From positions 1,350,217-1,414,216 of the forward strand of contig JAOPJY010000001.1 in assembly GCA_025517425.1 (NCBI GenBank): DNA of 64,000 bases, in the 5' to 3' direction. The notes below the pieces were generated by a model that saw only the letters and a list, made by a program, of their open reading frames with translations, was not told the origin of the DNA and did no database searches. Shown here piece by piece: positions 1-64,000 of the stretch. Position 1 is the stretch's first letter. Every line of letters starts with the position of its first letter. Made by a program: the position numbers and the translations under genes. Origin of the DNA: Halobacteria archaeon AArc-dxtr1 (GTDB taxonomy: Archaea; Halobacteriota; Halobacteria; Halobacteriales; Natrialbaceae).

Positions 1-183
1 TTGGATGAACGAACTCGTGACCAACCAGTGCCCGTCGAATATCGTTTCCATCCCGCTCCAGAACAGCTCGAAAAGCGGTGGGAAAACCCAGACGATGAAC
101 GCGCCAAATGTGAGTAAAACGAGCGGAAGTCCGACCGTCAGGAGCGCGAGATCTTGGCGCTGTCGAACCTGTGTCAGTTCCAT
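1..183 (-). CDS. Metal ABC transporter permease, N-terminal part (cut by window edge)
   Basis: Only the first 61 codons are present; the gene continues beyond position 1. The protein starts MELTQVRQRQDLALL and has one clear membrane segment (LLTVGLPLVLLTFGAFIVWV, about residues 14-33), followed by an amphipathic stretch. Its start lies two bases downstream of the stop codon of the ATPase gene on the same strand, so the two are translated as one operon with the lipoprotein gene at 1002-1982. From that context it is the membrane channel of a ZnuABC/MntABC-type importer. The fragment is too short to name the metal or confirm the family by itself. Confidence 0.75.
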   Translation of the reverse strand, partial: MELTQVRQRQDLALLTVGLPLVLLTFGAFIVWVFPPLFELFWSGMETIFDGHWLVTSSFIQ

Positions 184-185
184 CG

Positions 186-938
186 TCAGTCTCCCCCCGC
201 AACCGGTCTCGAACTGACCGCTCTGGCCGAGCTAAACGCCTGCTCTAAGGCACCGCTCTCGAGGAACAGCTCGGTTTCACAGTGTTCGTACAGTTCGCCG
301 TCCAGGCAGGCCATCGTGTCCGCGTACTCACTGACGGTGTTGATGTCGTGTTCGATCAGGACGATCGTGATCCCGTCGTCGTTGAGTTCGGTGAGGAGAT
401 CGTAGAACTGATCGAGGACGTCGGCGTCGACGCCGACCGTCGGTTCGTCGAGTGCGAGCAAGTCGGCCTCCGACGCCAGCGCTCGCGCAATGTACGCTCG
501 TTGTCGCTGTCCGCCCGAGAGGTCGCTGATCCGCCGACCGGCGAACTCGTCCATCTCGACTTTCGCCATCGACTCGTCGATGATTGCGTGGTCTTGCGCC
601 GTGAGCCGTCTGAGACCGGCGTGGGCATACCGACCCATCTCCACGACCTCGCGGACGGTGACTGGCATCATGGAGTCGGTGGCCGTCGAGTGTTGGGAGA
701 CGTATCCCAGCCGTGTGCCGTCGGCAAACTCCTCGACGGGCGTATCGAACAACTCGACTCGGCCGGAGTCCGGCGACTGTAGTCCGAGCATGATTTCCAA
801 CAGCGTCGTCTTGCCCGATCCGTTTGGACCGACCAACCCGAGAAATTCCCCGTCCTCGATCGACATCGAGACGTCTCTCAGCACCGGTTGGTTGCTGTAG
901 GCGAAGCTAACGTTCTCGACTGAGATAGCGGGTGTCAT
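186..938 (-). CDS. Metal ABC transporter ATP-binding protein (ZnuC/MntB type)
   Basis: This 250-residue protein is the cytoplasmic ATPase that powers metal import. Walker A GPNGSGKTT is at residues 37-45, the ABC signature LSGGQRQR at 140-147, Walker B LLALDEP at 160-166, and the switch histidine (LIEHD) near 197. Size and motifs fit the ZnuC/MntB/TroB group. It sits between the solute-binding lipoprotein gene, 63 bases upstream, and the permease gene, immediately downstream, all on the minus strand. Expression is probably set by the DtxR-type operator at 2032-2049 ahead of the first gene. Zinc, manganese and iron are all possible substrates; sequence alone does not choose. Confidence 0.93.
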   Translation of the reverse strand: MTPAISVENVSFAYSNQPVLRDVSMSIEDGEFLGLVGPNGSGKTTLLEIMLGLQSPDSGRVELFDTPVEEFADGTRLGYVSQHSTATDSMMPVTVREVVEMGRYAHAGLRRLTAQDHAIIDESMAKVEMDEFAGRRISDLSGGQRQRAYIARALASEADLLALDEPTVGVDADVLDQFYDLLTELNDDGITIVLIEHDINTVSEYADTMACLDGELYEHCETELFLESGALEQAFSSARAVSSRPVAGGD

Positions 939-1001
939 TGTCAGTGTTTGGTACCAGTGCGCATTTGTGAGTCTTAAATACGTAACGCTACGTTCCGAAT
1001 A

Positions 1002-1982
1002 TTACTCGGCTCGAAGAGCCGTCTCGAGCGACGGGAGGTTGATTTCGTAGAAGTGATCCATGTACCCCCAGTCCGGCTCCATCTCGATGCCGGTGTCGAG
1101 TTCCGGTGCCCCGTCGATCTGCGTTTCGACGGGAGAGAGGGGTAAGATCTCTGCATCCGTCTCGTCGGCCAGCGACTCGGCGAGCCGTGCCGGTTCGCCG
1201 ACGTCGTAGAGGACGTGTTCGATGTTCCGTTCGTCCATGATCTCTTCGATCTCTTCGACCTCGTCCGGACTCGCCGAGTCGTCGGGGGACGTCCCGACGG
1301 GCGACATTACCTCGATATCGTACTGTCGGTTCCACCACTGGAAGGAGTCGTGTGTCGCGACGACGATCGTATCGAGTTCCGCCCGGTCGACGATGTCCTG
1401 GAAGTCCTCGTCCAGTTCCTGGAGTTCGTCGTTAAATGCCGCCGCATTGTCCCGGTAGTGCTCTTCGTTGTCGGGATCCATGTCGGCGAGGCCGTCGGCG
1501 ATATTGTCGACGCCATCCTGGCAGTAGACGGGATCCATCCACCAGTGTTCGTCGTTGTCCTCGGCGGGACTGTCGAAGAAGTCGATTCCCTCCGAGGCAT
1601 CGATTACGGTCGTCTCACCATCCGCTTCGAGTTGTTCAGCAGCGTCATCCTGCCACGACGCGAAATCGCGCATATAGACGAATCCGCCAGCATGATCGAT
1701 GTCTTCGACCGTCGCCGGTTCGGGATTCCAGTCGTGACCGTGTTCACCGACGGGGACGATATCGAACGATTCGAGCGTCTCGTCGTCTTCCCCCGCAATC
1801 TGGCGAGTAAAGTCCCAAAGCGCTGGCATCGATGCAATGACGGTGTTCTCGTCGACGTCGAGTTCTGGATCGTCATCGCCGAGACAGCCGGCGAGTCCTG
1901 CGAAGAGGGCCCCTCCGCCCAAAGCGGTAAACGCTCTCCGTGACAATGCGACACTGCGTCGGGTCGAATGTGCGGTCATCAT
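1002..1982 (-). CDS. Metal ABC transporter substrate-binding lipoprotein (ZnuA/MntA type)
   Basis: This is a 326-residue extracytoplasmic metal-binding protein of the cluster A-I (ZnuA/TroA) family. The N-terminus has a Tat-like SRRAFTALG and a lipobox GLAGC with Cys33, so the mature protein should be a lipid-anchored lipoprotein. Likely metal-ligand segments are GEHGHDWNPEP, EHWWMDP and ATHDSFQWW, which match the His positions of ZnuA/MntC proteins. There is no long His-rich loop of the kind seen in many zinc-specific ZnuA proteins; the equivalent stretch is Asp/Glu-rich. The gene begins ATGATG, so residue 1 or 2 could be the start. It is the first gene of the importer operon, with a TATA-like element and a DtxR-type operator just upstream. 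Confidence 0.92.
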   Translation of the reverse strand: MMTAHSTRRSVALSRRAFTALGGGALFAGLAGCLGDDDPELDVDENTVIASMPALWDFTRQIAGEDDETLESFDIVPVGEHGHDWNPEPATVEDIDHAGGFVYMRDFASWQDDAAEQLEADGETTVIDASEGIDFFDSPAEDNDEHWWMDPVYCQDGVDNIADGLADMDPDNEEHYRDNAAAFNDELQELDEDFQDIVDRAELDTIVVATHDSFQWWNRQYDIEVMSPVGTSPDDSASPDEVEEIEEIMDERNIEHVLYDVGEPARLAESLADETDAEILPLSPVETQIDGAPELDTGIEMEPDWGYMDHFYEINLPSLETALRAE

Positions 1983-2031
1983 CGTCCTCTTTCAGCGACC
2001 ATCATAAGAAGTTTTCCTTGACAAATGTAGA

Positions 2032-2049
2032 AATTAGTCTAGTCTAATT
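2032..2049 (-). promoter_or_regulatory. DtxR-type operator of the metal importer operon
   Basis: The arms AATTAG and CTAATT form a perfect inverted repeat around a 6-base centre (TCTAGT). The site lies about 58 bases upstream of the first ATG of the lipoprotein gene and about 20 bases upstream of its TATA-like element (near 2005-2012). A second site of the same form, TTTAG-N6-CTAAA, precedes the DtxR-family gene at 2800-2815 at the same distance from its start. TTAG...CTAA dyads are typical of DtxR-family operators. Binding by the adjacent regulator is inference. Confidence 0.75.
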
Positions 2050-2074
2050 CAGTACGTTCGCCACCACAAGGAGA

Positions 2075-2746
2075 TCACTTCGTGGCAGATCGAGCACCGA
2101 TACGACGCGCGACGTGAGTCGGCAACGCGACGGACGCGTCCTGTGACGGCAACGCGACGGTGACGAGATCGATGGGAGACACCTCGTCGACGACGAGTCG
2201 GGTTCCCGGACCGATTCGGTGGTGGGACAGATACTCGCGAATGTCTGGATCCCGGTGTGGTACCTGTTCGACGGTTACGGTCTCTCCGGGTTCGTACTCG
2301 GTTAGCGGGGAGTACGGCGGTTCCGCGGGCATTCGCAGCTCTGCATCCGGAATGGGATCGCCGTGTGGATCCACCGCCGGTTCACCGAGAAACGCCGCGA
2401 GTCGCTTCGTGAACTCGTCGCTGACGTGGTGCTCGAGGCGATCGGCTTCCTCGTGAACCGTCGACCACGAGTAGTCGAGACACTCCAGCAGAAACGTCTC
2501 GAGTAATCGGTGGTTCCTGATGAGTTGTAGAACTACTCGCTCACCACGGTCAGTCAACTCGACACCCTGGTAGGGCGTGTAGTCGACGAGGTCGCGCTGG
2601 TCGAGCGAGTCGAGCATACTCGAGACTGACGGTGACGTCACGTCGAGTGCCTCACTGAGATCGGTCGTTCGAACCGGGTGATCGTTCTCAGCCGCTAGGT
2701 GGTAAATCGCTTTGAGATAGTCCTCGGCGACTGGACTGAGGTCCAT
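2075..2746 (-). CDS. DtxR-family metal-dependent transcriptional regulator
   Basis: This 223-residue regulator has an N-terminal winged helix-turn-helix (MDLSPVAEDYLKAIYHL to about residue 60, including TSPSVSSMLDSL), the metal-binding and dimerisation domain (about 62-140, with DRGERVVLQLIRNHRLLE and HHVSDE), and a C-terminal FeoA/SH3-like domain (about 150-220). Members bind a divalent metal and then bind DNA to control uptake genes. The ATG at 2746 is preceded in frame by a GTG at 2749, so the start is uncertain by one codon. It lies 92 bases upstream of the importer operon on the same strand, and each has its own copy of the operator, so autoregulation plus control of the importer is likely. 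Confidence 0.93.
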   Translation of the reverse strand: MDLSPVAEDYLKAIYHLAAENDHPVRTTDLSEALDVTSPSVSSMLDSLDQRDLVDYTPYQGVELTDRGERVVLQLIRNHRLLETFLLECLDYSWSTVHEEADRLEHHVSDEFTKRLAAFLGEPAVDPHGDPIPDAELRMPAEPPYSPLTEYEPGETVTVEQVPHRDPDIREYLSHHRIGPGTRLVVDEVSPIDLVTVALPSQDASVALPTHVARRIGARSATK

Positions 2747-2799
2747 CACCCCGGCATTTGAGATGGCGATTCAATAAGTTTCCTAGTTACACACCCAAG

Positions 2800-2815
2800 T
2801 TTAGACTGGGCTAAA
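2800..2815 (-). promoter_or_regulatory. DtxR-type operator upstream of the regulator gene
   Basis: TTTAG-ACTGGG-CTAAA is an inverted repeat with the same 6-base spacing as the site at 2032-2049. Its centre is about 58 bases from the GTG (61 from the ATG) of the regulator gene, matching the offset at the importer. A TATA-like ACTTATT (minus strand, near 2775-2781) lies between the site and the gene. This points to autoregulation. Confidence 0.72.
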
Positions 2816-2914
2816 TTCGAAGTAGTGAGACACGGTTTGCCTCGCTCCAACATCGACTGATCGTACCGACAAGCAGATAGAGACGGATCGTGGGGCGGTG
2901 GTGGACTGCTGACT

Positions 2915-2927
2915 CGAAAGCTTATAA
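2915..2927 (+). promoter_or_regulatory. Basal promoter of dphB (BRE/TATA)
   Basis: The sequence CGAAAGCTTATAA resembles a haloarchaeal BRE plus TATA box. It is centred about 27 bases before the ATG at 2951, so the transcript would start at or very near the start codon (leaderless). Confidence 0.6.
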
Positions 2928-2950
2928 CATCGGCTCGAACTATCCCCCTC

Positions 2951-3739
2951 ATGCTCACCTTCATCGGACTCGGCCTCTACGACGAGCGCTCGATTACCGT
3001 CGAGGGCCGGGACGCGCTCCGAGCCGCAGACCGCGCCTATGCCGAGTTCTACACCAGCAAGCTCCTCGGAGCGACCGTCGAGGAACTCGAAGCCGCCCAC
3101 GACGTCGAGATTGAAGTTCGAGACCGCGCCGGCGTCGAGCAGGATCCCGAATCGATCCTCGCGGCCGCCGAGAGCGAGGACGTCGCCTTCCTCACCGCCG
3201 GCGACACGATGATCTCGACAACCCACGTCGACCTGCGGCTGCGCGCCGATAACCGCGGCATCGAGACGCGGGTCATCCACGGTGTCACCGCCCAGACTGC
3301 TGCGAGTGGCCTGACGGGACTGCAGAACTACCGGTTCGGAAAAGCCACCACCCTGCCGTTCCCCTACGCCCACGGCGCCGACGGCCTCCCGGCGAGCGTG
3401 ACGAACGTGATCGACGGAAACCGGGAGGAGGGGCTGCACACGCTCGTCTACCTCGATATAAAAGTCGGTCACGAGCGAGCCGAGGAGGACGAGTACATGA
3501 CCGCCGACGTCGGCGCAGAACTGCTCGCCGAGGAATACCCGGATCGCGTCGGGGTCGTAGTGGCTCGGGCCGGCAGTCCCGACCCGCTCGTCGCGGCCGG
3601 GACGATGTCCGAACTGGCCGACCGGGAGTTCGGCGATCCGCTGCACCTGCTCGTGGTTCCCGGCGAGTGTCACTTACTCGAAGCCGACGCGCTGGAGTCG
3701 CTAGCCGGGGCGGATCGGGAGCAGTTGGACGTCGTCTAA
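2951..3739 (+). CDS. dphB: Diphthine synthase
   Basis: This 262-residue SAM-dependent methyltransferase acts in diphthamide biosynthesis, methylating the modified histidine of elongation factor 2. It starts MLTFIGLGLYDERSIT, the typical beginning of archaeal DphB, and belongs to the tetrapyrrole-methylase fold. The core motifs TAGDTMISTTHVDLRL and VIHGVTAQTAASGLTGLQNY are present, as is YLDIKV in the middle. Length matches the family. It is transcribed divergently from the DtxR-family gene and convergently with the LeuB-like gene, so it appears monocistronic. The promoter at 2915-2927 gives a leaderless message. It is an informational housekeeping gene with little doubt about function. Confidence 0.96.
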   Translation: MLTFIGLGLYDERSITVEGRDALRAADRAYAEFYTSKLLGATVEELEAAHDVEIEVRDRAGVEQDPESILAAAESEDVAFLTAGDTMISTTHVDLRLRADNRGIETRVIHGVTAQTAASGLTGLQNYRFGKATTLPFPYAHGADGLPASVTNVIDGNREEGLHTLVYLDIKVGHERAEEDEYMTADVGAELLAEEYPDRVGVVVARAGSPDPLVAAGTMSELADREFGDPLHLLVVPGECHLLEADALESLAGADREQLDVV

Positions 3740-3753
3740 AAGGACGAACGAAG

Positions 3754-4734
3754 TTAGAGTCGGTCGACGACCGCTTCGGTCACGTCCTCAGTGGAGGCGT
3801 CGCCACCCAGATCAGCCGTTCGCGGGCCGTTCTCTAAGACGTCTTCGACGGCCGCGTGGACCGCATCGGCTTCCTCGTCGTGGCCTAAATATTCGAGCAT
3901 CATCGCCGCGGAGATGATCGCGGCGGCCGGGTTCGCGACGCCCTCGCCGGCGATGTCGGGGGCGGTGCCGTGGACGGGCTCGAACAGCGCGCGGTCGGTG
4001 CCGATGTTGGCCGAGGGGAGCAGGCCGAGGCCGCCGACGAGACCGGCCGCGAGATCCGAGAGGACGTCGCCCGCGAGGTTCGGACAGACGATGACGTCGA
4101 ACTGGGTCGGATCGAGACAGACGTGGGTCGCGAAGGCGTCCATCAGCACCTCGTCGGTTGCGACACCCTCGGAGTCGGCGACGTCGCGGACCGTGTCCCG
4201 GAAGAGCCCGTCGGTCTCGCGCATCACGTTGGCCTTGTGCGAGATCGTGAAGCCGTCGTGATCGCGCTCGGTGACGTACTCGCAGGCGAACTCGGCGAGC
4301 TGGCGGGAGGCCGATTCGGTGACGACGCGGGTGAGCGTCGAGACGTCGTCGGTCAGGCGGTCCTCGTGGCCGGAGTAGACGCCTTCAGTGTTCTCACGGA
4401 GGAAGACGAGATCGGTCTCGGGGCGCAGGGCGTCGACGCCGGGGTAGGCCTTCGCGGGCCGGACGTTGACGAACGAGCCGACGGCCTCCCGAAGCGGGAG
4501 GATAACGTCGGCAGCGGTCTCGCCGGCGGCACCGAACAGGGTTGCGTCCGCCGAGGCTGCGAGCTCGTAGGTCGCCTGTGGGAGCGCCTCGCCGGTCTCT
4601 TCTTGCACCGCGTCACCGGCCTCGGCCTCGACAAACTCGAACTCGACGTCGAGCGACTGGAGCACCGAAACCGCAGCGGGCGTCACTTCCTGTCCGATAC
4701 CGTCACCGGGAATAACGGCGATCTGGTCGGTCAT
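3754..4734 (-). CDS. leuB: 3-Isopropylmalate dehydrogenase-type beta-decarboxylating dehydrogenase
   Basis: This 326-residue protein of the isocitrate/isopropylmalate dehydrogenase family oxidises and decarboxylates a 2-hydroxy acid with NAD(P). The start [17 protein letters not shown] places the conserved IPGDGIG loop at the N-terminus; an in-frame extension to 4794 is poorly conserved-looking and rejected. Further motifs are [13 protein letters not shown], the catalytic-lysine segment TISHKANVM, the metal-binding [18 protein letters not shown] and the NAD-site [13 protein letters not shown]. The short length and these motifs favour LeuB over the longer Icd. No other leu genes lie next to it, so leucine synthesis is likely but a homoisocitrate or related substrate is not excluded. 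Confidence 0.87.
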
Positions 4735-4951
4735 GCTTCGAGAGATGACGCATCGACCCAAAACGGTTCGGTTTCGGCGACAGCAGGATTCCATCCAGCG
4801 AACGGTGGTTCGGCTCGTAACCGGGAGAGAGTACGGCTCGATGGCAACGGTGAGGAGTAGCGATGGTGGGGGAGTGTCACATTCTAGTAATTAGTGTGGT
4901 ATGGCTAGCAAAGACACAATTTTCATGTAGGTCGGCACCCTCGGTTCGAGT

Positions 4952-5764
4952 ATGTCGATTCCAATAATCGATCCGCACGTACATATGGTCTCCCGGTCGA
5001 TCAACGACTACGAGCGCGCCCGAATCGGGGGCGTGGAGGCCTGTGTCGAGCCGGCGTTCTGGAGCGGAACCGACAAACAACACGCCGAGTCCTTCTTTGA
5101 CTACTTCGAGCAGATCATCGACTTCGAGACGAAACGCGCCGAGCAGGCGGCTGGAATCGACCACTTCGTCACCATCGGACTGGAGCCAAAGGAGGCGAAC
5201 TACCCGGAGATGGCTGACCGCGTGATCGAGGCCGTCCCAGACTATCTCGACCGTGAGAACGTCGTCGGCGTCGGCGAAATCGGCTTCGATCAGGTCACCG
5301 ACGAGGAAGTCGAGGCGTTCATCCGCCAGCTCCATATCGCTGAGGAGCGCGAACTGCCGGTCATCATCCACACGCCCCACACGAACAAGCCGGCGGGGAC
5401 CGAGCGCATCGTCGAGATCATCCAGGATGAAGACGTCACCCAGGAGCGAATCGTCATCGATCACAACACCGAGAACACGATCGACATCTCGCTGCAGACC
5501 GACTGCTGGCTGGGCTTTACCCTCTACCCGGGCAAGATTACCGACGACAAGGCGATCGATCTGTTAGAGGAGTACGGCACGGACAAGATGATGCTGAACA
5601 GCGCCTGTGACTGGGACCCATCGGACCCCCTCGCCGTCCCCAAGGCTCGTGACAAGATGCTGGATCGAGGCTGGGATCGCGAGGAGGTCAAGAAGGTCGT
5701 CTACGACAACCCCTACGACTTCTTCAGCCAGTCGCCGAACTTCGATCTGGAGTACGAGGGCTAA
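4952..5764 (+). CDS. TatD-type metal-dependent hydrolase, EboB-like
   Basis: This 270-residue amidohydrolase-fold protein has the metal site IDPHVHM at residues 6-12, GEIGFD in mid-protein, IIHTPH and VIDHNTE further on, and a final segment NSACDWDPSDPLAVP. These elements, particularly VEPAFW near the N-terminus and the NSA-DW-SDPL segment, resemble the TatD branch found in the bacterial ebo cluster rather than the DNase TatD. It is the first gene of a tight operon: the isomerase-like gene starts 3 bases after its stop and a UbiA-type gene follows. The substrate is unknown. Hydrolase fold is certain; the EboB assignment is from remembered family features. Confidence 0.82.
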   Translation: MSIPIIDPHVHMVSRSINDYERARIGGVEACVEPAFWSGTDKQHAESFFDYFEQIIDFETKRAEQAAGIDHFVTIGLEPKEANYPEMADRVIEAVPDYLDRENVVGVGEIGFDQVTDEEVEAFIRQLHIAEERELPVIIHTPHTNKPAGTERIVEIIQDEDVTQERIVIDHNTENTIDISLQTDCWLGFTLYPGKITDDKAIDLLEEYGTDKMMLNSACDWDPSDPLAVPKARDKMLDRGWDREEVKKVVYDNPYDFFSQSPNFDLEYEG

Positions 5765-5767
5765 TCG

Positions 5768-6643
5768 ATGAAGTTCGGATTCTCGATGAACGCGTTCTTA
5801 GAGGACAGTCTGCAAGACGGCCTCGAGACGCTCGGCGAGCTCGACTACGACGGCGTCGAGATCCTGCTCGACGAGCCACACCTCTACGCGGGCGACGCCA
5901 CCGACGAGGACATCGAGCAGGTCCACGCGTGGCTCGAGGAGTACGACTTGGAGGTGAGCAACTGCAACGCGTTCATGCTCACCGGGATGGAGATCACCGC
6001 AGAGAGCGCGCAGGCCGAGTACAGCCGCGACACCGAGGATTTCCACCATCCCTCGTTCTTGGAGCCGGTCGCAGAGGACCGCCAGAAACGCGTCGAGCAC
6101 ACGAAAAACTGCCTGCGGGTGGCTGATAAACTGGGCTCCGACTACATCTCGATCACTCCCGGCGGCCCGATTCCGAAAGGAACCAGCGAAGAGGAGGCGA
6201 TGGAGCTGTTCCTAGAGGGACTCCACGAGGTGACGCCGACGGCAGAGGAAGTCGGCGTCGACGTCCTCGTCGAGCCCGAACCGGAGCTCCTGATCGAGAC
6301 CTCCGAGGACTTCCTCGCGTTCATGGAGAACGTCGAGTCGGACCGAGTAGCCTGTAACTTCGACGCCGGCCACTTCTACTGCGTCGACGAGGATCCGGCC
6401 GAGCTGGTCGAGGTACTCCACGACTACTCGCCCCACTACCACCTGGAGGACATTCCGGCCGATGGCACCCACGTCCACACCCAGCTCGGCGAGGGCGGCG
6501 TCGACATCGACGGCTTCCTGCAGGCCTTAGAAGACAGAGACTACGACGGCTTCGTCACCATCGAACTCTACCCCTACGCCGAGACGCCGAAGGAGGCTGC
6601 CGCCGGCGCGATGGAGTACCTAGAAGACCACGGCTGGGTCTGA
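5768..6643 (+). CDS. Sugar phosphate isomerase/epimerase (AP endonuclease 2-type TIM barrel)
   Basis: This 291-residue protein is a xylose isomerase-like TIM barrel. It starts MKFGFSMNAFLEDSLQDGL. The metal-binding acidic and His positions expected of this fold occur in LVEPEPELL, NFDAGHFYC, YHLEDIPAD with HVHTQLGEGGVD, and ITIEL-type VTIELYPY near the end. It starts 3 bases after the TatD-like gene and ends 9 bases before the UbiA-like gene, so the three act together. It is shorter than EboE proteins (about 400 residues) and does not start like them, so I do not call it EboE. The substrate may be a cyclitol or sugar derivative; this is not visible in the sequence. Confidence 0.85.
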   Translation: MKFGFSMNAFLEDSLQDGLETLGELDYDGVEILLDEPHLYAGDATDEDIEQVHAWLEEYDLEVSNCNAFMLTGMEITAESAQAEYSRDTEDFHHPSFLEPVAEDRQKRVEHTKNCLRVADKLGSDYISITPGGPIPKGTSEEEAMELFLEGLHEVTPTAEEVGVDVLVEPEPELLIETSEDFLAFMENVESDRVACNFDAGHFYCVDEDPAELVEVLHDYSPHYHLEDIPADGTHVHTQLGEGGVDIDGFLQALEDRDYDGFVTIELYPYAETPKEAAAGAMEYLEDHGWV

Positions 6644-6652
6644 GTCTCTACC

Positions 6653-7591
6653 ATGAGCGAGTACGACGGGGAGACGCGCTCGGCCGGCGGGGCGGGCGAG
6701 ACCATCGGCGCCGTCGCTGCACTCGTTCGGCTGCCGAACCTCTTTACGGCGCCACCGGACGTGATCCTCGGGGCGGCGATCGTCGCCAGCCTCGGCTACG
6801 CGGTCTCGGTTCCGGCCGTCGCCCTGTTGGCCGTCGCGTCGATGCTGCTGTACGCCGCGGGGACGACGCTCAACGACTACTTCGACGCCGAAGAAGACAC
6901 CCGCGAGCGCCCCGAACGCCCGATTCCGTCTGGCGCAATCTCTCGCCGGGGGGCGCTCGCGTTCGGCCTCTCGCTGCTGTTCGCCGGCGTTCTGGTCGCG
7001 CTGGCGACGGCCGGCGCGGTCGCCGGCGCGGCGGCCGCGACCATCGCGCTCCTCGTCGTGCTCTACGACGGGGTGTTCAAGGGAACCGCGCTCGGCTTCC
7101 TCTTCATGGGCGCGAGCCGCGGGGCGAACGTCCTGCTCGGAACGACCGTCATCGTCACCGTCCCGGACCTGCCGGTCTGGGCGCTCTCGATCCCGGCAGT
7201 CGTCACGCTCTACATCGCCGCCGTCACCTACATGGCGGAAAGCGAGACCGGCGAGAGCGATCCGCGATCGGTCTCAGTTGCAATCGTGGGCGCCGCCGTC
7301 GCAGTCGCAGGCGCCGCGGCAGTTCTCGTCGTACAGTCGCCGCCACTGATCGACGCGGCTACCGGCGCGCTGTTCCTTCTGGCGTTCGTCGCCTGGGTGG
7401 GACGGGCGCTGTGGGGTGCGTACGCCGATCCAGTTCCCGAGACAATCGGGCCGACGATTGGCGTCTGTATCCTCGGTCTGACGCTCCTGAACGCCGCCTT
7501 TGCGGCCACGGCGGGTGTCGGCTGGGCGCTCGCCACGGCGGCGTTTCTCCTCCCGGCGATGGCGCTGTCGACGCTGTTCGACGTCAGCTGA
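6653..7591 (+). CDS. UbiA-superfamily prenyltransferase, EboC-like
   Basis: This 312-residue integral membrane protein has about eight hydrophobic segments. The first prenyl-diphosphate site is NDYFDAEEDTRERPERPIPSG-like (NDxxDxxxD, about residues 72-92), and a second region is LYDGVFKGTALG with FMGASRGANVLLG. UbiA enzymes join a prenyl chain to an aromatic or polar acceptor at the membrane. The early LVRLPNLFTAPPDVILGA and MGASRGANVLLG patterns recall EboC. It is the last gene of the TatD/isomerase/UbiA operon. The acceptor is unknown; the operon may make or move an unidentified prenylated metabolite. Confidence 0.85.
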   Translation: MSEYDGETRSAGGAGETIGAVAALVRLPNLFTAPPDVILGAAIVASLGYAVSVPAVALLAVASMLLYAAGTTLNDYFDAEEDTRERPERPIPSGAISRRGALAFGLSLLFAGVLVALATAGAVAGAAAATIALLVVLYDGVFKGTALGFLFMGASRGANVLLGTTVIVTVPDLPVWALSIPAVVTLYIAAVTYMAESETGESDPRSVSVAIVGAAVAVAGAAAVLVVQSPPLIDAATGALFLLAFVAWVGRALWGAYADPVPETIGPTIGVCILGLTLLNAAFAATAGVGWALATAAFLLPAMALSTLFDVS

Positions 7592-7654
7592 GGTGTCTGC
7601 CGCGAGCACCACGATATTCTTCGGAGAATCACGACGGAGCACTTGGATAGGATT

Positions 7655-7662
7655 GTTTAAAT
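7655..7662 (+). promoter_or_regulatory. TATA-like promoter of the yhhQ-type gene
   Basis: GTTTAAAT is centred about 27 bases before the ATG at 7686 and sits 64 bases after the UbiA gene ends. This indicates a separate, leaderless transcript. Confidence 0.5.
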
Positions 7663-7685
7663 ACCGGGCTGGATATCCTCCGGGC

Positions 7686-8402
7686 ATGACGACCCGACCA
7701 ACGCCGACGGTGGCCCAGATCTCGCTGATCGGGCTGTTCGTGACCGCGCTGGTGACCGCCCAGCTGACCGCCTCGAAGGTGCTCGCGTTCTCCTTGCCGT
7801 TCTCGCTGCCCGTAACGGGCGCCGAGTTAGTGCTACCGGGTGCCGCACTCGCCTACGCGCTTACCTTCCTCGCGAGTGACTGCTACACCGAACTGTACGG
7901 GCGCCGATCGGCACAGGTGATGGTCAACGTGGGCTTCGCCCTCAATTTCGTCGTCCTGCTGTTAGTCTGGTCGACGATCGCAGCGCCCGACGCCGGCACC
8001 GGCGTCCCCGGCGAGGAGTTCGAAGCCGTCCTCGGCGCCTCGACAAGTGTGGTGGCTGGGAGCTTACTCGCCTACATCGTGAGCCAGAACTACGACGTGA
8101 TCGTCTTCCATAAGATCCGCGAGGTCACCGGCCGCGAGAAGCTCTGGCTGCGCAACGTCCTCTCGACGGGGACGAGCCAGGCGATCGACACCGTGATCTT
8201 CGTCTCGGTCGCGTTCGCGATCGCCCCCGCACTACTGGGGACCGGCGAGGTCCTCCCACTCGACGTGATTCTCGCGCTGATCGTCGGGCAGTACCTACTG
8301 AAACTGGCGATCGCGGTACTGGACACGCCGGTCGTGTACGCGATCGTCGGACTGGTTCGCGCTCGTGAGGACGGTGACGTGGAGACGCCGTCGCACACAT
8401 AG
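7686..8402 (+). CDS. Queuosine/archaeosine precursor transporter (YhhQ/QPTR family)
   Basis: This 238-residue membrane protein has about six transmembrane segments. The ATG at 7686 gives the family-typical start just before the first helix (ISLIGLFVTALVTAQLTASK). Conserved features are LPGAALAYALTFLASDCYTELYG, the SQNYDVIVFHKIRE loop and WLRNVLSTGTSQAIDT, which match the VUT/YhhQ family that imports preQ0/preQ1-type 7-deazaguanines. In archaea such bases feed archaeosine modification of tRNA. It has its own promoter and no obvious partner genes. Family membership is firm; the actual cargo in this organism is inferred. Confidence 0.92.
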   Translation: MTTRPTPTVAQISLIGLFVTALVTAQLTASKVLAFSLPFSLPVTGAELVLPGAALAYALTFLASDCYTELYGRRSAQVMVNVGFALNFVVLLLVWSTIAAPDAGTGVPGEEFEAVLGASTSVVAGSLLAYIVSQNYDVIVFHKIREVTGREKLWLRNVLSTGTSQAIDTVIFVSVAFAIAPALLGTGEVLPLDVILALIVGQYLLKLAIAVLDTPVVYAIVGLVRAREDGDVETPSHT

Positions 8403-8473
8403 CGACGTCGACTCTCCGAGAGGGGTAGTCCAGGATCCCTACGATTTTGCCCGTCGCCCCCGACCGAGGCGGT

Positions 8474-9568
8474 ATGGACGAACGCGTTCGCGAACACGCC
8501 GAGATTCTGGTCGACTGGAGTGCCCGCGTCGAAGCCGGCGACGACGTCGTCGTTGCCGTCGGGCCCGACGCCCACGAACTGGCGGTCGCGGTGGTCGAGA
8601 CCCTCGGCGAGCGGGGGGCAAATCCGCTCGTGACCTACCGATCGGGAGAGATCGACCGAGCGTACCTCTGGGCTCGGTCAGAGGACTTTGAGGAGGGTGC
8701 CCACGAGCGCGCGCTCTACGAGGCAGCCGACGTCGTCCTCTCGCTGGGTGGCGAGCGCAACGCGAGCGCCACCGCCGACGTGCCCGGCGAGACGCGCCGA
8801 GCCTACCGGCGGGCTCGCAAGGAGGTTCGCGAGGCGCGCTTTGCGACGCGCTGGGTCTCGACGCTGCACCCGACGCGGTCGCTGGCCCAGCAGGCGGGCA
8901 TGGCTTACGAGGAGTACCGGGAGTTCGCCTACGACGCCATCCTGCGCAACTGGGAATCGCTGGCCGACGAGATGGGCCAGCTGAAGGAAATTCTCGACGA
9001 GGGCAGCGAGGTGCGCATCGTCTCGGAGGGTACCGATCTCACCATGTCCATCGAGGGTCGAACTGCGGTCAACAGCGCCGCCTCGGTCGCCTACGACTCG
9101 CACAATCTCCCGAGCGGCGAGGTGTTCACCGCACCCACAGCAACCGAGGGCGAGGTCATCTTCGACGTACCGATGACGATCCGGGGCGAGCCCGTCAGAG
9201 ACGTCCGGCTCGCGTTCGAGGACGGCGACGTAGTCGACTTCGGCGCAGCGCAGGGCGAGGACGTGATCGGGGCGATTCTGGACACCGACGAGGGCGCAAG
9301 TCGACTGGGCGAGCTTGGCGTCGGGATGAACCGCGGGATCGACCGCTACACGAACACGATCCTCTTCGACGAGAAGATGGCCGAGACGGTCCACCTCGCG
9401 CTGGGGCGGGCCTACGACGCCTGCTTGCCCGAGGGCGAGTCAGGCAACGACTCTGCGGTCCACGTCGATCTACTGGCGGATATGAGTGAGGAGTCACGAC
9501 TCGAGGTGGACGGCAACGTCGTGCAACGAAACGGACAGTTCCGGTGGGAAGACAGATTCGACGGATAG
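8474..9568 (+). CDS. M29-family aminopeptidase (AmpS-type)
   Basis: This 364-residue metallo-aminopeptidase of family M29 removes N-terminal residues from peptides. Start MDERVREHAEILVDW is chosen because the shorter form matches the family; an upstream in-frame ATG at 8447 adds only nine weak residues. The C-terminal half has the metal-binding pattern of M29: DSHNLPSGEVFTAPTATEG, then LGELGVGMNRGID, then KMAETVHLALGRAYDAC and VHVDLL. The N-terminal half contains the Rossmann-like part. It lies in a run of plus-strand genes but with gaps of 50-70 bases, so probably separate transcription. Confidence 0.93.
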   Translation: MDERVREHAEILVDWSARVEAGDDVVVAVGPDAHELAVAVVETLGERGANPLVTYRSGEIDRAYLWARSEDFEEGAHERALYEAADVVLSLGGERNASATADVPGETRRAYRRARKEVREARFATRWVSTLHPTRSLAQQAGMAYEEYREFAYDAILRNWESLADEMGQLKEILDEGSEVRIVSEGTDLTMSIEGRTAVNSAASVAYDSHNLPSGEVFTAPTATEGEVIFDVPMTIRGEPVRDVRLAFEDGDVVDFGAAQGEDVIGAILDTDEGASRLGELGVGMNRGIDRYTNTILFDEKMAETVHLALGRAYDACLPEGESGNDSAVHVDLLADMSEESRLEVDGNVVQRNGQFRWEDRFDG

Positions 9569-9624
9569 GGGAGAAGAATGTCGCACCGGTAGGCCCATCC
9601 GACCGACGCACGTAGACCCACGCG

Positions 9625-10245
9625 ATGGAGACGCGCGAGGCGCTCCGGGTCGGCGCCGCGATCTACAACGACGGTCACCACCACGCGGCCCACGACGCCT
9701 GGGAGGACCGCTGGCTCGACCTCGAGGACGGCACCGACGACGAGCGCCTGCTCCACGGGCTGATCCAGTTCACCGCGGCCGTCTACCACGCGCACGAGCG
9801 CAACTGGGAGGGCTGTACCGGGCTGGCCGCGAGCGCCGGAGAGTATCTCGACGGGCTGCCGGCGACCTATCAGGGCGTGGAACTCGAACCGATTCGGGCG
9901 GCACTCGCCGCGCTCGCAACAGATCCCGAAGTGGTAGAGCGGCGCCGGATGCCCCACATCTCCTTCGAGGATGAGTACCCCATGCTTCGAGACCTTGACC
10001 TCGAAGAGACGGCTGCCGCGGCGATAATTCTCGCCGAGGAGTTGGGCTACGACACCGAGCCGATCGAAACGGCCGGGGAGTACGCCCGGCAGGACCTCGC
10101 GGACGGACGGGACGGCAGCCGGTTCGTGACGCTGCTGTTCGACTTCGTCCGGGAGGACGCCCATCGGGGGATCGTTTTCCAGCGACTGAGTCAGCACGTC
10201 GAGCGACGGACGGCGAAAGAAGAAGACGTCGAGGGGCTGTTCTAG
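9625..10245 (+). CDS. DUF309 family protein
   Basis: This 206-residue protein has an N-terminal DUF309 domain: YNDGHHHAAHDAWEDRW at about residues 14-30, LLHGLIQFTAAVYHA at about 47-61, then NWEGCTGLAASAGEYLDGLP. The His-rich, helical domain is small (about 120 residues) in bacteria; here a helical, acidic C-terminal extension of about 90 residues follows. Function is unknown. The last four bases overlap the 3' end of the convergent gene at 10242-10550. Confidence 0.85.
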   Translation: METREALRVGAAIYNDGHHHAAHDAWEDRWLDLEDGTDDERLLHGLIQFTAAVYHAHERNWEGCTGLAASAGEYLDGLPATYQGVELEPIRAALAALATDPEVVERRRMPHISFEDEYPMLRDLDLEETAAAAIILAEELGYDTEPIETAGEYARQDLADGRDGSRFVTLLFDFVREDAHRGIVFQRLSQHVERRTAKEEDVEGLF

Positions 10246-10550
10246 ACCTCGGAGCCGTCTACCTGCCTAATGGCCTCGTCGAGAGCGTCACGGAGGGTGC
10301 GTGCCTCTGTGACCGAAAGTGGAACGTCGGCGCGACCCACCGCGTGATCGCCGGCCGCGACGTCGACCGCGAGTACTAGCCCGGTCTCTCCTTCGACACC
10401 GCCGTCACCGTCGAGAGAGACGGAGAGTTCGGCCCGGTCCGGATAGTCTCTCGGTGGGCCAATCTCCGTGTCGAACTCGCCTCGCGTGGCGCCGACGGTG
10501 ACGCCTGCTGCATGTTCGAGATCGATCGAATCCGTCGGATCATCAGTCAT
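10242..10550 (-). CDS. Hypothetical acidic protein
   Basis: This 102-residue protein starts MTDDPTDSIDLEHAAGV; an upstream ATG at 10577 would add nine residues. It looks like a small beta-rich domain (ELSVSLDGDGG, GLVLAVDVAAGDHAVGRADVPLSV) followed by a helix (EARTLRDALDEAIRQ). There is no signal peptide, membrane segment or Cys. It overlaps the convergent DUF309 gene by four bases. I do not recognise a characterised family; the acidic composition and codon use are like the neighbours, so it is probably real. Confidence 0.6.
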   Translation of the reverse strand: MTDDPTDSIDLEHAAGVTVGATRGEFDTEIGPPRDYPDRAELSVSLDGDGGVEGETGLVLAVDVAAGDHAVGRADVPLSVTEARTLRDALDEAIRQVDGSEV

Positions 10551-10643
10551 AGTTGTCCATTCGATACCCCGAGACATCAGTGTGGGGTCAGTACGCCGAA
10601 TGAAAACGCGCCGACTCAGCGGCGTGTGTGAACCGACGCCGGC

Positions 10644-11387
10644 TCAGTCGTGATCCGCGGAGTTGTCCTGTGGCTCGTAGCCGAGGACCGTCTTTGCGCG
10701 ATCCAGGGAGTAGTACTTCCGGTCGTTGTCCGAGATTCCGTAGACGATTTCGTAATCGTAGTCGGCCTGGAGACAGCGATCGAACAGGTGTGCACAGTCG
10801 CGGTAGGAGAGCCACATCGCCTGGCCGCGCTCGTAGTCGATCGGCGGGTGTCCCTTCGTGAGGTTGCCGATGCGCACGCAGGCGACGGAGAGACCGTGTT
10901 CGTCGTGGTAGTACCGGCCCAGGGTTTCGCCGGCGGCCTTCGAGACGCCGTAGAGATTGCTCGGGCGCGGGAGTTCGGTCCCGTCTAAGAGGAAGTCGTC
11001 TTCGGGACGGTAGAGCTCCGGCACTCGGTTGTCGGTCTCGTAGGCACCGACCGCGTGGTTCGAGGAGGCGAAGACGACGCGGTCGACGCCGGCGTCGACG
11101 GCCGCCTCGTAAACGACGCGGGCGCCATCGATGTTGTTTCGCAGGACGCTCTCCCAGGGCGCGTCCGGACGCGGATCGCCGGCGAGGTGGATCACGGCGT
11201 CGACACCGGTCATCGCCTCGCCGACCGCCTCCTCGTCGGCAATGTCCGCGACGACGAACTCGCCGGGGAACTCCTCGGTTGGCGGATCGCGATCGAGGAA
11301 GCGCCACTCGTACTCCTCGGCGAGATCGTCGACGATCGCGGCCGCGACCCGTCCGGACGCCCCCGTGAGCAGGACCGACTGTACCAT
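10644..11387 (-). CDS. azf: NAD-dependent glucose-6-phosphate dehydrogenase
   Basis: This 247-residue short-chain (extended SDR) dehydrogenase closely matches the haloarchaeal Azf enzyme, which oxidises glucose 6-phosphate with NAD in the oxidative pentose phosphate branch. The NAD motif VLLTGASGRVAAAIV is at residues 5-19, VIHLAGDPRPDAPWESVLRN in mid-protein, the catalytic YGVSKAAGETLGRYYHDEHG next, and GQAMWLSYRDCAHLF with YGISDNDRKYYS near the end. The ATG at 11387 is chosen; in-frame codons far upstream encode implausible sequence that overlaps mptD on the other strand. It is divergent from mptD. It supplies NADH and ribulose 5-phosphate, relevant to the carbohydrate genes at 37-45 kb. 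Confidence 0.93.
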   Translation of the reverse strand: MVQSVLLTGASGRVAAAIVDDLAEEYEWRFLDRDPPTEEFPGEFVVADIADEEAVGEAMTGVDAVIHLAGDPRPDAPWESVLRNNIDGARVVYEAAVDAGVDRVVFASSNHAVGAYETDNRVPELYRPEDDFLLDGTELPRPSNLYGVSKAAGETLGRYYHDEHGLSVACVRIGNLTKGHPPIDYERGQAMWLSYRDCAHLFDRCLQADYDYEIVYGISDNDRKYYSLDRAKTVLGYEPQDNSADHD

Positions 11388-11535
11388 TCGTTTGGTCGGA
11401 GAGAGGGCGGCGATAAGAACCATACGATTCGGGCTGGACCGGAACCGATCATCTCGGCGACAGCATCCAGGTCCAGAGCCCGAACCGCCAGGTCGCACCG
11501 GAACGCCCTTCCCACCCGGAATCGATCCCGACAGC

Positions 11536-11964
11536 ATGAGCGATCCCAGAGAGCCGACCATCGCCGAGACCGCCTGCTTCGAGGCAGGGGTGAAGTTCGG
11601 GACGCTGTACCACCAGTTCGCCGGGACGCCCGTCTCGCCGGCGAGCGCGGAGAGCCTCGCGACCGCGATGGAGGAGGCGGTCGAGAACCAGCCCCATTGC
11701 CGGGCCGTGACGGTCGACGTCCGGACCGAGGCGCTCGCGGCCGCTATCGAGGAGGGCGCCGCCGAGTACACGGAGCTGACGGGCCGGTTCCTCGATGTCG
11801 AGATCGCCGTCGAGTACGAGGGACAGACGGTGCTGACGCGGATGGAGATGGAAGAGGGCTACCCACTCATGCGCGTCGTTTCGGTCGCGGAGGCGGCTGC
11901 AGACGAAGATGCGTCTGCGGATGGGGACGCCCCAGCGGACGAAGATGCGTCTGCGGACGAGTAA
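11536..11964 (+). CDS. mptD: Dihydroneopterin aldolase, archaeal MptD type
   Basis: This 142-residue protein belongs to the archaeal DUF372/MptD family, which cleaves 7,8-dihydroneopterin to 6-hydroxymethyl-dihydropterin in pterin cofactor synthesis. The segment CFEAGVKFGTLYHQFAGTPVS near residue 14 is characteristic; further on are MEEAVENQPHCRAVTVDV and EYTELTGRFLDVEIAVEYEG. An acidic low-complexity tail (about residues 120-142) is built from repeats of DEDASAD/DGDAPAD. The enzyme core is about 115 residues, as expected. It is followed 29 bases later by the HPP membrane gene and is probably co-transcribed with it. Confidence 0.85.
   Translation: MSDPREPTIAETACFEAGVKFGTLYHQFAGTPVSPASAESLATAMEEAVENQPHCRAVTVDVRTEALAAAIEEGAAEYTELTGRFLDVEIAVEYEGQTVLTRMEMEEGYPLMRVVSVAEAAADEDASADGDAPADEDASADE
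11902..11957 (+). repeat. Direct repeat in the 3' end of mptD
   Basis: A 20-base unit, GACGAAGATGCGTCTGCGGA, occurs at 11902-11921 and again identically at 11938-11957, separated by 16 bases that encode a related unit. It encodes the acidic tail ADEDASAD...ADEDASAD, so it is a recent in-frame duplication that could vary in copy number between strains. Confidence 0.85.
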
Positions 11965-11993
11965 CAGCAGATCGGAACGGGAGAAAACACAAT

Positions 11994-12509
11994 ATGCGAC
12001 GGCGTGTCGGAACCAGCCTGTACGCTGGTCTGCTGTTTACCGTCCTCGGCCTGATCGCGTGGGTCAGCGGCCAGCCGTTTATCTTTCCAAGTCTCGGCCC
12101 CTCAGCGTTCGTCCTGGCGTTCGAGCGCCGAGGCGAACGAACGCAGACCTACCGAATCGTCGGGAGCCACCTCATCGGCGGGGTCGCGGGACTGCTCGCA
12201 TACAGCCTGCTCGCCTCGGGTGTCACGATCACGACGACGCCGGCCGCGTTCTCCCCGGAGGGGCTGCGACTCGCCGCGGGCGCGACGCTCTCGATCGTGC
12301 TCACGAGTTGGGCGATGATCGCGACCGACACCGTTCACCCGCCGGCCTGCGCGACGACGCTGATCGTCTCGCTGGGGCTGCTTTCGACACCGCTACAGGT
12401 CGCGATCATCGTCGCGAGCGTCGTCGTCCTCGTGGAGTTCCACGCCGGGGTCTTGCTGGCGTTCAAGCGCCTGGTCGGCGACTCCCACCCCCTCTACCGC
12501 GAGAATTGA
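11994..12509 (+). CDS. HPP family integral membrane protein
   Basis: This 171-residue protein has about four or five transmembrane helices. The family hallmark is the His-Pro-Pro motif, seen here as ATDTVHPPACATTL (about residues 108-121), and the opening FIFPSLGPSAFVLAF is also typical. Bacterial and plastid HPP proteins have been linked to nitrite transport, but haloarchaeal members are not characterised and the role here is unknown. It starts 29 bases after mptD on the same strand. Confidence 0.85.
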   Translation: MRRRVGTSLYAGLLFTVLGLIAWVSGQPFIFPSLGPSAFVLAFERRGERTQTYRIVGSHLIGGVAGLLAYSLLASGVTITTTPAAFSPEGLRLAAGATLSIVLTSWAMIATDTVHPPACATTLIVSLGLLSTPLQVAIIVASVVVLVEFHAGVLLAFKRLVGDSHPLYREN

Positions 12510-12540
12510 GGGTGGACGAAGTCCGTACGTGGTGTGACTG

Positions 12541-13107
12541 TTACTCCTCACGATCCAGTCGCCTGATCACAGTGGCCGGATTGCCGCCGACGACGACGCC
12601 GGACGGAACGTCCTCGACGACGACGGCACCGGAGGCGATTACCGACCCGTCACCGACGGTCACGCCGGGGTTTACCACCGCTCGCCCGCCGATCCAGACG
12701 TCGTCGCCGATCGAGACCGGCTTCCCGTACTCGAGCCCCTCGGCACGCTCGTCGGGGTCGAGCGGGTGTGTCGCCGTGTAGATGTGAACGCCGGGGCCGA
12801 GGAGACACCGATCGCCGATTTCGACCGGACAGACGTCTAAGATCACGCAGTCGACGTTGGCGTAAAAGCCGTCGCCGACGCGGATGTTGGAGCCGTAATC
12901 GCAGCGAAACGGCGGCTCGACGTGGGCATCCTCGCCGATAGCGTCGAACAGCTCCGCGAGTAGTTCGGTGCGCTTCTCGGCCGACTCCGACTCCGTTCGG
13001 TTGTACTCGCGCGTGCGTTTCCTGGCTCGCTCGCGCTCCTCGACGAGTTGCGGATCCGTCGGATCGTACAGCTCCCCGGCGACCATCTTGCGTTTTTCGC
13101 CAGACAC
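12541..13107 (-). CDS. Sugar O-acetyltransferase (maltose/galactoside acetyltransferase type)
   Basis: This 188-residue left-handed beta-helix acetyltransferase has the family start [19 protein letters not shown], central [21 protein letters not shown], the catalytic His region [18 protein letters not shown], and hexapeptide repeats [20 protein letters not shown] and [10 protein letters not shown]. It would move acetyl from acetyl-CoA to a sugar. The start is taken as GTG at 13107; ATG at 13086 is the next choice. In-frame sequence reaching ATG 13299 gives an unconserved Ser/Glu-rich extension and overlaps the divergent gene's promoter, so I reject it. It is convergent with the HPP gene. Confidence 0.88.
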
Positions 13108-13290
13108 GGTCCGAAGCGCGTGCGCGACCCGAATACGCGTTGCGGTGGCGTCGGACGACGGTTCCGGAGAAATTGAAGGACGTTCGTTTCGAAATTCATC
13201 TGTCGTTTCCCCGACTACGGTTCCCTCGAGCCGGTTTTCACTTTCACTTTCGGGCGACCTTTTAACCCCTGTGCCGGTAAATGCCATGCC

Positions 13291-13758
13291 ATGAGTCAAG
13301 CCTCACTCGACGACGACGACCTGTTCGGCGAGGCAGCAAGCGAGATGCGCGCCGACGTCGAAGACTCCCTGGCAGCGGCCTGGGCGGAGCTGCCGGAGCC
13401 GGACGACGTCTGGGAGAGCGACGCCGACAACGTCCTCGGGACGCTAAACGGCCTGAAGTCGGCGCTCGACGCCGCCGACGCGGAGGACAACCTCCGAGAC
13501 GCCAAGAAGTGGTACACGATGGGCGAGCGCGCAGACGCCTTCGAGGACGCCGCAGACCTCGAGAGTGAGATCGAGGACGTCGAGTCGGCGATCGCAGACA
13601 TCGAGGCGGCCGGCGAGCAGGTGAGCGAGCTGACGGCGACGATCCCGGCGCTTCGTGGCACACTCGCGGAGAGCGGCCCCGACGACGAGGACGCGGAAGC
13701 GGAGGAAGAGACGGGAGTGGAGGCAGAAGCAGAAACGGAAGCAGAGGCAGAGGAGTAA
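13291..13758 (+). CDS. Haloarchaeal conserved protein (DUF5790-like)
   Basis: This 155-residue soluble, very acidic protein has an N-terminal conserved part ([21 protein letters not shown], then [14 protein letters not shown] and [17 protein letters not shown]) and a helical, probably coiled-coil middle (about residues 85-115, [19 protein letters not shown]). The C-terminus from about 128 is Glu/Ala low-complexity. It resembles a haloarchaea-only family that I recall as DUF5790. Function is unknown. It is divergent from the acetyltransferase gene and convergent with the creatininase-family gene. Confidence 0.72.
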
Positions 13759-13778
13759 GCGAGGGCGAGTGGGCCGCG

Positions 13779-14513
13779 TTACCGTCGATCCGGCTCCGAG
13801 ACGTCCCGCTCGGCGACGGCTTCAAGTAGCTCCGCGAGCGCCGCTGTGGCCGCCTCAAGCAGTTCGGCGCCCAGTTCCTCGTCGCTGTCGGTCGGGTCGC
13901 CAACGACGCCGTTTTCGGCGAAAGAAGCGGAATCGTGGGCGAGGTTCGTCCCGCCCACCCACTCGCCCCAGCCCTCGGCGGCGTCCTCGCTGGCGTCGTC
14001 TACGCGATCCTCGCGGACCAGTCCGGGAGCGAGGTGACGGACCAGCGCCGTCTCGAGGGGGCCACCGTGACCCATTCGATCTGCGTCGGGAACTGCCTCG
14101 AACCAGGTGAACGAGACGGCGTAGGCGTCGTCGTGTCTGGTGAGATCGGCGGCGACTTCTTCGAGAGCGTCGACGTTGCCGCCGTGGCCGTTGACGAAGA
14201 CGATCCGATCGAAGCCCTGCGCGGCGAGGCTAGCTGCCGCATCGCGGACGTACGCTCGGAACGTGTCCGGCGAGACCCACATGGTCCCCGGGAAGTGGCG
14301 GTGTTCCTCGGCGATCCCGACCGGAATCGCGGGGGCGACGACGACCTCGCCGTCGTACGCCTGTGCGCCAGCCGCGGCGACGGCCTCAGCCGCGAGCGCA
14401 TCGGTTCCGAGGGGGGCGTGGGGGCCGTGCTGTTCGGTGCTGCCGACGGGGACGATCGCGAGGTCCGTCTCGCAGTCGGCGACATCCGTCCAGGTGGCCG
14501 ACGAGAGTTCCAT
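13779..14513 (-). CDS. Creatininase-family amidohydrolase (possible ArfB)
   Basis: This 244-residue metal-dependent amidohydrolase has the creatininase metal ligands in order: PVGSTEQHGPHAPLGTDAL (Glu, His, Asp, residues about 21-39), EEHRHFPGTMWVSPDTF, VFVNGHGGNVDALEE, and GHGGPLETALV. In archaea a member of this family, ArfB, deformylates a pyrimidine intermediate in riboflavin and F420 biosynthesis, and that is the most likely role; creatinine hydrolysis is less likely. Start MELSSATWTDVADC at 14513 is chosen because upstream codons encode non-family sequence. The 5' end is divergent from the gene at 14622. Confidence 0.87.
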   Translation of the reverse strand: MELSSATWTDVADCETDLAIVPVGSTEQHGPHAPLGTDALAAEAVAAAGAQAYDGEVVVAPAIPVGIAEEHRHFPGTMWVSPDTFRAYVRDAAASLAAQGFDRIVFVNGHGGNVDALEEVAADLTRHDDAYAVSFTWFEAVPDADRMGHGGPLETALVRHLAPGLVREDRVDDASEDAAEGWGEWVGGTNLAHDSASFAENGVVGDPTDSDEELGAELLEAATAALAELLEAVAERDVSEPDRR

Positions 14514-14621
14514 GGGGAGGTCGAGGTGCGGTCGGGCCTTGTATGCACCGCTCGGGAGGCTGGGCCATCCCCCGCGACGGCAGGCCCAACACGTTTGCCG
14601 GTCGTCGGTGACGGTACCCGC

Positions 14622-14963
14622 ATGGCGAGTGACCGCGAACTGGGCGTCGAATTCGGCGGGCTGCGAGACCGACTCGCGGACCACGACTACCCTGCGAGCC
14701 AGGATGAACTGCTCGACGAGTACGGGGACGCCGAGATCGAGATGGGCGAGGAGACGGTGACCCTCGAGGAGCTGATCGAGCCGCTGAACGAGTCGGAGTA
14801 CGAGTCCGCCCACGAGGTCGAACAGGCGATGATGAACATGGTCAGCGACGACGCGATCGGGCGGAAGAACTACAGCGACCGGACCCCGCCCGCGCCCGGA
14901 GAGGACCAGCAGGGTGAGGATCCGGCCGATGGAGAGGGACAGCGCGAGCAGGAGTCCTTCTGA
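14622..14963 (+). CDS. Haloarchaeal conserved protein (DUF5789/DUF2795-like)
   Basis: This 113-residue acidic protein contains a small helical domain: LRDRLADHDYPASQDELLDEY, then MGEETVTLEELIEPLNESEYESAHEVEQAM and VSDDAIGRKNYSDRTPPAPGE. The pattern matches small haloarchaeal proteins of the DUF5789 type related to DUF2795. The ATG at 14622 is used. The C-terminal 25 residues are a disordered Glu/Gln-rich tail. Function is unknown. It converges on the ABC exporter gene 27 bases downstream. Confidence 0.75.
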   Translation: MASDRELGVEFGGLRDRLADHDYPASQDELLDEYGDAEIEMGEETVTLEELIEPLNESEYESAHEVEQAMMNMVSDDAIGRKNYSDRTPPAPGEDQQGEDPADGEGQREQESF

Positions 14964-14990
14964 AGGAGCGACTCCAACCGCAGTCTGCGA

Positions 14991-16991
14991 TCAGTCCGTT
15001 CGGCCCGCCTCGGTTCGCGCCGTCCGGCGCTGAGCACGTTCGATGAACTCCTGGGGTAAGTCCTCGATCTCTCCCGCCTGAACTCCCCACAGGTGCGCGT
15101 AGAGCCCGCCTGCCGCGAGTAACTCGTCGTGGCTGCCGCGCTCGACGATCCGTCCGCCCTCAAGCACGACGATCGTGTCCGCGTCCTTGATCGTCGAGAG
15201 GCGGTGGGCGATGGCGAACGTGGTCCGGTCCTCGGTGAGATCGTCGATCGAGCGCTGGATCAGCATCTCTGTCTCGGTGTCGACGTCGCTGGTCGCCTCG
15301 TCCAAGACGAGCACGTCGGGATCTCTGAGAATCGCCCGAGCGATCGCGACCCGCTGGCGCTGCCCACCCGAGAGTTTCACGCCGCGTTCGCCGACCATCG
15401 TCTCGTAGCCGTCGGGAAGGTTCTCGATGAAGTCGTGGGCCTCTGCGGCCATTGCGGCTTCGACGATCTCCTCGCGGCTGGCGTCGAAAGTGCCGTAGGT
15501 GATGTTCTCCTCGACGGTGCCGTAGAAGAGGTACGACTCCTGGCCGACGTACCCCATCGACTGTCGGAGACTCGGCAGCGAGACGTCCCGAACGTCCTGC
15601 CCGTCGATGCGGATCTCGCCGGAGTCGACGTCGTAGAGTCGGAGCAAGAGCTTCAACACGGTGGACTTGCCGGCGCCCGTCGGCCCGACGAGCGCCAGCG
15701 TATCGCCGCCCTCGACCTCGAAGGAGATGTCGTCGATGACGGGGTCGGAGCCGTCCGATCGGTCGTCGTCGGAGCGGTCGCCAGGGGCGGTCGATTCCAC
15801 CGAATCGTAGCTGAACGAAACCGAGTCATAGACCACTCGACCCTCGCGAATCACGAGGTCGTCGGCACCCTCCTCGCGTTCGATACGGCCCGTCTCGTCC
15901 ATCAGCCCGAAGATGCGCTCGCTCGAAGCGGCCGCACGCTGGTACATGTTGATGACCTGGCCGAACTGCGCCATCGGCCAGACGAGTTGCTGGGTGTAGA
16001 GAATAAAGGCGACGAACGTTCCGGTCTGGAGCGTCCCGGTGAACGGACCCGGCCCGGAGCCAGCAAAGACCCAGTAGCCGCCGACGGCGAACGTGAGGAC
16101 GAAGCCGACCCCCGAGATGAGCTGCAAGGCAGGAAAGAAGCGAATGCGGAGGTCGATTGCTTCCCAGTTGGTGTCGTAGTACGACCTGGAGGCGTCCTCG
16201 ACGCGCTCGGACTCGAAGCCCTCGGTGTTCGAGGACTTGATCACCTGGATACCGCCGAGGTTGTTCTCGAGTCGCGAGTTGACCGTCCCGACCGACGAGC
16301 GCACCGCGGCGTACTTCGGCTGGATCTTCTTGACGAAGACGTAGGTGAACGCGGCGATCAGCGGCACCGGTGCCAGCGAGATCAGCGCGAGTTGGGGGTT
16401 GAGCCAGAACAAGAGGAAGGTAATGCCAAGCACCATGACGACCAGCCGGAACGCCGAATTCAGCCCCTCGTTCAGAAAGCGCTCTAACTGGTTGACGTCG
16501 TTCGAGAGGACCGACATCATCTCGCCGGTCTGCTTGTCCGCGAAAAATCCCATATCGAGTCGTTGCATCTTGTCGTACGTTGCGGTGCGGACGTCGTGTT
16601 GGATGTCCTGCGAGAAGGCGTTGAACCCCCAGTTTCGCACCCAGTGAAAGAGCGCACCGAGCGCGAAAGACGCCGCGATCGCACCGGCGACGAGCCAGAA
16701 CTGCGTCTCGGGATCCGTCGGAAGCCAGGCTTCGGGGAGGACGACCAGTGGCACCTGCTCGGCGAAGGTCGCGTTACCGAAGATCGCGTCGATAGCGACC
16801 GCGAGCAACAGCGCCGGCAACAGATCGAGCGCCCGCGCTAGCACGCTCGCGACGATGCCCACGGTCACCGACAGCCAGTAGGGGCGTCCGAAGTCGAAGA
16901 TCAGCCGACGCATCGGGCTCTCGACGTGCTCGCGTTGCTCGCCGAAGGGATCCTCGTCCTCCCAGTCGACGCTGCCGCCGCTCCCACTCAT
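14991..16991 (-). CDS. ABC exporter with fused permease and ATPase domains (MsbA/lipid-multidrug type)
   Basis: This 666-residue half-transporter has an N-terminal six-helix ABC transmembrane domain (about residues 35-350) with the coupling-region segment DIQHDVRTATYDKMQRLDMGFF and the FERFLNEGLN-type intracellular loop, then an ATPase domain. In the ATPase, Walker A is GPTGAGKST, the Q-loop YVGQESYLFYGTVEENITYG, the signature LSGGQRQRVAIARA and Walker B VLVLDEATSDVD. A Ser/Asp-rich insertion (ESTAPGDRSDDDRSDGSD) lies between the first strands of the ATPase, a typical haloarchaeal acidic insert. It should act as a homodimer exporting lipids or hydrophobic compounds. It is monocistronic. Confidence 0.93.
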   Translation of the reverse strand: MSGSGGSVDWEDEDPFGEQREHVESPMRRLIFDFGRPYWLSVTVGIVASVLARALDLLPALLLAVAIDAIFGNATFAEQVPLVVLPEAWLPTDPETQFWLVAGAIAASFALGALFHWVRNWGFNAFSQDIQHDVRTATYDKMQRLDMGFFADKQTGEMMSVLSNDVNQLERFLNEGLNSAFRLVVMVLGITFLLFWLNPQLALISLAPVPLIAAFTYVFVKKIQPKYAAVRSSVGTVNSRLENNLGGIQVIKSSNTEGFESERVEDASRSYYDTNWEAIDLRIRFFPALQLISGVGFVLTFAVGGYWVFAGSGPGPFTGTLQTGTFVAFILYTQQLVWPMAQFGQVINMYQRAAASSERIFGLMDETGRIEREEGADDLVIREGRVVYDSVSFSYDSVESTAPGDRSDDDRSDGSDPVIDDISFEVEGGDTLALVGPTGAGKSTVLKLLLRLYDVDSGEIRIDGQDVRDVSLPSLRQSMGYVGQESYLFYGTVEENITYGTFDASREEIVEAAMAAEAHDFIENLPDGYETMVGERGVKLSGGQRQRVAIARAILRDPDVLVLDEATSDVDTETEMLIQRSIDDLTEDRTTFAIAHRLSTIKDADTIVVLEGGRIVERGSHDELLAAGGLYAHLWGVQAGEIEDLPQEFIERAQRRTARTEAGRTD

Positions 16992-17068
16992 TGCACTCGC
17001 TCACCGTCGGGCAGCAATAAGGGTTGTTCCGAATGGTGTACAGTTCGAGCGAGAGGGCAGAGGGCGCG

Positions 17069-17560
17069 CTACGCGTCGTCGATCTCGATCTCGTCGCCGA
17101 CCGTGATGTCGTGTTCGTCAGCGTAGCCGTAAGGCACTTCGAGAACCCACTTCGCCTGCCCCTCGTAGGTCTGCTCCGAGCCGTCCTCGTCGGGAGCCGG
17201 TTCCGGCGCCTCGTGGATCGTCGTGACCGACCGGTCGGCGTCGACGAAGATGATGTCGATGCCGAAGTCCATATTCCGCATCACGTAGGTGCGCTCGCCC
17301 TCGCGCTCGTGAACGAAGAGCATTCCCTCGTCCTCAGAGAGGTTCTCGTGGTCGCTGAGACCGGTGTAGCGTTCGCTCCAGGAGTCTGCGACTTCGGCCT
17401 CCACGGTGGCACGCTCGTTACCCTCCGGACCAACGATGGTCACGGTCGCACGATCCGGTCCCCACGGCGCCGAGAGGAATCCTGCCTGGAGAAGGAATAT
17501 CGCGACCGCGAGGACGCCCGCAACAGCGAGCAGCCAGCGGGACACACGGTCGGTATCCAT
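17069..17560 (-). CDS. DUF192 family protein with N-terminal membrane anchor
   Basis: This 163-residue protein has one N-terminal hydrophobic segment (RWLLAVAGVLAVAIFLLQAGF, about residues 8-28), then a DUF192 domain: ERYTGLSDHENLSEDEGMLF, TYVMRNMDFGIDIIFVDAD, and AKWVLEVPYGYADEHDITVGD. The domain is expected outside the cell. DUF192 has a small beta fold and no settled function. The length is normal for secreted members. It lies just upstream of the divergent tRNA-Val gene. Confidence 0.9.
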   Translation of the reverse strand: MDTDRVSRWLLAVAGVLAVAIFLLQAGFLSAPWGPDRATVTIVGPEGNERATVEAEVADSWSERYTGLSDHENLSEDEGMLFVHEREGERTYVMRNMDFGIDIIFVDADRSVTTIHEAPEPAPDEDGSEQTYEGQAKWVLEVPYGYADEHDITVGDEIEIDDA

Positions 17561-17622
17561 CTGACGGAGGTCCGAGGCGAGAAGGTAAAGGTTATTCGCA
17601 CGTACCGATTGCTACCGACTAC

Positions 17623-17696
17623 GGGCTCGTGGTCTAGCTGGTTATGACGCGGCCTTTACAAGGCCGAGGTCGGTGGTTCGAACCCGCCCGAGCCCA
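17623..17696 (+). tRNA. tRNA-Val (anticodon UAC)
   Basis: The 74-base cloverleaf has acceptor arms GGGCTCG and CGAGCCC, a D-arm region with GTGGTCTAGCTGG, anticodon stem CGGCC/GGCCG around loop TTTACAA (anticodon TAC, reads GUA), and T-arm GGTGGTTCGAACCCGCC. CCA is not encoded; the discriminator base is A at 17696. A perfect hairpin and a decayed copy of the tRNA 3' end follow downstream. Confidence 0.96.
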
Positions 17697-17697
17697 T

Positions 17698-17732
17698 ATT
17701 TCTGCCGCGAACAATCCGTGAGCGGCAGAAAT
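17698..17732 (+). terminator. Perfect hairpin immediately after tRNA-Val
   Basis: ATTTCTGCCGC (17698-17708) and GCGGCAGAAAT (17722-17732) form an 11-base perfect inverted repeat around a 13-base loop. It starts one base after the tRNA ends. It could end transcription or mark the 3' end for processing; archaeal terminators do not usually need a hairpin, so its role is open. A similar structure follows tRNA-Phe. Confidence 0.6.
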
Positions 17733-17776
17733 GTGTCGTGAGGGCGGTTCGAATCAGGGAGGAGCGTGCTCCGACC

Positions 17777-17799
17777 GTGGTCCGAACCCGCCCAAGCCC
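17777..17799 (+). repeat. Decayed copy of the tRNA-Val 3' end
   Basis: GTGGTCCGAACCCGCCCAAG (17777-17796) plus CCC repeats the T-arm and acceptor end of tRNA-Val (17673-17695) with only two substitutions, about 100 bases downstream of the original. Another T-loop-like stretch (GGTTCGAATC) lies between them near 17747. It looks like a relic of duplication or of an attachment site. Confidence 0.65.
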
Positions 17800-17859
17800 T
17801 ATCAGTCGCGCGCAGCGAAGCAGCGGTCGGAGCAGCGAGATTCGCGGTTAACTGCGAGA

Positions 17860-18306
17860 TTAGTGCGTGAGTCGGGAGACATTCTCTCTAATCTGGCGAA
17901 TCAGCCCCTCGCCGGACTGGGGCTCGAGCGCCGTCGAGAGTGTCGAATCCTCGGGTTCGTCCTGGACGATCAGGCGGAGGTACGGCTCTAACTGCTCGAA
18001 GTTGTCCGCGAGGACGACAGTGTGGTTGTCCGAATCGTGGTCGACGACACCCGCGTCGTCGAGTTTGGGGACGTGACACTGTACCGAGGAGACGTAGACG
18101 CTCTTGTAATCGTTCGTCTCCACCTCGTCGGGCGGAAGATTGTGCTCCCACCCGGCGACCTCCTCGGCGAGCCGGGAGAGTTCGATGGGGCCGTCGCGCC
18201 CGCGCAGGGCGTAGAGCAGGTATCGACGTCGGCGGTTGGCAAGGAGTTCGAGGATCGTATCAGCCGAAAGTTCGACGCGCTCCTCACCTGCTGTAAACGC
18301 TGCCAT
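17860..18306 (-). CDS. HTH regulator-like protein (DUF7344 domain)
   Basis: This 148-residue protein has the winged-helix fold typical of numerous haloarchaeal DUF7344 proteins: SADTILELLANRRRRYLLYAL (residues about 14-34), PIELSRLAEEVAGWE, then YKSVYVSSVQCHVPKLDDAGVVDHD and the wing NHTVVLADNFEQLEPYL. Such proteins are presumed DNA-binding regulators; targets are unknown. It lies alone between two tRNA genes on the opposite strand. A complex repeat region (18345-18388) lies 39-82 bases upstream of its start and could be an operator. Confidence 0.82.
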   Translation of the reverse strand: MAAFTAGEERVELSADTILELLANRRRRYLLYALRGRDGPIELSRLAEEVAGWEHNLPPDEVETNDYKSVYVSSVQCHVPKLDDAGVVDHDSDNHTVVLADNFEQLEPYLRLIVQDEPEDSTLSTALEPQSGEGLIRQIRENVSRLTH

Positions 18307-18344
18307 AATACACGATTGCCCGTCTGAGCGGAAAAGGGTGTCTT

Positions 18345-18388
18345 GAATATCCGAATATCCAACACACAGGTGGTGTGTGCGGGGATAT
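18345..18388 (-). promoter_or_regulatory. Repeat-rich candidate operator upstream of the DUF7344 gene
   Basis: Two tandem GAATATCC units (18345-18360) are followed by nested inverted repeats: inner ACACAC-N5-GTGTGT (18362-18378) and outer ATATCC/GGATAT (18355-18360 and 18383-18388). The position just upstream of a presumed regulator suggests autoregulation. This is pattern evidence only. Confidence 0.4.
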
Positions 18389-18509
18389 GGTTCAGACTAC
18401 CGGGAACTAATGTGTAATTAGCAATGTGTGTGATTCGAAAACAGACCGCACAGAAATAGCAGTCGGCATTCGAAATCCTTTTTTGTACGATCGACGGAGG
18501 TTCGAATGC

Positions 18510-18583
18510 GCCGCCTTAGCTCAGACTGGGAGAGCACTCGACTGAAGATCGAGCTGTCCCCGGTTCAAATCCGGGAGGCGGCA
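18510..18583 (+). tRNA. tRNA-Phe (anticodon GAA)
   Basis: The 74-base cloverleaf has acceptor arms GCCGCCT and AGGCGGC, D-arm TAGCTCAGACTGGGAGAGCA, anticodon stem CTCGA/TCGAG around loop CTGAAGA (anticodon GAA), and T-arm CCCGGTTCAAATCCGGG. CCA is not encoded; A18583 is the discriminator. A hairpin and a decayed copy of its 3' end follow. Confidence 0.96.
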
Positions 18584-18621
18584 TACTTTTCCGCGAGGCA
18601 ATATCGCCGAGCGGAAAGTAT
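18584..18621 (+). terminator. Hairpin immediately after tRNA-Phe
   Basis: TACTTTTCCGC (18584-18594) pairs with GCGGAAAGTA (18611-18620), with one bulged T, around a 16-base loop. The placement, directly after the discriminator base, copies the arrangement after tRNA-Val, although the stem sequences differ. Confidence 0.55.
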
Positions 18622-18684
18622 CCACCCAAGCAGATTTAAACGAGACTGAGGTTCTGCGAGCGAAGCGAGCAGGTTCTCAGGCGT

Positions 18685-18707
18685 GGTTCACAATCCGGGA
18701 GGCCGCA
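18685..18707 (+). repeat. Decayed copy of the tRNA-Phe 3' end
   Basis: GGTTCACAATCCGGGAGGCC (18685-18704) plus GCA repeats the T-arm and acceptor end of tRNA-Phe (18562-18583) with one inserted base and one substitution. It is followed by its own long imperfect hairpin (CTGCTGC at 18711 to GCAGCAG near 18770), as if the tRNA end and hairpin had been duplicated together. From here to the CBS gene at 18864 I see no gene. Confidence 0.65.
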
Positions 18708-18863
18708 CTTCTGCTGCGAACACCGACGGCGAGCGCAGCGAGTCGTTCGTGAGCAACACAGGAGGCAGCAGTCCGAGACGTTTCACAGCCATGCAGGGCG
18801 GAACCACGAGGCCAATCTCCTCGAAAACGGGAGTCAACAGTCACTCCGAGGGCGGCGAGACGC

Positions 18864-20081
18864 TCACTCCTCGAGCAGCCAGCCAAAGCGCTTCTCCCAG
18901 AACGCTTCTCCCGGCGGCTTCTTCGTGCGGCCGTCGGTCTTCTCATCCCGGATTTGACGCTCCAATACCTCTCGAGCCTCGCTGAGCGCGTGTTTGGCCC
19001 CGTATCCCTCACCGGAGGCGAGGAACAGTCCGCGATCAGTGTAGAGGCGCACTCGAGCGAGGAGGAGCGACTGACCGCGTCGCGTTTCGTCGTGCTCCTG
19101 TAAGTGGACCTTTGCGTCGAGGATGTTCATCCCGTGGTCGCGGTCGTCGAGCATCTCTATCATGTCCACGATCTCGTCGTAGGAGAGGTCGTCGATCAGA
19201 CTGGCACCGTAGAGTTGGACACTACGGTTGCCGCCAGCCTCCCAGGTGAGTGAGTCGAGGATGTCGGTCTTCGTCACGATGCCGTGGGGAGAGCCGTCGT
19301 CGGTCACCACCAGCGACGAGGCGTCGATCTCGAACAGTTCCTCGACGGCCATCTCGAGCGTTTCGGCTGGCGAGATGGTGCGGACCGGTGACGCCATAAC
19401 GTCACGAACTGGCAGATCGAGCATGCGATCGAGTTCGCCCTCTCGCGCGCCGAATCCGCCGCGGCGCGCACGGGCCGTACTCGAAGAGATCTCGCCGCCG
19501 AATGGGTCCACACCGCCGGCGTCGCCACCCTGACTCTGGACCTCCGCCCGGACCGTCAGATCGGTGACGTCGTAGAGACTCAGGATGCCGACTGCAGCCC
19601 CGTCTTCGACGACGGGCAGGTGCGTGATATGATGCTCTCGGAACGTGTGCAGCGCTTCACCGAGTCGCGACGCAGGTGCGAGCGTAATCAGATCGGTCGA
19701 GGCCGCCTCCGAAACGGTCGCCGCATCGAGGTGCGGTTTCACCGCCTCGAGGATGCCGTCGACGGTGACGACGCCGCGCAGTTCGTCGTCCTCGAAGACG
19801 GGCAACAGCTGAGAGCCGCTGTCGATCATCAGCTGTGCGACTTTGCGGATGTCTTCGTCGGGCGTCAACCGGGGGACGTGCCAGACCAGCGAGCCGAGCT
19901 TTTCGTTTGGCTGGCGGTGCGACGTGGCCAGTTGTCTGCGAGTGACGACACCCTCGAACTCGTCGCCGCGAACGACGACGCCGTCGACGGCTGAATCCGC
20001 AAACGTTCCGACGAGCTTCGAGACGGTGGTATCCGGGGTGAACTCGATGTAGTCTTCCGAAATGATGGGTTCGATATTCAT
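18864..20081 (-). CDS. Four-CBS-domain protein with ribosome-hibernation-like C-terminal domain
   Basis: This 405-residue cytoplasmic protein starts MNIEPIISEDYIEFTPDTTVSK. It contains two CBS pairs: about residues 10-125 and 130-300, with LPVFEDDELRGVVTVDGILE, LPVVEDGAAVGILSLYDVT and LVVTDDGSPHGIVTKTDILD typical of CBS strands and helices. The last 100 residues (AKVHLQEHD, LLLARVRLYTDRGLFLASGEG, ALSEAREVLERQI) resemble the HPF/RaiA fold that binds the small ribosomal subunit. CBS modules sense adenine nucleotides, so it may couple energy state to ribosome storage. I recall an archaeal ribosome dimerisation factor built this way in Pyrococcus; orthology is unproven. Longer in-frame starts were rejected. 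Confidence 0.85.
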   Translation of the reverse strand: MNIEPIISEDYIEFTPDTTVSKLVGTFADSAVDGVVVRGDEFEGVVTRRQLATSHRQPNEKLGSLVWHVPRLTPDEDIRKVAQLMIDSGSQLLPVFEDDELRGVVTVDGILEAVKPHLDAATVSEAASTDLITLAPASRLGEALHTFREHHITHLPVVEDGAAVGILSLYDVTDLTVRAEVQSQGGDAGGVDPFGGEISSSTARARRGGFGAREGELDRMLDLPVRDVMASPVRTISPAETLEMAVEELFEIDASSLVVTDDGSPHGIVTKTDILDSLTWEAGGNRSVQLYGASLIDDLSYDEIVDMIEMLDDRDHGMNILDAKVHLQEHDETRRGQSLLLARVRLYTDRGLFLASGEGYGAKHALSEAREVLERQIRDEKTDGRTKKPPGEAFWEKRFGWLLEE

Positions 20082-20260
20082 GATAGTGCGTGTAAACGGT
20101 CGTTCGAGCGGTACGTCAGGGGTGTTCGGTTGTACTCGATAGTTCGTCGAGCGGTGTGAAATACGCGATGGGTATTCCCACACACTCGTGCTAGTGGGAC
20201 GGCTGATGCGCTACTGGGACGCCTGAAGCTGGTCCGAAATTCTCAGCCACCGCCCATCGA

Positions 20261-21370
20261 TCACTCCAGGCCGTCGGCAGCTGCTATTCGCCGTCCGATC
20301 GCATCCGCACCGACGAGCGCGTCGGCGACGTCGGCGGGCGCTACCGGGAACGGCTGGTTGTGGATGGTCTCTTCGTCGGCACAGGCCGCCGCTGCTACGA
20401 TCTCGAGGTCCTCGGACGAGGGGTCCTCGAGTCCGATTTCAGCGAGTGTCGTCGGCAACCCGACCGACGCCGCGAAGCCGGCCACGTCCTCGATGAACGC
20501 GTCGTCACGTCCCTCGAGGACGAGCTGTGCGATCGTTCCGATGGTCACCTTTTCGCCGTGGGTCGCGTCGTGGGTGGCCTCGAGCTGGGTCAGACCGTTG
20601 TGGATCGCGTGAGCCGCGGCGAGCCCGCCGCTTTCGAAGCCGAGGCCGCTGAGCAGGGTGTTGGCCTCGACGACGGCCTCGACGCTCTCGGTGACGGCAT
20701 CGCGCTCCACAGCGTCGACCGCCGACTGGCCGTGGTCGCGCAGCGTCGTGTACGCGAGTCTGGCGATTTGCTGAGCCGTTCGCGTCGACCGCGCCCCGAA
20801 GATCGTCGTCGCACCGGAGCGGTGGGCCGCGTCGGCCTCGAACCAGGTCGCCAGCGCGTCGCCGATTCCACCGCGAAACAGCCGCGTCGGTGCTTCGGCA
20901 ACGACTTCGGTGTCGACGACGACGAGCTCTGGATGGCGCTCGTAGACGTGAAACTCGACGAACTCGCCATCTTCGGTGTAGATGACGGCGACGGAGCTCG
21001 TCGGTGCGTCCGTGGATGCGACCGTCGGCAGCGAGACGAGCGCTCCGCCGGTGTGCTCGCGGGCCGCTCGCGCGGTGTCGATCGCCTTCCCGCCGCCCGC
21101 GCCGACGATTACGTCGGCTCCGAACTCCTCGTGGACGTCGGCGATGCGCGCGATTTCGTCCTCTGTGCATTCGCCGGTGAACTCCTCGAGCGCAACGTCG
21201 AACCCGCCCGCCGTGAGCGCGTCTCGGATGCGGTCACCGAAGAGATCGAGGACTAGCTCGTCCCCGAGAACGACGGCGCTATTCCCGAGGTCTCGGGCGT
21301 GCTCGCCGAGTTCGTCGATCGCGTTTCGACCCTGTACGTATCCGGCTGGAGATCTGAATACCTGTGTCAC
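20261..21370 (-). CDS. gldA: Glycerol dehydrogenase (iron/zinc-dependent alcohol dehydrogenase family)
   Basis: This 369-residue enzyme oxidises glycerol to dihydroxyacetone with NAD. It aligns with bacterial GldA throughout: FRSPAGYVQGRNAI at the start, VGAGGGKAIDTARA for NAD, SLPTVASTDAPTSSVAVIYT, and zinc-ligand segments GGIGDALATWFEADA (Asp), GLAAAHAIHNGLT (His) and ATHGEKVTIG (His). Length equals the E. coli enzyme. It is not the lipid enzyme glycerol-1-phosphate dehydrogenase, whose motifs differ. Haloarchaea commonly eat glycerol leaked by algae, mostly through glycerol kinase; this enzyme offers an oxidative route. It is monocistronic and divergent from the halocyanin gene. Confidence 0.93.
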   Translation of the reverse strand: MTQVFRSPAGYVQGRNAIDELGEHARDLGNSAVVLGDELVLDLFGDRIRDALTAGGFDVALEEFTGECTEDEIARIADVHEEFGADVIVGAGGGKAIDTARAAREHTGGALVSLPTVASTDAPTSSVAVIYTEDGEFVEFHVYERHPELVVVDTEVVAEAPTRLFRGGIGDALATWFEADAAHRSGATTIFGARSTRTAQQIARLAYTTLRDHGQSAVDAVERDAVTESVEAVVEANTLLSGLGFESGGLAAAHAIHNGLTQLEATHDATHGEKVTIGTIAQLVLEGRDDAFIEDVAGFAASVGLPTTLAEIGLEDPSSEDLEIVAAAACADEETIHNQPFPVAPADVADALVGADAIGRRIAAADGLE

Positions 21371-21592
21371 GCGTACTCCTCGAGACTGGCGTCTCGAATC
21401 CGTTCGGACCGCTACGACGGGACAACAAAAATAAGCAGATGGTGTATCAGACAGATAGACAGACAGTAGTGTGCGAACGGAACTCTCGCAATCGCGTCGT
21501 CTCGGGAGTACGGTCGCTGTCGGTTCACGGTGACGAGGATGCGAGCACGTGCTGGCCGCGAGTTTACCTGCCCGAGTGGCGAACGCGAGAAC

Positions 21593-22117
21593 ATGGCACC
21601 GGCCGATCGACGCTCACGACGAGCCGTGATCTATGCACTCGCAAGTGGCGTCGGTTCCGCCGTCATCGCAGGGTGTACCGATGGGATGGGGGAAGGAGAT
21701 GCCAATACGGACTCGGACCGCGACGACGAGGGTCCAGCGGAGGCGGCGGACGACGCCGATCCACCCGACGCCGACTGGGAGGACGGATGGGACGATGTCG
21801 ACACGATCGAACTCGAGGCACACGCCGACGACGGATGGATCGGGCGTCGTCCAGAACCGATTGACGACGTCGAGAATCCGGACATCGCCCTGTACGAGGG
21901 CCGCGAGTACGAGATCGTCTGGACGAACGTTGACGGCGACGTTCACAACTTCGCCATCTGGGACGGCGGCGACGAGCCGCTGGTTTCGACTTCGTTCGTC
22001 GACGAAGAAGACCAAGAAACCACACACCAGATCGAGGCGAGCGACGAGATGGACGTATACCTCTGTGAGACCCACGAGCGGGAGATGGTTGGCTCTATAG
22101 AGATCCGGACCGAGTAG
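21593..22117 (+). CDS. Halocyanin-like blue copper lipoprotein
   Basis: This 174-residue cupredoxin starts MAPADRRSRRAVIYALASG with a Tat-like RR motif and a lipobox AVIAGC. An acidic, Asp-rich linker (about residues 28-75) leads to the copper domain. Likely ligands are His in DVHNFAIWD and Cys, His, Met in LCETHEREM (C-x2-H-x3-M), the halocyanin arrangement. It should sit on the outer face and carry electrons to an oxidase. It lies 226 bases upstream of the first ba3 oxidase operon on the same strand; the oxidase has its own promoter. The ATG at 21593 is chosen because the signal peptide then begins correctly. Confidence 0.88.
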   Translation: MAPADRRSRRAVIYALASGVGSAVIAGCTDGMGEGDANTDSDRDDEGPAEAADDADPPDADWEDGWDDVDTIELEAHADDGWIGRRPEPIDDVENPDIALYEGREYEIVWTNVDGDVHNFAIWDGGDEPLVSTSFVDEEDQETTHQIEASDEMDVYLCETHEREMVGSIEIRTE

Positions 22118-22310
22118 TTTGTTGGCGTGGTGAATCTGGAACCTTCAATCCGGTCACCAGAAGGACACACGGCTTGCAGCGATGATCGGTGAAGAGTCAC
22201 AGAGTTGAGTGGCACAGGACGATCGGTCAACGGGGACTCATCCGCGTATCGTGCTATTTCCCGCAACGTTACAGGGTAAAACACCGATTTTCGAGTGGAA
22301 ACGAGGGCGC

Positions 22311-22320
22311 AGATTTATTC
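22311..22320 (+). promoter_or_regulatory. TATA-like promoter of oxidase operon 1
   Basis: AGATTTATTC lies 24-33 bases before the ATG at 22344, the expected place for a leaderless haloarchaeal promoter. The preceding stretch 22118-22310 contains no gene I can recognise. Confidence 0.55.
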
Positions 22321-22343
22321 TATGTTTGTGGTAGTAGCTCGCG

Positions 22344-22508
22344 ATGGACGACACAAGCACCACTCGAGAGCTCGGCCACGACGAATTCGACCCGCTGGGG
22401 ACACTCGCGTTGATCGTCCTGTACTTCGTGATTCTCACGTTGATGTGGGTATTCACGTACTTCGTCGAGTTTGTCGGTAACGAACCGACACCCATGATCG
22501 TCCTGTGA
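22344..22508 (+). CDS. Small ba3 oxidase-associated membrane subunit, operon 1 (CbaD-like)
   Basis: This 54-residue protein, MDDTSTTRELGHDEFDPLGT at its start, has one transmembrane helix (LALIVLYFVILTLMWVFTYF) followed by VEFVGNEP. The homologue in operon 2 (48938-49147) shares GHDEFDPxGTL, the helix and YFVEFxGN, so both are real genes. It resembles the small extra subunit encoded with the cytochrome ba3 oxidase of Natronomonas. It probably stabilises the complex. The oxidase subunit II gene starts 10 bases downstream. Confidence 0.82.
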   Translation: MDDTSTTRELGHDEFDPLGTLALIVLYFVILTLMWVFTYFVEFVGNEPTPMIVL

Positions 22509-22518
22509 GGAACCATCG

Positions 22519-23307
22519 ATGGAGATCCACAAGTACGAGCGGCTGTGGCTGGTCGGGGCGATGATCCTCATCGTCGGCTTCATCGTCACGATCACGTACG
22601 GGACGGTGGGGCTCGGAATCACCATGATCGGCGACCAGGAAGAAGCGCTCCCACCGGACGACATCGACGACGACGAGCGCTTCGCTGACCCGCGCGTCGA
22701 ACAGGTCGGCGACGACGAGTACGAGGCCTACGTCGTCGCGATGACGTTCATCTTCCAGCCGGATCCGATCGAAGTACCGGCAGACAGCGAAGTGACGTTC
22801 TACGTCACGTCACGGGACGTCATCCACAGTTTCACCGTCGTCGGAACGAACACGAACACGATGGTCATCCCCGGTGAGGTGTCGGTGATGACCGTCGAGT
22901 TCGACGAACCTGGGGAGTACGGCGTCGTCTGCAACGAGTACTGCGGCTCCGGTCACCACGACATGGAGGGACTGTTAATCGTCCATCCCGAAGACGAGTT
23001 TACCCTAACCGAACTCTCGGCGGACGCGCCAGAATCGGTCGATTCCGACGAGGAGATCGAACTCGAGGCGACGATCGACAACGGATTGCTCGAGGACCAC
23101 GACACCACGCTCGAGGCGGAGATTGGAGGCGAGACGTTCGAGGAAGACGTCACAGTCGCCGGTGACGGTTCGGAGACGGTGACGATCACCGTCGACGCCG
23201 AGGATGTCGGTGAGGGCGAACACGAGTGGACCGTGTCGGTGGACGACGAAACCGAGAGCGGGTCCGTGACGGTTGGTGACGAAGACGATGGAGGTGACGA
23301 GTCGTGA
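22519..23307 (+). CDS. ba3-type cytochrome c oxidase subunit II, operon 1
   Basis: This 262-residue subunit has one N-terminal membrane anchor (AMILIVGFIVTITYGTVGLG), then a cupredoxin domain with the CuA site: His103 (DVIHSF), Cys138, Cys142, His146 and Met149 in CNEYCGSGHHDM. CuA receives electrons from an outer donor, probably halocyanin. A C-terminal domain (about residues 165-262) that looks like an extracellular beta-sandwich (ELEATIDNGLLEDHDTTLEA) follows and is absent from bacterial short subunits; operon 2 has it too. Its stop overlaps the subunit I start (GTGA), so they are translationally coupled. Confidence 0.95.
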   Translation: MEIHKYERLWLVGAMILIVGFIVTITYGTVGLGITMIGDQEEALPPDDIDDDERFADPRVEQVGDDEYEAYVVAMTFIFQPDPIEVPADSEVTFYVTSRDVIHSFTVVGTNTNTMVIPGEVSVMTVEFDEPGEYGVVCNEYCGSGHHDMEGLLIVHPEDEFTLTELSADAPESVDSDEEIELEATIDNGLLEDHDTTLEAEIGGETFEEDVTVAGDGSETVTITVDAEDVGEGEHEWTVSVDDETESGSVTVGDEDDGGDES

Positions 23308-25085
23308 CGGACCTGTTCGTCGACCGGTATCCCAAGCAGGCTCGAGTTGTCCGCGCGGCGTTTCTGACCGCGTACGTCGCCCTGGGAATCGGCGCGTTCT
23401 TCGGTGTGTTACAGGCCTTACACCGAACCGACATCCTCCGAGTTGTCGACTCGTCTACGTATTACACCCTGCTGACGGGTCACGGCGTCTTTCTGGTCAT
23501 CACGTTCACGATTTTCTTCCTCGTGGGACTCTACCAGTGGGCGGTAACGGACAGTCTGGGTCGCGGCCCCGTCGACATGCGACTCACCTGGACGTGGTAC
23601 GGGTTGATGTCCGGCGGGACGCTTCTGGCTGCGATCGCGATACTGGCCGGGTTCCTGGACGACCCGCCGACCGTCCTCGGCTCCGAGTTGAGCGCGGACG
23701 TCCTCTTTACGTTCTACGCACCATTGCAGGGGAACCCGCTGTTCTACGTCGGGCTCGTCCTGTTCGTCGTCGGAACCTGGCTTGCGGGTGCAGACTGGTT
23801 CCGGACCTGGTGGGCCTGGAAGCAGGAGAATCCGGATGCCCGTATCCCGCTGCCCACGTTCATGGTCCTCACGACGATGCTCATGTGGTACATTTCGTCG
23901 ATCGGCGTGGCAGTGGCGATCCTCGCGTTCATCCTGCCGTGGTCGCTCGGCCTGGTCGACAGCCTCAATCCCACGCTGACGCGGACGCTGTTCTGGTACT
24001 TCGGCCACCCTGTCGTCTACTTCTGGCTGTTACCCGCGTACCTGCTGTGGTACATCGTGTTGCCCAAACTCTCCGGCGGGCGACTGTTCAGCGACCCACT
24101 CGCACGCGTCGTCTTCATCCTCTTCGTGTTGCTCTCGACGCCGGTCGGGATCCACCACCAGTATCTCGATCCCGGCATCTCAGAAGGGTTCAAATTCATC
24201 GCGATGACAAATACGATGTTCCTCCTGTTGCCGAGCCTCTTGACAGCGTTCACCGTCGTCGCAAGTATGGAACACGGCGCCCGCCAGCGCGGCGGCGACG
24301 GGTACTTCAACTGGCTGCGGGTGCTCCCCTGGCGTGATCCGGCCTTTACGGGGATGGCGCTGGCCGGCCTGGTGTTCGCGTTCGGCGGGTTCACGGGCAT
24401 CGTCAACGCGGGCATGAACATCAACTACCTCGTCCACAACTCCCTGTGGGTGCCCGGCCACATCCATACCCAGGTCGGCACGGCCGTCGCGTTGACGTTT
24501 ATGGCCGGGTCGTACTGGCTCATTCCGCAGTTGACTGGCAACCGGCTGGTCGGGCGAAACGTCGCGCTGGTCCAGGTCGTCCTCTGGTTCGTTGGGATCG
24601 TCTTTATGACGAACTCGATGTATCGTGGCGGACTGATCGGCATTCCCCGGCGGACGGCAGAACCGCAGTACAACTTCGACTTCGAGATCGCCGTCGGCTC
24701 GATACCCGAGATTCGCGCCCAACTCGCAATCGGGGGTGTGTTGCTGTTCGTCTCAGCGATGCTCTTCCTGGCGCTCATGCTCCTGACCGCCCTCAATGAC
24801 GACAGCGAGCCCGTCGTCGACGGGACGATTCCACCGGCGCTGTCCGGCCCCGAGGATTCACCAAGAATCCTCGACGATCTCCGGGTGTGGGTCGGGATCG
24901 CGCTGGTCCTCGTCGTCTTCGCCTACGCCCTCCCGCTCGCCAGCATCGTGAGCCGCGGCGGCCTGTTCGGCCCCGACGTCGGCCCCTTCCCCGTCATGAT
25001 AGAATTCATCGCGTCCCTTCCGCCGGTCGCCGACGCTGTTACGGCTCTCGGGAACATAGTCAACACCGGATCATCGATTACCTGA
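23304..25085 (+). CDS. ba3-type cytochrome c oxidase subunit I, operon 1
   Basis: This 593-residue heme-copper oxidase catalytic subunit has about 13-14 membrane helices. Ligand segments: low-spin heme His in LTGHGVFLVITFT; CuB His with linked Tyr in FGHPVVYFWLLPAY; two CuB His in IHHQYLDPG; heme a3 and low-spin heme His in PGHIHTQVGTAVALTF. The B-family (ba3) signature is the YF.W.LPAY segment and lack of the D-channel of A-type oxidases. It reduces O2 to water with proton pumping, usually with high oxygen affinity in this family. It starts with GTG overlapping the subunit II stop. A close paralogue is at 46334-48145. Confidence 0.96.
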   Translation: MTDLFVDRYPKQARVVRAAFLTAYVALGIGAFFGVLQALHRTDILRVVDSSTYYTLLTGHGVFLVITFTIFFLVGLYQWAVTDSLGRGPVDMRLTWTWYGLMSGGTLLAAIAILAGFLDDPPTVLGSELSADVLFTFYAPLQGNPLFYVGLVLFVVGTWLAGADWFRTWWAWKQENPDARIPLPTFMVLTTMLMWYISSIGVAVAILAFILPWSLGLVDSLNPTLTRTLFWYFGHPVVYFWLLPAYLLWYIVLPKLSGGRLFSDPLARVVFILFVLLSTPVGIHHQYLDPGISEGFKFIAMTNTMFLLLPSLLTAFTVVASMEHGARQRGGDGYFNWLRVLPWRDPAFTGMALAGLVFAFGGFTGIVNAGMNINYLVHNSLWVPGHIHTQVGTAVALTFMAGSYWLIPQLTGNRLVGRNVALVQVVLWFVGIVFMTNSMYRGGLIGIPRRTAEPQYNFDFEIAVGSIPEIRAQLAIGGVLLFVSAMLFLALMLLTALNDDSEPVVDGTIPPALSGPEDSPRILDDLRVWVGIALVLVVFAYALPLASIVSRGGLFGPDVGPFPVMIEFIASLPPVADAVTALGNIVNTGSSIT

Positions 25086-25273
25086 TGCGTATCTCACCCG
25101 CCAAACTCCTGATCCTGCTCGCGTTCATCCTCGTGATCGTCGTCGAACTGCGAACCGTACTCGCGTTCTTCGGCGTCGAAGTGACCGTCCTCGAGTCACT
25201 CGTGCTCGGCGTCGTCGCGATACTCGCGTTGCTCGCGTGGATGTTCGCCCCGTCATCCGGTGAGTCGGAGTAG
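25085..25273 (+). CDS. Small oxidase-associated membrane protein, operon 1 (CbaC-like)
   Basis: This 62-residue protein has two hydrophobic helices (LLILLAFILVIVVELRTVL and LGVVAILALLAWMF). Its start overlaps the subunit I stop by one base (TGATG). The homologue at 46095-46334 occupies the same place after the other oxidase and shares MRIS, VELR, a GxE turn and the final W-x-F. It is likely an accessory subunit of the oxidase. No known catalytic role. Confidence 0.8.
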   Translation: MRISPAKLLILLAFILVIVVELRTVLAFFGVEVTVLESLVLGVVAILALLAWMFAPSSGESE

Positions 25274-25359
25274 TGACGATACTTCTGGCGCCAACGACCC
25301 TCGAAAATCCGCGAAGGTAAATTGAGTATGTGCCGGGATGAAGAGTGCCATATGTAAAG

Positions 25360-25550
25360 ATGTTGGTACCACGTCACGCTGCAGCCATCGGTCTTCTCGC
25401 GCTCTTTCCAACCGTTCCGTACGGGTTCGGCCGTCAGGGATGGTCAGGTTCGTGGCAGCGGTCAACGTCGTCATCATCTTCGGCTCCCTGTACCTCGCGC
25501 TCTCCCCGATCGGCGAATCATACGGCGTCGATGAGGGAATGCCCTCCTGA
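25360..25550 (+). pseudogene. Frameshifted small membrane protein gene after oxidase operon 1
   Basis: Frame 1 from the ATG at 25360 reads RHAAAIGLLALFPTVPYGF; near 25435-25442 the similarity continues in another frame as VRFVAAVNVVIIFGSLYLAL and ends at 25550. Joined, the two match the intact gene at 49248-49454 (VGLIVGLLALLPVSWYAVG then AGLNVLIIISCLYIAF), which lies beside oxidase operon 2. One missing base would explain the break. It is either a recently broken gene or a sequencing error. A possible GTG start lies at 25345. From here to 25712 I see nothing else. Confidence 0.7.
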
Positions 25551-25712
25551 CAACGCTGCCAACAGCGAGCGTTCGGCTTTCAACGGTCAAGTCAAATACG
25601 AATGTCCATACGGGGGCGCCACGCTACTTGATGGTGCAGATTGCTGGGACGAGTCACCGAGGAAGGGTGCCGACAGGTGTGGGTTCGGTGGCAGTGACGT
25701 CCAGTGTCCGTC

Positions 25713-25958
25713 TCAGCGGTGGTGCGCCGATTCGATCGTCGGATCGAACTCGAATGCCTGTTCGTGGACCGACGGACTGTCCTCGTCAGCGGGGTGCCAG
25801 CTGTTTCCATCCCTGTCTAGCAGCCGCGGCTCCATACAATGTAGACACCGGAGCGGGTAGACCGACTCTCCGCCCGTGACGACAACCCCGTGGTTCCATG
25901 GGTGGTGCCAGTCATGGCCGTACAGGCGACACTGCCAATTGCCGTTCAGAGACCACAT
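25713..25958 (-). CDS. Small putative zinc-binding protein
   Basis: This 81-residue protein (MWSLNGNWQCRLYGHDWHHP at its start) has Cys and His spaced like a zinc ribbon: C10, H15, a His cluster, then LRCLHCMEPRLLDRDG. It has no membrane segment. It lies antisense to the oxidase operon between the frameshifted gene and the stress protein. I do not recognise a named family. The Cys/His pattern and absence of a better frame support it, but it could be a chance reading frame. Confidence 0.45.
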   Translation of the reverse strand: MWSLNGNWQCRLYGHDWHHPWNHGVVVTGGESVYPLRCLHCMEPRLLDRDGNSWHPADEDSPSVHEQAFEFDPTIESAHHR

Positions 25959-26063
25959 ACGATACCGTACACGCCCACAAACAGTAAGTCACTCGCCACC
26001 TGCCAACTGGCGACCGTGGACAGCCTGTGGGTATTTTGACTCGAGCGTGGTAGGGCCACACCG

Positions 26064-27293
26064 ATGTACGACACGATTCTCGTTCCGACCGACGGGAGTG
26101 CAGTCGCAGACGACGCCGGAACGTACGCGATCAGACTCGCAGAGCACTTCGACGCAGCGCTCCACGTTCTCTCGGTTCTCGAGCGAGGACTCGTCGGTGG
26201 CGACGACGAAGACGAGGGCGAACGGGCCGTCAACGAACTGGCAGACCAGGCGCGAGACCGCAACCTCGAGGTGACGACCGAACTTCGCGAGCAGGACGAC
26301 GACGTCCACGAAGAGATTCTCGCATCGGCCAACGAGCACGACGCGGACCTACTCGTCATGGGCACGACCGGTCGGAGCGCGATCGGCCGATTCCTGCTGG
26401 GCAGCGTTGCCCAACGGACACTTCAGGAGTCGTCGGTCCCGGTCACGACCGTCCACGAAGAGACGCGTCTCGAGGACGCGTTCGAGCGCATCCTGGTGCC
26501 GACCGACGGAAGCCACAGCGCGGTAACGGCCCTCCAACACGCTGTCGACCTCGCGGTCGAGACCGGAGCACGGCTCCACATCGTCCACGTGAGCGAGGAG
26601 TCGCCCGTCGACGGAACCGAGACGATCGATCTCGCGAGTGAAGCCGGCCTGGGCCTCGATCCCGTCGACGACGCGCTCGAGCACCTGCGTGGATCACAGC
26701 TGGACGTCGTCGACGTCTCGGTTCCGAGCGGACGGGTCGACCAGCAGATCCTCGCCACCGCCGCAGCGTCCGACGTCGACTGCATCGTGATGGGAACGCA
26801 CGGCGAAACCGGACTGCGTCGCTACCTCCTGGGAAGTACGACCGAACGCGTCGTCCGTTTCGCCGGCGTTCCGGTAATCGGCAACAGTGCGCCCCGAGCC
26901 GAGACAGTCTCCGTCGAATACCTCGACTACCAGGTCGTCGACGACCGTGGCTGGTCGCTCAAGGACGACAACCTCCTCGAACGTGCAGCAGCCGCCGATC
27001 TCGACGAGATGGCACACGGCACGTTCGAGGTGTCGCGCGACGAGTACGTCCTCGACGCGGCCGAAGCGGCCGGCCACAACTGGCCGTTTCACTGCCGGGC
27101 TGGCGGCTGTGTGAACTGTACCGCCGTGTTGCTCGAGGGGGATCTCGAGATGGATGTTCAGCGAAGTCTTTCCGAGGAGGAAGTCGAAGAGAAGGGGTTC
27201 CGACTGACCTGTGTGGCCACGCCAGCGAGCGACTCGATCAAGCTGATCTACGGCGCGAAACACCTCGATGAACTGCGTGACCGGGTCGTCTAG
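26064..27293 (+). CDS. Tandem universal stress protein domains fused to a 2Fe-2S ferredoxin
   Basis: This 409-residue three-domain protein has Usp domain 1 (about 1-138; DTILVPTDGS, LLVMGTTGRSAIGRFLLGS) and Usp domain 2 (about 143-280; ERILVPTDGSH, CIVMGTHGETGLRRYLLGS), both with the G-2x-G-9x-G-S/T nucleotide loop. Residues about 284-409 are a full halobacterial plant-type ferredoxin (SVEYLDYQVVDDRGW onward) with cluster Cys 344, 349, 352 and 383 in CRAGGCVNC...LTC. The ferredoxin domain keeps the N-terminal insertion of the free haloarchaeal protein. The fusion suggests nucleotide-sensing coupled to electron transfer, perhaps to the membrane b-type protein encoded 74 bases downstream. Confidence 0.93.
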   Translation: MYDTILVPTDGSAVADDAGTYAIRLAEHFDAALHVLSVLERGLVGGDDEDEGERAVNELADQARDRNLEVTTELREQDDDVHEEILASANEHDADLLVMGTTGRSAIGRFLLGSVAQRTLQESSVPVTTVHEETRLEDAFERILVPTDGSHSAVTALQHAVDLAVETGARLHIVHVSEESPVDGTETIDLASEAGLGLDPVDDALEHLRGSQLDVVDVSVPSGRVDQQILATAAASDVDCIVMGTHGETGLRRYLLGSTTERVVRFAGVPVIGNSAPRAETVSVEYLDYQVVDDRGWSLKDDNLLERAAAADLDEMAHGTFEVSRDEYVLDAAEAAGHNWPFHCRAGGCVNCTAVLLEGDLEMDVQRSLSEEEVEEKGFRLTCVATPASDSIKLIYGAKHLDELRDRVV

Positions 27294-27367
27294 GGTCCGC
27301 TTGCTGGGATAGTTTTATTCGAGCGATCGGTGTCCATCAAGTCACAATCGAGTGATACGACCAGACC

Positions 27368-28018
27368 ATGACGGCAGATACCAATAACGAACTCACGCAC
27401 CACCTGAGTGTAGCGATCGGAAGCATCGCCGTGGCGGTTCTGCTGTGGGTCGTCGGATACGGCGGGCAGCGAGTCGTTGCTGCCGTTCCCTTCTTCATCC
27501 TGTTCGTCGTGATGGTCATCGGTCCGCTGGTGCGCATCCGGCCGTCGATTAGACGCCGATTCTCGGGGAACTTCCCCGTGAACTGGCGGTCGGAACTGGG
27601 TATCTGGTTTGCCATCTGGTCGGTTGTCCACGTCCTGTTCGTCTTCTGGGCCCGCGACTGGGACGTGGTCGGCTATCTCGTCGACATGAGCCCGTGGGCG
27701 TTCGGTGCGATGGTCGCCGTCCTGATCGCGATCGTGCTGGCGTTGACCTCCAACAACTGGGCCTACGACTACCTCGGCCCAAAAGCGTGGAAGTGGCACC
27801 AGAGCCACGGTACGTACGTCATCTTCTGGCTCGTCGCCGTCCACGGCTACGACCGGGCGTATCTCCGACCGTACGAAGAGATGGGGTTTCCCTCGGACGA
27901 TCCGCTCCATCTGCTCTATCTCTCGATGATCGTCCTGGTGGTCGTCTTCCACGTGGTCGCGTTCGCAGCGGTTGTCTCCCAGTATCGAAAGACCGGCGAG
28001 TATCCACCCGACCTGTGA
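27368..28018 (+). CDS. Ferric-reductase-like b-heme membrane protein (MsrQ/YedZ-like)
   Basis: This 216-residue protein has about six transmembrane helices. Histidines in helices fit two stacked b-hemes: WSVVHVLFVFWARDW, WKWHQSHGTYVIFWLVAVHGYDRAY, and VVFHVVAFA. The LGPKAWKWHQSHGTYVIFW pattern matches the ferric reductase transmembrane family that includes MsrQ. It lacks cytosolic FAD/NAD domains, so it needs a separate donor. The Usp-ferredoxin gene directly upstream on the same strand is an obvious candidate. A TATA-like AGTTTTATTC near 27310 may give it its own transcript as well. The acceptor is unknown; no MsrP-like gene is adjacent. Confidence 0.8.
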   Translation: MTADTNNELTHHLSVAIGSIAVAVLLWVVGYGGQRVVAAVPFFILFVVMVIGPLVRIRPSIRRRFSGNFPVNWRSELGIWFAIWSVVHVLFVFWARDWDVVGYLVDMSPWAFGAMVAVLIAIVLALTSNNWAYDYLGPKAWKWHQSHGTYVIFWLVAVHGYDRAYLRPYEEMGFPSDDPLHLLYLSMIVLVVVFHVVAFAAVVSQYRKTGEYPPDL

Positions 28019-28117
28019 TCAGCGTTGGACGGAACGGAGACGACGAAACCGTTCTCACTTGCCTCGCCCCCGGATCCGAATACCGTCTGCAGGGGTTCCG
28101 GCTATCAACTGATTCGT

Positions 28118-30919
28118 TCAGTACCGCTCGAAGTACCGATCCTGCACCTTCACGAAGACGGCCATCAGCAGGGCAAAGACCATGGCGGCGACTCCGATCT
28201 GAACCCAGTGGATGAGTGCGAGCGGTTCGACGTCGAAGAGGAACTGGCCAGTCGAGGTATAGAGGACGAGCAACTGAAGGGTCACCGCAACCCCCACAGC
28301 CAGCACGAGCCAGCGATTCGTAACGAGGCCGAGTCCGTACCGGTAGCGGATCGCCTGGATGCGGACGATCTCGAAGACGACAAAACCGGTAAAGACCATC
28401 GTCTGGGCGAGTTCCCGGCTCGGTTCGTAGCCGGGACTCCAGCCAGCGACTGCACCCAGTACGCTGTATCCAGGGACGAGTTCGCCGTAGAAGTTCAGCG
28501 TAAAGAGCGGGAGTAGACAGATCGTCATGAAGAGAGCGATGCCGACGACCGACGTGACGATCCGGTCTGTGATGACACCTTCGCCCGGTGGCCGCGGCTC
28601 CCGGTCCATGATGTCTTTGGCGGGTGGGTCGACGCCCATCGAGAGGGCTGGAATGCCGTCGGTGACGACGTTGATGAACAGGATCTGGATCGGCGTGATG
28701 ACGAGTCCGAAGCCGAGCATCGATCCGGTAAAGATCATCGTCACCTCGCCGCCGTTTCCAGACAGCAGGTAGTTGACGAACTTTCGAACGTTGTCGAAGA
28801 TACGCCGGCCACCCTTGACGGCGTCCCGAATCGTCGCGAAGTTGTCGTCCAGCAGGACGATATCAGAGGCCTGTTCAGTGACGTCGGTCCCGCGGATTCC
28901 CATCGCGACGCCGACGTCGGCGTTTTTGACGGCCGGTGCGTCGTTAACCCCGTCACCAGTCATTGCGACCGTGTGGCCTTTCGCTTGCAGGGTCTGTAGG
29001 ATCCGCGTCTTGTGGTCTGGCGACGTCCGCGCGAAGATGTCGACGTCCTCGACGACCGCCGCGAGTTCCTCGTCTCCCATTTCCTCGAGTTCCGGTCCCG
29101 TGATCACCGTCGTCGATCGGAGACCGATCTCCTCGCCCACCGCGCGGGCGGTGACGGCGTTATCGCCGGTGATCATTACGACGTCGATCCCGGCACTGAG
29201 ACAGCCCGCGAGCGCGTCGGTCACCTCCGGTCGGGGTGGATCGAGCATCCCCTGGAGCCCCAGAAAGACCATGTCGCGTTCGAGGCTCTCGTCCGGATTC
29301 GCTGTCTGGTCGGTCGGAACGTCCGGTCGGTAGGCAAACCCCATCACGCGCAGGGCGTCCTCGGCGAAGTCTTGGTTTTGTGCCTCGATTTCGCTACGGC
29401 GTTCGTCCGTCAGTTCGACGAGTTTCCCGTCGACGAGTTCTCGGTCACAGCGCTCGAGGACGGTCTCGGGTGCGCCCTTCATGTAGGCGACCGCGTCGCC
29501 GTCGGGCGTCTCGTGGACGGTCGTCATCCGTTTGCGGGCAGACGTGAACTCGACGCCGCCGAGGCGGGGATACTCCTCGGAGAGTTCCTGATGATCGAAG
29601 CCGGCTTTCTGTGCGGCGACAAACAGCGCGATCTCGGTGGGATCGCCGAGGTACGTCCGTTCTTCCTGGCCCGATTCGGTGGGTTCAGCCTCGGCTTCGT
29701 CGCGCTCGCGAGTCCCGATGTCGACGTTGTTACAGAGCATTCCACAGCGCAACACCTCGGCGACCCGCTGCTCGTCGACTGACTCGTCGTCCTGGAAGAA
29801 CTCCCCGTCGGTATCGTAGCCGGTCCCGGTCACCTCGTAGACCTCGCGATTGGTGGCGATCCGCTGAACCGTCATCTCCTCCTCGGTGAGCGTCCCGGTC
29901 TTGTCGGTGCAGATAACGTCGACCGAGCCCAGCGCTTCGACGATCGGCAGTCGACGGACGAGCGCGTTCTGCTCGGCCATCCGACGTGCCCCAAGTGCGA
30001 GCGAGAGGGTGACGACCGCGGGCAGCCCCTCAGGAACCGCAGAGACCGCGATACCGACCGCCGTCAGGAACACCTGCAGCGGTTCGGTCTCACCCACGAC
30101 GAGCTCGGCAATCGCGATCACTGCAACCGCGAGGACGACGATGCCAGCGATGATCTTGCCCAGCCGGTCCATCTCGGACTGAAACGGCGTCGCGCGCTCC
30201 GCTGCCTCCCCGAGAGCCGTCGCAATCTGTCCGATCTGGGACTCCGGGCCGGTCTCGACGACGACCGCCGTCCCAGAGCCGCGCTCGACGACGGTATCTT
30301 TGAACAGCATATTCTCCCGCTCGGCGAGCGCGACGTCCACCTCGACCGTTCCGACCTCCTTGGAGACGCCGATGCTCTCGCCGGTCAGTGCCGCCTCGTC
30401 GACGCTGAGGTTCGATTCGTCAACGAGGCGTGCGTCGGCAGGGACGATGTCGCCCGATTCGACGAAGATCACGTCGCCGGGGACGAGTTTCATGGCGTCG
30501 ACCTCCCGCTTTTCGCCGTCGCGCCTGACGAGGGCGTAGGTCGTCGACATCTCCTTTAGCGCCTGAATGCTCTGTTCGGCCCGGTAATCCTGAACGAACC
30601 CGAACAGTGTGATGAAGATCACGATCCCCGCGATGACCGCTGCGTCGATCGTGTGGCCGACACCGGCCATCACGATTGCAGCGACGATCAACACCCAGAT
30701 CAGTGCCGACGAATACTGTTCGACGAGAATTCGAAGCGGTGACGTTCCCTCTTCGGCTTCGACCGTGTTTGGTCCCTCGCGCTCGAGTCGCGTTCGGGCC
30801 TGCGCAGCTGTCAGCCCCTCCTCGGACGTCTCCAGTTCTGCGAAGACGTTCTGGAGCGGTCGCGAGTGCCAGTCGCTGCCGGAGTCGGGTTCGGTCTGTT
30901 CGGCGTCTGCTTGTGACAC
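28118..30919 (-). CDS. P2A-type cation-transporting ATPase (probable Ca2+ pump)
   Basis: This 933-residue P-type ATPase has an N-terminal cation-ATPase domain (about 15-75), actuator TGES ([10 protein letters not shown]), phosphorylation site DKTGTLT at about residue 338, nucleotide domain KGAPE, hinge [21 protein letters not shown], and ten helices. Ion-site segments [16 protein letters not shown] (M4), [10 protein letters not shown] (M5), [13 protein letters not shown] (M6) and FEIVRIQA (M8) match SERCA/PMR1-type Ca2+ pumps, though Na+ or other ions are possible. Genes of this type sit near stress proteins in several bacteria (for example mycobacterial CtpF). It is alone in its transcript. 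Confidence 0.92.
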
Positions 30920-30986
30920 GGATGTACTGTCGGGGGTCGCTTCAGATTCGTTCGATACGGCGGGGCGATTCTGTCAGGACTCTCCG

Positions 30987-31961
30987 TCAGTCGACCTCGA
31001 GCCACGTCCCGGCCGCCGTGACGCGATCCTCGTCCACCTCGATGTCTCGGTCGTCTGCAGAAGCGCCGAGGAACGCTTCGATCGCGTCCTCGTCTGGCTC
31101 GTCGAGGATCGACGCGAAGATCCCGGAGACCGTCTGCTCGTCTTCGATAGTGAGTGAGGAAACGAACCCCTCAGCATCTGCAAGCGGCTCAAACGCGGGG
31201 TGGGCGAGATCCGTATCGTCGAAGGGGCCGCCGTACTGACCGACGGTGACGTCACCGCGACCGGCAGTCTCGACGAGCCACTCGAGCGATGCAGATTCAG
31301 CCGTCGCCCGCTCTACGTCGTCTTCGACGGCGCCGACGATCGTCTCGAGTGTCACCTCGGGATCGACGTCCGACTCCGTGACGACCACGATCGCGTCGTC
31401 ACTGACGGCGATTGCCGACTCCGCGGCCTCGATCGGCGTGTACACGTCGAATCCGCCGATCTCGTCGGCCCGCTCCATCTGTATCTGGAAGTCGAGAGCC
31501 GGCTCGTCCGTCAGCACAGTGTCGATCTCGTCGGGATCGATCGTCCCAGCTGCGACGAAGGTTCGATCGGTCCGGAGAAGTTCCTCGACGGTCGAGTCGA
31601 ACGCCTCCTCGTCAAGGAGTCGGCCGAGCCCGAACTCGACGAGGTCGAGGCCCACGAAGAAGTACGTCGAGAGCAACTCCGCTGACGCAGGCGCGATCAT
31701 CGGATCCATCTCGTACTCCGCCGGAAGCTCGGCGTCGGTGTCCTGTTGAGCTTCCTCGAGTTCGTCTTCGACGTAGTCGCCGACGCTCGCCCAGTCGACG
31801 TACGTGAACTCGAGTGCGTCCTCTTCGAGAACGAGCCACCGACTGTATGCTGGCAGCTCGTCGTCGTTCGTCGTCTGTACGTCGAACGGAAGCCAGCTCG
31901 CAGTGGCGATGGCAGCCGTCGTGCCTGCGAACCCAAGCACGTCCCGTCGGTTCGCGTTCAT
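30987..31961 (-). CDS. Tat-exported hypothetical protein
   Basis: This 324-residue protein starts MNANRRDVLGFAGTTAAIAT, a Tat signal without a lipobox Cys. The mature part is acidic, with alternating helix and strand (LVLEEDALEFTYVDWASVGDY; AAGTIDPDEIDTVL; DVYTPIEAAESAIAVSDDAIVVVTES) and ends TAAGTWLEVD. It has no Cys and no membrane span after the signal. It resembles haloarchaeal secreted proteins of unknown function; I cannot assign a family. The ATG at 31961 is chosen because it gives a proper signal. The 191 bases upstream (31962-32152) hold no gene. Confidence 0.75.
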   Translation of the reverse strand: MNANRRDVLGFAGTTAAIATASWLPFDVQTTNDDELPAYSRWLVLEEDALEFTYVDWASVGDYVEDELEEAQQDTDAELPAEYEMDPMIAPASAELLSTYFFVGLDLVEFGLGRLLDEEAFDSTVEELLRTDRTFVAAGTIDPDEIDTVLTDEPALDFQIQMERADEIGGFDVYTPIEAAESAIAVSDDAIVVVTESDVDPEVTLETIVGAVEDDVERATAESASLEWLVETAGRGDVTVGQYGGPFDDTDLAHPAFEPLADAEGFVSSLTIEDEQTVSGIFASILDEPDEDAIEAFLGASADDRDIEVDEDRVTAAGTWLEVD

Positions 31962-32152
31962 CACTGAACGCACACCGCCCGGGCCGATATAGGCCGGGCC
32001 CTCGTACATCGCCGTCGACAGGTCTATTCGAGGGAGCATCGATGGGCGCGTTGGAACGATCGGATACGTGTTAGAACCACCGGGAACGCACTGGAACCGT
32101 CGTCAAGATGGCGCGATAAAGTGAGGGCCACGACATCGTGAGACCGACGTGA

Positions 32153-32935
32153 TCAGATATCCCGACGAGTGAAGATGACGATGGCGACGCCGAGCAAGAC
32201 GAGAAACACAACGAGGAGGAGGCCGGCATCGCCGAACGCGTACTCCTCGTGGACGAGGATCTCGGTTTCCTCGTAGTACCGACTCGGCGTGAACGCGCCG
32301 ACCCACTCGTAGTCGTCGTCCAGTCTGGAGACGCCGTCGACCAGCCAGAGGACGAACACCAGCGTCAGCGCCCCCGCTCGGGCGCGTCTCACTCGGTCGG
32401 CGAGTACGGACAGCACGAGTCCGATCCCCGCACAGACCAGCAGGTACGGGATACTAAGCAGATGGACCATCGCGAGGGCGACGGGATTGAACGACTCGCC
32501 GATGACGAGCGCGCCGACGTAGACGATACTCGCGACCCCGACGTTCAGCGCGACGGCAGGGACCCACAGAGCGGCGACCTTCTGGATGACGACCGACTCC
32601 CGAGAAACCGGGTTAGAGAGGGTGAGATCCATCCGACGGTCCTGGACGTCCCCGGCGATCAGGCCAGCCGCGACGTACGCGAAGTAGATGCCGACGAGAA
32701 GCACCCAAAAGAACGAGTAGATTTCGGCGGCGATGAAGCCCTCGATCGTGTGGAGGGCCTCGATCCCGAACAGATCGAAGAAGAACTCCGGAAACGCGTC
32801 CATCAGGTCGTCGATCTCGGCTTCGATTCCCGGAAACATCGAGAAGTACAGCGCTGACAGCAAGGCGAACACCACGAGCAAGGCAACCGAGCCCCGAACC
32901 CGCTTTCTGGACTCGAGTCGGAGGATCGCCGTCAT
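32153..32935 (-). CDS. ABC-2 type transporter permease, paralogue A
   Basis: This 260-residue protein has six predicted helices and the ABC-2 layout: N-terminal MTAILRLESRKRVRGSVAL, a large outer loop, then AGDVQDRRMDLTLSNPVSRESVVIQK on the cytoplasmic side. It closely resembles the neighbouring permease (33035-33817) in every segment, including ALHTIEGF, AMVHLLSIPYLLVCAG and ILVHEEYAFGDAG. The two probably form a heterodimeric channel with the ATPase at 33814-34749. There are 99 bases between the two permease genes. The substrate is unknown. Confidence 0.88.
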   Translation of the reverse strand: MTAILRLESRKRVRGSVALLVVFALLSALYFSMFPGIEAEIDDLMDAFPEFFFDLFGIEALHTIEGFIAAEIYSFFWVLLVGIYFAYVAAGLIAGDVQDRRMDLTLSNPVSRESVVIQKVAALWVPAVALNVGVASIVYVGALVIGESFNPVALAMVHLLSIPYLLVCAGIGLVLSVLADRVRRARAGALTLVFVLWLVDGVSRLDDDYEWVGAFTPSRYYEETEILVHEEYAFGDAGLLLVVFLVLLGVAIVIFTRRDI

Positions 32936-33034
32936 CGACCCACCCCCTTCGGACTGCGGACGCACCGCCGGCCCGCGCTAACGACGTCGTCGAGTCGACC
33001 AGCGTGTTCGGAGAGCGAATCGCATCCGTTCATC

Positions 33035-33817
33035 TTAGATATCCCTCCGGACGAAGACGAGAGTGGCGACGCCCAGCAGAACGAGAAACGTGGCGAGAAG
33101 GATGCCGGCATCGCCGAACGCGTACTCCTCGTGGACGAGAATCGCCGCCGGATCGATGTACCGACTCGGCGTGAGATCGCCGACCCGCTCGTAGTCGGGA
33201 TCCATATGAGAGAGGCCCTCGACCAACCAGAGGACGAATACCAGACCCAACGCGGTGACCTGGGCGGTTTCGGCGCGGTGGAAGACGACAGACAGCACGA
33301 GCCCCATGCCCGCACAGACCAGCAGGTACGGGATACTGAGCAGGTGGACCATCGCGAGCGAAACGGGGTCGATCGGTTCGGAAAGGACGATCGCGCTGAC
33401 GGAGACGATGGCTCCCAGACCGACGTTCAACACGACAAGTGGGAGCCAGAGAGCCCCGACCTTCTGGAGGACGACGGACTCGCGAGAGACGGGGGTAGAA
33501 AGAGTGAGATCCATCCGCCGCTCCTCGATGTCAGTGACGATCATCCCGGCGCTAACGTACGCAAAGTAGATGCCGCCAAAAACGATCCAGAGGAGGGTGT
33601 AGACGTAGCCCCCGGTGAACCCTTCGATCGTGTGGATCTCTTCGATTCCTAGCAACCCGATGAGAGCCGGCGGGAACGCCTCCTCGACGACCTCCGCCTG
33701 CTCTGCGAATCCGGGAAAGGCAGCGAACAGAAAGCCACCGGTCAAGACGAAGAGGCCAGTCAGCCCGAGAGCGCTCTGGACGAGTTTGCGAGACTCGAGG
33801 CGCAGAACGGCCGTCAT
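33035..33817 (-). CDS. ABC-2 type transporter permease, paralogue B
   Basis: This 260-residue, six-helix permease shares sequence with paralogue A along its whole length (MTAVLRLESRKLVQSAL; RRMDLTLSTPVSRESVVLQK; FVRRDI end). Its start overlaps the end of the ATPase gene by four bases, which shows coupled translation. Divergence between the two copies, though high in places, is spread evenly, so this is an old tandem duplication kept for a heterodimer rather than a recent one. Confidence 0.9.
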   Translation of the reverse strand: MTAVLRLESRKLVQSALGLTGLFVLTGGFLFAAFPGFAEQAEVVEEAFPPALIGLLGIEEIHTIEGFTGGYVYTLLWIVFGGIYFAYVSAGMIVTDIEERRMDLTLSTPVSRESVVLQKVGALWLPLVVLNVGLGAIVSVSAIVLSEPIDPVSLAMVHLLSIPYLLVCAGMGLVLSVVFHRAETAQVTALGLVFVLWLVEGLSHMDPDYERVGDLTPSRYIDPAAILVHEEYAFGDAGILLATFLVLLGVATLVFVRRDI

Positions 33818-34749
33818 TTCGCCCCCGCTGTGTCCCCGTAATAGTGTTTGAAGATGTCCTCGAGTTGCGGATCGCCGATGTCGATATCGACGATCTCGAA
33901 CCGACCGAGATGGTCGAGAAGCGCGTTGTAATCGCCGGTGTACGTGAACTGGACCGCGCGGTCGACGACCTCGACGTCGATCATCTCGTCCGTCACGAAC
34001 CGGTCTTTGGGGACTGGTTCGCCTAGGCGGACCCGAACGTCCTTCCCGCTCTGGCTGAGCAAGGTCTTGACGTCTTCGAGGGCGACCAGTGCCCCGTCCC
34101 GGATGATGCCGACTCGATCGCAGATGCGCTGGACTTCACTCAGGACGTGCGACGAGAAGAAGATCGTCTTGCCGGCGTCGCGCTCTGCCTCGAGAAAGGC
34201 GTGCATTCGGTCTTGCTTGAGCGGGTCGAGCCCCGCGGTCGGCTCGTCCATGATGATCAGTTTCGGATCGTGCATGAACGCCTGGACGATCCCGAGCATC
34301 CGCCGGTTCCCGGCGGAATAGTTCTCGACCGGTCGATCGAGCGGCGGTCGAAACAGTTCGAGCAGTTCCTCGCGCCGTTCGTCTCCGCGCATCCGTGCAA
34401 AGTGGTCGAGGACCTCCCGGCCGGTCAGGCGCTCTTCGAACCCGAGTGTGTCCGGAAGGTAGCCGACGTTCGTCTTCGCTTCGGTCAGCGCTCGTCTGTC
34501 GCGGACGTCCGCACCAAGCACTTGCGCAGTTCCCGACGTCGGCGTGATGAGGCCGAGCAGTACGCGGATCGTCGTCGTCTTTCCGGCCCCGTTCGGACCC
34601 AGATAGCCGAATATCTCGCCGGATCGAACGTCGAACGTCACTCCGTCGTTAGCGGTGACCTCTCCGTATCGTTTGGTGAGGTCGTTCAGACTGATCGTTA
34701 CGGTCTGAAGATCCGCTGCCGCCTCGGCGTCTTCGAGTTGCGCACACAT
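33814..34749 (-). CDS. ABC-2 transporter ATP-binding protein
   Basis: This 311-residue ATPase has Walker A GPNGAGKTTTIRVLLG (about residues 54-69), Q-loop YLPDTLGFEERLTG, signature YSAGNRRMLGIVQAF (NYSAGNRR rather than LSGGQ), Walker B LIIMDEPTAGLD and H-loop SSHVLSE. A C-terminal accessory domain (about 240-311) ends the protein. Replacement of LSGGQ by YSAGN occurs in some ABC-2 exporter ATPases. It is the first gene of a three-gene operon with two paralogous permeases. The upstream 264-base gap to 35013 holds promoters only. Confidence 0.92.
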   Translation of the reverse strand: MCAQLEDAEAAADLQTVTISLNDLTKRYGEVTANDGVTFDVRSGEIFGYLGPNGAGKTTTIRVLLGLITPTSGTAQVLGADVRDRRALTEAKTNVGYLPDTLGFEERLTGREVLDHFARMRGDERREELLELFRPPLDRPVENYSAGNRRMLGIVQAFMHDPKLIIMDEPTAGLDPLKQDRMHAFLEAERDAGKTIFFSSHVLSEVQRICDRVGIIRDGALVALEDVKTLLSQSGKDVRVRLGEPVPKDRFVTDEMIDVEVVDRAVQFTYTGDYNALLDHLGRFEIVDIDIGDPQLEDIFKHYYGDTAGAK

Positions 34750-35013
34750 CGTTCATCACTTGTTTGAGGGGCACAGGTCGGGAATCTCTCGTCGAGATAC
34801 TACAGATTCGCACAAAAGTATTCGGAGTAGATCACCTGAACGGTCGGGAATGTGTGACTATCGAGGGCAATTCGCTCGGTTGCTCGTTTGAACCCACACC
34901 CAGGTTTATTTAGCTGCGTCGTGGAGACGACAGCGTCCCACACGGGAGCATAGAGTAGCCTGAATGTAGCGATACCACAGCGTCGCGTCGACGAAGAGAA
35001 AATACCACAGACT

Positions 35014-35409
35014 ATGAATTACAAGGAGTTCATCGGCCAGGTTCAGCACAGACTCGAATTCGCACAGTTCGGACAAGCCGTTCGCGCGACTCGAGCGGTG
35101 TTGACGACACTCGGAGAGCGGCTACAGGAGGGCGAAGCAACGGACCTTGCGAGTCCGCTTCCGATGGAAATAGATCGGTACCTGATCGAAGCCGAACACG
35201 GACAGCGGTTCGACTACCAGGAGTTTCTTGATCGCGTCGCAGACCGTGCGAACGTCGATCGTCCCGACGCCAACTACCACGCCCAGCAGATCGTCGCTAT
35301 CGTCGCCGACGTCGTTCCACCTGGGAATATCGAAAAGGCAGATAACCAACTTCCCGAGGACTTCGATCCACTGTTCGGACTGATCGACGAACAGACGACA
35401 GATCAGTGA
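35014..35409 (+). CDS. DUF2267 family protein
   Basis: This 131-residue helical protein, MNYKEFIGQVQHRLEFAQFG at its start, matches DUF2267: ATRAVLTTLGERLQEGEATDLASPLP, then FDYQEFLDRVADRANVD and AIVADVVPPGNIE. Function is unknown, but in bacteria such genes often occur beside universal stress proteins and CBS proteins, and here it directly precedes a convergent stress protein gene. A TATA-like GTTTATTTA at 34904-34912 suggests a leader of roughly 80 bases. It converges on the Usp gene four bases away. Confidence 0.87.
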   Translation: MNYKEFIGQVQHRLEFAQFGQAVRATRAVLTTLGERLQEGEATDLASPLPMEIDRYLIEAEHGQRFDYQEFLDRVADRANVDRPDANYHAQQIVAIVADVVPPGNIEKADNQLPEDFDPLFGLIDEQTTDQ

Positions 35410-35413
35410 GTGA

Positions 35414-36292
35414 TTACGTCGTCGGATCACCCCGAACTAGAGTCACCGTACGGGAAGAACGGCGAGCAACACGCTCGGCAACCGACCCCAGAAGCCGCGC
35501 TTTCAGAGAGCGGCCGTGACTGCCCATGACGATCTGGTCGCAGTCGTTCGCCTCGGCGTACTCGACGATCGACTGCGCTGGCGTCTCGTCTGCGGTGTCC
35601 GTCTCTATCGACAGACCCCGTTCGTCTGCCGCCGCTGTTGCCGATTCGAACAGCTCCTCGGCTCCCTCTTCGCGGTCGGCAACGACCGCTTCGAGGTACG
35701 TTCCGTCGACCGCCGATCGGGGGCGGTCGAACGGGAGCGACAGCGCGTTGAAGACGGTGTGAGAACCGTCCGGAAACAGCTCGAGTGCGTACGCGAGGGC
35801 AGCATCGGCCTGTTCTGAGCCGTCGATCGGAATCAGTACGTCACCGGGTAAATCGCGGTCTCGAACGGTCGTCGTCGGCTCGGGTACGATCGTGGTCGAC
35901 ACTGGGGCTCGCCGAACGACGGCCTCGCTCACACGACCGAGAAACGGGCTCGTGATCGGTGATTCGCCGTGACTTCCCAGGACGACGTGGTCGACGTCGT
36001 CGCTCGCGAGGGAGAGAATCTCCGTGTGTGGCGTTCCAGTTTTGAGGACCGTCTCTATTTTGCGACCGCGATCGTCAGCCCGCGTTGCCGCACGCTCGAG
36101 GATCTGCTCGCCGCGTTGTTTGGCGCGTTCTACCGAGGGCTGCTGTGATCCGACGACCGCCTCGTGATCGTGTGCGGGATCGACGACGTGCACCACAGTC
36201 AGCGACGAGTCGGGAAAGGACGCGAGGCAATACTCCAGTCCGGCGAAGGCGTGATCCGATCCGTCGATCGGAACGAGGACGTGTCGTGACAT
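35414..36292 (-). CDS. Two-domain universal stress protein
   Basis: This 292-residue protein has two Usp domains. Domain 1 (1-142) has HVLVPIDGSDHAFAG and HVVLGSHGESPITSPFLGRVSEAV, where the loop is altered. Domain 2 (about 152-292) has DVLIPIDGSEQADAAL and QIVMGSHGRSLKARLLGSVAERV, a better ATP-binding loop. Usp proteins bind ATP or AMP and respond to starvation and low oxygen. It starts MSRHVLVPIDGSD; a further upstream ATG at 36313 was rejected. It converges on the DUF2267 gene. Confidence 0.93.
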   Translation of the reverse strand: MSRHVLVPIDGSDHAFAGLEYCLASFPDSSLTVVHVVDPAHDHEAVVGSQQPSVERAKQRGEQILERAATRADDRGRKIETVLKTGTPHTEILSLASDDVDHVVLGSHGESPITSPFLGRVSEAVVRRAPVSTTIVPEPTTTVRDRDLPGDVLIPIDGSEQADAALAYALELFPDGSHTVFNALSLPFDRPRSAVDGTYLEAVVADREEGAEELFESATAAADERGLSIETDTADETPAQSIVEYAEANDCDQIVMGSHGRSLKARLLGSVAERVARRSSRTVTLVRGDPTT

Positions 36293-36558
36293 AGTGGTTC
36301 GTACACACCCCAAAGCGGGTTACTCCGGGAGCTACCACGTCGGCGAAAATAAAGGCACTCCGGCCGGGCAGCGCCATCGGATCGTCAGTTGCAGAGATAG
36401 TCCGAGTCTTCGGTACAGCGGGGGCACCTGGCTTTTGCAGACAGTGACAGCGCACACCTCGCCCTCGTTCGCCGTGAGTGCATCTTCGAACCGCGTCGCC
36501 GACTGGTCAGCGAATCGCAGCCACCCCTCGTGATTTTTCCTCGTTGACACCGTAGCCA

Positions 36559-37008
36559 ATGGGGATGCAGGGGCTTCGCTGGACAAACCTGACCGAAGAC
36601 GAGCGAAACGACTTCTTGAGCAATGGCGGGACCGGCGTTCTCACGTTCACGACCGACCGAGACGAGCCACCGGCGTCACTTCCCGTCTCCTACGGCTACT
36701 TCGCCGACGACGAGACGTTCTACTTTCGTCTCTCGTTTCCTCCCGGATCGTCCAAGAGCGATGCCATCGACAGCCCGGTGTCGTTCGTCACGTTCGGCCA
36801 GACGGACGACGGCTGGCGCAGCGTCGTCGCGACCGGGACGCTCGAGGAACTGGCTGACATGCCGTACGACTCGGTCGCCGTACAGGCGATGTGGGCGATC
36901 AGCATTCCAACGATCGACATATTCGACCGGCCGCGCGAAGAGATCGAATTTCGGGACTTCCGGCTGGATCCGGAGACGCTGACGGGCCGGAAAAGCGTCC
37001 CCGAGTGA
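36559..37008 (+). CDS. Pyridoxamine 5'-phosphate oxidase-like flavin-binding protein
   Basis: This 149-residue split-barrel protein (PPOX-like, possibly FMN or F420 binding) has WTNLTEDERNDFLSNGGTG at the N-terminus, VSYGYFADDETFYFRLSFPPG, and SVVATGTLEELAD. The pattern LxxDERxxFLxxGGTGVLxF is shared by many haloarchaeal general-stress-like flavoproteins. The reaction is unknown. It starts at the first ATG (36559); a second ATG at 36565 is an alternative. The convergent ADP-PFK gene ends 25 bases downstream. Confidence 0.85.
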   Translation: MGMQGLRWTNLTEDERNDFLSNGGTGVLTFTTDRDEPPASLPVSYGYFADDETFYFRLSFPPGSSKSDAIDSPVSFVTFGQTDDGWRSVVATGTLEELADMPYDSVAVQAMWAISIPTIDIFDRPREEIEFRDFRLDPETLTGRKSVPE

Positions 37009-37033
37009 ACGAAAGCGACGACACGTCGAGGGA

Positions 37034-38446
37034 TTAGCCTCGGTCCGGAGCGCGATCTCTGCTCAGCTCACCATCGGTTGCGACGGCGAGTTCGAGGACG
37101 AAGCTGGAAGACGAAACGATGTCGCCGATACCGACCGTCCCCACCGGATCGTCGACGACGCGGTTGGGGCACGCAGCGACCGTCGGCGTCGAGAGAACGC
37201 CATCTTCGGCCGTCTCGTCGAGGTGGTCGGCGAGGAGTTCGATTGCTTGTTGCCCCTTCGGTGAGGGTGCGTGGGCCAGTCCCGTCTCGAGATCCTCGGG
37301 AGACGTGATCTCACCCAGTGCGGCCTTCGTCGCCGCGTTGATGGCCGAAAACTCGAGCCCCCGCGTGACTGCGTTCGGGCGTGGATACGAGTCCATCACG
37401 GCGAGGTGATACTCCATCGCGTGAAGCTGGACGCAGCCGACGCCCAGATCGTCCTGGATCGCATCGAGCATGCGGTAGTGGGTGAGGATTTCGTCGGGTT
37501 CGAACGGCGTCTCCTCGGTCGGCGTCGCCTCGGCGACCTCGTGGCCGGCGTCGTCGTGGAGGAGAGTAAGTTCGTGCGTGTCCGCGCCGACGACGTCCGC
37601 CTCGGGAAGAATCCACTCGTACATACTCTCTCGGAGATCCGTATCGTGGGTCACGGCGTACTCGATGTGGACCGGCAACTCACCGTCGCTGCCGGATTTG
37701 AGTCGCCGAATCACGTCGCGGGCGTGCCGGTGTGCTTGCTCGTAGTCTTCCTCGACGTGTTCGGGTGTGAGGTTGTGATAGCCGGCCAACAACGCCCCGT
37801 CGACGACGTCGCCGACCTGGTCGACGTGCGCGTCGAGATCACCGGCAACGAGGTCGAACTCCGGGGGCCGCGAGGCCGCGATGAACCGGGTGTCTTCGGT
37901 CGCCTGGACGCCGAAGAGTTCGTCGCCGACTCTGAACTCGAACACCCAGTTGATCTTCGTTCGATCCGTGTTGATGGCCTCGTGTAGCGGGATGAGGGCG
38001 ACCTCGCGATCTTCGACCATCGGATACGACACTGCATCGGGGCGATCGAACATCGAGAGCTGCCGCTCCGAGATGAGATATGTGTACGTGATCGGGGACG
38101 CACCCAGCGACGAGACGAGATTGGTCATGATCCCCGTCTGCCCTCCCATCTGCTGACTGTCGGGCTCTAGCTCCGTCTCGAGGGTGGCCGCGAACGCGTC
38201 TGTCATTGCGACTTCGTCTCCTCGCCCGGCCGCCATCGTGTGCGTGATCGCCGTTGCGAGGTCCCGTTTCGACGCCAGCGGGCTCGGGGGATGGGTCTCG
38301 CCGGGCTCTGGCGGTCGTTCGAGGAACGACTCGACGTCCTCGTCGACGCGGACGATGGCGTCGACGTTCGCGTTGTACGCGACGAACACCGGTAGCCCGT
38401 CCAGTGCTCGAATATCGGACTCTAGCTGGGCGTATTCGTCTCCCAT
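37034..38446 (-). CDS. pfkC: ADP-dependent phosphofructokinase/glucokinase
   Basis: This 470-residue enzyme of the ADP-dependent sugar kinase family phosphorylates fructose 6-phosphate or glucose with ADP, giving AMP. Motifs: VFVAYNANVDAIV near residue 20, GGQTGIMTNLVSSLG, the HIEYAVTHDTDLRESM substrate region, VVGADTHELTLL, and GIGDIVSSSSF with the catalytic Asp near 441. Start MGDEYAQLESDI at 38446 is chosen. Linkage to fructose-bisphosphate aldolase, 99 bases upstream, favours phosphofructokinase. Most haloarchaea lack this enzyme and use the Entner-Doudoroff route, so this is a noteworthy addition. Confidence 0.87.
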   Translation of the reverse strand: MGDEYAQLESDIRALDGLPVFVAYNANVDAIVRVDEDVESFLERPPEPGETHPPSPLASKRDLATAITHTMAAGRGDEVAMTDAFAATLETELEPDSQQMGGQTGIMTNLVSSLGASPITYTYLISERQLSMFDRPDAVSYPMVEDREVALIPLHEAINTDRTKINWVFEFRVGDELFGVQATEDTRFIAASRPPEFDLVAGDLDAHVDQVGDVVDGALLAGYHNLTPEHVEEDYEQAHRHARDVIRRLKSGSDGELPVHIEYAVTHDTDLRESMYEWILPEADVVGADTHELTLLHDDAGHEVAEATPTEETPFEPDEILTHYRMLDAIQDDLGVGCVQLHAMEYHLAVMDSYPRPNAVTRGLEFSAINAATKAALGEITSPEDLETGLAHAPSPKGQQAIELLADHLDETAEDGVLSTPTVAACPNRVVDDPVGTVGIGDIVSSSSFVLELAVATDGELSRDRAPDRG

Positions 38447-38545
38447 GACACGGAGTGCTCCCAGCCCCAGTGAGTTAATGCTATGCGTGCAGGGTTCGAC
38501 AAAAAAGGCGACAGAGCCGGCGCTCACCCGGTGTCGGTCGCGGTG

Positions 38546-39334
38546 TCACGTATCAAGTGCATCGTCAGCCGAGATCCCGTCGTAGACGATCTTCTCGAGG
38601 GCATCGAGCAGTTGCATCGGATCCTCTCGTTGCCAAACGTTTCGTCCGACCGCCAGCCCCGCCACACCGGCGTCGATCGCGGCTTCGACGGTCGAGAGGA
38701 ACTCCCGGTCGGTGGTCTTCGGGCCGCCGCTCAGGACGACCTTCATCGCTGCACCACACCGGACGGCGTGAGCCATCGCGTCCGTGCTTCCGGGATACTT
38801 TACCTTCGCGACGTCGGCCCCCAACTCGAGGGCGATCCGGGTGGCGTACGAGATGGTCCGTGGGTTCGTCTCGTTTGTGACGCCCTGTCCACGTGGATAC
38901 GACCACATGACAACTGGGACGTCGTGTTCGCGAGCGGCCTCCTGTACGTCCCGAAACTCCTCGAACAGCTCAACCTCGTGGTTTGAGCCGCCGTAGACGG
39001 TAAATCCGACAGCATCTGCTCCAAGGTCGACGGCACGGTCGACCGACCAGGTGACCGCCGAGTCGGGTTCGCCCGACCACAGATCCGACGTTCCATTGAC
39101 CTTCGCCAGGAGGGTCACATCGTCCTCGTAGCTCGGATAGTATCCCTCGGCAACGCCCTTCTGGACGGCTATCGCGGTAACGGCATCGTGAGTGGCAACG
39201 TCGAACACGGTCGCCGGATCCAGCTTCGACGGCACCGCCTCGAAATCGGCTGGGCCGTGCTCGAGGCCGTGGTCCATCGCGAGGATCAGTATCCGTCCGT
39301 CACGGACGAGAGGGGTGTCGTCGATCGGTATCAT
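38546..39334 (-). CDS. Class I fructose-bisphosphate aldolase, archaeal (DhnA) type
   Basis: This 262-residue TIM-barrel aldolase cleaves fructose 1,6-bisphosphate into triose phosphates. Family segments are ILAMDHGLEHGP at residues about 16-27, AVQKGVAEGYYP, VGFTVYGGSN, VVMWSYPRGQG, the Schiff-base lysine region GADVAKVKYPGS and VVLSGGPKTTD. It is the first gene of a two-gene unit with ADP-PFK. It diverges from PEP synthase across a 197-base promoter region. The shorter DhnA type is distinct from the class II enzyme that haloarchaea also possess. Confidence 0.92.
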   Translation of the reverse strand: MIPIDDTPLVRDGRILILAMDHGLEHGPADFEAVPSKLDPATVFDVATHDAVTAIAVQKGVAEGYYPSYEDDVTLLAKVNGTSDLWSGEPDSAVTWSVDRAVDLGADAVGFTVYGGSNHEVELFEEFRDVQEAAREHDVPVVMWSYPRGQGVTNETNPRTISYATRIALELGADVAKVKYPGSTDAMAHAVRCGAAMKVVLSGGPKTTDREFLSTVEAAIDAGVAGLAVGRNVWQREDPMQLLDALEKIVYDGISADDALDT

Positions 39335-39358
39335 TCGCCGAGTTCTCCACCGAGGAGC

Positions 39359-39368
39359 GATAAACCGT
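39359..39368 (-). promoter_or_regulatory. TATA-like promoter of the aldolase/ADP-PFK unit
   Basis: On the minus strand ACGGTTTATC lies 25-34 bases before the ATG at 39334, fitting a leaderless promoter. It shares a 197-base divergent region with the PEP synthase promoter; a GGGGAACTCCCC dyad at 39449-39460 lies between them. Confidence 0.5.
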
Positions 39369-39494
39369 TTGTGGGGTCGGCAGGGAGAGTTGCGTCGGTT
39401 GGAGTTCGAGAGCGTTCCCCGATAGAGGTAGGACTCGTCGGTGTCACCGGGGAACTCCCCCCTCGAGACGGGGACGGCGATTCTGGTCCCCCTC

Positions 39495-39504
39495 GACTTA
39501 TTAT
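39495..39504 (+). promoter_or_regulatory. TATA-like promoter of PEP synthase
   Basis: GACTTATTAT lies 28-37 bases before the ATG at 39532, consistent with a leaderless transcript diverging from the aldolase gene. Confidence 0.55.
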
Positions 39505-39531
39505 CTCGCGAGTGGTCAACACGGCAGATCG

Positions 39532-41808
39532 ATGAGTGTAAACACCGATATCCGCTGGTTAGAAGACGTCAGTAGCAAGGATTCGGGAGCCGTCGGTGGG
39601 AAGAGTGCGAATCTCGGCGAACTCGCCGACCTCGACGTTCCGGTATTACCGGGATTTACCACGACGGCTAATGCGTACGAGTACTACATCGAGCAGACAG
39701 GCATCTACGAGGCCATCGAATCGGAACTCGCCGGCCTGGACGTCGAAGACGTCTCGGACCTACAGCAGGGTGGAGAACGAATTCGAAGCCTGATTTCGGA
39801 CGCGCAGATGCCAGCGGAGCTAGAATCTGCCATCGTCGATCGGTACGAGACGCTTGCACAGCGACTGGAGATTGCGGATCCCGAGGTAGCTGTCAGGAGT
39901 TCTGCGACCGCCGAGGACCTCCCGACGGCGTCGTTTGCGGGCCAGCAGGAGACGTTCCTGAACGTCGCCGGGACGACGGAGCTGCTCGAGTCGATCAAAC
40001 ACTGTTTCGCCTCGCTGTTTACCGATCGGGCGATCGTCTACCGCGAGACCAACGACTTCGATCACCTCGACGTCAAACTCGCCTGTACCGTCCAGAAGAT
40101 GGGACGAGCAGATCTGGCGTCCTCGGGAGTGTTGTTCACCCTCGATCCCGACACCGGATTCGAGAACGTCGTCGTGATCGAGGCGGCCTACGGCTTCGGC
40201 GAGCCCGTCGTTCAGGGGGTCGTCGATCCCGACAGGTACGTCGTGTTCAAACCGACGAATGGCATCATCGAGAAGCAACTGGGTGGAAAGACCCAGCGCA
40301 TGGTACGGCGCAACGGCGGCACCAAGCTGGAACCGGTTTCCGATGCGGATCAAGACGAGTTCGCGCTCTCGGACGATCGAATCCGGGAGCTCGCGACGTA
40401 CGCGGCTCGTATCGAGAACCACTTCGACACCCCCCAGGACATCGAGTGGCTCGTCGACGGCGACCTCGACGAACTGTTCATCGTTCAGGCCCGGCCCGAG
40501 ACGGTCCACGGTGCATCCGAAGGAAACGTCATCCGAACGTACGATCTGACGGAGAGCGCCGACGAAGTGTTAGATGGGATCGCGATCGGAAACGCCGTCG
40601 CGAGCGGCTCCGTCTGCGTCCTCGAGGACCACCGCGAAATGCACCGCGTCGAGGACGGCGACGTTCTCGTCACAGAGATGACCGACCCGGACTGGGTTCC
40701 CGTGATGAAGAAGGCGAGCGCGATCGTAACCGATCGGGGCGGCAAAACGTCACACGCGGCGATCGTCTCCCGAGAGCTCGGCGTCCCCGCGATCGTTCGA
40801 ACCGGTAACGCGACCGGGACGCTGTCGAACGGCGACCCCGTAACGGTCGACTGTTCGACCGACGTTGGCCGAGTCTACGAGGGCGAACTCGACTACGAGG
40901 TCCGTGAGGAGGTGGTGGACGACCTCCCCGAAACCGACACCGAGGTCAAGTTGATCCTCGGCGATCCCGCACGGGCGTTTGCGCTCGCGAATCTCCCGGT
41001 CGATGGGGTCGGGCTGGCGCGCGAGGAGTTCATCGTAACCTCCCACGTCGGCTATCACCCCCTGGAACTACTCGACCGCGGGGAGGAAGAGCGATTTGTC
41101 GATGCGTTGAGAACCGGCATCGCGAAGATCGGCGCCGCTTTCTATCCGAACGACGTCCTCTTTCGGCTCAGCGACTTCAAGACCGACGAGTACCGTAACC
41201 TGGAGGGAGGCTGGAAGTACGAGCCGGACGAAGACAATCCGATGATCGGCTGGCGGGGGGCCTCACGCTACTACGACGAGGAGTTCCGCGACGCGTTCCG
41301 ACTCGAGTGTGAGGCGCTGCGGCGCGTCCGTGAGGACGTCGGACTGGACAACGTCACCGTGATGGTCCCGTTCTGTCGCACACCCGAGGAGGGCGAGCGC
41401 GTCCTCGAGTTGATGACCGAGTACGGCCTGCCGCCGGAGGAGATGGACGTCTACGTGATGGCGGAGCTGCCCTCGAACATCGTCCTCGCAGATCGGTTTG
41501 CCGAGCTGTTCGACGGCTTTTCGATCGGGTCGAACGACCTCACGCAGTTGACGCTGGGTGTCGACCGGAATTCGGAGCAGCTCGCGCCGCTGTTCGACGA
41601 GGCAGACGAATCGGTCACGCGATCGATCGCGTCGTTGATCGAGACGGCACACCGTCACGACCGACCGGTCGGCATCTGCGGCGACGCACCGTCGACGATC
41701 CCGGAGTACGTCGAGTTCCTGCTCCAGGAAGATATCGATTCGATTTCGGTGTCGCCGGATGTCGCTATCGAGACGCTGCTTTCTGTAGCCGACCTCGAGG
41801 ACGCGTAA
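39532..41808 (+). CDS. ppsA: Phosphoenolpyruvate synthase
   Basis: This 758-residue enzyme interconverts pyruvate + ATP and PEP + AMP + phosphate. The N-terminal ATP-grasp part has VGGKSANLGEL, VRSSATAEDLPTASFAGQQE and EAAYGFGEPVVQG. The swivelling phosphohistidine domain has TDRGGKTSHAAIVSRELG with His408. The C-terminal TIM barrel has MVPFCRTPEEG, IGSNDLTQLTLGVDR and GICGDAPS. Length fits the family. In most cells it is gluconeogenic, but in Thermococcales it runs toward ATP formation using AMP made by ADP-dependent kinases; the neighbouring ADP-PFK makes that direction plausible here. Confidence 0.95.
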   Translation: MSVNTDIRWLEDVSSKDSGAVGGKSANLGELADLDVPVLPGFTTTANAYEYYIEQTGIYEAIESELAGLDVEDVSDLQQGGERIRSLISDAQMPAELESAIVDRYETLAQRLEIADPEVAVRSSATAEDLPTASFAGQQETFLNVAGTTELLESIKHCFASLFTDRAIVYRETNDFDHLDVKLACTVQKMGRADLASSGVLFTLDPDTGFENVVVIEAAYGFGEPVVQGVVDPDRYVVFKPTNGIIEKQLGGKTQRMVRRNGGTKLEPVSDADQDEFALSDDRIRELATYAARIENHFDTPQDIEWLVDGDLDELFIVQARPETVHGASEGNVIRTYDLTESADEVLDGIAIGNAVASGSVCVLEDHREMHRVEDGDVLVTEMTDPDWVPVMKKASAIVTDRGGKTSHAAIVSRELGVPAIVRTGNATGTLSNGDPVTVDCSTDVGRVYEGELDYEVREEVVDDLPETDTEVKLILGDPARAFALANLPVDGVGLAREEFIVTSHVGYHPLELLDRGEEERFVDALRTGIAKIGAAFYPNDVLFRLSDFKTDEYRNLEGGWKYEPDEDNPMIGWRGASRYYDEEFRDAFRLECEALRRVREDVGLDNVTVMVPFCRTPEEGERVLELMTEYGLPPEEMDVYVMAELPSNIVLADRFAELFDGFSIGSNDLTQLTLGVDRNSEQLAPLFDEADESVTRSIASLIETAHRHDRPVGICGDAPSTIPEYVEFLLQEDIDSISVSPDVAIETLLSVADLEDA

Positions 41809-42003
41809 CTCGTGGCTCGCAGCTCGTGACTCACGGTCCGGAATCCATCCATGATCCGGGAGCCGTGATCACAGCTCGGTGAAAGGTTTACCACCCGTGT
41901 CGTGGGTAGTCGCACCGATGGCTCGTATGAGTACGACTCGAGCACCGACTCACGCGTCCCACGAGAGCAGCGCCCAACGGTGTCCGTCAGAGGAGGAAGA
42001 TCG

Positions 42004-42978
42004 ATGAAAGCCGTCGTCCTCGCCGGTGGCTACGCCACGCGGCTGTGGCCGATTACGAGACACCGGCCGAAGATGTTCCTCCCGCTCGGAGAGGCGACTG
42101 TTATCGAGCGCATCTACGCCGAGCTCGAGTCGGCAGATCGCATCGAGGAGGTGTACGTGAGCACGAACGAGCGGTTCGCTCCGGCGTTCGAGGCACAACT
42201 GGCCGACAGCGACTACGAAAAACCGCGACTCTCGATCGAACAAACCCGCGCCGAGGACGAGAAACTCGGCGTCGTCGGCGCGCTCGCCCAGCTGGTCGAC
42301 CGCGAAGAAATCGACGACGACCTGCTGGTGATCGCCGGCGACAATATCTTCGATTTCGCGGTCGAGGACTTCCTCGAGTACTACGATCGGAAGGGCGCGC
42401 CGACGATAGCCGCCTACGACGTCGGCTCGCCCGAGCAGGCGACCGAGTACGGCGTCGTCGATCTCGAAGACGACCGCGTCGTCGGGTTCGAAGAGAAACC
42501 CGACGACCCCCCAGGGACGCGCGTCTCGATCGGCTGTTACGCGTTTCCGCGAGATTCGATCGAGTTACTACCGACGTATCTCGAGGAGGACAACGATCCC
42601 GACGAGCCGGGCTGGTTCGTCCAGTGGCTCCAGGCGAGAGAGCCGACGTACGCGTATACGTTCGGTGGGAGCTGGTTCGACATCGGGACACGAGAGAGTT
42701 ATCTCGACGCCGTCGCCTGGAAACTCGATGGAGACTCGTACGTCGCCGATTCGGCGACCCTCGAGAACGCGACAGTCGGGTCGAACGCCCACGTCATGGC
42801 GAACGCGACGCTCGTCAATACCGACGTCGAACGGTCGGTCGTCTTCCCGAACGTGACGCTGGAGTCGACGACCGTCTCTCGGTCGATCGTCGACGAGAGC
42901 GTGAGTCTCGAGGGCACCGACCTCCACGACGCGATGATCGGCGCATACACACAGCTGCCGGGTGGGCCACAGGCCTAA
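42004..42978 (+). CDS. Sugar-phosphate nucleotidyltransferase
   Basis: This 324-residue enzyme activates a sugar phosphate to an NDP-sugar. The signature MKAVVLAGGYATRLWPITRHRPKMFLPLG opens the protein (quoted in part: LAGGYATRLWPIT, HRPKMFLPLG). IAGDNIFDF, VVGFEEKPDDPP and GGSWFDIGTRESYLDA follow, then a C-terminal left-handed beta-helix (about 250-320, ATLENATVGSNAHVM). The ATG at 42004 has a good ribosome site (AGGAGGAAG) five to ten bases ahead, which decides against the in-frame ATG at 41902. Context beside a TreT-like glycosyltransferase suggests it supplies an NDP-glucose. The exact sugar and base are unknown. Confidence 0.88.
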   Translation: MKAVVLAGGYATRLWPITRHRPKMFLPLGEATVIERIYAELESADRIEEVYVSTNERFAPAFEAQLADSDYEKPRLSIEQTRAEDEKLGVVGALAQLVDREEIDDDLLVIAGDNIFDFAVEDFLEYYDRKGAPTIAAYDVGSPEQATEYGVVDLEDDRVVGFEEKPDDPPGTRVSIGCYAFPRDSIELLPTYLEEDNDPDEPGWFVQWLQAREPTYAYTFGGSWFDIGTRESYLDAVAWKLDGDSYVADSATLENATVGSNAHVMANATLVNTDVERSVVFPNVTLESTTVSRSIVDESVSLEGTDLHDAMIGAYTQLPGGPQA

Positions 42979-43035
42979 GACCGCCTCTCTGGCGCGGACG
43001 CGAGCCATTGCTGCTCAGGACGGTTGCAGCCGTCG

Positions 43036-43938
43036 TCACGGTGAGTCGGCGCTGACTGGAACGCAAAACACTGGCGTATCGGCCTCGCGAACGACGTTCT
43101 CCGTGACGCTCCCGAGGAACCACTGTCCAATTCCGGTCCGGCCGTGGGTCCCCATAACGATCAGGTCGACATCGCGTTCGGTCGCGGACGTGAGAATGAT
43201 GTCCGCCGGCGATCCGGACGTTATCGCCCCGGAAACGCTGACACCGGCGTCGATTGCCTGCTCTCGGACAGTCGCCATCGCGTCCTCGCCCTGTTGCTCG
43301 AGCGCGCCGAGAAGTTCGTCCGGCGCGTTCGCGGTGAGGGCACGGCTCGTATCGACGGAGTACACCGCGTGGATCATCGACTCCAGTCGGCTCGCCAGCG
43401 CGATGCCCCACTCGGTCGCGATGGCGGCGCCGTCGCTCCCGTCCGTCGGCAGGAGAAGGTCGTCGAAGGTGATCTCGTCGATTTCGCCTGCACCGGCGTT
43501 CGGCGGGACGGCGAGAACGGGCGTGCGCGCCGTTCGGAGGACGTTCTCCGTCACGCTACCGAGAAGCACTCTGTCCAATCCGTCCCGACCTTTCGTCCCC
43601 ATAGCGATGAGGTCGATCTCGCGTCGGGTGGCGTACTCTCTGATCGACTGAAACGGCGTTCCGCGCGTGACGCTAGTCGTCACCTCGAGATCCGTATCGT
43701 GGGATCGTACCATCTCCGCGATGGTCTCGACTGCATCTTCTGCTTCGTCCTCGAGCGACGCGTACATCGACTCCGCTGCGTCGGTGATCCCCTCTACATC
43801 ACTGCGAACGGCAACGACCGAGAGGACGTGTACGTCCGCGCCAGTTCGCGACGCCAGCGCAATTGCGCGTTTCGCTCCGGCGAGGGCGCCCTCGCTATTG
43901 TCCGTCGGAATCAGTATCGAGTCGATGAACCGGCTCAT
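43036..43938 (-). CDS. Two-domain universal stress protein
   Basis: This 300-residue protein has two Usp domains: residues 1-148 (SILIPTDNSEGALAG; LIAMGTKGRDGLDRVLLGSVTENV) and about 155-300 (DLLLPTDGSDGAAIA; LIVMGTHGRTGIGQWFLGSVTENV). Both loops keep G-2x-G-9x-G-S, so both may bind ATP. Start MSRFIDSILIPTD is used. It converges on the nucleotidyltransferase gene. A TATA-like ACAATTATGC and a GTGGGG-GTA-CCCCAC dyad precede it. It is the third Usp gene of this island and not closely similar to the others. Confidence 0.93.
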   Translation of the reverse strand: MSRFIDSILIPTDNSEGALAGAKRAIALASRTGADVHVLSVVAVRSDVEGITDAAESMYASLEDEAEDAVETIAEMVRSHDTDLEVTTSVTRGTPFQSIREYATRREIDLIAMGTKGRDGLDRVLLGSVTENVLRTARTPVLAVPPNAGAGEIDEITFDDLLLPTDGSDGAAIATEWGIALASRLESMIHAVYSVDTSRALTANAPDELLGALEQQGEDAMATVREQAIDAGVSVSGAITSGSPADIILTSATERDVDLIVMGTHGRTGIGQWFLGSVTENVVREADTPVFCVPVSADSP

Positions 43939-43975
43939 AGCTCCACATCGCTTCACCGCCACGACGCATAATTGT

Positions 43976-43990
43976 GTGGGGGTACCCCAC
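43976..43990 (-). promoter_or_regulatory. GTGGGG/CCCCAC dyad upstream of the Usp gene
   Basis: GTGGGG (43976-43981) and CCCCAC (43985-43990) form a perfect 6-base inverted repeat with a 3-base spacer. It lies directly upstream of a TATA-like element (43966-43973) and 38-52 bases before the Usp start, a good operator position. The regulator is unknown. Confidence 0.45.
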
Positions 43991-44068
43991 CCGCAGACAG
44001 AGAGAAATCGGCTCGGTACCGAAGACAGACGTGACAGACTCGCCCTGCAGACAGGCGCGATCGACCCG

Positions 44069-45313
44069 TCAGTGGTCGCGGGTTAGTTCGCGGGCGATTA
44101 CGTCGAGTAACTCCACGAGTTGCCGGGGCAAGAGGAACTGATCCCGAACGTGCTCACGTGCGTTCGCTCCAAACCTCGTCCGACGAGCGTCGTCCTCGAG
44201 TAGGTCGGCGATGCGATCGCCGGCTCCCTCCGCATCCTCCGGGTCGACGAGATACCCGGTTTCTCCGTCCACGACCTGCAGCGGGATGCCACCAACGTTC
44301 GATCCCACAACCGGCGTCCGCTTCCAGAGTGCCTCCGAAACGACGAGTCCGAACCCCTCGCGCAGCGACTTCTGAACGACGACGTCCGACTCGCGCTGCA
44401 AGACGTTCACGCCGATATCCGGCAGATCGGTCAGCACGTGAACATTCGGATCTGTCGCTGCCTCTTCGGCGACCTGTTCGTACAGCTCCAGCCCCTCCGG
44501 GTCGTCGCCAGCCATCCCACCGACCAGCGCGAGCTGGAGATCCGGGACGGTCTCGCAGGCACGACGGTACGCTGCCAGCGTCCCGAACTGATCCTTCCAC
44601 GGGTCGAATCGGGAGATCTGTGTGACGAGCGGGTCCTCGAACGAGAGTGGATCCAGCCGGTCGCGCTCGGTTGCGACCGTGTTCTCGTCGAGCGACCGGT
44701 TCTTCTCCGTAACTGGATCGATCGACGGGTAGATGATGCTCGTGTCCGGAACCGCGGTGTCGCCGATATAGCTGGACCGGCTGAAGATTGCGTGATCGAC
44801 GCGCTTCGTATACGCGGAGATGAAGGCGAGGTACTCGGGGGTCGGATCGGTGAGGTCGATGTGACAGCGCCAGACGATCGGCACGGTTGGCATGGCCTCT
44901 TCGAGATGATCGAGCATCCCCAACGGCTGTGGATCGTGGATGACGACGAGATCGTACTGGTCCTCGAGTTCGCGGGCGTTTTCCTCGTTGACGGCCCGAT
45001 AGGTCGCTTTCATCGCCTCGGTCAGCGGCGGTCCGCTCCCTTGTAACGCATTGTGCATCGCCTTCGTGACTTCGAAAAACTCGTCGTCTGCGTCCATCAC
45101 GAGCCAGTCGGTATCGATGCCAAGCGCGTTACAGACCGGGATGATCGATCGGAGCAGTTCAGCGACCCCGCCACCGGTCGCAGTCGAATTGATGTGAAGA
45201 ATCCGCCACTCGGCCAGCGTATCGGCGAGTGACCGAAGCCGTTCGAGGCGCTGCTGACCAATCACGTGCATGTATGCGTCGATCGATTTGTTCGGAAGTG
45301 ATGGTGCGTGCAT
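44069..45313 (-). CDS. GT4 glycosyltransferase, trehalose synthase (TreT)-like
   Basis: This 414-residue GT-B glycosyltransferase has the N-terminal loop ILHINSTATGGGVAELLRSI (about 38-57), typical of TreT enzymes that join NDP-glucose and glucose to trehalose, then VIHDPQPLGML, WRCHIDLTDP, and SRFDPWKDQFGTLAAYR. The C-terminal GT4 site is QKSLREGFGLVVSEALWK (E-x7-E motif). It resembles Thermococcus TreT rather than bacterial OtsA. Trehalose can serve as osmolyte or carbon store. Alone on its strand, it has the Usp gene downstream and a divergent membrane protein upstream. Confidence 0.87.
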   Translation of the reverse strand: MHAPSLPNKSIDAYMHVIGQQRLERLRSLADTLAEWRILHINSTATGGGVAELLRSIIPVCNALGIDTDWLVMDADDEFFEVTKAMHNALQGSGPPLTEAMKATYRAVNEENARELEDQYDLVVIHDPQPLGMLDHLEEAMPTVPIVWRCHIDLTDPTPEYLAFISAYTKRVDHAIFSRSSYIGDTAVPDTSIIYPSIDPVTEKNRSLDENTVATERDRLDPLSFEDPLVTQISRFDPWKDQFGTLAAYRRACETVPDLQLALVGGMAGDDPEGLELYEQVAEEAATDPNVHVLTDLPDIGVNVLQRESDVVVQKSLREGFGLVVSEALWKRTPVVGSNVGGIPLQVVDGETGYLVDPEDAEGAGDRIADLLEDDARRTRFGANAREHVRDQFLLPRQLVELLDVIARELTRDH

Positions 45314-45480
45314 CGGCCTGGCAGCCGTACAACGAGTAGGGGTATCAGTTGTGGGGAGGGGGTGCGGGCGATTGCGAGTGGAGAACGAGACGCCGTGGAC
45401 ACGACAGTGCTGCAGACGGCAGCGGATATCCTATCCAGGTAGGGAGCAGAGCCATGCCCATCGGTACCAATTGTAGTCCT

Positions 45481-46017
45481 ATGCGACTCGCACACATCGG
45501 GCTGCTCGAGGAGTTCGGAAACCGCTCACTAACCATCCACGGGATCATGGTGCTCGCATTCGTCAATGCGGTGCTCGTCGGCCTGTTCGTTGGCGGCCAG
45601 GTGGGTGTGGTCTCGTTCGTCGCCCTGCTCAACTTCACCGCCGGACTGTGGATTGCACACACGATCCACTCGCTGGGGAACGCAGTTGGCGACGACGGGT
45701 ACACGGGTGTGGTGAACGAACTGTTCCGCCCCGAAGAAGCGCCCGAGGAGGGATTCGACACCGGACGGTTCGGAAGATTTCTCGCTCTCGTAGCTGCCGT
45801 GACGACGGTGGCACTGTTGACGTCCGCGCAGGTGCTCTCGGGTGCAATCTTCCAGCTCGGCGTCGTCGCAATCGGGGCGATCGCACTCGTGACCGCCATC
45901 GTCGGCGTCCTCATCGCGCTAGGAGCCAGCTACGACGAGTCTCAGGCACAGACGGCGGCCGCGATCGACGGTCGAGACGAGCACACCGACGGCGCCGAGG
46001 GGGCGCCGACTCGGTAG
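45481..46017 (+). CDS. Four-helix membrane protein of unknown function, copy 1
   Basis: This 178-residue protein has four predicted helices (GIMVLAFVNAVLVGLFVGG; SFVALLNFTAGLWIAHTI; ALVAAVTTVALLTSAQVLSG; AIGAIALVTAIVGVLIALG). Loops carry HSLGNAVGDDGYTGVVNELF. It is a close paralogue of 53496-54017, with MRxAHIxLLEEFGxRS at the start. An in-frame ATG at 45453 could add ten residues. The two copies flank the second oxidase block. I do not recognise a named family. Confidence 0.75.
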   Translation: MRLAHIGLLEEFGNRSLTIHGIMVLAFVNAVLVGLFVGGQVGVVSFVALLNFTAGLWIAHTIHSLGNAVGDDGYTGVVNELFRPEEAPEEGFDTGRFGRFLALVAAVTTVALLTSAQVLSGAIFQLGVVAIGAIALVTAIVGVLIALGASYDESQAQTAAAIDGRDEHTDGAEGAPTR

Positions 46018-46094
46018 TTCGGGATTGCCTCGACTGAGCAGTCAGCCCCATCCTGTTGGTCAGATCGAAGAGGCGGTAAAAAAGGCAGTCTCGG

Positions 46095-46334
46095 TCAGTT
46101 GTTCGACGATCCACCGCCCTCAATGGACGGGTCTGGGCCCGATCCGCCGTTGCCGTTTCCGTTTCCCGGCAAAAACGCCCAGACGAGGATCACGGCGAAG
46201 ACGAGGGCACCGATAGCGACCATCTGAATCGCGCTGATCTCGATACCGAACCAGCCGAACACGACGCGGAGTTCGACGATGAACGGTGTCGACAGGGCGA
46301 GTGCGACCAGCAGCGCACCCTTCGAGATGCGCAC
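46095..46334 (-). CDS. Small oxidase-associated membrane protein, operon 2 (CbaC-like)
   Basis: This 79-residue protein has two hydrophobic helices (ALLVALALSTPFIVELRVVFG and IGALVFAVILVWAFL) and a Gly/Asn-rich tail absent from the operon 1 homologue (25085-25273). It starts with GTG overlapping the TAG stop of subunit I. Presumed accessory subunit of the ba3 oxidase. Confidence 0.78.
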   Translation of the reverse strand: MRISKGALLVALALSTPFIVELRVVFGWFGIEISAIQMVAIGALVFAVILVWAFLPGNGNGNGGSGPDPSIEGGGSSNN

Positions 46335-48145
46335 TACGAGGTCACCCCGGCTAGTGAGAGGGTGGTGTCGACCGCTGGCGTCACAACCGTCGTGACGACG
46401 GCATCGAGCAGGAACATGGCGTCCTCAGCGGAATGGATGTGTACCGGCAGTTCGATCACGTCGGTACCGAACAGGCCGCCGCGCTCGATGATGCTCAGCA
46501 GCGGGAACGTGTACGCGAAGATGACGAGAACGATCGCGATTCCCGTCCACAGCTTGAGGTTGTCGAGTACGACCGGGGCGTCCTCAGGGCCAGAGAGTGT
46601 GTCTGCGTAGCCGTTGTCAGGGATCGAATCGCTCCGACCGTTGAGCGCCGTTCCGACCACGTTCGCGAAGAACAACACGAGCGAGAGGAACAACAGCGTC
46701 CCACCGAGTGCGACCTGGAGATCGAGTTCGCCGACGCTCCCGACTGCAGCCTCGAACTCGAAGCCTTCGTACTGCGGTTCGGCGGTACGACGTGGGATGC
46801 CGAGCAGTCCGCCGCGGTGCATCGCGTTGGACATGAACGTCATTCCGACGAACCAGAGCACGACCTGAACGAGGCCGACCGACCGGCTCCACAGCGCCCG
46901 TCCAGTCAGCTGCGGGAGGAACCAGTAGGTGACGGCCATAAACGTCAGCGCAACACCGGTCCCGACAGTGAGGTGGAAGTGACCCACGACCCAGAACGTG
47001 TTGTGAACGAGGTAGTTGATGTTCATCCCGGCGTTGATCATGCCGGAGAAACCGGCGGCGGCGAACATCAGGCCGGCCAGGGCCATCCCGGCGAAGACGG
47101 GGTCTCGCCAGGGCAGCGCCTTCAGCCAGCCGACGTAGCCCGTCCCGCCGCGCTGGCGGGCGCCGTGTTCCATACTTGCGACGACGGTAAACGCCGTCAG
47201 CAAGCTCGGAAGTAACAGGAACATCGTATTTGTCATCGCGATGAATTTGAACCCTTCTGAGATGCCGGGATCGAGATACTGGTGGTGGATCCCGGTCGGC
47301 ACCGAGAGGAGCAAGAAGAGGACGAAGACGACGCGGGCAAGCGGGTCGCTAAACAGCTTCCCGCCGGAGATCTTCGGCAACATAATGTACCACATCATGT
47401 ACGCTGGCATCAACCAGAAGTAGACGATCGGGTGGCCGAAGAACCAGAACAGGGTCCTGGTCAGCAGCGGATTGATCGTCTCGACCAGGCCGAGCGACCA
47501 CGGCAGGATGAAGACCAGGAGAGCCACGGCGACGCCCAGCGTCGCGATGTACCACATGATCGTCGTCGTCAACACCATAAACGTCGGCAGTGGGATGCGC
47601 TCGTCGGGGTTCTCTGCTTTCCAGGCCAGCCACGACCGGATCCAGTCAACGCCAGCCAGCCACGTCCCAACGACGAACAGCACGAGGCCGAGATAGAACA
47701 GTGGGTGGGCCTGTAACGGCGCGTAGAAGGTAAACAGAACCGACGCGCTCAGTTCCGAACCCAGTAGCTCCGGCGGATTATCGAGGAACCCGGCGAAGAT
47801 CGGGAGCGCTGCCATGACGGTGCCAAGCGACATCAGGCCGTACCACAGCCAGGTAAACCGGATGTCCTCGACGCCACGGTCGAGGCTGGTCGTCACCGCC
47901 CACGTGAAGATGCCGACGAGGAAGAAGATAGTGAACGTAATCACCAGGAACACACCGTGGGCGGTCAGAACGGTGTAGTAGTCCGCCGAGTCCATGAACC
48001 GGTAGACGTCGGTGCGGTGTAACGTCTGGACGAGCCCGAGCAGTCCACCGATCGCCAGGGCGAGGAACGAGCTGTAAAACGCCGCTCGAACCAGCTTCGC
48101 CTCAGCGGGGAACTGATCGAGGTAGGCGTTGCGTGTCTCACTCAT
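46334..48145 (-). CDS. ba3-type cytochrome c oxidase subunit I, operon 2
   Basis: This 603-residue catalytic subunit is very similar to the one at 23304-25085. Ligands: LTAHGVFLVITFT (low-spin heme), FGHPIVYFWLMPAY (CuB and Tyr), IHHQYLDPG (CuB) and VGHFHLTVGTGVALTF (heme a3 and low-spin heme). About 13-14 membrane helices. The ATG at 48145 is used because GGAGGTGA lies five bases upstream; a GTG at 48154 is the alternative. It overlaps the subunit II end by eight bases. GHFHLTVG is closer to the usual ba3 motif than GHIHTQVG of operon 1. Confidence 0.96.
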   Translation of the reverse strand: MSETRNAYLDQFPAEAKLVRAAFYSSFLALAIGGLLGLVQTLHRTDVYRFMDSADYYTVLTAHGVFLVITFTIFFLVGIFTWAVTTSLDRGVEDIRFTWLWYGLMSLGTVMAALPIFAGFLDNPPELLGSELSASVLFTFYAPLQAHPLFYLGLVLFVVGTWLAGVDWIRSWLAWKAENPDERIPLPTFMVLTTTIMWYIATLGVAVALLVFILPWSLGLVETINPLLTRTLFWFFGHPIVYFWLMPAYMMWYIMLPKISGGKLFSDPLARVVFVLFLLLSVPTGIHHQYLDPGISEGFKFIAMTNTMFLLLPSLLTAFTVVASMEHGARQRGGTGYVGWLKALPWRDPVFAGMALAGLMFAAAGFSGMINAGMNINYLVHNTFWVVGHFHLTVGTGVALTFMAVTYWFLPQLTGRALWSRSVGLVQVVLWFVGMTFMSNAMHRGGLLGIPRRTAEPQYEGFEFEAAVGSVGELDLQVALGGTLLFLSLVLFFANVVGTALNGRSDSIPDNGYADTLSGPEDAPVVLDNLKLWTGIAIVLVIFAYTFPLLSIIERGGLFGTDVIELPVHIHSAEDAMFLLDAVVTTVVTPAVDTTLSLAGVTS

Positions 48146-48941
48146 CGTCGTCACCTCCGTTCTCTGCGTCAGCGTCGGGATCGACGACGCTCAGCGTTCC
48201 GCTCTCCTCGTAGTCGTCGACGGTGACGGTCCAGTCGTGGTCGCCCTCGCCGAGCTCCGCCGAATCGATCGGAACCGCCAGTTCGTAGGTTTCGCCACCG
48301 GCGATGGTGACGTCTTCCGTGATCGTTTCGTCGCCGATTTCGAACGCAATGGTCGTCTCGAGTTCGTCGAGCATTCGGTTCTCGACGGCGATCTCGACTG
48401 TCGTCTCGTTCCCGAGGTCGACCTCGCTGTCCGCGTCGACCGAGAGCTCGGTCATATCGAACTCGTCTTCGTCGACGACGGTGACCATCCCTTCCATGTC
48501 GTGATGCCCGGGACCGCAGTACTCGTTGCAGACGACGCCGTATTCGCCGGGTTCGTCGAACTCGACAGGCATCACGGACACCTCGCCGGGTATCGCCATC
48601 GTGTTGACGTTGGTCCCGACAAGGCTGAAGCTGTGAATAACGTCGCGGGATGTCACGTAGAACGTGACGTCACTGTCAGCAGGCACTTCGATGGGATCGG
48701 GGAGGTAACTGAACGTCTGAGCGACGACGTAGACCTCGTACTCGTTGTCGCCAACGTGTTCAACTCGCGGGTCGCCGAACCGCTCGTCGTCACCGAGCTC
48801 GGTCGGCTCGACGGTATCTTCCTGATCGGAGACCATCGTGATACCGAGGGCAACCGATCCGTAGGTAATCGTCGCGATGAACGCGACGATGAGAACCATC
48901 GCCGCGATTAACCACGCCTTCTCGTACGTGTGAATATTCAT
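48138..48941 (-). CDS. ba3-type cytochrome c oxidase subunit II, operon 2
   Basis: This 267-residue CuA subunit has one N-terminal helix (AAMVLIVAFIATITYGSVALG), the CuA ligands His in DVIHSFSLVG and CNEYCGPGHHDM, and a C-terminal beta-sandwich-like domain (about 165-267) with a Glu/Asp-rich end. It matches subunit II of operon 1 strongly through the cupredoxin part and less in the C-terminal domain. Start overlaps the end of the small-subunit gene upstream by four bases. Confidence 0.95.
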   Translation of the reverse strand: MNIHTYEKAWLIAAMVLIVAFIATITYGSVALGITMVSDQEDTVEPTELGDDERFGDPRVEHVGDNEYEVYVVAQTFSYLPDPIEVPADSDVTFYVTSRDVIHSFSLVGTNVNTMAIPGEVSVMPVEFDEPGEYGVVCNEYCGPGHHDMEGMVTVVDEDEFDMTELSVDADSEVDLGNETTVEIAVENRMLDELETTIAFEIGDETITEDVTIAGGETYELAVPIDSAELGEGDHDWTVTVDDYEESGTLSVVDPDADAENGGDDDE

Positions 48942-49147
48942 GCGATCCCCACCACCGTCCCAACGACAGTCGGGTCGTTACCGAGGAACTCGACGAAGTA
49001 CATGAAAAACCACAGGAACACCAGTATCAGGAAATATAGGAGGATTAATACTAGCGTTCCGACAGGATCGAATTCGTCGTGGCCGATCTCGCGCACTCGA
49101 CCCGATGTCTCTGTTTTCGGCTCCGTCTCTCCGGTCGCCTGGCTCAT
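48938..49147 (-). CDS. Small ba3 oxidase-associated membrane subunit, operon 2 (CbaD-like)
   Basis: This 69-residue single-helix protein has a charged N-terminus (MSQATGETEPKTETSGRVRE), the shared GHDEFDPVGTL, the helix VLILLYFLILVFLWFFMYF and VEFLGNDP. It is the first gene of operon 2 and the homologue of 22344-22508, with a longer N-terminus. Promoter at about 49170-49179. Confidence 0.82.
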   Translation of the reverse strand: MSQATGETEPKTETSGRVREIGHDEFDPVGTLVLILLYFLILVFLWFFMYFVEFLGNDPTVVGTVVGIA

Positions 49148-49169
49148 ATGCCGGTCTTAGGAAAGGGGG

Positions 49170-49179
49170 TGCATTAATC
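49170..49179 (-). promoter_or_regulatory. TATA-like promoter of oxidase operon 2
   Basis: On the minus strand GATTAATGC is centred about 26-28 bases before the ATG at 49147, as expected for a leaderless transcript. Confidence 0.5.
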
Positions 49180-49247
49180 GGGCGTGACGATCCCATCTCG
49201 TGGGAACAACAGCGGAGACTATGATGAGTCCTCCCTAACGACCCCGC

Positions 49248-49454
49248 ATGTCACTCGAAGACCTCTCGCCGCGGGTCGGGCTTATCGTCGGCCTACTGGC
49301 GTTGCTACCGGTGTCGTGGTACGCCGTCGGCAGTTCCCTGTCGGCGGGAGCAGTGGCTGGACTAAACGTGCTGATAATTATCAGCTGTCTCTATATCGCC
49401 TTCCAGCCGGTGGCCACAGAGGGACACGGGCACGGTACCGACGACGCGTCGTAA
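49248..49454 (+). CDS. Small two-helix membrane protein beside oxidase operon 2
   Basis: This 68-residue protein has helices VGLIVGLLALLPVSWYAVG and AVAGLNVLIIISCLYIAF and a His/Gly tail (TEGHGHGTDDAS). It is divergent from the oxidase operon and lies 139 bases before the copper ATPase gene. A frameshifted homologue lies after oxidase operon 1 (25360-25550), so the gene travels with the oxidase. It may be an assembly or accessory factor, by association only. Confidence 0.72.
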   Translation: MSLEDLSPRVGLIVGLLALLPVSWYAVGSSLSAGAVAGLNVLIIISCLYIAFQPVATEGHGHGTDDAS

Positions 49455-49593
49455 TGGAGCCCTTCCGTCGGCCCAGACCGCGTCCCGACCAGAGATCGGT
49501 GGGCTATCGGATGCGGTCAGTCAGCCACAGGGCGGCAACAACCACCGGTTTGACGACTGACGAAGACCAACTCCCACGCCAGTTACCCAACTC

Positions 49594-52038
49594 ATGAGTC
49601 GACTCCCGAGTCGCTCTGGTCTCGAGGATACCCACGATCGATCAGCGTCGGAACGTGGTTCCGACGAGGGGTGTACGCTCTGTTCGTTGCCGACGCCGTC
49701 GACCCCCATTACCGATCCGAACGTCGATGGGGAGTTCTGCTGTCAAGGCTGTCTGGCAGTGTCACAGGCTTTGGACGACGCCGCAGTCGACGAAAAAGCG
49801 GTCCGCGCTCGAACCAGCACGGACTCGCCTGGCCTAGACGAACTCGACGGCGACGACGCGTTCCTCGCGGTCGATGGAATGCACTGTTCGACCTGCGAGG
49901 CGTTCCTCGAGACGCGTGCGGAGGATGCAGATGGCGTGTTGGGTGCGGAGGCGAGCTACGCGACGGATACGCTACGCGTGGTGTACGATGCCGACGTACT
50001 GGAGACGAGCGATCTTCCCGAGTTGCTCTCGGGATATGGCTACGAGGCACGCGATCGGGCAACCGGGAAAGCGGACGAACCGCGGGACGCCGCGCTCGTC
50101 AAATTCCTCGTTGGGGGCGGACTGTTCGGGATGATGGTGATGGTGTGGTATGCGGTCTTTCTCTATCCGACCTACTTCGGCTACGAGCCACTCGCTGAGT
50201 TCGGCAGCTACGACGGCTACTATCTCGTGGTGAACATCTGGCTGATGACGTCGTTCGTCCTCTTTTATACCGGCTGGCCGATCCTCCGAGGTGCGTACGT
50301 CAGTCTCCGGGCAGGAATGCCCAACATGGATCTGCTCGTCACGCTCGCCGCGGTGGGCTCGTACGCCTACAGCACCCTCGCCATGGGGCTCGGGCGGACG
50401 GATCTGTACTTCGACGTCACGGTCGCAGTCATCCTCGTCGTCACCGCCGGCACGTACTACGAAGGGCTGATCAAGCGCCGGGCTGCGGGACTGCTATCGG
50501 ATCTCACGGCCGCCCAGGTCGAGGACGCTCGCCGGGCGAGCGATGGCGAACTGGTTTCGCTGGATGCGGTCGACCCCGGCGACAGACTGCTCGTCCAGCC
50601 CGGCGAGCGGGTCCCCCTCGACGGGGCGGTCGCCGAGGGGGCCGCAGCAGTCGACGAGTCACTGGTGACCGGAGAGTCACTCCCGGTCGAAAAGCAGTCC
50701 GGCGATCGCGTCCGCGGGGGAACGCTCGTAACGGATGCCCCCCTCGAGATCACAGTTGGCGCGGACGCCGAAAGTACCCACGATCGGCTCGTCTCCTTGC
50801 TGTGGTCGATTCAAAGTTCGCGGCCAGGAGTCCAGCGACTCGCGGACAAGCTTGCAACGATCTTCGTCCCGCTAGTCGTCGTTCTGGCAGGCGTCGCAAC
50901 GCTCGCGTTGCTCGCAACTGGGTCGAGCCTGTCGACCGCGTTTCTGGTCGGCCTCACAGTCGTGATCGTCTCCTGTCCCTGCGCACTGGGACTGGCGACG
51001 CCACTGGCGATCGCCTCGGGTGTCCAGACGGCGGCCAAACGCGGGATCGTCGTCGCCGCCGAAACGATCTTCGAGGACGCACCAGAGGTCGACGTCGTCG
51101 TCCTCGACAAGACCGGAACGCTCACCGAGGGCACGATGAGAGTCGCTGCGGTATACGTCGACAATGAAGCCGATGAGAGCCAGGACGACGCTCCCGACAC
51201 CACGGCAGTCCTTCGCCGGGCCGCGGCGGTCGAAGCGCTCTCCGAGCATCCGATCGGGGCTGCGATCGTTGAGCGGGCGCAGTCGGCAGGGGCCGAGTAC
51301 GAAACGGCAGCCGTCGAGGGGTTCGAGCGCGACGTTCGAGGTGTGAGCGCGCTCGTCGGAGGTGATCGCGTCGCTGTTGGCCACCCGGACTTTTGTCGAG
51401 AGCAGGGGCTGTCGATTCCAGCCGCCCTCGAGTCGCGGGCCGAATCCATCCGAGCCGACGGCGCCGTGCCGGTCCTCGTCGGGTGGGACGGACGCGTGCG
51501 CGGTGCGATCGCCGTCGGCGACGCCCCACGGAGTAACTGGAAGCGTGCAGTCGAGAGCCTCGCAGCCGATCACGAGGTCGTCGTTCTGACCGGCGACGAG
51601 GGAGCCGCCGTCGAAACACTGCGTGAGGCCGACGGCGTTTCGGAGGTCTTCGCAGGCGTTCCCCCCGAAGCCAAAGCCGAGACCGTCCACCGACTGCGCA
51701 GTCGCGGCGTCGTGGCGATGGTCGGCGACGGGAGCAACGACGCCCCGGCACTCGCGGCTGCCGACGTCGGCATCGCCCTCGCCAGCGGGACGGAGCTCGC
51801 GACCGACGCCGCAGACGCCGTAATCGTCGGCGACGACCTCCAGGCCGTCGCCGAGACGTTCGACTTGGCCGGAGCAACCAACCGACGTATCCGACAGAAT
51901 CTGGGCTGGGCGTTCCTCTACAACGCGATCGCGATCCCACTGGCGATTGCCGGGCTGCTCAATCCGTTGCTGGCGGCTGGGGCAATGGCAGCCAGTAGCC
52001 TGCTTGTCGTCTGTAACTCCGCACGCTCGCTTCGATAG
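49594..52038 (+). CDS. CcoI/FixI-like copper-transporting P1B-type ATPase
   Basis: This 814-residue heavy-metal ATPase has an unusual N-terminus: Cys27-x2-Cys30 and FCCQGC (Cys49, 50, 53), the metal-binding domain found in FixI/CcoI pumps, then one HMA domain (MHCSTC, Cys98 and 101). Membrane motif SCPCALG (CPC 461-463), phosphorylation DKTGTLT from Asp505, SEHPIG and GDGSNDAPALAAADVG follow. CcoI-type pumps export copper for oxidase assembly rather than for detoxification. Placement 139 bases after the small oxidase-linked gene, next to ba3 operon 2, supports that. It has no CopZ neighbour. Confidence 0.93.
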   Translation: MSRLPSRSGLEDTHDRSASERGSDEGCTLCSLPTPSTPITDPNVDGEFCCQGCLAVSQALDDAAVDEKAVRARTSTDSPGLDELDGDDAFLAVDGMHCSTCEAFLETRAEDADGVLGAEASYATDTLRVVYDADVLETSDLPELLSGYGYEARDRATGKADEPRDAALVKFLVGGGLFGMMVMVWYAVFLYPTYFGYEPLAEFGSYDGYYLVVNIWLMTSFVLFYTGWPILRGAYVSLRAGMPNMDLLVTLAAVGSYAYSTLAMGLGRTDLYFDVTVAVILVVTAGTYYEGLIKRRAAGLLSDLTAAQVEDARRASDGELVSLDAVDPGDRLLVQPGERVPLDGAVAEGAAAVDESLVTGESLPVEKQSGDRVRGGTLVTDAPLEITVGADAESTHDRLVSLLWSIQSSRPGVQRLADKLATIFVPLVVVLAGVATLALLATGSSLSTAFLVGLTVVIVSCPCALGLATPLAIASGVQTAAKRGIVVAAETIFEDAPEVDVVVLDKTGTLTEGTMRVAAVYVDNEADESQDDAPDTTAVLRRAAAVEALSEHPIGAAIVERAQSAGAEYETAAVEGFERDVRGVSALVGGDRVAVGHPDFCREQGLSIPAALESRAESIRADGAVPVLVGWDGRVRGAIAVGDAPRSNWKRAVESLAADHEVVVLTGDEGAAVETLREADGVSEVFAGVPPEAKAETVHRLRSRGVVAMVGDGSNDAPALAAADVGIALASGTELATDAADAVIVGDDLQAVAETFDLAGATNRRIRQNLGWAFLYNAIAIPLAIAGLLNPLLAAGAMAASSLLVVCNSARSLR

Positions 52039-52091
52039 CAGGCGTTCTCAGTCGTCACGGCACAGACGCAGAGCAGAACGCAGCGCGGACG

Positions 52092-53408
52092 TCACCGGTA
52101 CGCTGCGAACTCCTCGCCAAAGAGTGCAAAGTAGCCGACGCCGACTAGCCCGATCACAGTCGCGACGGTAAAGGAAAGTTCCGGGCTGGCAAAGGCCCAA
52201 AGGGCACCCCCGAGGACGCCGCTGGGGATCACGATGGCGCCCCGGAGGAGGTAGTACGAACCGGTGACGCGTCCGCCGACACCGGCTTGTGCGGGGCCGA
52301 CGATCAGCGCCTTGTGCGCCGGGAGCCCGGCAAATCGGAGGCCGGAGAACGCAAAGAGTGCGATCAGCACCCAGGCGTTCTCCGGCGCGAAGATCAGCAT
52401 GACCGGGAAGATCGCGTAGACGAGGAAGCCGAGTCCAACGACGGGCTTGAGCCCGGTTCGCTCGGCGATGGTGGCGGCCGGCGCCATCGTTAGCAGGGCG
52501 ACGAGCATCTCGACGCTCAACAGGACACCGAAGAACGCCGCCGGTGAGAGATCGACCGTCCCGACGACAGGCAGCGACAGCGAGAGCCCAATTCCCATCA
52601 CCTGGGTAATGACGAGGATGAAGAAAGCGTAGACCATCCCGTTGGCGAAGCGAACCAGCGCGTCGGCGACGAGCAGTGGACGTAAGGGCTCGGGCAGCAC
52701 CCGGAGGTCCGCGATGACCTGGCCGACTCCCTGGAACTGCTTGCCGACGGTGTCCGCATCGACCTCGTACAGCAGGTGCTGGGCGAGGGTTCCCAAAAGG
52801 GCGACGACGATGCCGAGTGCGAGCACCCACAGGAAGCCCGGCATGAGATCGTCGACGACGAGGACGGCAACGATCAGCGGGGCGAGCAGAAACGCTGTCC
52901 GGCGAAACGTCTCCGTGCTGGCGAACCCGCGTGCGAGCCGGTCCGGATCGGTGGCCTGCTTGACGATGGCGTAGTGGCCCCCGATGCCGAAGGATTTCCA
53001 GCACTGGGCCAACAGCAGGCCGACGAACACCCAGACCCACGGCTCGAGGACGAACGCGCCGAGGTCGATCGACGGGACGAACGCCGCCGCCAGCCAGATG
53101 GCGAAGCCGAACGTAGAGAGAAATCCGAAGACAGTGAGGGCGTACCGCGAACCGACACGGTCGGAGACGACCCCGCCGTAGTAGGGGTAGACGGCGCCGA
53201 TGACGTTCCCGAGCGTCGCAAACAGACCGACGACGAAGCCGCCCGCGCCGAGGTAGACGAGGTAATCCGGCAGGAATCGGTTCGTCATCTGAAATCCCAG
53301 ACTGAACGCGAACATCGCCAGCGACAGAACGAGAACGTCCCGCTCGAGCGAGAAGAACTGTCGAAACGCATCGAGTGGGGCAGCACTCTCGTTCGACTGG
53401 CTCACCAT
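52092..53408 (-). CDS. MFS transporter
   Basis: This 438-residue protein has twelve predicted helices in the major facilitator layout. The first half contains GNVIGAVYPYYGGVVSDRVGSRYALTVFGF, a variant of the G-xxx-D-R-x-G-R/K loop-2 motif (quoted segment YYGGVVSDRVGSR). A central cytoplasmic loop (DADTVGKQFQGVGQVIADLR) separates the halves. No substrate motif is clear. Copper chaperoning or drug efflux are possible; CcoA-type copper importers are also MFS, but I see no CcoA Met-rich helix motif. It converges on the copper ATPase gene, 53 bases apart. Confidence 0.88.
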   Translation of the reverse strand: MVSQSNESAAPLDAFRQFFSLERDVLVLSLAMFAFSLGFQMTNRFLPDYLVYLGAGGFVVGLFATLGNVIGAVYPYYGGVVSDRVGSRYALTVFGFLSTFGFAIWLAAAFVPSIDLGAFVLEPWVWVFVGLLLAQCWKSFGIGGHYAIVKQATDPDRLARGFASTETFRRTAFLLAPLIVAVLVVDDLMPGFLWVLALGIVVALLGTLAQHLLYEVDADTVGKQFQGVGQVIADLRVLPEPLRPLLVADALVRFANGMVYAFFILVITQVMGIGLSLSLPVVGTVDLSPAAFFGVLLSVEMLVALLTMAPAATIAERTGLKPVVGLGFLVYAIFPVMLIFAPENAWVLIALFAFSGLRFAGLPAHKALIVGPAQAGVGGRVTGSYYLLRGAIVIPSGVLGGALWAFASPELSFTVATVIGLVGVGYFALFGEEFAAYR

Positions 53409-53495
53409 AGTGCGTCTCAGTTAGCAGGCCGTAAAAGTTCCAGTGGTGGCAGCTACCGGGAACGAGAGCGACGGGAGACTCCGCGTCCGAGCCGT

Positions 53496-54017
53496 TCACT
53501 CAGCAACAGGATCGTCATCTTCGAACCGGTCGATTCGCTCGATCGTTCGGATCTGTGAGGAATCGTACGAGGAACCCATCGAGATGAGGAAGCCGATGAT
53601 CGCAGTGACGACCGCGATGGCGCCCAGCGCGACGATAGCGACCGGGAGGAGCGTCCCGGAGAGTACCTGTGCGGAGGTGAGCAACGCAATCGCCGTCACG
53701 ACTGAAACCAACAAGAGAAGTCGACCGAATCGGCCGATATCGAGGGAAGCGTTCGGCCGGTCACGAGTGCGAAACAGTTCGTTTACGACGCCAGCGTACT
53801 CGTCGTCGCCAATTGCGTTCCCCAGCGAGTGGACCGAGTGAGCGACCCACAGCCCGGCGGTGATGTTGACCAGCGCGACGAACGAGACGAGACCGATCTG
53901 GCCGCCGACGAGCAGCCCGGCCAGTATCGCGTTGACGAACGCAAGTACCATGAGCCCGTGGACGACCAGCGAACGCGTACCGAACTCCTCGAGTAGCTCA
54001 ATGTGTGCAAATCTCAT
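53496..54017 (-). CDS. Four-helix membrane protein of unknown function, copy 2
   Basis: This 173-residue protein is the paralogue of 45481-46017: same MRxAHIxLLEEFGxRSL start, HSLGNAIGDDEYAGVVNELF loop and four helices (LMVLAFVNAILAGLLVGG; SFVALVNITAGLWVAHSV; VSVVTAIALLTSAQVLSG; ALGAIAVVTAIIGFLIS). The tail, IRTIERIDRFEDDDPVAE, differs. The ATG at 54017 is chosen to match copy 1. Function unknown; the conserved loop suggests a real role. Confidence 0.75.
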   Translation of the reverse strand: MRFAHIELLEEFGTRSLVVHGLMVLAFVNAILAGLLVGGQIGLVSFVALVNITAGLWVAHSVHSLGNAIGDDEYAGVVNELFRTRDRPNASLDIGRFGRLLLLVSVVTAIALLTSAQVLSGTLLPVAIVALGAIAVVTAIIGFLISMGSSYDSSQIRTIERIDRFEDDDPVAE

Positions 54018-54193
54018 GCGTAGACAGTCGCCATTCGACGGTATACCGCTGGTCCTTACACTTGCAGCCCCGGGCGAGTCAGCACACAGACACGACAGAG
54101 CTGAAGCGACCAAACTCTCAAGTAAGGGTGCCAACAGCGGGTTTCGACGACGGATGGGAAGAATCAACTGGGGCGGGTGTCCACCGGGAGCTA

Positions 54194-54967
54194 ATGAGTA
54201 TCGCGCGGTACGACCTTGATCCCGACGTTGACAGGAAATACGTCGCTGCGCTCTATATCAGCGCGCTGGCGCTTGCGATCGCGGGAGCCTTCTTCGGATT
54301 GCTGTACGCGCTCGGGGAGTTCGGCACCTACGTTCGCTCGCTGGGGTGGGCGGCCGGCTGGTACGCGCTTGCAGTGTACGTCGCATGGTGGACCGTCTAC
54401 TACCGCTCGTCGAAGCGACCCGACCAGGCCGATCCGACGCTCACCGAGGATGCCTGCGTCGATCTGCCGGAGGGAAACGTCGTCACCCTCCGGACGTTTC
54501 TGACCTACAACACGCCCCGTGGACGGAGCTCAAACAAAGGGAAGGACCTCGCGGAGAAGGCCGCGAGAACGATCCAGACGGTCGGGGTGATCGTCGGTTT
54601 CTCGCTGCTCGTATTCTCGTTTACCCTGCAGATGCTGTACACCGAGTCGCCGGCCTACCACGAGGCACACATCTTCACGGCGGTGCTCGGCGTCCAGCTG
54701 ATCGCCATCGCGAACTTCCTGATCGCCATCGACTCACTCGACACCACGACCAACGAGTTCGACGCGTTCAGCCCGGAGATGATCCACGAGCACAGACAGA
54801 CGTTCTACGACCGCGGCATCGCCAACTACTACCGGGGGCTGTCGATTCTGGTCTTCTCGATGTTCCTGCTGACGATGATCGTACTGCCCGTCCTGACTGC
54901 GGTAGGCGTCCTCGCGTTCGCCTACTACGGCTACAACTACTGGTTCGGCTACACTGAGTATGCTTGA
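54194..54967 (+). CDS. Membrane protein of unknown function
   Basis: This 257-residue protein has two N-terminal helices (ALYISALALAIAGAFFGLL; AAGWYALAVYVAWWTVYY), a long charged loop (RPDQADPTLTEDAC to LAEKAARTIQT), two more helices (GVIVGFSLLVFSFTLQML; AVLGVQLIAIANFLIAID) and two at the end (LSILVFSMFLLTMIVLPVL; VGVLAFAYYGYNYWF). ATG at 54194 follows GGGAGC and matches the first helix placement. The stop lies within the next gene, overlapping by eight bases, so co-translation with the EamA transporter is likely. No family recognised. Confidence 0.7.
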   Translation: MSIARYDLDPDVDRKYVAALYISALALAIAGAFFGLLYALGEFGTYVRSLGWAAGWYALAVYVAWWTVYYRSSKRPDQADPTLTEDACVDLPEGNVVTLRTFLTYNTPRGRSSNKGKDLAEKAARTIQTVGVIVGFSLLVFSFTLQMLYTESPAYHEAHIFTAVLGVQLIAIANFLIAIDSLDTTTNEFDAFSPEMIHEHRQTFYDRGIANYYRGLSILVFSMFLLTMIVLPVLTAVGVLAFAYYGYNYWFGYTEYA

Positions 54968-55910
54968 GGGAGCACTCTCTGCGGTCGTCCCGCTCGCGCT
55001 GCTGGCCGGCCTCCCGCCGGAGACGTACGCCATCGCGAGCGCGTTCGCGTGGGCCTTCTCGACGCTGTTCGTCAACCGCGGCCTCTCGCGGATGCGGGCG
55101 GCCGACGGCGAGAACGATATCTTCCTGGGGCTGGCAGCGAGCCTGCTCGTCGGCTGTCTCTTCCTCACGGCGGTCACGGTCGGTCGGTTCTCGCTGTCCG
55201 ACGTCTCCCTGACGCTCGTCGCCGCCGGCGTGCTCACGTTCCCGGTCGGAACCGGCCTCTACTACTACACCGCCGAGCGCTACCGCGACCGCGCCGAGAT
55301 AGCTGCCCAGTTCTCGAAGGTCAAACCGATCTTCTCGGTGCTTATCGCGCTCGTCTTCCTTCGGGAGGCGATCAGCTCGCTGATCTGGCTGGCCCTCGGG
55401 CTGATCGTCCTCGGTGTCTCCCTACTGCTGTGGGCGACGGTTCGCAGCCAGTTCAGCCTCGTGACGGCAGTGCTGGGGCTCGCGACCGCGCTGGCCTGGT
55501 CGGCCGGCGAGGGATTCATGGCCGTCGGCGTCGAGGGGACTTCCTCGCTGCTTGCGACCTACGTCGCCATCCTGACTGGCAGTCTCGTCTACCTGCTGGC
55601 GGTGTTTCCAGTGTTTGGCTCCGGCCTGGACCCACGGGGGGCGGTCGGGGAGGGGTGGCTGTTGCCGTTCGCCGGCCACGGACTGTTGAGCTTCGGGATC
55701 GCCTACACGCTGTTTTTCACCTCGATCGGCGAGATCGGACTGGCTCGCACGGCGCTGATCACCGCGTTCTGGCCGATGCTCGCGCTCGGAATTGGCTACC
55801 TCGTGGGCCGACTCACGGGCGACGGCGTCGACGAACGGATCGCCTTCCGACACCTGTTTCTGGCGGCCGGGTTTCTCGTCGCCGGCAGCGCAATCGCAGC
55901 AGTCTACTGA
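54960..55910 (+). CDS. EamA/DMT-family transporter
   Basis: This 316-residue protein has ten helices in two EamA repeats (about 10-145 and 160-316). Segments typical of drug/metabolite transporters are AIASAFAWAFSTLFVNRGL at the start of repeat 1, AQFSKVKPIFSVLIALVFLREAIS at its end, and TALAWSAGEGFMAVG at the start of repeat 2. The cargo, probably a small metabolite, is unknown. It overlaps the preceding membrane-protein gene by eight bases. Confidence 0.9.
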   Translation: MLEGALSAVVPLALLAGLPPETYAIASAFAWAFSTLFVNRGLSRMRAADGENDIFLGLAASLLVGCLFLTAVTVGRFSLSDVSLTLVAAGVLTFPVGTGLYYYTAERYRDRAEIAAQFSKVKPIFSVLIALVFLREAISSLIWLALGLIVLGVSLLLWATVRSQFSLVTAVLGLATALAWSAGEGFMAVGVEGTSSLLATYVAILTGSLVYLLAVFPVFGSGLDPRGAVGEGWLLPFAGHGLLSFGIAYTLFFTSIGEIGLARTALITAFWPMLALGIGYLVGRLTGDGVDERIAFRHLFLAAGFLVAGSAIAAVY

Positions 55911-55968
55911 TCCACACAGTCGGATTGCCCGCCATCTTTATTGGGCCACTCTCGAAGTGATCATCAAC

Positions 55969-57528
55969 ATGTCACGAGTTCCAGGCGAGCGTGCCATCGC
56001 GACCGCCCGACGTGACGTACTGCGGGCGGCCGGCGTCGGCACCGGCGCGCTGACGCTTGGACCGACAGCCGGGATCGGCCTCGTCGGCGCGGAGAACAGC
56101 GTCGATGAGACGACCCAGACGCCGCCGCGGCTGTCGGTCGAGGGCAATCGAATCGTCACCGACGACGGCGAGGACGTGACGCTTCGCGGGCTCAACGTCA
56201 TCGACCCGAAGCGAGCGAACGGCTCGACGGCCGACCGCGGACGAACCCCAACGGAAACGATCGACCTGCTGACCGACGCGTCGGCGGGCTGGCACCCGGA
56301 CGTAATCCGGGTTCCGGTCCAGCCGATCGACATCGGGGATCACGAGGCCGGACAGGCTCCAGAGCCGATCGCGTTCACCGCGGCGCAACTGGAGAGCTAC
56401 CTCGATGAGCACCTCGACCCGGTCCTCAAGCAGTGTGCCGACGCCGGCGTCTATGCCATCGTCGACTTCCACCGCCACTGGCCGGAGGTGCAGTGGGGCG
56501 ACGATGAGGCGGGGACGATAAACGAGACGCTGCAGGCAGAGACGCTTCAGTTCTGGGAGACCGTCGCGCCGCGGTACGCCGCCGACGACCACGTGCTCTA
56601 CGAGGTGTACAACGAGCCGACCGAACCCGGGATGTGGGACTCGATCGAGGAGTCGTGGGTTCAGGACGTGTGGGAGCTCTATCTGGAGTTTATCCAGCCA
56701 GTTGTCGACGAGATCCGCACCCACACCGACACGGTCGTTCTGGTCGGCTCACCGGGATGGTCCTCGAGTCCCGAGGGAGCGCTGATCGAACCCGTGGCTG
56801 GCGAGAACGTCGGGTACACGTATCACGCCTACCCGGGCCACGAATCGAGCCAGCAGGGGGACTGGGAAGACTCCGCGATCAACGGCCAGGGCGTCGAGGC
56901 GGTCTACGAGGAGTACCCAGTGTTCGTCACCGAGTTCGGCTGGCGCGACTACGACGATAGCCTCGAAAGCGGGACGACCGCCGAATTTGGCGAGCCGTTC
57001 ATGGAGTGGCTCGAATCCCACGACTCGATCCACTGGATGGCGTGGGTGGCCGACGTCTGGTGGGAACCGGCCATGTTCCAGCCCGGCTTCGACGGCACGT
57101 GTGACGATCCGCCCTGCGAGTGGGAACTGCTCGGGCGGGACGCCGGCTCCGAGGTCGATATGGGGGAGTATCTCCGCCAGGCGCTCGAGGTGGGTGGCGT
57201 CCCCGACAACTACTGGTCGGATGAAGACGGCGATGCGGACGGTGGCGGTAGAGGCGTAGACACCGGCGAGGAGGATGAAGACGAGACCGATAGTGGCAAT
57301 GACGACGAGGATGGGTCAGAGGATTCCGTTGACGGAGGCGACGACGAGCCCGCCGACCAGCCGACCGGGAGCGGCGACCAGCCGAGCGATGACGGGAGCG
57401 GTGACGACGATTCCGACGCATCGGACGACTCCGTCCCCGGGTTCGGAATCGTTGCGACGGCTGCAGGGCTCGCCGGCGGGGCTGCGGTCGCGGCGCGGCG
57501 GCGACTGGACGGCGGCGAATCCGAGTAG
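55969..57528 (+). CDS. Secreted GH5 glycoside hydrolase with PGF-CTERM anchor
   Basis: This 519-residue cellulase-type enzyme starts with a Tat signal (ATARRDVLRAAGVGTGALTLG). The GH5 barrel spans about residues 45-400: LRGLNVIDPKR, IRVPVQPID, IVDFHRHWPE, the acid/base Glu216 in YNEPTEPG, HAYPGH and the nucleophile Glu322 in VTEFGW. A long Asp/Glu/Gly linker (about 405-485) leads to PGFG at 490-493, a helix and an Arg cluster: a PGF-CTERM archaeosortase signal, so the enzyme is cell-anchored. Substrate likely beta-1,4-glucan or mannan. Cys pair in TCDDPPCEW may form a disulfide. Confidence 0.93.
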   Translation: MSRVPGERAIATARRDVLRAAGVGTGALTLGPTAGIGLVGAENSVDETTQTPPRLSVEGNRIVTDDGEDVTLRGLNVIDPKRANGSTADRGRTPTETIDLLTDASAGWHPDVIRVPVQPIDIGDHEAGQAPEPIAFTAAQLESYLDEHLDPVLKQCADAGVYAIVDFHRHWPEVQWGDDEAGTINETLQAETLQFWETVAPRYAADDHVLYEVYNEPTEPGMWDSIEESWVQDVWELYLEFIQPVVDEIRTHTDTVVLVGSPGWSSSPEGALIEPVAGENVGYTYHAYPGHESSQQGDWEDSAINGQGVEAVYEEYPVFVTEFGWRDYDDSLESGTTAEFGEPFMEWLESHDSIHWMAWVADVWWEPAMFQPGFDGTCDDPPCEWELLGRDAGSEVDMGEYLRQALEVGGVPDNYWSDEDGDADGGGRGVDTGEEDEDETDSGNDDEDGSEDSVDGGDDEPADQPTGSGDQPSDDGSGDDDSDASDDSVPGFGIVATAAGLAGGAAVAARRRLDGGESE

Positions 57529-57600
57529 GCGGCCGCACCGTCCCGCGAGACGCTCGCCGCGACCCCCACGATTTAGTCGCCAGCCACCGACCCGTCACAC

Positions 57601-57939
57601 ATGGGCTTCGACACCGCAGCGAAGACTGACGTCGACTCGGTCGTTCCGGAGGAAGCGGGCGGCATGTGGTTCCTCAAAGATGCACTCGAGAGCGAAGAGG
57701 TCGGGTTTACCGTCCTCGAACTCGAGCCGGGCGCTGAGGGGATGGAACACGACCACAGCGACGACGATCAGGAGGAGGTCTACTACGTCGTCGAGGGATC
57801 GATCACGGTCACGGTCGCGGACGAATCGGTCGAGCTCGGCCCCGAAGAAGCGATCCGACTCGATGCCGGCGAGACGCGCCAGATCGAAAACGACGGCGAC
57901 GAGCGGGCCACGCTCGTGTTGGCGGGGGCACCGCTGTAA
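57601..57939 (+). CDS. Cupin-domain protein
   Basis: This 112-residue single-domain cupin has the metal-binding pattern EHDHSDDDQEEVYYVVEG (cupin motif 1, about residues 48-65) and motif 2 in ALRLDAGE-type IRLDAGETRQIENDG. His and Glu ligands are conserved. Reaction unknown; small cupins of this sort occur widely in haloarchaea. It is preceded by a short gap after the GH5 gene and followed by 219 bases without a gene. Confidence 0.87.
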   Translation: MGFDTAAKTDVDSVVPEEAGGMWFLKDALESEEVGFTVLELEPGAEGMEHDHSDDDQEEVYYVVEGSITVTVADESVELGPEEAIRLDAGETRQIENDGDERATLVLAGAPL

Positions 57940-58158
57940 TCGCTCCCGTGTAGGGCACCACTGTAATCGTGCCCGTGAGTGTACTACGAACCCGTGTAGG
58001 CGTCGTGCCGAGACGTCACCCGGGACAAATTGTGGTACCATCGACCACACCTAGTGTGTTTGGCCCCCCTGTTCCGTCTGCCGCCTACGACCGCGAGAAC
58101 GGGCGGTTGGGGCGGGGCTTCAACATCCTTAACCGCGCTGATGGCCACGTTCTGCGTA

Positions 58159-59199
58159 ATGCCACCGGCCATCGAGACGACGGACCTCGTCAAGGAGTAC
58201 GGGGAGTTGCGGGCCTTACAGGAGCTGTCCCTGACCGTCGAGGAAGGCGAGTTCTTCGGCCTGCTCGGACCCAACGGTGCGGGCAAGACCACGTTCATCA
58301 ACACGCTGGTCGGACTCGTGCGCAAGACCGGCGGCGAGGCGCGCGTGTTCGGCCACGACGTCGAGAGCGAGTACCAACAGGCCCGAGACGCGATCGGCCT
58401 CGCGCCCCAGGAGTTCAACGTCGACCGATTCTTTCCGATCAAGGAGGTACTGATGCACAAGGCTGGCTACCACGGCGTCTCCGAGGACGAGGCCGAACGC
58501 CGGGCCGAAGAGGTGTTAAAACGGGTCGGGATCTACGACAAGCGCCACGAGCGCTTCGACTGGCTCTCCGGCGGGATGAAGCGCCGGCTGTTGCTCGCGC
58601 GGGCGCTCGTGACCGATCCCGATCTGCTCATCCTGGACGAGCCGACGGCGGGCGTCGACGTCCAGTTGCGCCACGACCTCTGGGAGCTCGTCACCGAACT
58701 CAACGAGGAGGGAACGACGATCCTGCTGACGACTCACTACATCGAGGAGGCAGAACGCCTCTGTGACCGCGTCGCGATCATGAACGAGGGGCGGAAGGTG
58801 ACCGTCGCGACGCCGGACGAACTGAAAACGCGCGGGACAGATACGATCTCGGTCCGGCTGGAATCGTCGATTACGTCGTCTGCAACAGCCGATCTCGAGG
58901 ACGATCTGGGCGCCTACGCCCACGGAGTGTCGACGGCGGCCGACGGCCGCCTCGAGGTCCGCGTCGACGACGGCGGCTCGACTGCGCCACAGCTACTCCA
59001 CGATCTGGAGGCCGCAGGCTACGAGATCGCAGACCTCGAAATCTCGCGGACCTCGCTCGAGGAGATCTTCGTCGACCTGACCAAAAGCGAGGACCGGACG
59101 GTGACGCGGTCGTCGGCCGGAACCGCTGGAGACGGCGAAGAGGAGAGCGCGCCAGCGGACGACTCAGTTGCCGAGCGCGAGCAGGAGGGGGTCGCCTGA
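58159..59199 (+). CDS. ABC-2 transporter ATP-binding protein
   Basis: This 346-residue ATPase has Walker A GPNGAGKTTFINTLVG (about 39-54), Q-loop LAPQEFNVDRFF, signature WLSGGMKRRLLLARAL, Walker B LLILDEPTAGVD and H-loop TTHYIEEAE. The C-terminal 100 residues form an accessory domain with an acidic tail. Start MPPAIETTDLVKEYG is preferred; an ATG at 58141 would add six residues. The permease gene starts at its stop codon (TGATG), so the pair is an operon. Cargo unknown; DrrA-like drug or glycolipid export is typical. Confidence 0.92.
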   Translation: MPPAIETTDLVKEYGELRALQELSLTVEEGEFFGLLGPNGAGKTTFINTLVGLVRKTGGEARVFGHDVESEYQQARDAIGLAPQEFNVDRFFPIKEVLMHKAGYHGVSEDEAERRAEEVLKRVGIYDKRHERFDWLSGGMKRRLLLARALVTDPDLLILDEPTAGVDVQLRHDLWELVTELNEEGTTILLTTHYIEEAERLCDRVAIMNEGRKVTVATPDELKTRGTDTISVRLESSITSSATADLEDDLGAYAHGVSTAADGRLEVRVDDGGSTAPQLLHDLEAAGYEIADLEISRTSLEEIFVDLTKSEDRTVTRSSAGTAGDGEEESAPADDSVAEREQEGVA

Positions 59200-59996
59200 T
59201 GCTCTCGGTCGGCTTCCGGACGCTGTTCCGCCGGGAAGTGCTGCGATTCGTCCGTCGCCCGAAGAACACGTTCATGCCGCCGGCGATCACAAACGTGCTC
59301 TACTTCGCCGTCTTCGGGCTCATCCTGGGCGGTCGGATCGACGAACCCGTCGAGGGAATCGGCTACATTCTCTTTCTGGTTCCCGGGCTCGTGGTACTGG
59401 GAACGATCTCGAACTCCTTCGAGAACGCCTCCTTCTCGATCTTCCACGGCCGCTGGAACGAGTACATCCACGAGACGCTGACCTCGCCGCTGTCGTACGT
59501 CGAGATGGTCGTCGCCTACGTCGCCGCCAGCGCGGTTCGCGGACTGATCGTCGGCGTCATCATCGCGCTGATCGGTCGACTGTTCGTCCCGATCAGCATC
59601 GAGAACGGACTCTTCCTGGTGGCGACGATGGTCGTCATCGCGGCGCTGTTCGCAGCGTTTGGAATCATCGGCGGCCTCGTCGCCCGCGACTTCGACGACC
59701 TGACGGTGATGAACCAGTTCATCCTCCGACCGCTGGTCTTCTTCGGTGCGGTGTTTTACTCGCTGACGATGCTGCCGACGACCTGGCAGTACGTCTCGCT
59801 GCTGAACCCGATGGTCTATATGGTCGACAGCGTCCGGTACGGGTTACTGGGACACTCAGATATGTTCGAGGTGGCGCCGGCGGCGGTCGCCGACGTCGCC
59901 CCGTTGCTCTCGCTTGCAGTTCTGACGGGACTGACGCTGGTCGTGCTCGCGATCGACGTCTACTTGTTCAAGACGGGCTACGGGCTGACAGACTGA
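59199..59996 (+). CDS. ABC-2 type transporter permease
   Basis: This 265-residue protein has six helices of the ABC-2/DrrB type. It starts MLSVGFRTLFRREVLRFVRR, typical of the cytosolic N-terminus before helix 1, with FENASFSIFHGRWNEYIHETLTSPLS (in part) and MNQFILRPLVFFGAVFYSLTMLP in the middle; the latter is the conserved family segment. The start overlaps the ATPase stop by one base. Directly downstream lies a truncated kinase fragment. Confidence 0.92.
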   Translation: MLSVGFRTLFRREVLRFVRRPKNTFMPPAITNVLYFAVFGLILGGRIDEPVEGIGYILFLVPGLVVLGTISNSFENASFSIFHGRWNEYIHETLTSPLSYVEMVVAYVAASAVRGLIVGVIIALIGRLFVPISIENGLFLVATMVVIAALFAAFGIIGGLVARDFDDLTVMNQFILRPLVFFGAVFYSLTMLPTTWQYVSLLNPMVYMVDSVRYGLLGHSDMFEVAPAAVADVAPLLSLAVLTGLTLVVLAIDVYLFKTGYGLTD

Positions 59997-59997
59997 G

Positions 59998-60213
59998 TTC
60001 GAACTCGACGAGACCGAGCCGGTCGAACGCGACGTGATCACCGGCGACGACGAGATTACCGAGCTGCGCCACGGTAGCGGGCTCGGCCTCTGGCTCGTCA
60101 AGTGGACGGTCGAGACCTTCGGCGGGGAACTCTCGTTCGTCCGCAGCCGAGCCGGCGGAAGTCGGGTGCAGATACGGCTTCGGCGTTGCCAAGACGACGC
60201 GTCGTGTCTCTGA
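59998..60213 (+). pseudogene. Truncated sensor histidine kinase, C-terminal fragment
   Basis: The frame from 59998 reads 71 codons to TGA at 60211-60213 with no suitable start. It contains ERDVITGDDEITELRHGSG, then LGLWLVKWTVETFGGELSFV: the G2 box and last strand of a haloarchaeal HATPase domain. The H box, N box and sensor domains are absent; the sequence abuts the permease stop codon, so the 5' part was deleted. It should be inactive. The reading frame is still open, so loss was recent or constrained by chance. Confidence 0.8.
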
Positions 60214-60292
60214 ATCCATACGGTGGGCAAAGACCGTGAATCGACATCGCAAAGAGCAACTGTTTTGATCGTCGTCCCTCCCACAGTCAGGT

Positions 60293-61030
60293 ATGGGAAC
60301 TGACGACGAACGTGACAACTCGACGTGCGTAGACGGCGACGGCGGCGTTCTCGCCGAGTTACTCTCGGGCAACGAACGCCACATCGACGGCCTCGAAACG
60401 GATTATTTTGCAGCGGTACAGACTGGCCAGCACCCAGACGTCGTCACGGTTTGCTGTTCTGACTCTCGGGTACCCCAGGAGCGAATGTGGGGCACAGACG
60501 AGCCGGGAACTGTCTTCACCCCGAGCAATATCGGCAATCAGGTCTGGGACGACGATGACGGCGAGCGGATCGTCGATGGCGGCATGCTGTACCCAATCCA
60601 CCACGCCGGAACTGACGCCGCAGTCGTCGTCGGTCACACAGGGTGTGGAGCGGTTACGGCGGCCTATCAGGTGGCGACCGGTGGGGATCGACCGGGACCC
60701 CGCGGCGTCGACAAGTGGGTCGACATGCTGGTTCCGGTCGTCGAAGACGGACTGGAGAGCGAACTGGTCGACGCGGACGCGCCCGTCGGCGAGGTCGTCA
60801 ACCAGCTCGTCGAGTACAACGTCGACCGGCAGGCGCAGTTCCTCCGTGACTCCGACGATATCCCCGAAGACGTCTCTGTCTACGGCTTCGTCTACGACTT
60901 CCAGGGCGTCTACGGCGAAGAGCACGGACGGGCGTACCTGGTCAACGCAAACGGCGAGACCGATCCGGAGGCGATCGCAGCTGCGATTCCCGACGAGTTC
61001 GAAGGCGCGGTTCGGAGCCTGCTGTACTGA
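60293..61030 (+). CDS. Beta-carbonic anhydrase
   Basis: This 245-residue enzyme interconverts CO2 and bicarbonate. Zinc ligands and partners are visible: Cys55, Asp57 and Arg59 in CSDSRVP, and His115 and Cys118 in GHTGCGA. The long insertion (GGDRPGPRGVDKWVDMLVPV) and C-terminal VYGFVYDFQGVYG fit the family. It has no signal peptide, so it is cytoplasmic. Promoter-like CTGTTTTGATC lies about 30 bases before the start. It is monocistronic. Confidence 0.94.
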   Translation: MGTDDERDNSTCVDGDGGVLAELLSGNERHIDGLETDYFAAVQTGQHPDVVTVCCSDSRVPQERMWGTDEPGTVFTPSNIGNQVWDDDDGERIVDGGMLYPIHHAGTDAAVVVGHTGCGAVTAAYQVATGGDRPGPRGVDKWVDMLVPVVEDGLESELVDADAPVGEVVNQLVEYNVDRQAQFLRDSDDIPEDVSVYGFVYDFQGVYGEEHGRAYLVNANGETDPEAIAAAIPDEFEGAVRSLLY

Positions 61031-61103
61031 TCGGGGTCGAACAGGCGTCGTCGCAGGAGCGTGTGGCGGTAAGCCTTTGCACGCCCGCTTCGAACGTCGG
61101 TAT

Positions 61104-61322
61104 ATGCGCTCGCTGTTCGACTCGGATCGGCAGTTCTACGCGATCGTCGGAGCGGCGACGATCGCCATCTTCGTGCTCGCACTCGTTGGTATCGCCGTCG
61201 TCGGTCCCGCAGGAGTGGGAACTCGCGAACTCGTCGGACTCGTTGCAGGCTTTATCGTGTTCATGTTCGTCTTCTTTATCTCGTACGCGATCAGACGGCT
61301 CGAAGACGCTGAGAACGTCTGA
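61104..61322 (+). CDS. Small two-helix membrane protein
   Basis: This 72-residue protein, MRSLFDSDRQFYAIVGAAT at its start, has helices AIVGAATIAIFVLALVGIAVVG and LVGLVAGFIVFMFVFFISYAI, ending RRLEDAENV. No known family. It lies between carbonic anhydrase and the cold-shock gene, all on the plus strand. Typical Asp/Glu end and normal codon use support it. Confidence 0.68.
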   Translation: MRSLFDSDRQFYAIVGAATIAIFVLALVGIAVVGPAGVGTRELVGLVAGFIVFMFVFFISYAIRRLEDAENV

Positions 61323-61402
61323 GGAAGCGGTTTTCCGCGCATTCTGATACGCCGACGAGAGTCACAAGGGTTATCAGTACCGAGCACCTCGATTCACAGG
61401 CA

Positions 61403-61597
61403 ATGGCGAAAGGAACCGTTGATTTCTTCAACGACACTGGCGGCTACGGATTCATCGAGACTGAGGACGCGGACGACGACGTGTTCTTCCACATGGAAGA
61501 CATCGGCGGCCCGGACCTTGAGGAAGGACAGGAGCTCGAGTTCGACATCGAGCAGGCCCCCAAGGGCCCACGCGCGACGAACGTCGAGCGCCTGTAA
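61403..61597 (+). CDS. cspA: Cold-shock domain protein
   Basis: This 64-residue nucleic-acid-binding protein is a single cold-shock domain: KGTVDFFNDTGGYGFIETED (RNP1 region), VFFHMEDIGG (RNP2), and GQELEFDIEQAPKGPRATNVERL. It binds single-stranded RNA or DNA and may act as an RNA chaperone. A TATA-like GGTTATC lies about 30 bases ahead of the start. Such short Csps are common in haloarchaea. Confidence 0.95.
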   Translation: MAKGTVDFFNDTGGYGFIETEDADDDVFFHMEDIGGPDLEEGQELEFDIEQAPKGPRATNVERL

Positions 61598-61738
61598 GGC
61601 GGATTCGTAAACGGTATCGACTCTTGACTGCAGCACTTTACACCTTCTAGCGACAGCACTGTCGGTAGTCACTGACTCTCCGCACAGCGCGCGCCCGACT
61701 CCGAACCGCTCAAGTACGCGACGCCGTTACCTACGCCC

Positions 61739-63805
61739 GTGTCGAAGCAGGTCCAGGATGTCGAGACGATCTTCTGTCACCAGGTCGGCGACGACTACCT
61801 CGTCGTCGTCCGACGGGACGGCACGCGGCTGTTCCGGGCGAAGCTCGGTCTCACCGAGACGGACGCGGGGCCGCGTCCGGCGAAGTTCCGGCTCAAGCGT
61901 GGGTCGAGCGAGGAGCCGCGCCAGCCCGACGAGTTCGTCGAACTCGCGCGCCGAGCGAAGCGGATTCGGCTCTCAGAGCAGACGTCGCCGTCGGCGCGTC
62001 GGCGATTTACCGAGATGCTGGCGGGGTACCAACTCGAGGAGAAGGCAAAGACCGTCCGGACCTGCCGGTACTGTGCCTCCGCAGGTCGATACTCGCCGGT
62101 GACGACCGATACGGCGGTCAAAGACGATGCAGACTGGATCTGCCAGGAGTGTGCGACTCAGGAGCTAGAGCGCCAGCTCTCCTACGCTGGGGGTGGGACG
62201 GTAACCGGCGCCGCCAAGGAGCGGTTAGAGGAGCTGATGCTTGAGGTCCAGGACTTAGAGCGAATCGTCAACCTGCTCAAGGGCCGACTCGATCCCGATT
62301 TAACGAAGTTCGATACCATCTCGGCGACGACCGACGAGGTCGATCCCGTTCGGGTCGACAGCCTCGACCTACACCCCGACCTCCAGGGACTGCTCGAGGA
62401 TCGGTTCGAGACCCTGCTGCCGGTCCAGAGCCTCGCGGCTGAGAACGGGCTGTTCGACGGCGACGACCAACTCGTTGTTTCCGCGACCGCGACCGGAAAG
62501 ACGCTGGTCGGGGAGATGACGGGGATCGACAGAGTGCTGAACGGAGAAGGGAAGATGCTCTTTCTCGTCCCGCTGGTCGCGCTTGCGAACCAGAAGTACG
62601 AGGACTTCAAAGAGGAGTACGGCCACCTCGTCGACGTCTCGATTCGCGTGGGTGCAAGCCGGATCGCAGACTCGGGAAACCAGTTCGATCCGAACGCTGA
62701 CGTGATCGTCGGCACCTATGAGGGGATCGACCACGCCCTGCGGACGGGCAAGGAGATGGGCGATATCGGAACCGTCGTCATCGACGAAGTGCACACGCTA
62801 AAAGAGGACGAGCGGGGTCACCGGCTGGACGGGCTGATCTCGCGGTTGAAGTACACGTGCGAGCAGCGCGCCGCGCGTCGCGACGGCTACGATGGTGCCC
62901 AGTGGATCTACCTCTCGGCGACCGTCGGCAACCCCGAGCAGCTCACAGAAGCGTTGGAGGCAACGCTAGTCGAGTTCGAGGAGCGGCCGATTCCCATCGA
63001 GCGCCACGTCACGTTCGCGGACGGCCAGGAGAAGGTACGGGTAGCGAACAAGCTGGTCAGACGCGAGTTCGACACGGAGTCCTCGAAGGGGTATCGGGGC
63101 CAGACGATCATCTTCACGAACTCTCGCAGACGGTGTCACGAAATTTCGCGAAAGCTCGAGTACTCGGCCGCACCGTACCACGCCGGACTCGACTACAAGC
63201 GCCGCAAGCGCGTCGAGAAGCAGTTCGCAGACCAGGACTTAGCAGCCGTCGTGACGACCGCCGCGCTCGCGGCCGGCGTCGATTTCCCGGCCTCACAGGT
63301 CGTTTTCGACTCGCTGGCGATGGGGATCGAATGGCTCTCGGTTCAGGAGTTTCATCAGATGCTCGGGCGCGCAGGCCGGCCGGACTACCACGACGAGGGG
63401 AAGGTGTACGTCTTAGTCGAGCCCGACTGTTCGTACCACAACTCGATGGAGATGACCGAAGACGAGGTCGCGTTCAAGCTCCTGAAGGGGGAGATGGAAT
63501 CGGTAATGACCTACTACGACGAGGGAGCCGCAGTCGAGGAGACGCTCGCGAACGTCACCGTCGGCGGAAAGGCCGCAAAGCAGCTCAACGACCGGATGCT
63601 CGGCGACGTGCCGACGAAACACGCCGTCGGCAAGCTGTTGCAGTACGACTTCATCGACGGCTTCGAGCCGACGCCGCTGGGACGGGTCATCACCGAGCAC
63701 TTCTTAGATCCCGGCGCGGCGTTTACCCTGCTCGACGGGATTCGAAAAGACGCCCACCCGAACGAACTGGTCGCGGACATCGAACTCCGAGACACGGAGC
63801 TGTAA
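61739..63805 (+). CDS. Superfamily 2 DEAD/DEAH-box helicase
   Basis: This 688-residue helicase starts with GTG (VSKQVQDVETIF). The N-terminal domain has a zinc motif CRYC...CQEC (about residues 110-145). A helical linker precedes Walker A SATATGKT (about 246-253), DEVH at 349-352, YLSATVGN, and motifs V-VI in the second RecA domain (TTAALAAGVDFPASQVVFD; FHQMLGRAGRPDYHDEG). It resembles archaeal Hel308-like/Ski2-like enzymes, but a Cys-containing N-domain suggests a different subgroup. It probably acts in DNA repair or RNA turnover. Confidence 0.92.
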   Translation: MSKQVQDVETIFCHQVGDDYLVVVRRDGTRLFRAKLGLTETDAGPRPAKFRLKRGSSEEPRQPDEFVELARRAKRIRLSEQTSPSARRRFTEMLAGYQLEEKAKTVRTCRYCASAGRYSPVTTDTAVKDDADWICQECATQELERQLSYAGGGTVTGAAKERLEELMLEVQDLERIVNLLKGRLDPDLTKFDTISATTDEVDPVRVDSLDLHPDLQGLLEDRFETLLPVQSLAAENGLFDGDDQLVVSATATGKTLVGEMTGIDRVLNGEGKMLFLVPLVALANQKYEDFKEEYGHLVDVSIRVGASRIADSGNQFDPNADVIVGTYEGIDHALRTGKEMGDIGTVVIDEVHTLKEDERGHRLDGLISRLKYTCEQRAARRDGYDGAQWIYLSATVGNPEQLTEALEATLVEFEERPIPIERHVTFADGQEKVRVANKLVRREFDTESSKGYRGQTIIFTNSRRRCHEISRKLEYSAAPYHAGLDYKRRKRVEKQFADQDLAAVVTTAALAAGVDFPASQVVFDSLAMGIEWLSVQEFHQMLGRAGRPDYHDEGKVYVLVEPDCSYHNSMEMTEDEVAFKLLKGEMESVMTYYDEGAAVEETLANVTVGGKAAKQLNDRMLGDVPTKHAVGKLLQYDFIDGFEPTPLGRVITEHFLDPGAAFTLLDGIRKDAHPNELVADIELRDTEL

Positions 63806-63834
63806 ACCCGTCGAGTCGGGTGAGCCCCACCGCG

Positions 63835-64000
63835 TCAGAAGGCGACGCCGAACACCGACAGGACGACGACGAGCACGGCACCCGGCAGTCCCCCGAGTGC
63901 GACGATCGCCAGCGCGAGCGGACCCACGGAAAGCGAGATACCGAGGAGCCACTGCGCGAGAAACAGGCCCAGTAAGCCGACGGCAGCGTTGACGATGAGC
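63835..64000 (-). CDS. BofA-like membrane protein, C-terminal part (cut by window edge)
   Basis: The last 54 codons and stop are present; the gene continues past 64000. It has two hydrophobic helices (IVNAAVGLLGLFLAQWLLG and ALAIVALGGLPGAVLVVVLS) and ends FGVAF. The LIVNAAVGL and GGLPGALLV-type segments match haloarchaeal proteins annotated as pro-sigmaK processing inhibitor BofA family. Archaea have no sigma factors, so the function must differ. Confidence 0.7.
   Translation of the reverse strand, partial: LIVNAAVGLLGLFLAQWLLGISLSVGPLALAIVALGGLPGAVLVVVLSVFGVAF

Follow-up and report, generated by a model that had tools for sequence, protein, structure and literature searches.

The window, a 64,000-nucleotide stretch of the genome of Halobacteria archaeon AArc-dxtr1, contains an open reading frame of 409 codons (26064-27293, plus strand) that starts with ATG, has no internal stop and joins two universal stress protein (Usp) domains to a ferredoxin domain (Fer2). 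A gene for a small predicted membrane protein, hereafter the partner, follows it. The features considered here are:

26064..27293 (+): whole Usp-Usp-Fer2 fusion gene, 409 aa; full-length orthologues, AlphaFold2 model
26064..26456 (+): Usp domain 1, residues 1-131; Pfam PF00582
26361-26405 (+): putative nucleotide loop of Usp domain 1, GTTGRSAIGRFLLGS, residues 100-114; kept in 32/32 orthologues
26478..26888 (+): Usp domain 2, residues ~139-275; Pfam PF00582
26793-26837 (+): putative nucleotide loop of Usp domain 2, GTHGETGLRRYLLGS, residues 244-258; kept in 31/32 orthologues
26910..27290 (+): haloarchaeal-type [2Fe-2S] ferredoxin domain, residues 283-409; NF041393, Foldseek, Cys set in 32/32 orthologues
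27294..27367 (+): intergenic region with a TATA-like TTTTAT, a conserved GATCGGTGTCC and GTCAC-N6-GTGAT; subfamily-A upstream regions compared by eye
27368..28018 (+): partner, probable ferric-reductase-domain (YedZ/MsrQ/STEAP-like) membrane protein, 216 aa, six predicted helices; sub-cut-off profiles, conserved residues, co-occurrence
21626-22117 (+): cupredoxin-like lipoprotein (C terminus H...C-2x-H-3x-M); cluster of 6 across fusion loci

Architecture and conservation of the Usp-ferredoxin fusion

The first-pass annotation had described one frame with two Usp domains, their nucleotide loops and a four-cysteine ferredoxin, a description borne out by Pfam, NCBIfam and motif analysis. PF00582 recognized both Usp stretches (E value of 1.2e-57 over the whole protein), PF00111 (Fer2) matched residues 320-387 (E value of 3.9e-13), and the NCBIfam equivalog for haloarchaeal ferredoxin, NF041393, aligned over its full model (positions 2-128) with residues 283-409 at 199 bits, for a cut-off of 150. 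Both Usp loops match G-2x-G-9x-G(S/T), and C344, C349, C352 and C383 (C-4x-C-2x-C...C) are the predicted cluster ligands. Among the 32 fusion genes tested for conservation, all retain loop 1 and the four cysteines and 31 retain loop 2. An AlphaFold2 model built from a 13-sequence alignment (mean pLDDT of 77.7, pTM of 0.60), in which the nucleotide loops are among the lowest-confidence regions, gave the Haloarcula ferredoxin 1doi as its top Foldseek match (E value of 7.6e-15), and its Usp part matched the tandem Usp structures 3loq, 3ab8 (with ATP) and 3cis. Usp proteins are known to bind adenine nucleotides, and the same ligand is predicted for the tandem Usp module of the fusion, as is a [2Fe-2S] cluster for its ferredoxin domain.

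Searches of 199 related genomes and of an order-wide sample of 392 show that the fusion is real and conserved, with 33 full-length genes, including second copies in genomes G024, G078 and G085, in 30 haloarchaeal genomes from four families. The orthologues are about 46-84% identical to the window protein, and all 33 run through the linker between Usp domain 2 and Fer2 without a stop, leaving no sign of the frameshift that the first-pass annotation had thought worth checking. Named hosts are Natrialba magadii, Natrialba chahannaoensis, Natronococcus occultus, Natronorubrum bangense and a Salinarchaeum MAG, and the gene is plasmid-borne in N. magadii and N. occultus. Its distribution is patchy, since none of the four same-genus genomes searched contained a full-length match. 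No fusion was found beyond the haloarchaea in a 197-genome phylum sample searched at an E value of 1e-70, a threshold that may miss independent Usp-Fer2 fusions. Two subfamilies were distinguished, A (~409 aa) and B (~390 aa). Usp-Usp proteins and ferredoxins are elsewhere encoded by separate genes, free Usp-Usp proteins (43-52% identical) being common in haloarchaea.

The fused Fer2 domains (33 rows) form a single clade with support of 100/98, apart from 32 canonical ferredoxins, from J-domain types and from types with a short N terminus, as would be expected from a single fusion event. All three domains show pairwise dN/dS values mostly of 0.08-0.3; the fused Fer2 is under purifying selection. 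A canonical free ferredoxin, as anticipated by the first-pass annotation, is encoded in the same genome (contig C4) and is ~51% identical to the fused domain. The accompanying suggestion that the fused domain is a specialized second copy agrees with its consistent divergence in that clade: compared with canonical ferredoxins, fused domains have H, Y or F for S at position 343 and G for A at position 348 beside the cluster, and R367-S368 for Q-I elsewhere. These changes may alter the redox potential or the surface presented to a partner. A separate, old fusion within the same ferredoxin family was also observed, in which a J-domain-like sequence with an HPD motif precedes a haloarchaeal Fer2 (L139, L144, L146).

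A stress cluster recurs around many of the fusion genes (window 17860-44000; L052-L059, L148, L149), comprising single Usp genes, a cation P-type ATPase, a CBS protein, PAC2, a CLC channel and pyridoxamine-oxidase-like genes, a content resembling that of the mycobacterial DosR regulon. At several loci, a divergent gene upstream of the fusion encodes a small conserved protein (CRLYGHDWHHPW...CxxC; 25713-25958, minus strand) without a Pfam match.

A co-inherited, predicted membrane partner

The partner is most likely a ferric-reductase-domain (FRD) cytochrome b of the YedZ/MsrQ/STEAP type. Hydropathy and charge predict six helices; matches to PF01794 (Ferric_reduct; E value of 3.8e-4, 21 bits) and to the NCBIfam MsrQ family (E value of 1.1e-5, 25 bits) fall below the respective cut-offs of 28 and 130, and the distant homologues L099 and L107 exceed that of PF01794. 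R74, H88 and Q145 are present in 43 of 43 homologues and H159 in all 42 that are readable at this position; H12 is a further invariant histidine. The order R..H, Q..H fits the YedZ/STEAP heme signature, in which an arginine replaces the first heme histidine of TM3, one TM3 histidine is kept, and TM5 carries a glutamine and a histidine (PMC3591440). A fold search with the AlphaFold model of the partner returned no meaningful match and was discarded because the model is poor (pLDDT of 59.5).

Fusion and partner are inherited together. With partner presence defined as a match at an E value below 1e-40, the 199 related genomes comprise 29 with a full-length fusion match, 34 with the partner and 27 with both, and the 392 genomes of the order-wide sample comprise 23, 28 and 22, respectively. 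The partner is thus found in 27 of 29 fusion genomes versus 7 of 170 others (Fisher test, 1.2e-24), in 22 of 23 versus 6 of 369 order-wide (1.5e-29), and the association also appears inside the family alone (4.3e-18), in tests that treat as independent genomes that are related, so that the counts are not phylogenetically independent. The pattern recurs in four families.

The two genes are also physically linked. Next to 26 of the 33 fusion genes, or one gene away, lies the partner (a count that includes the frameshifted partner of L043 and L042, which is cut by a contig end), and it is within five genes of one more. A 70-aa two-helix protein with a conserved histidine and weak similarity to cytochrome b561 families replaces it near four others (L045:6511-6723, L046:5184-5402, L050:6612-6824, L061:6763-6972): it occupies that place in the two fusion genomes without a partner, G028 and G104, and lies beside one fusion gene each in G078 and G024. 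The remaining two fusion genes have neither protein nearby and the partner elsewhere in the genome (G017, G134). In Natronococcus sp. A-GB1, an intact fusion gene adjoins a frameshifted partner gene (L043:6630-7276, G085:C2), and a second fusion gene is accompanied by an intact partner.

In subfamily A, the partner usually lies downstream, often 73-82 bases away, behind its own promoter-like region; in subfamily B, it is divergently transcribed and is the sole neighbour kept in all loci. The A and B groups of the partner tree correspond to the fusion subfamilies. Because the region ahead of the partner gene, with its TATA-like element and GATCGGTGTCC, is conserved in subfamily A, this gene likely has its own promoter rather than forming an operon with the fusion. 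The inverted repeat GTCAC-N6-GTGAY holds a fixed position before the partner gene in subfamily-A relatives, the window carrying GTCAC-N6-GTGAT at 27341-27356, 12-27 bases ahead of the partner start codon, and might be a regulator site. As a regulon-wide motif it was rejected, given fewer matches in the window than in shuffled sequences; only its position is conserved.

Possible electron route and competing interpretations

The adjacent, co-inherited cytochrome-like gene, which the first-pass annotation did not mention, is the strongest clue to where electrons from the fused ferredoxin may go. We propose that the fusion is a dedicated cytoplasmic electron donor of this membrane protein. That step, taken by itself, is fairly probable because fusion and partner are linked and co-occur, because L105 encodes the components individually within a single stretch, namely a tandem Usp (unfused but close to ferredoxin), two Fer2 proteins, the partner and a P-type ATPase, and because Fer2 recurs in association with FRD proteins, being among the domains found fused to them (PMC3591440). 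The donation of electrons to MsrQ by Fre offers a model for it (PMC5676040, PMC11031084). Within the partner, H88 and H159 would hold a single heme close to the outer face; the positively charged loop 56-74 would place R74 and Q145 on the cytoplasmic side (positive-inside rule), the side on which YedZ and STEAP have no heme-binding histidines.

The full explanation adds that the tandem Usp module at the N terminus binds adenine nucleotide and tunes the transfer: the Usp pair, changing with nucleotide under energy or redox stress, would determine how available the ferredoxin is or how it docks at the membrane. We propose this gating step because the loops are conserved and nucleotides are known for Usp proteins, which together are its whole basis, and we put the chances of the complete explanation at about even.

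A third extension concerns the destination. Electrons from the 2-oxoacid:ferredoxin pool would then pass through the membrane to an acceptor on the outside, for which roughly half of the fusion genomes offer a candidate, a lipoprotein [2Fe-2S] ferredoxin. When no fusion accompanies it, the partner often adjoins a short Fer2 protein whose N terminus is lipobox-like (L090, L092, L095, L096, L097, L105), some of these proteins having a twin-arginine-like signal, and relatives counted at an E value below 1e-30 are found in 18 of 36 genomes with partner or fusion versus 3 of 163 others (Fisher test, 5e-13). The window's own genome has no match to the lipoprotein ferredoxin. Its cupredoxin-like lipoprotein, encoded directly upstream of the cytochrome oxidase genes of the window, is there a candidate acceptor purely by proximity. 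A transmembrane relay gated by adenine nucleotide, from the Usp-ferredoxin through the FRD cytochrome b to an outside lipoprotein ferredoxin, seems doubtful to us as a complete chain. No MsrP was recognized by eye beside the partner or fusion at ~40 loci, a family scan having covered part of the neighbours. A ThiF/MoeB-like adenylyltransferase gene recurs near partner or fusion genes (L094, L097, L098, L053, L102); taken as a possible sign of a molybdoenzyme partner, it was set aside, as it recurs in a few loci and no MsrP was recognized.

The same electron route could operate with a Usp pair that only oligomerizes or anchors the ferredoxin and thereby raises its local concentration, nucleotides having no gating role. 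Such a scaffold shares the linkage evidence of our preferred explanation and accords with the dimers of tandems formed by tandem Usp proteins (PMC12159084), to which the matches of the model to 3loq, 3ab8 and 3cis can be added. It would, however, need neither loop, yet loop 1 persists in all and loop 2 in 31 of the 32 orthologues, whose identity to the window protein is 46-84%, and we consider it unlikely.

Membership in a shared stress cluster could also explain the linkage by itself, if the fusion were a stress isoform serving the usual soluble partners in an ordinary ferredoxin role. Many loci, some on plasmids, do lie among Usp, P-type ATPase, CLC, PAC2 and pyridoxamine-oxidase genes. Subfamily B nevertheless lacks the stress cluster, no neighbour other than the membrane gene is common to all of its loci, and co-occurrence persists where fusion and partner are unlinked (G017, G134), which makes this interpretation quite unlikely.

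Still less likely, in our judgment, is a redox sensor in which the state of the cluster alters nucleotide binding or Usp signalling without onward transfer of electrons. The loss of canonical residues, S and A next to the cluster (now H/Y/F343 and G348) and QI at another site (now RS367-368), and the abundance of single Usp genes at several loci would suit it, but a sensor of this kind does not account for co-inheritance with a predicted transmembrane electron carrier whose homologues adjoin other ferredoxins, nor for retention of the whole haloarchaeal ferredoxin fold across 127 residues. Finally, the notion that a sequencing or assembly error joined two genes, one for Usp and one for ferredoxin, has nothing in its favour and can practically be dismissed: 30 genomes carry 33 orthologues that read through, dN/dS is mostly 0.08-0.3, and the Fer2 domains form one clade at 100/98.

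Comparison with known systems

Usp proteins are widespread, and to our knowledge their molecular output is largely unknown. If a Usp pair is joined to an electron carrier that serves the partner, the rate of heme reduction would become a measurable output of nucleotide binding. Should the fusion feed the partner, a ferredoxin would be a new input for an MsrQ/STEAP-type cytochrome, replacing the flavin reductase; should the entire relay exist, archaea could discard or export low-potential electrons as their energy charge dictates, by a regulated form of electron export that is new although its parts belong to known families. All component families of the fusion and partner are already known. 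The remark of the first-pass annotation that it knew of no described protein with this architecture stands in part: reviews of archaeal Usp architectures cover tandem proteins, permease fusions and cation/H+ exchanger fusions with no mention of ferredoxin (PMC12159084, PMC7601130), and we found no description of a Usp-ferredoxin fusion in the open-access literature, subscription papers lying outside the search, but the proteins themselves are in RefSeq, where the names "ferredoxin Fer" for the fusion and "hypothetical protein" for the partner conceal both.

Known tandem Usp proteins (AF 3loq, TTHA0350 3ab8, Rv2623 3cis, UspE) share with the window protein the two domains, the ATP-type loops and the fold found by Foldseek; the window protein adds a C-terminal electron carrier. 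The haloarchaeal [2Fe-2S] ferredoxins (NF041393; 1doi, 1e0z) have the same 127-residue domain and four cysteines, with 54-55% identity to the structures, whereas the window domain sits behind two Usp domains, forms its own clade, has different cluster-side residues and is co-inherited with a membrane cytochrome-like gene. Haloarchaeal J-domain-ferredoxin fusions likewise join this ferredoxin family to a stress-related domain, but they form a separate Fer2 clade and lack Usp. The closest parallel to the proposed route is E. coli MsrQ/YedZ with Fre, a small FRD membrane protein whose electron donor is a distinct, soluble protein of the cytoplasm (PMC5676040, PMC11031084), from which the haloarchaeal pair would differ in that the proposed donor is a Usp-fused ferredoxin and not a flavin reductase.
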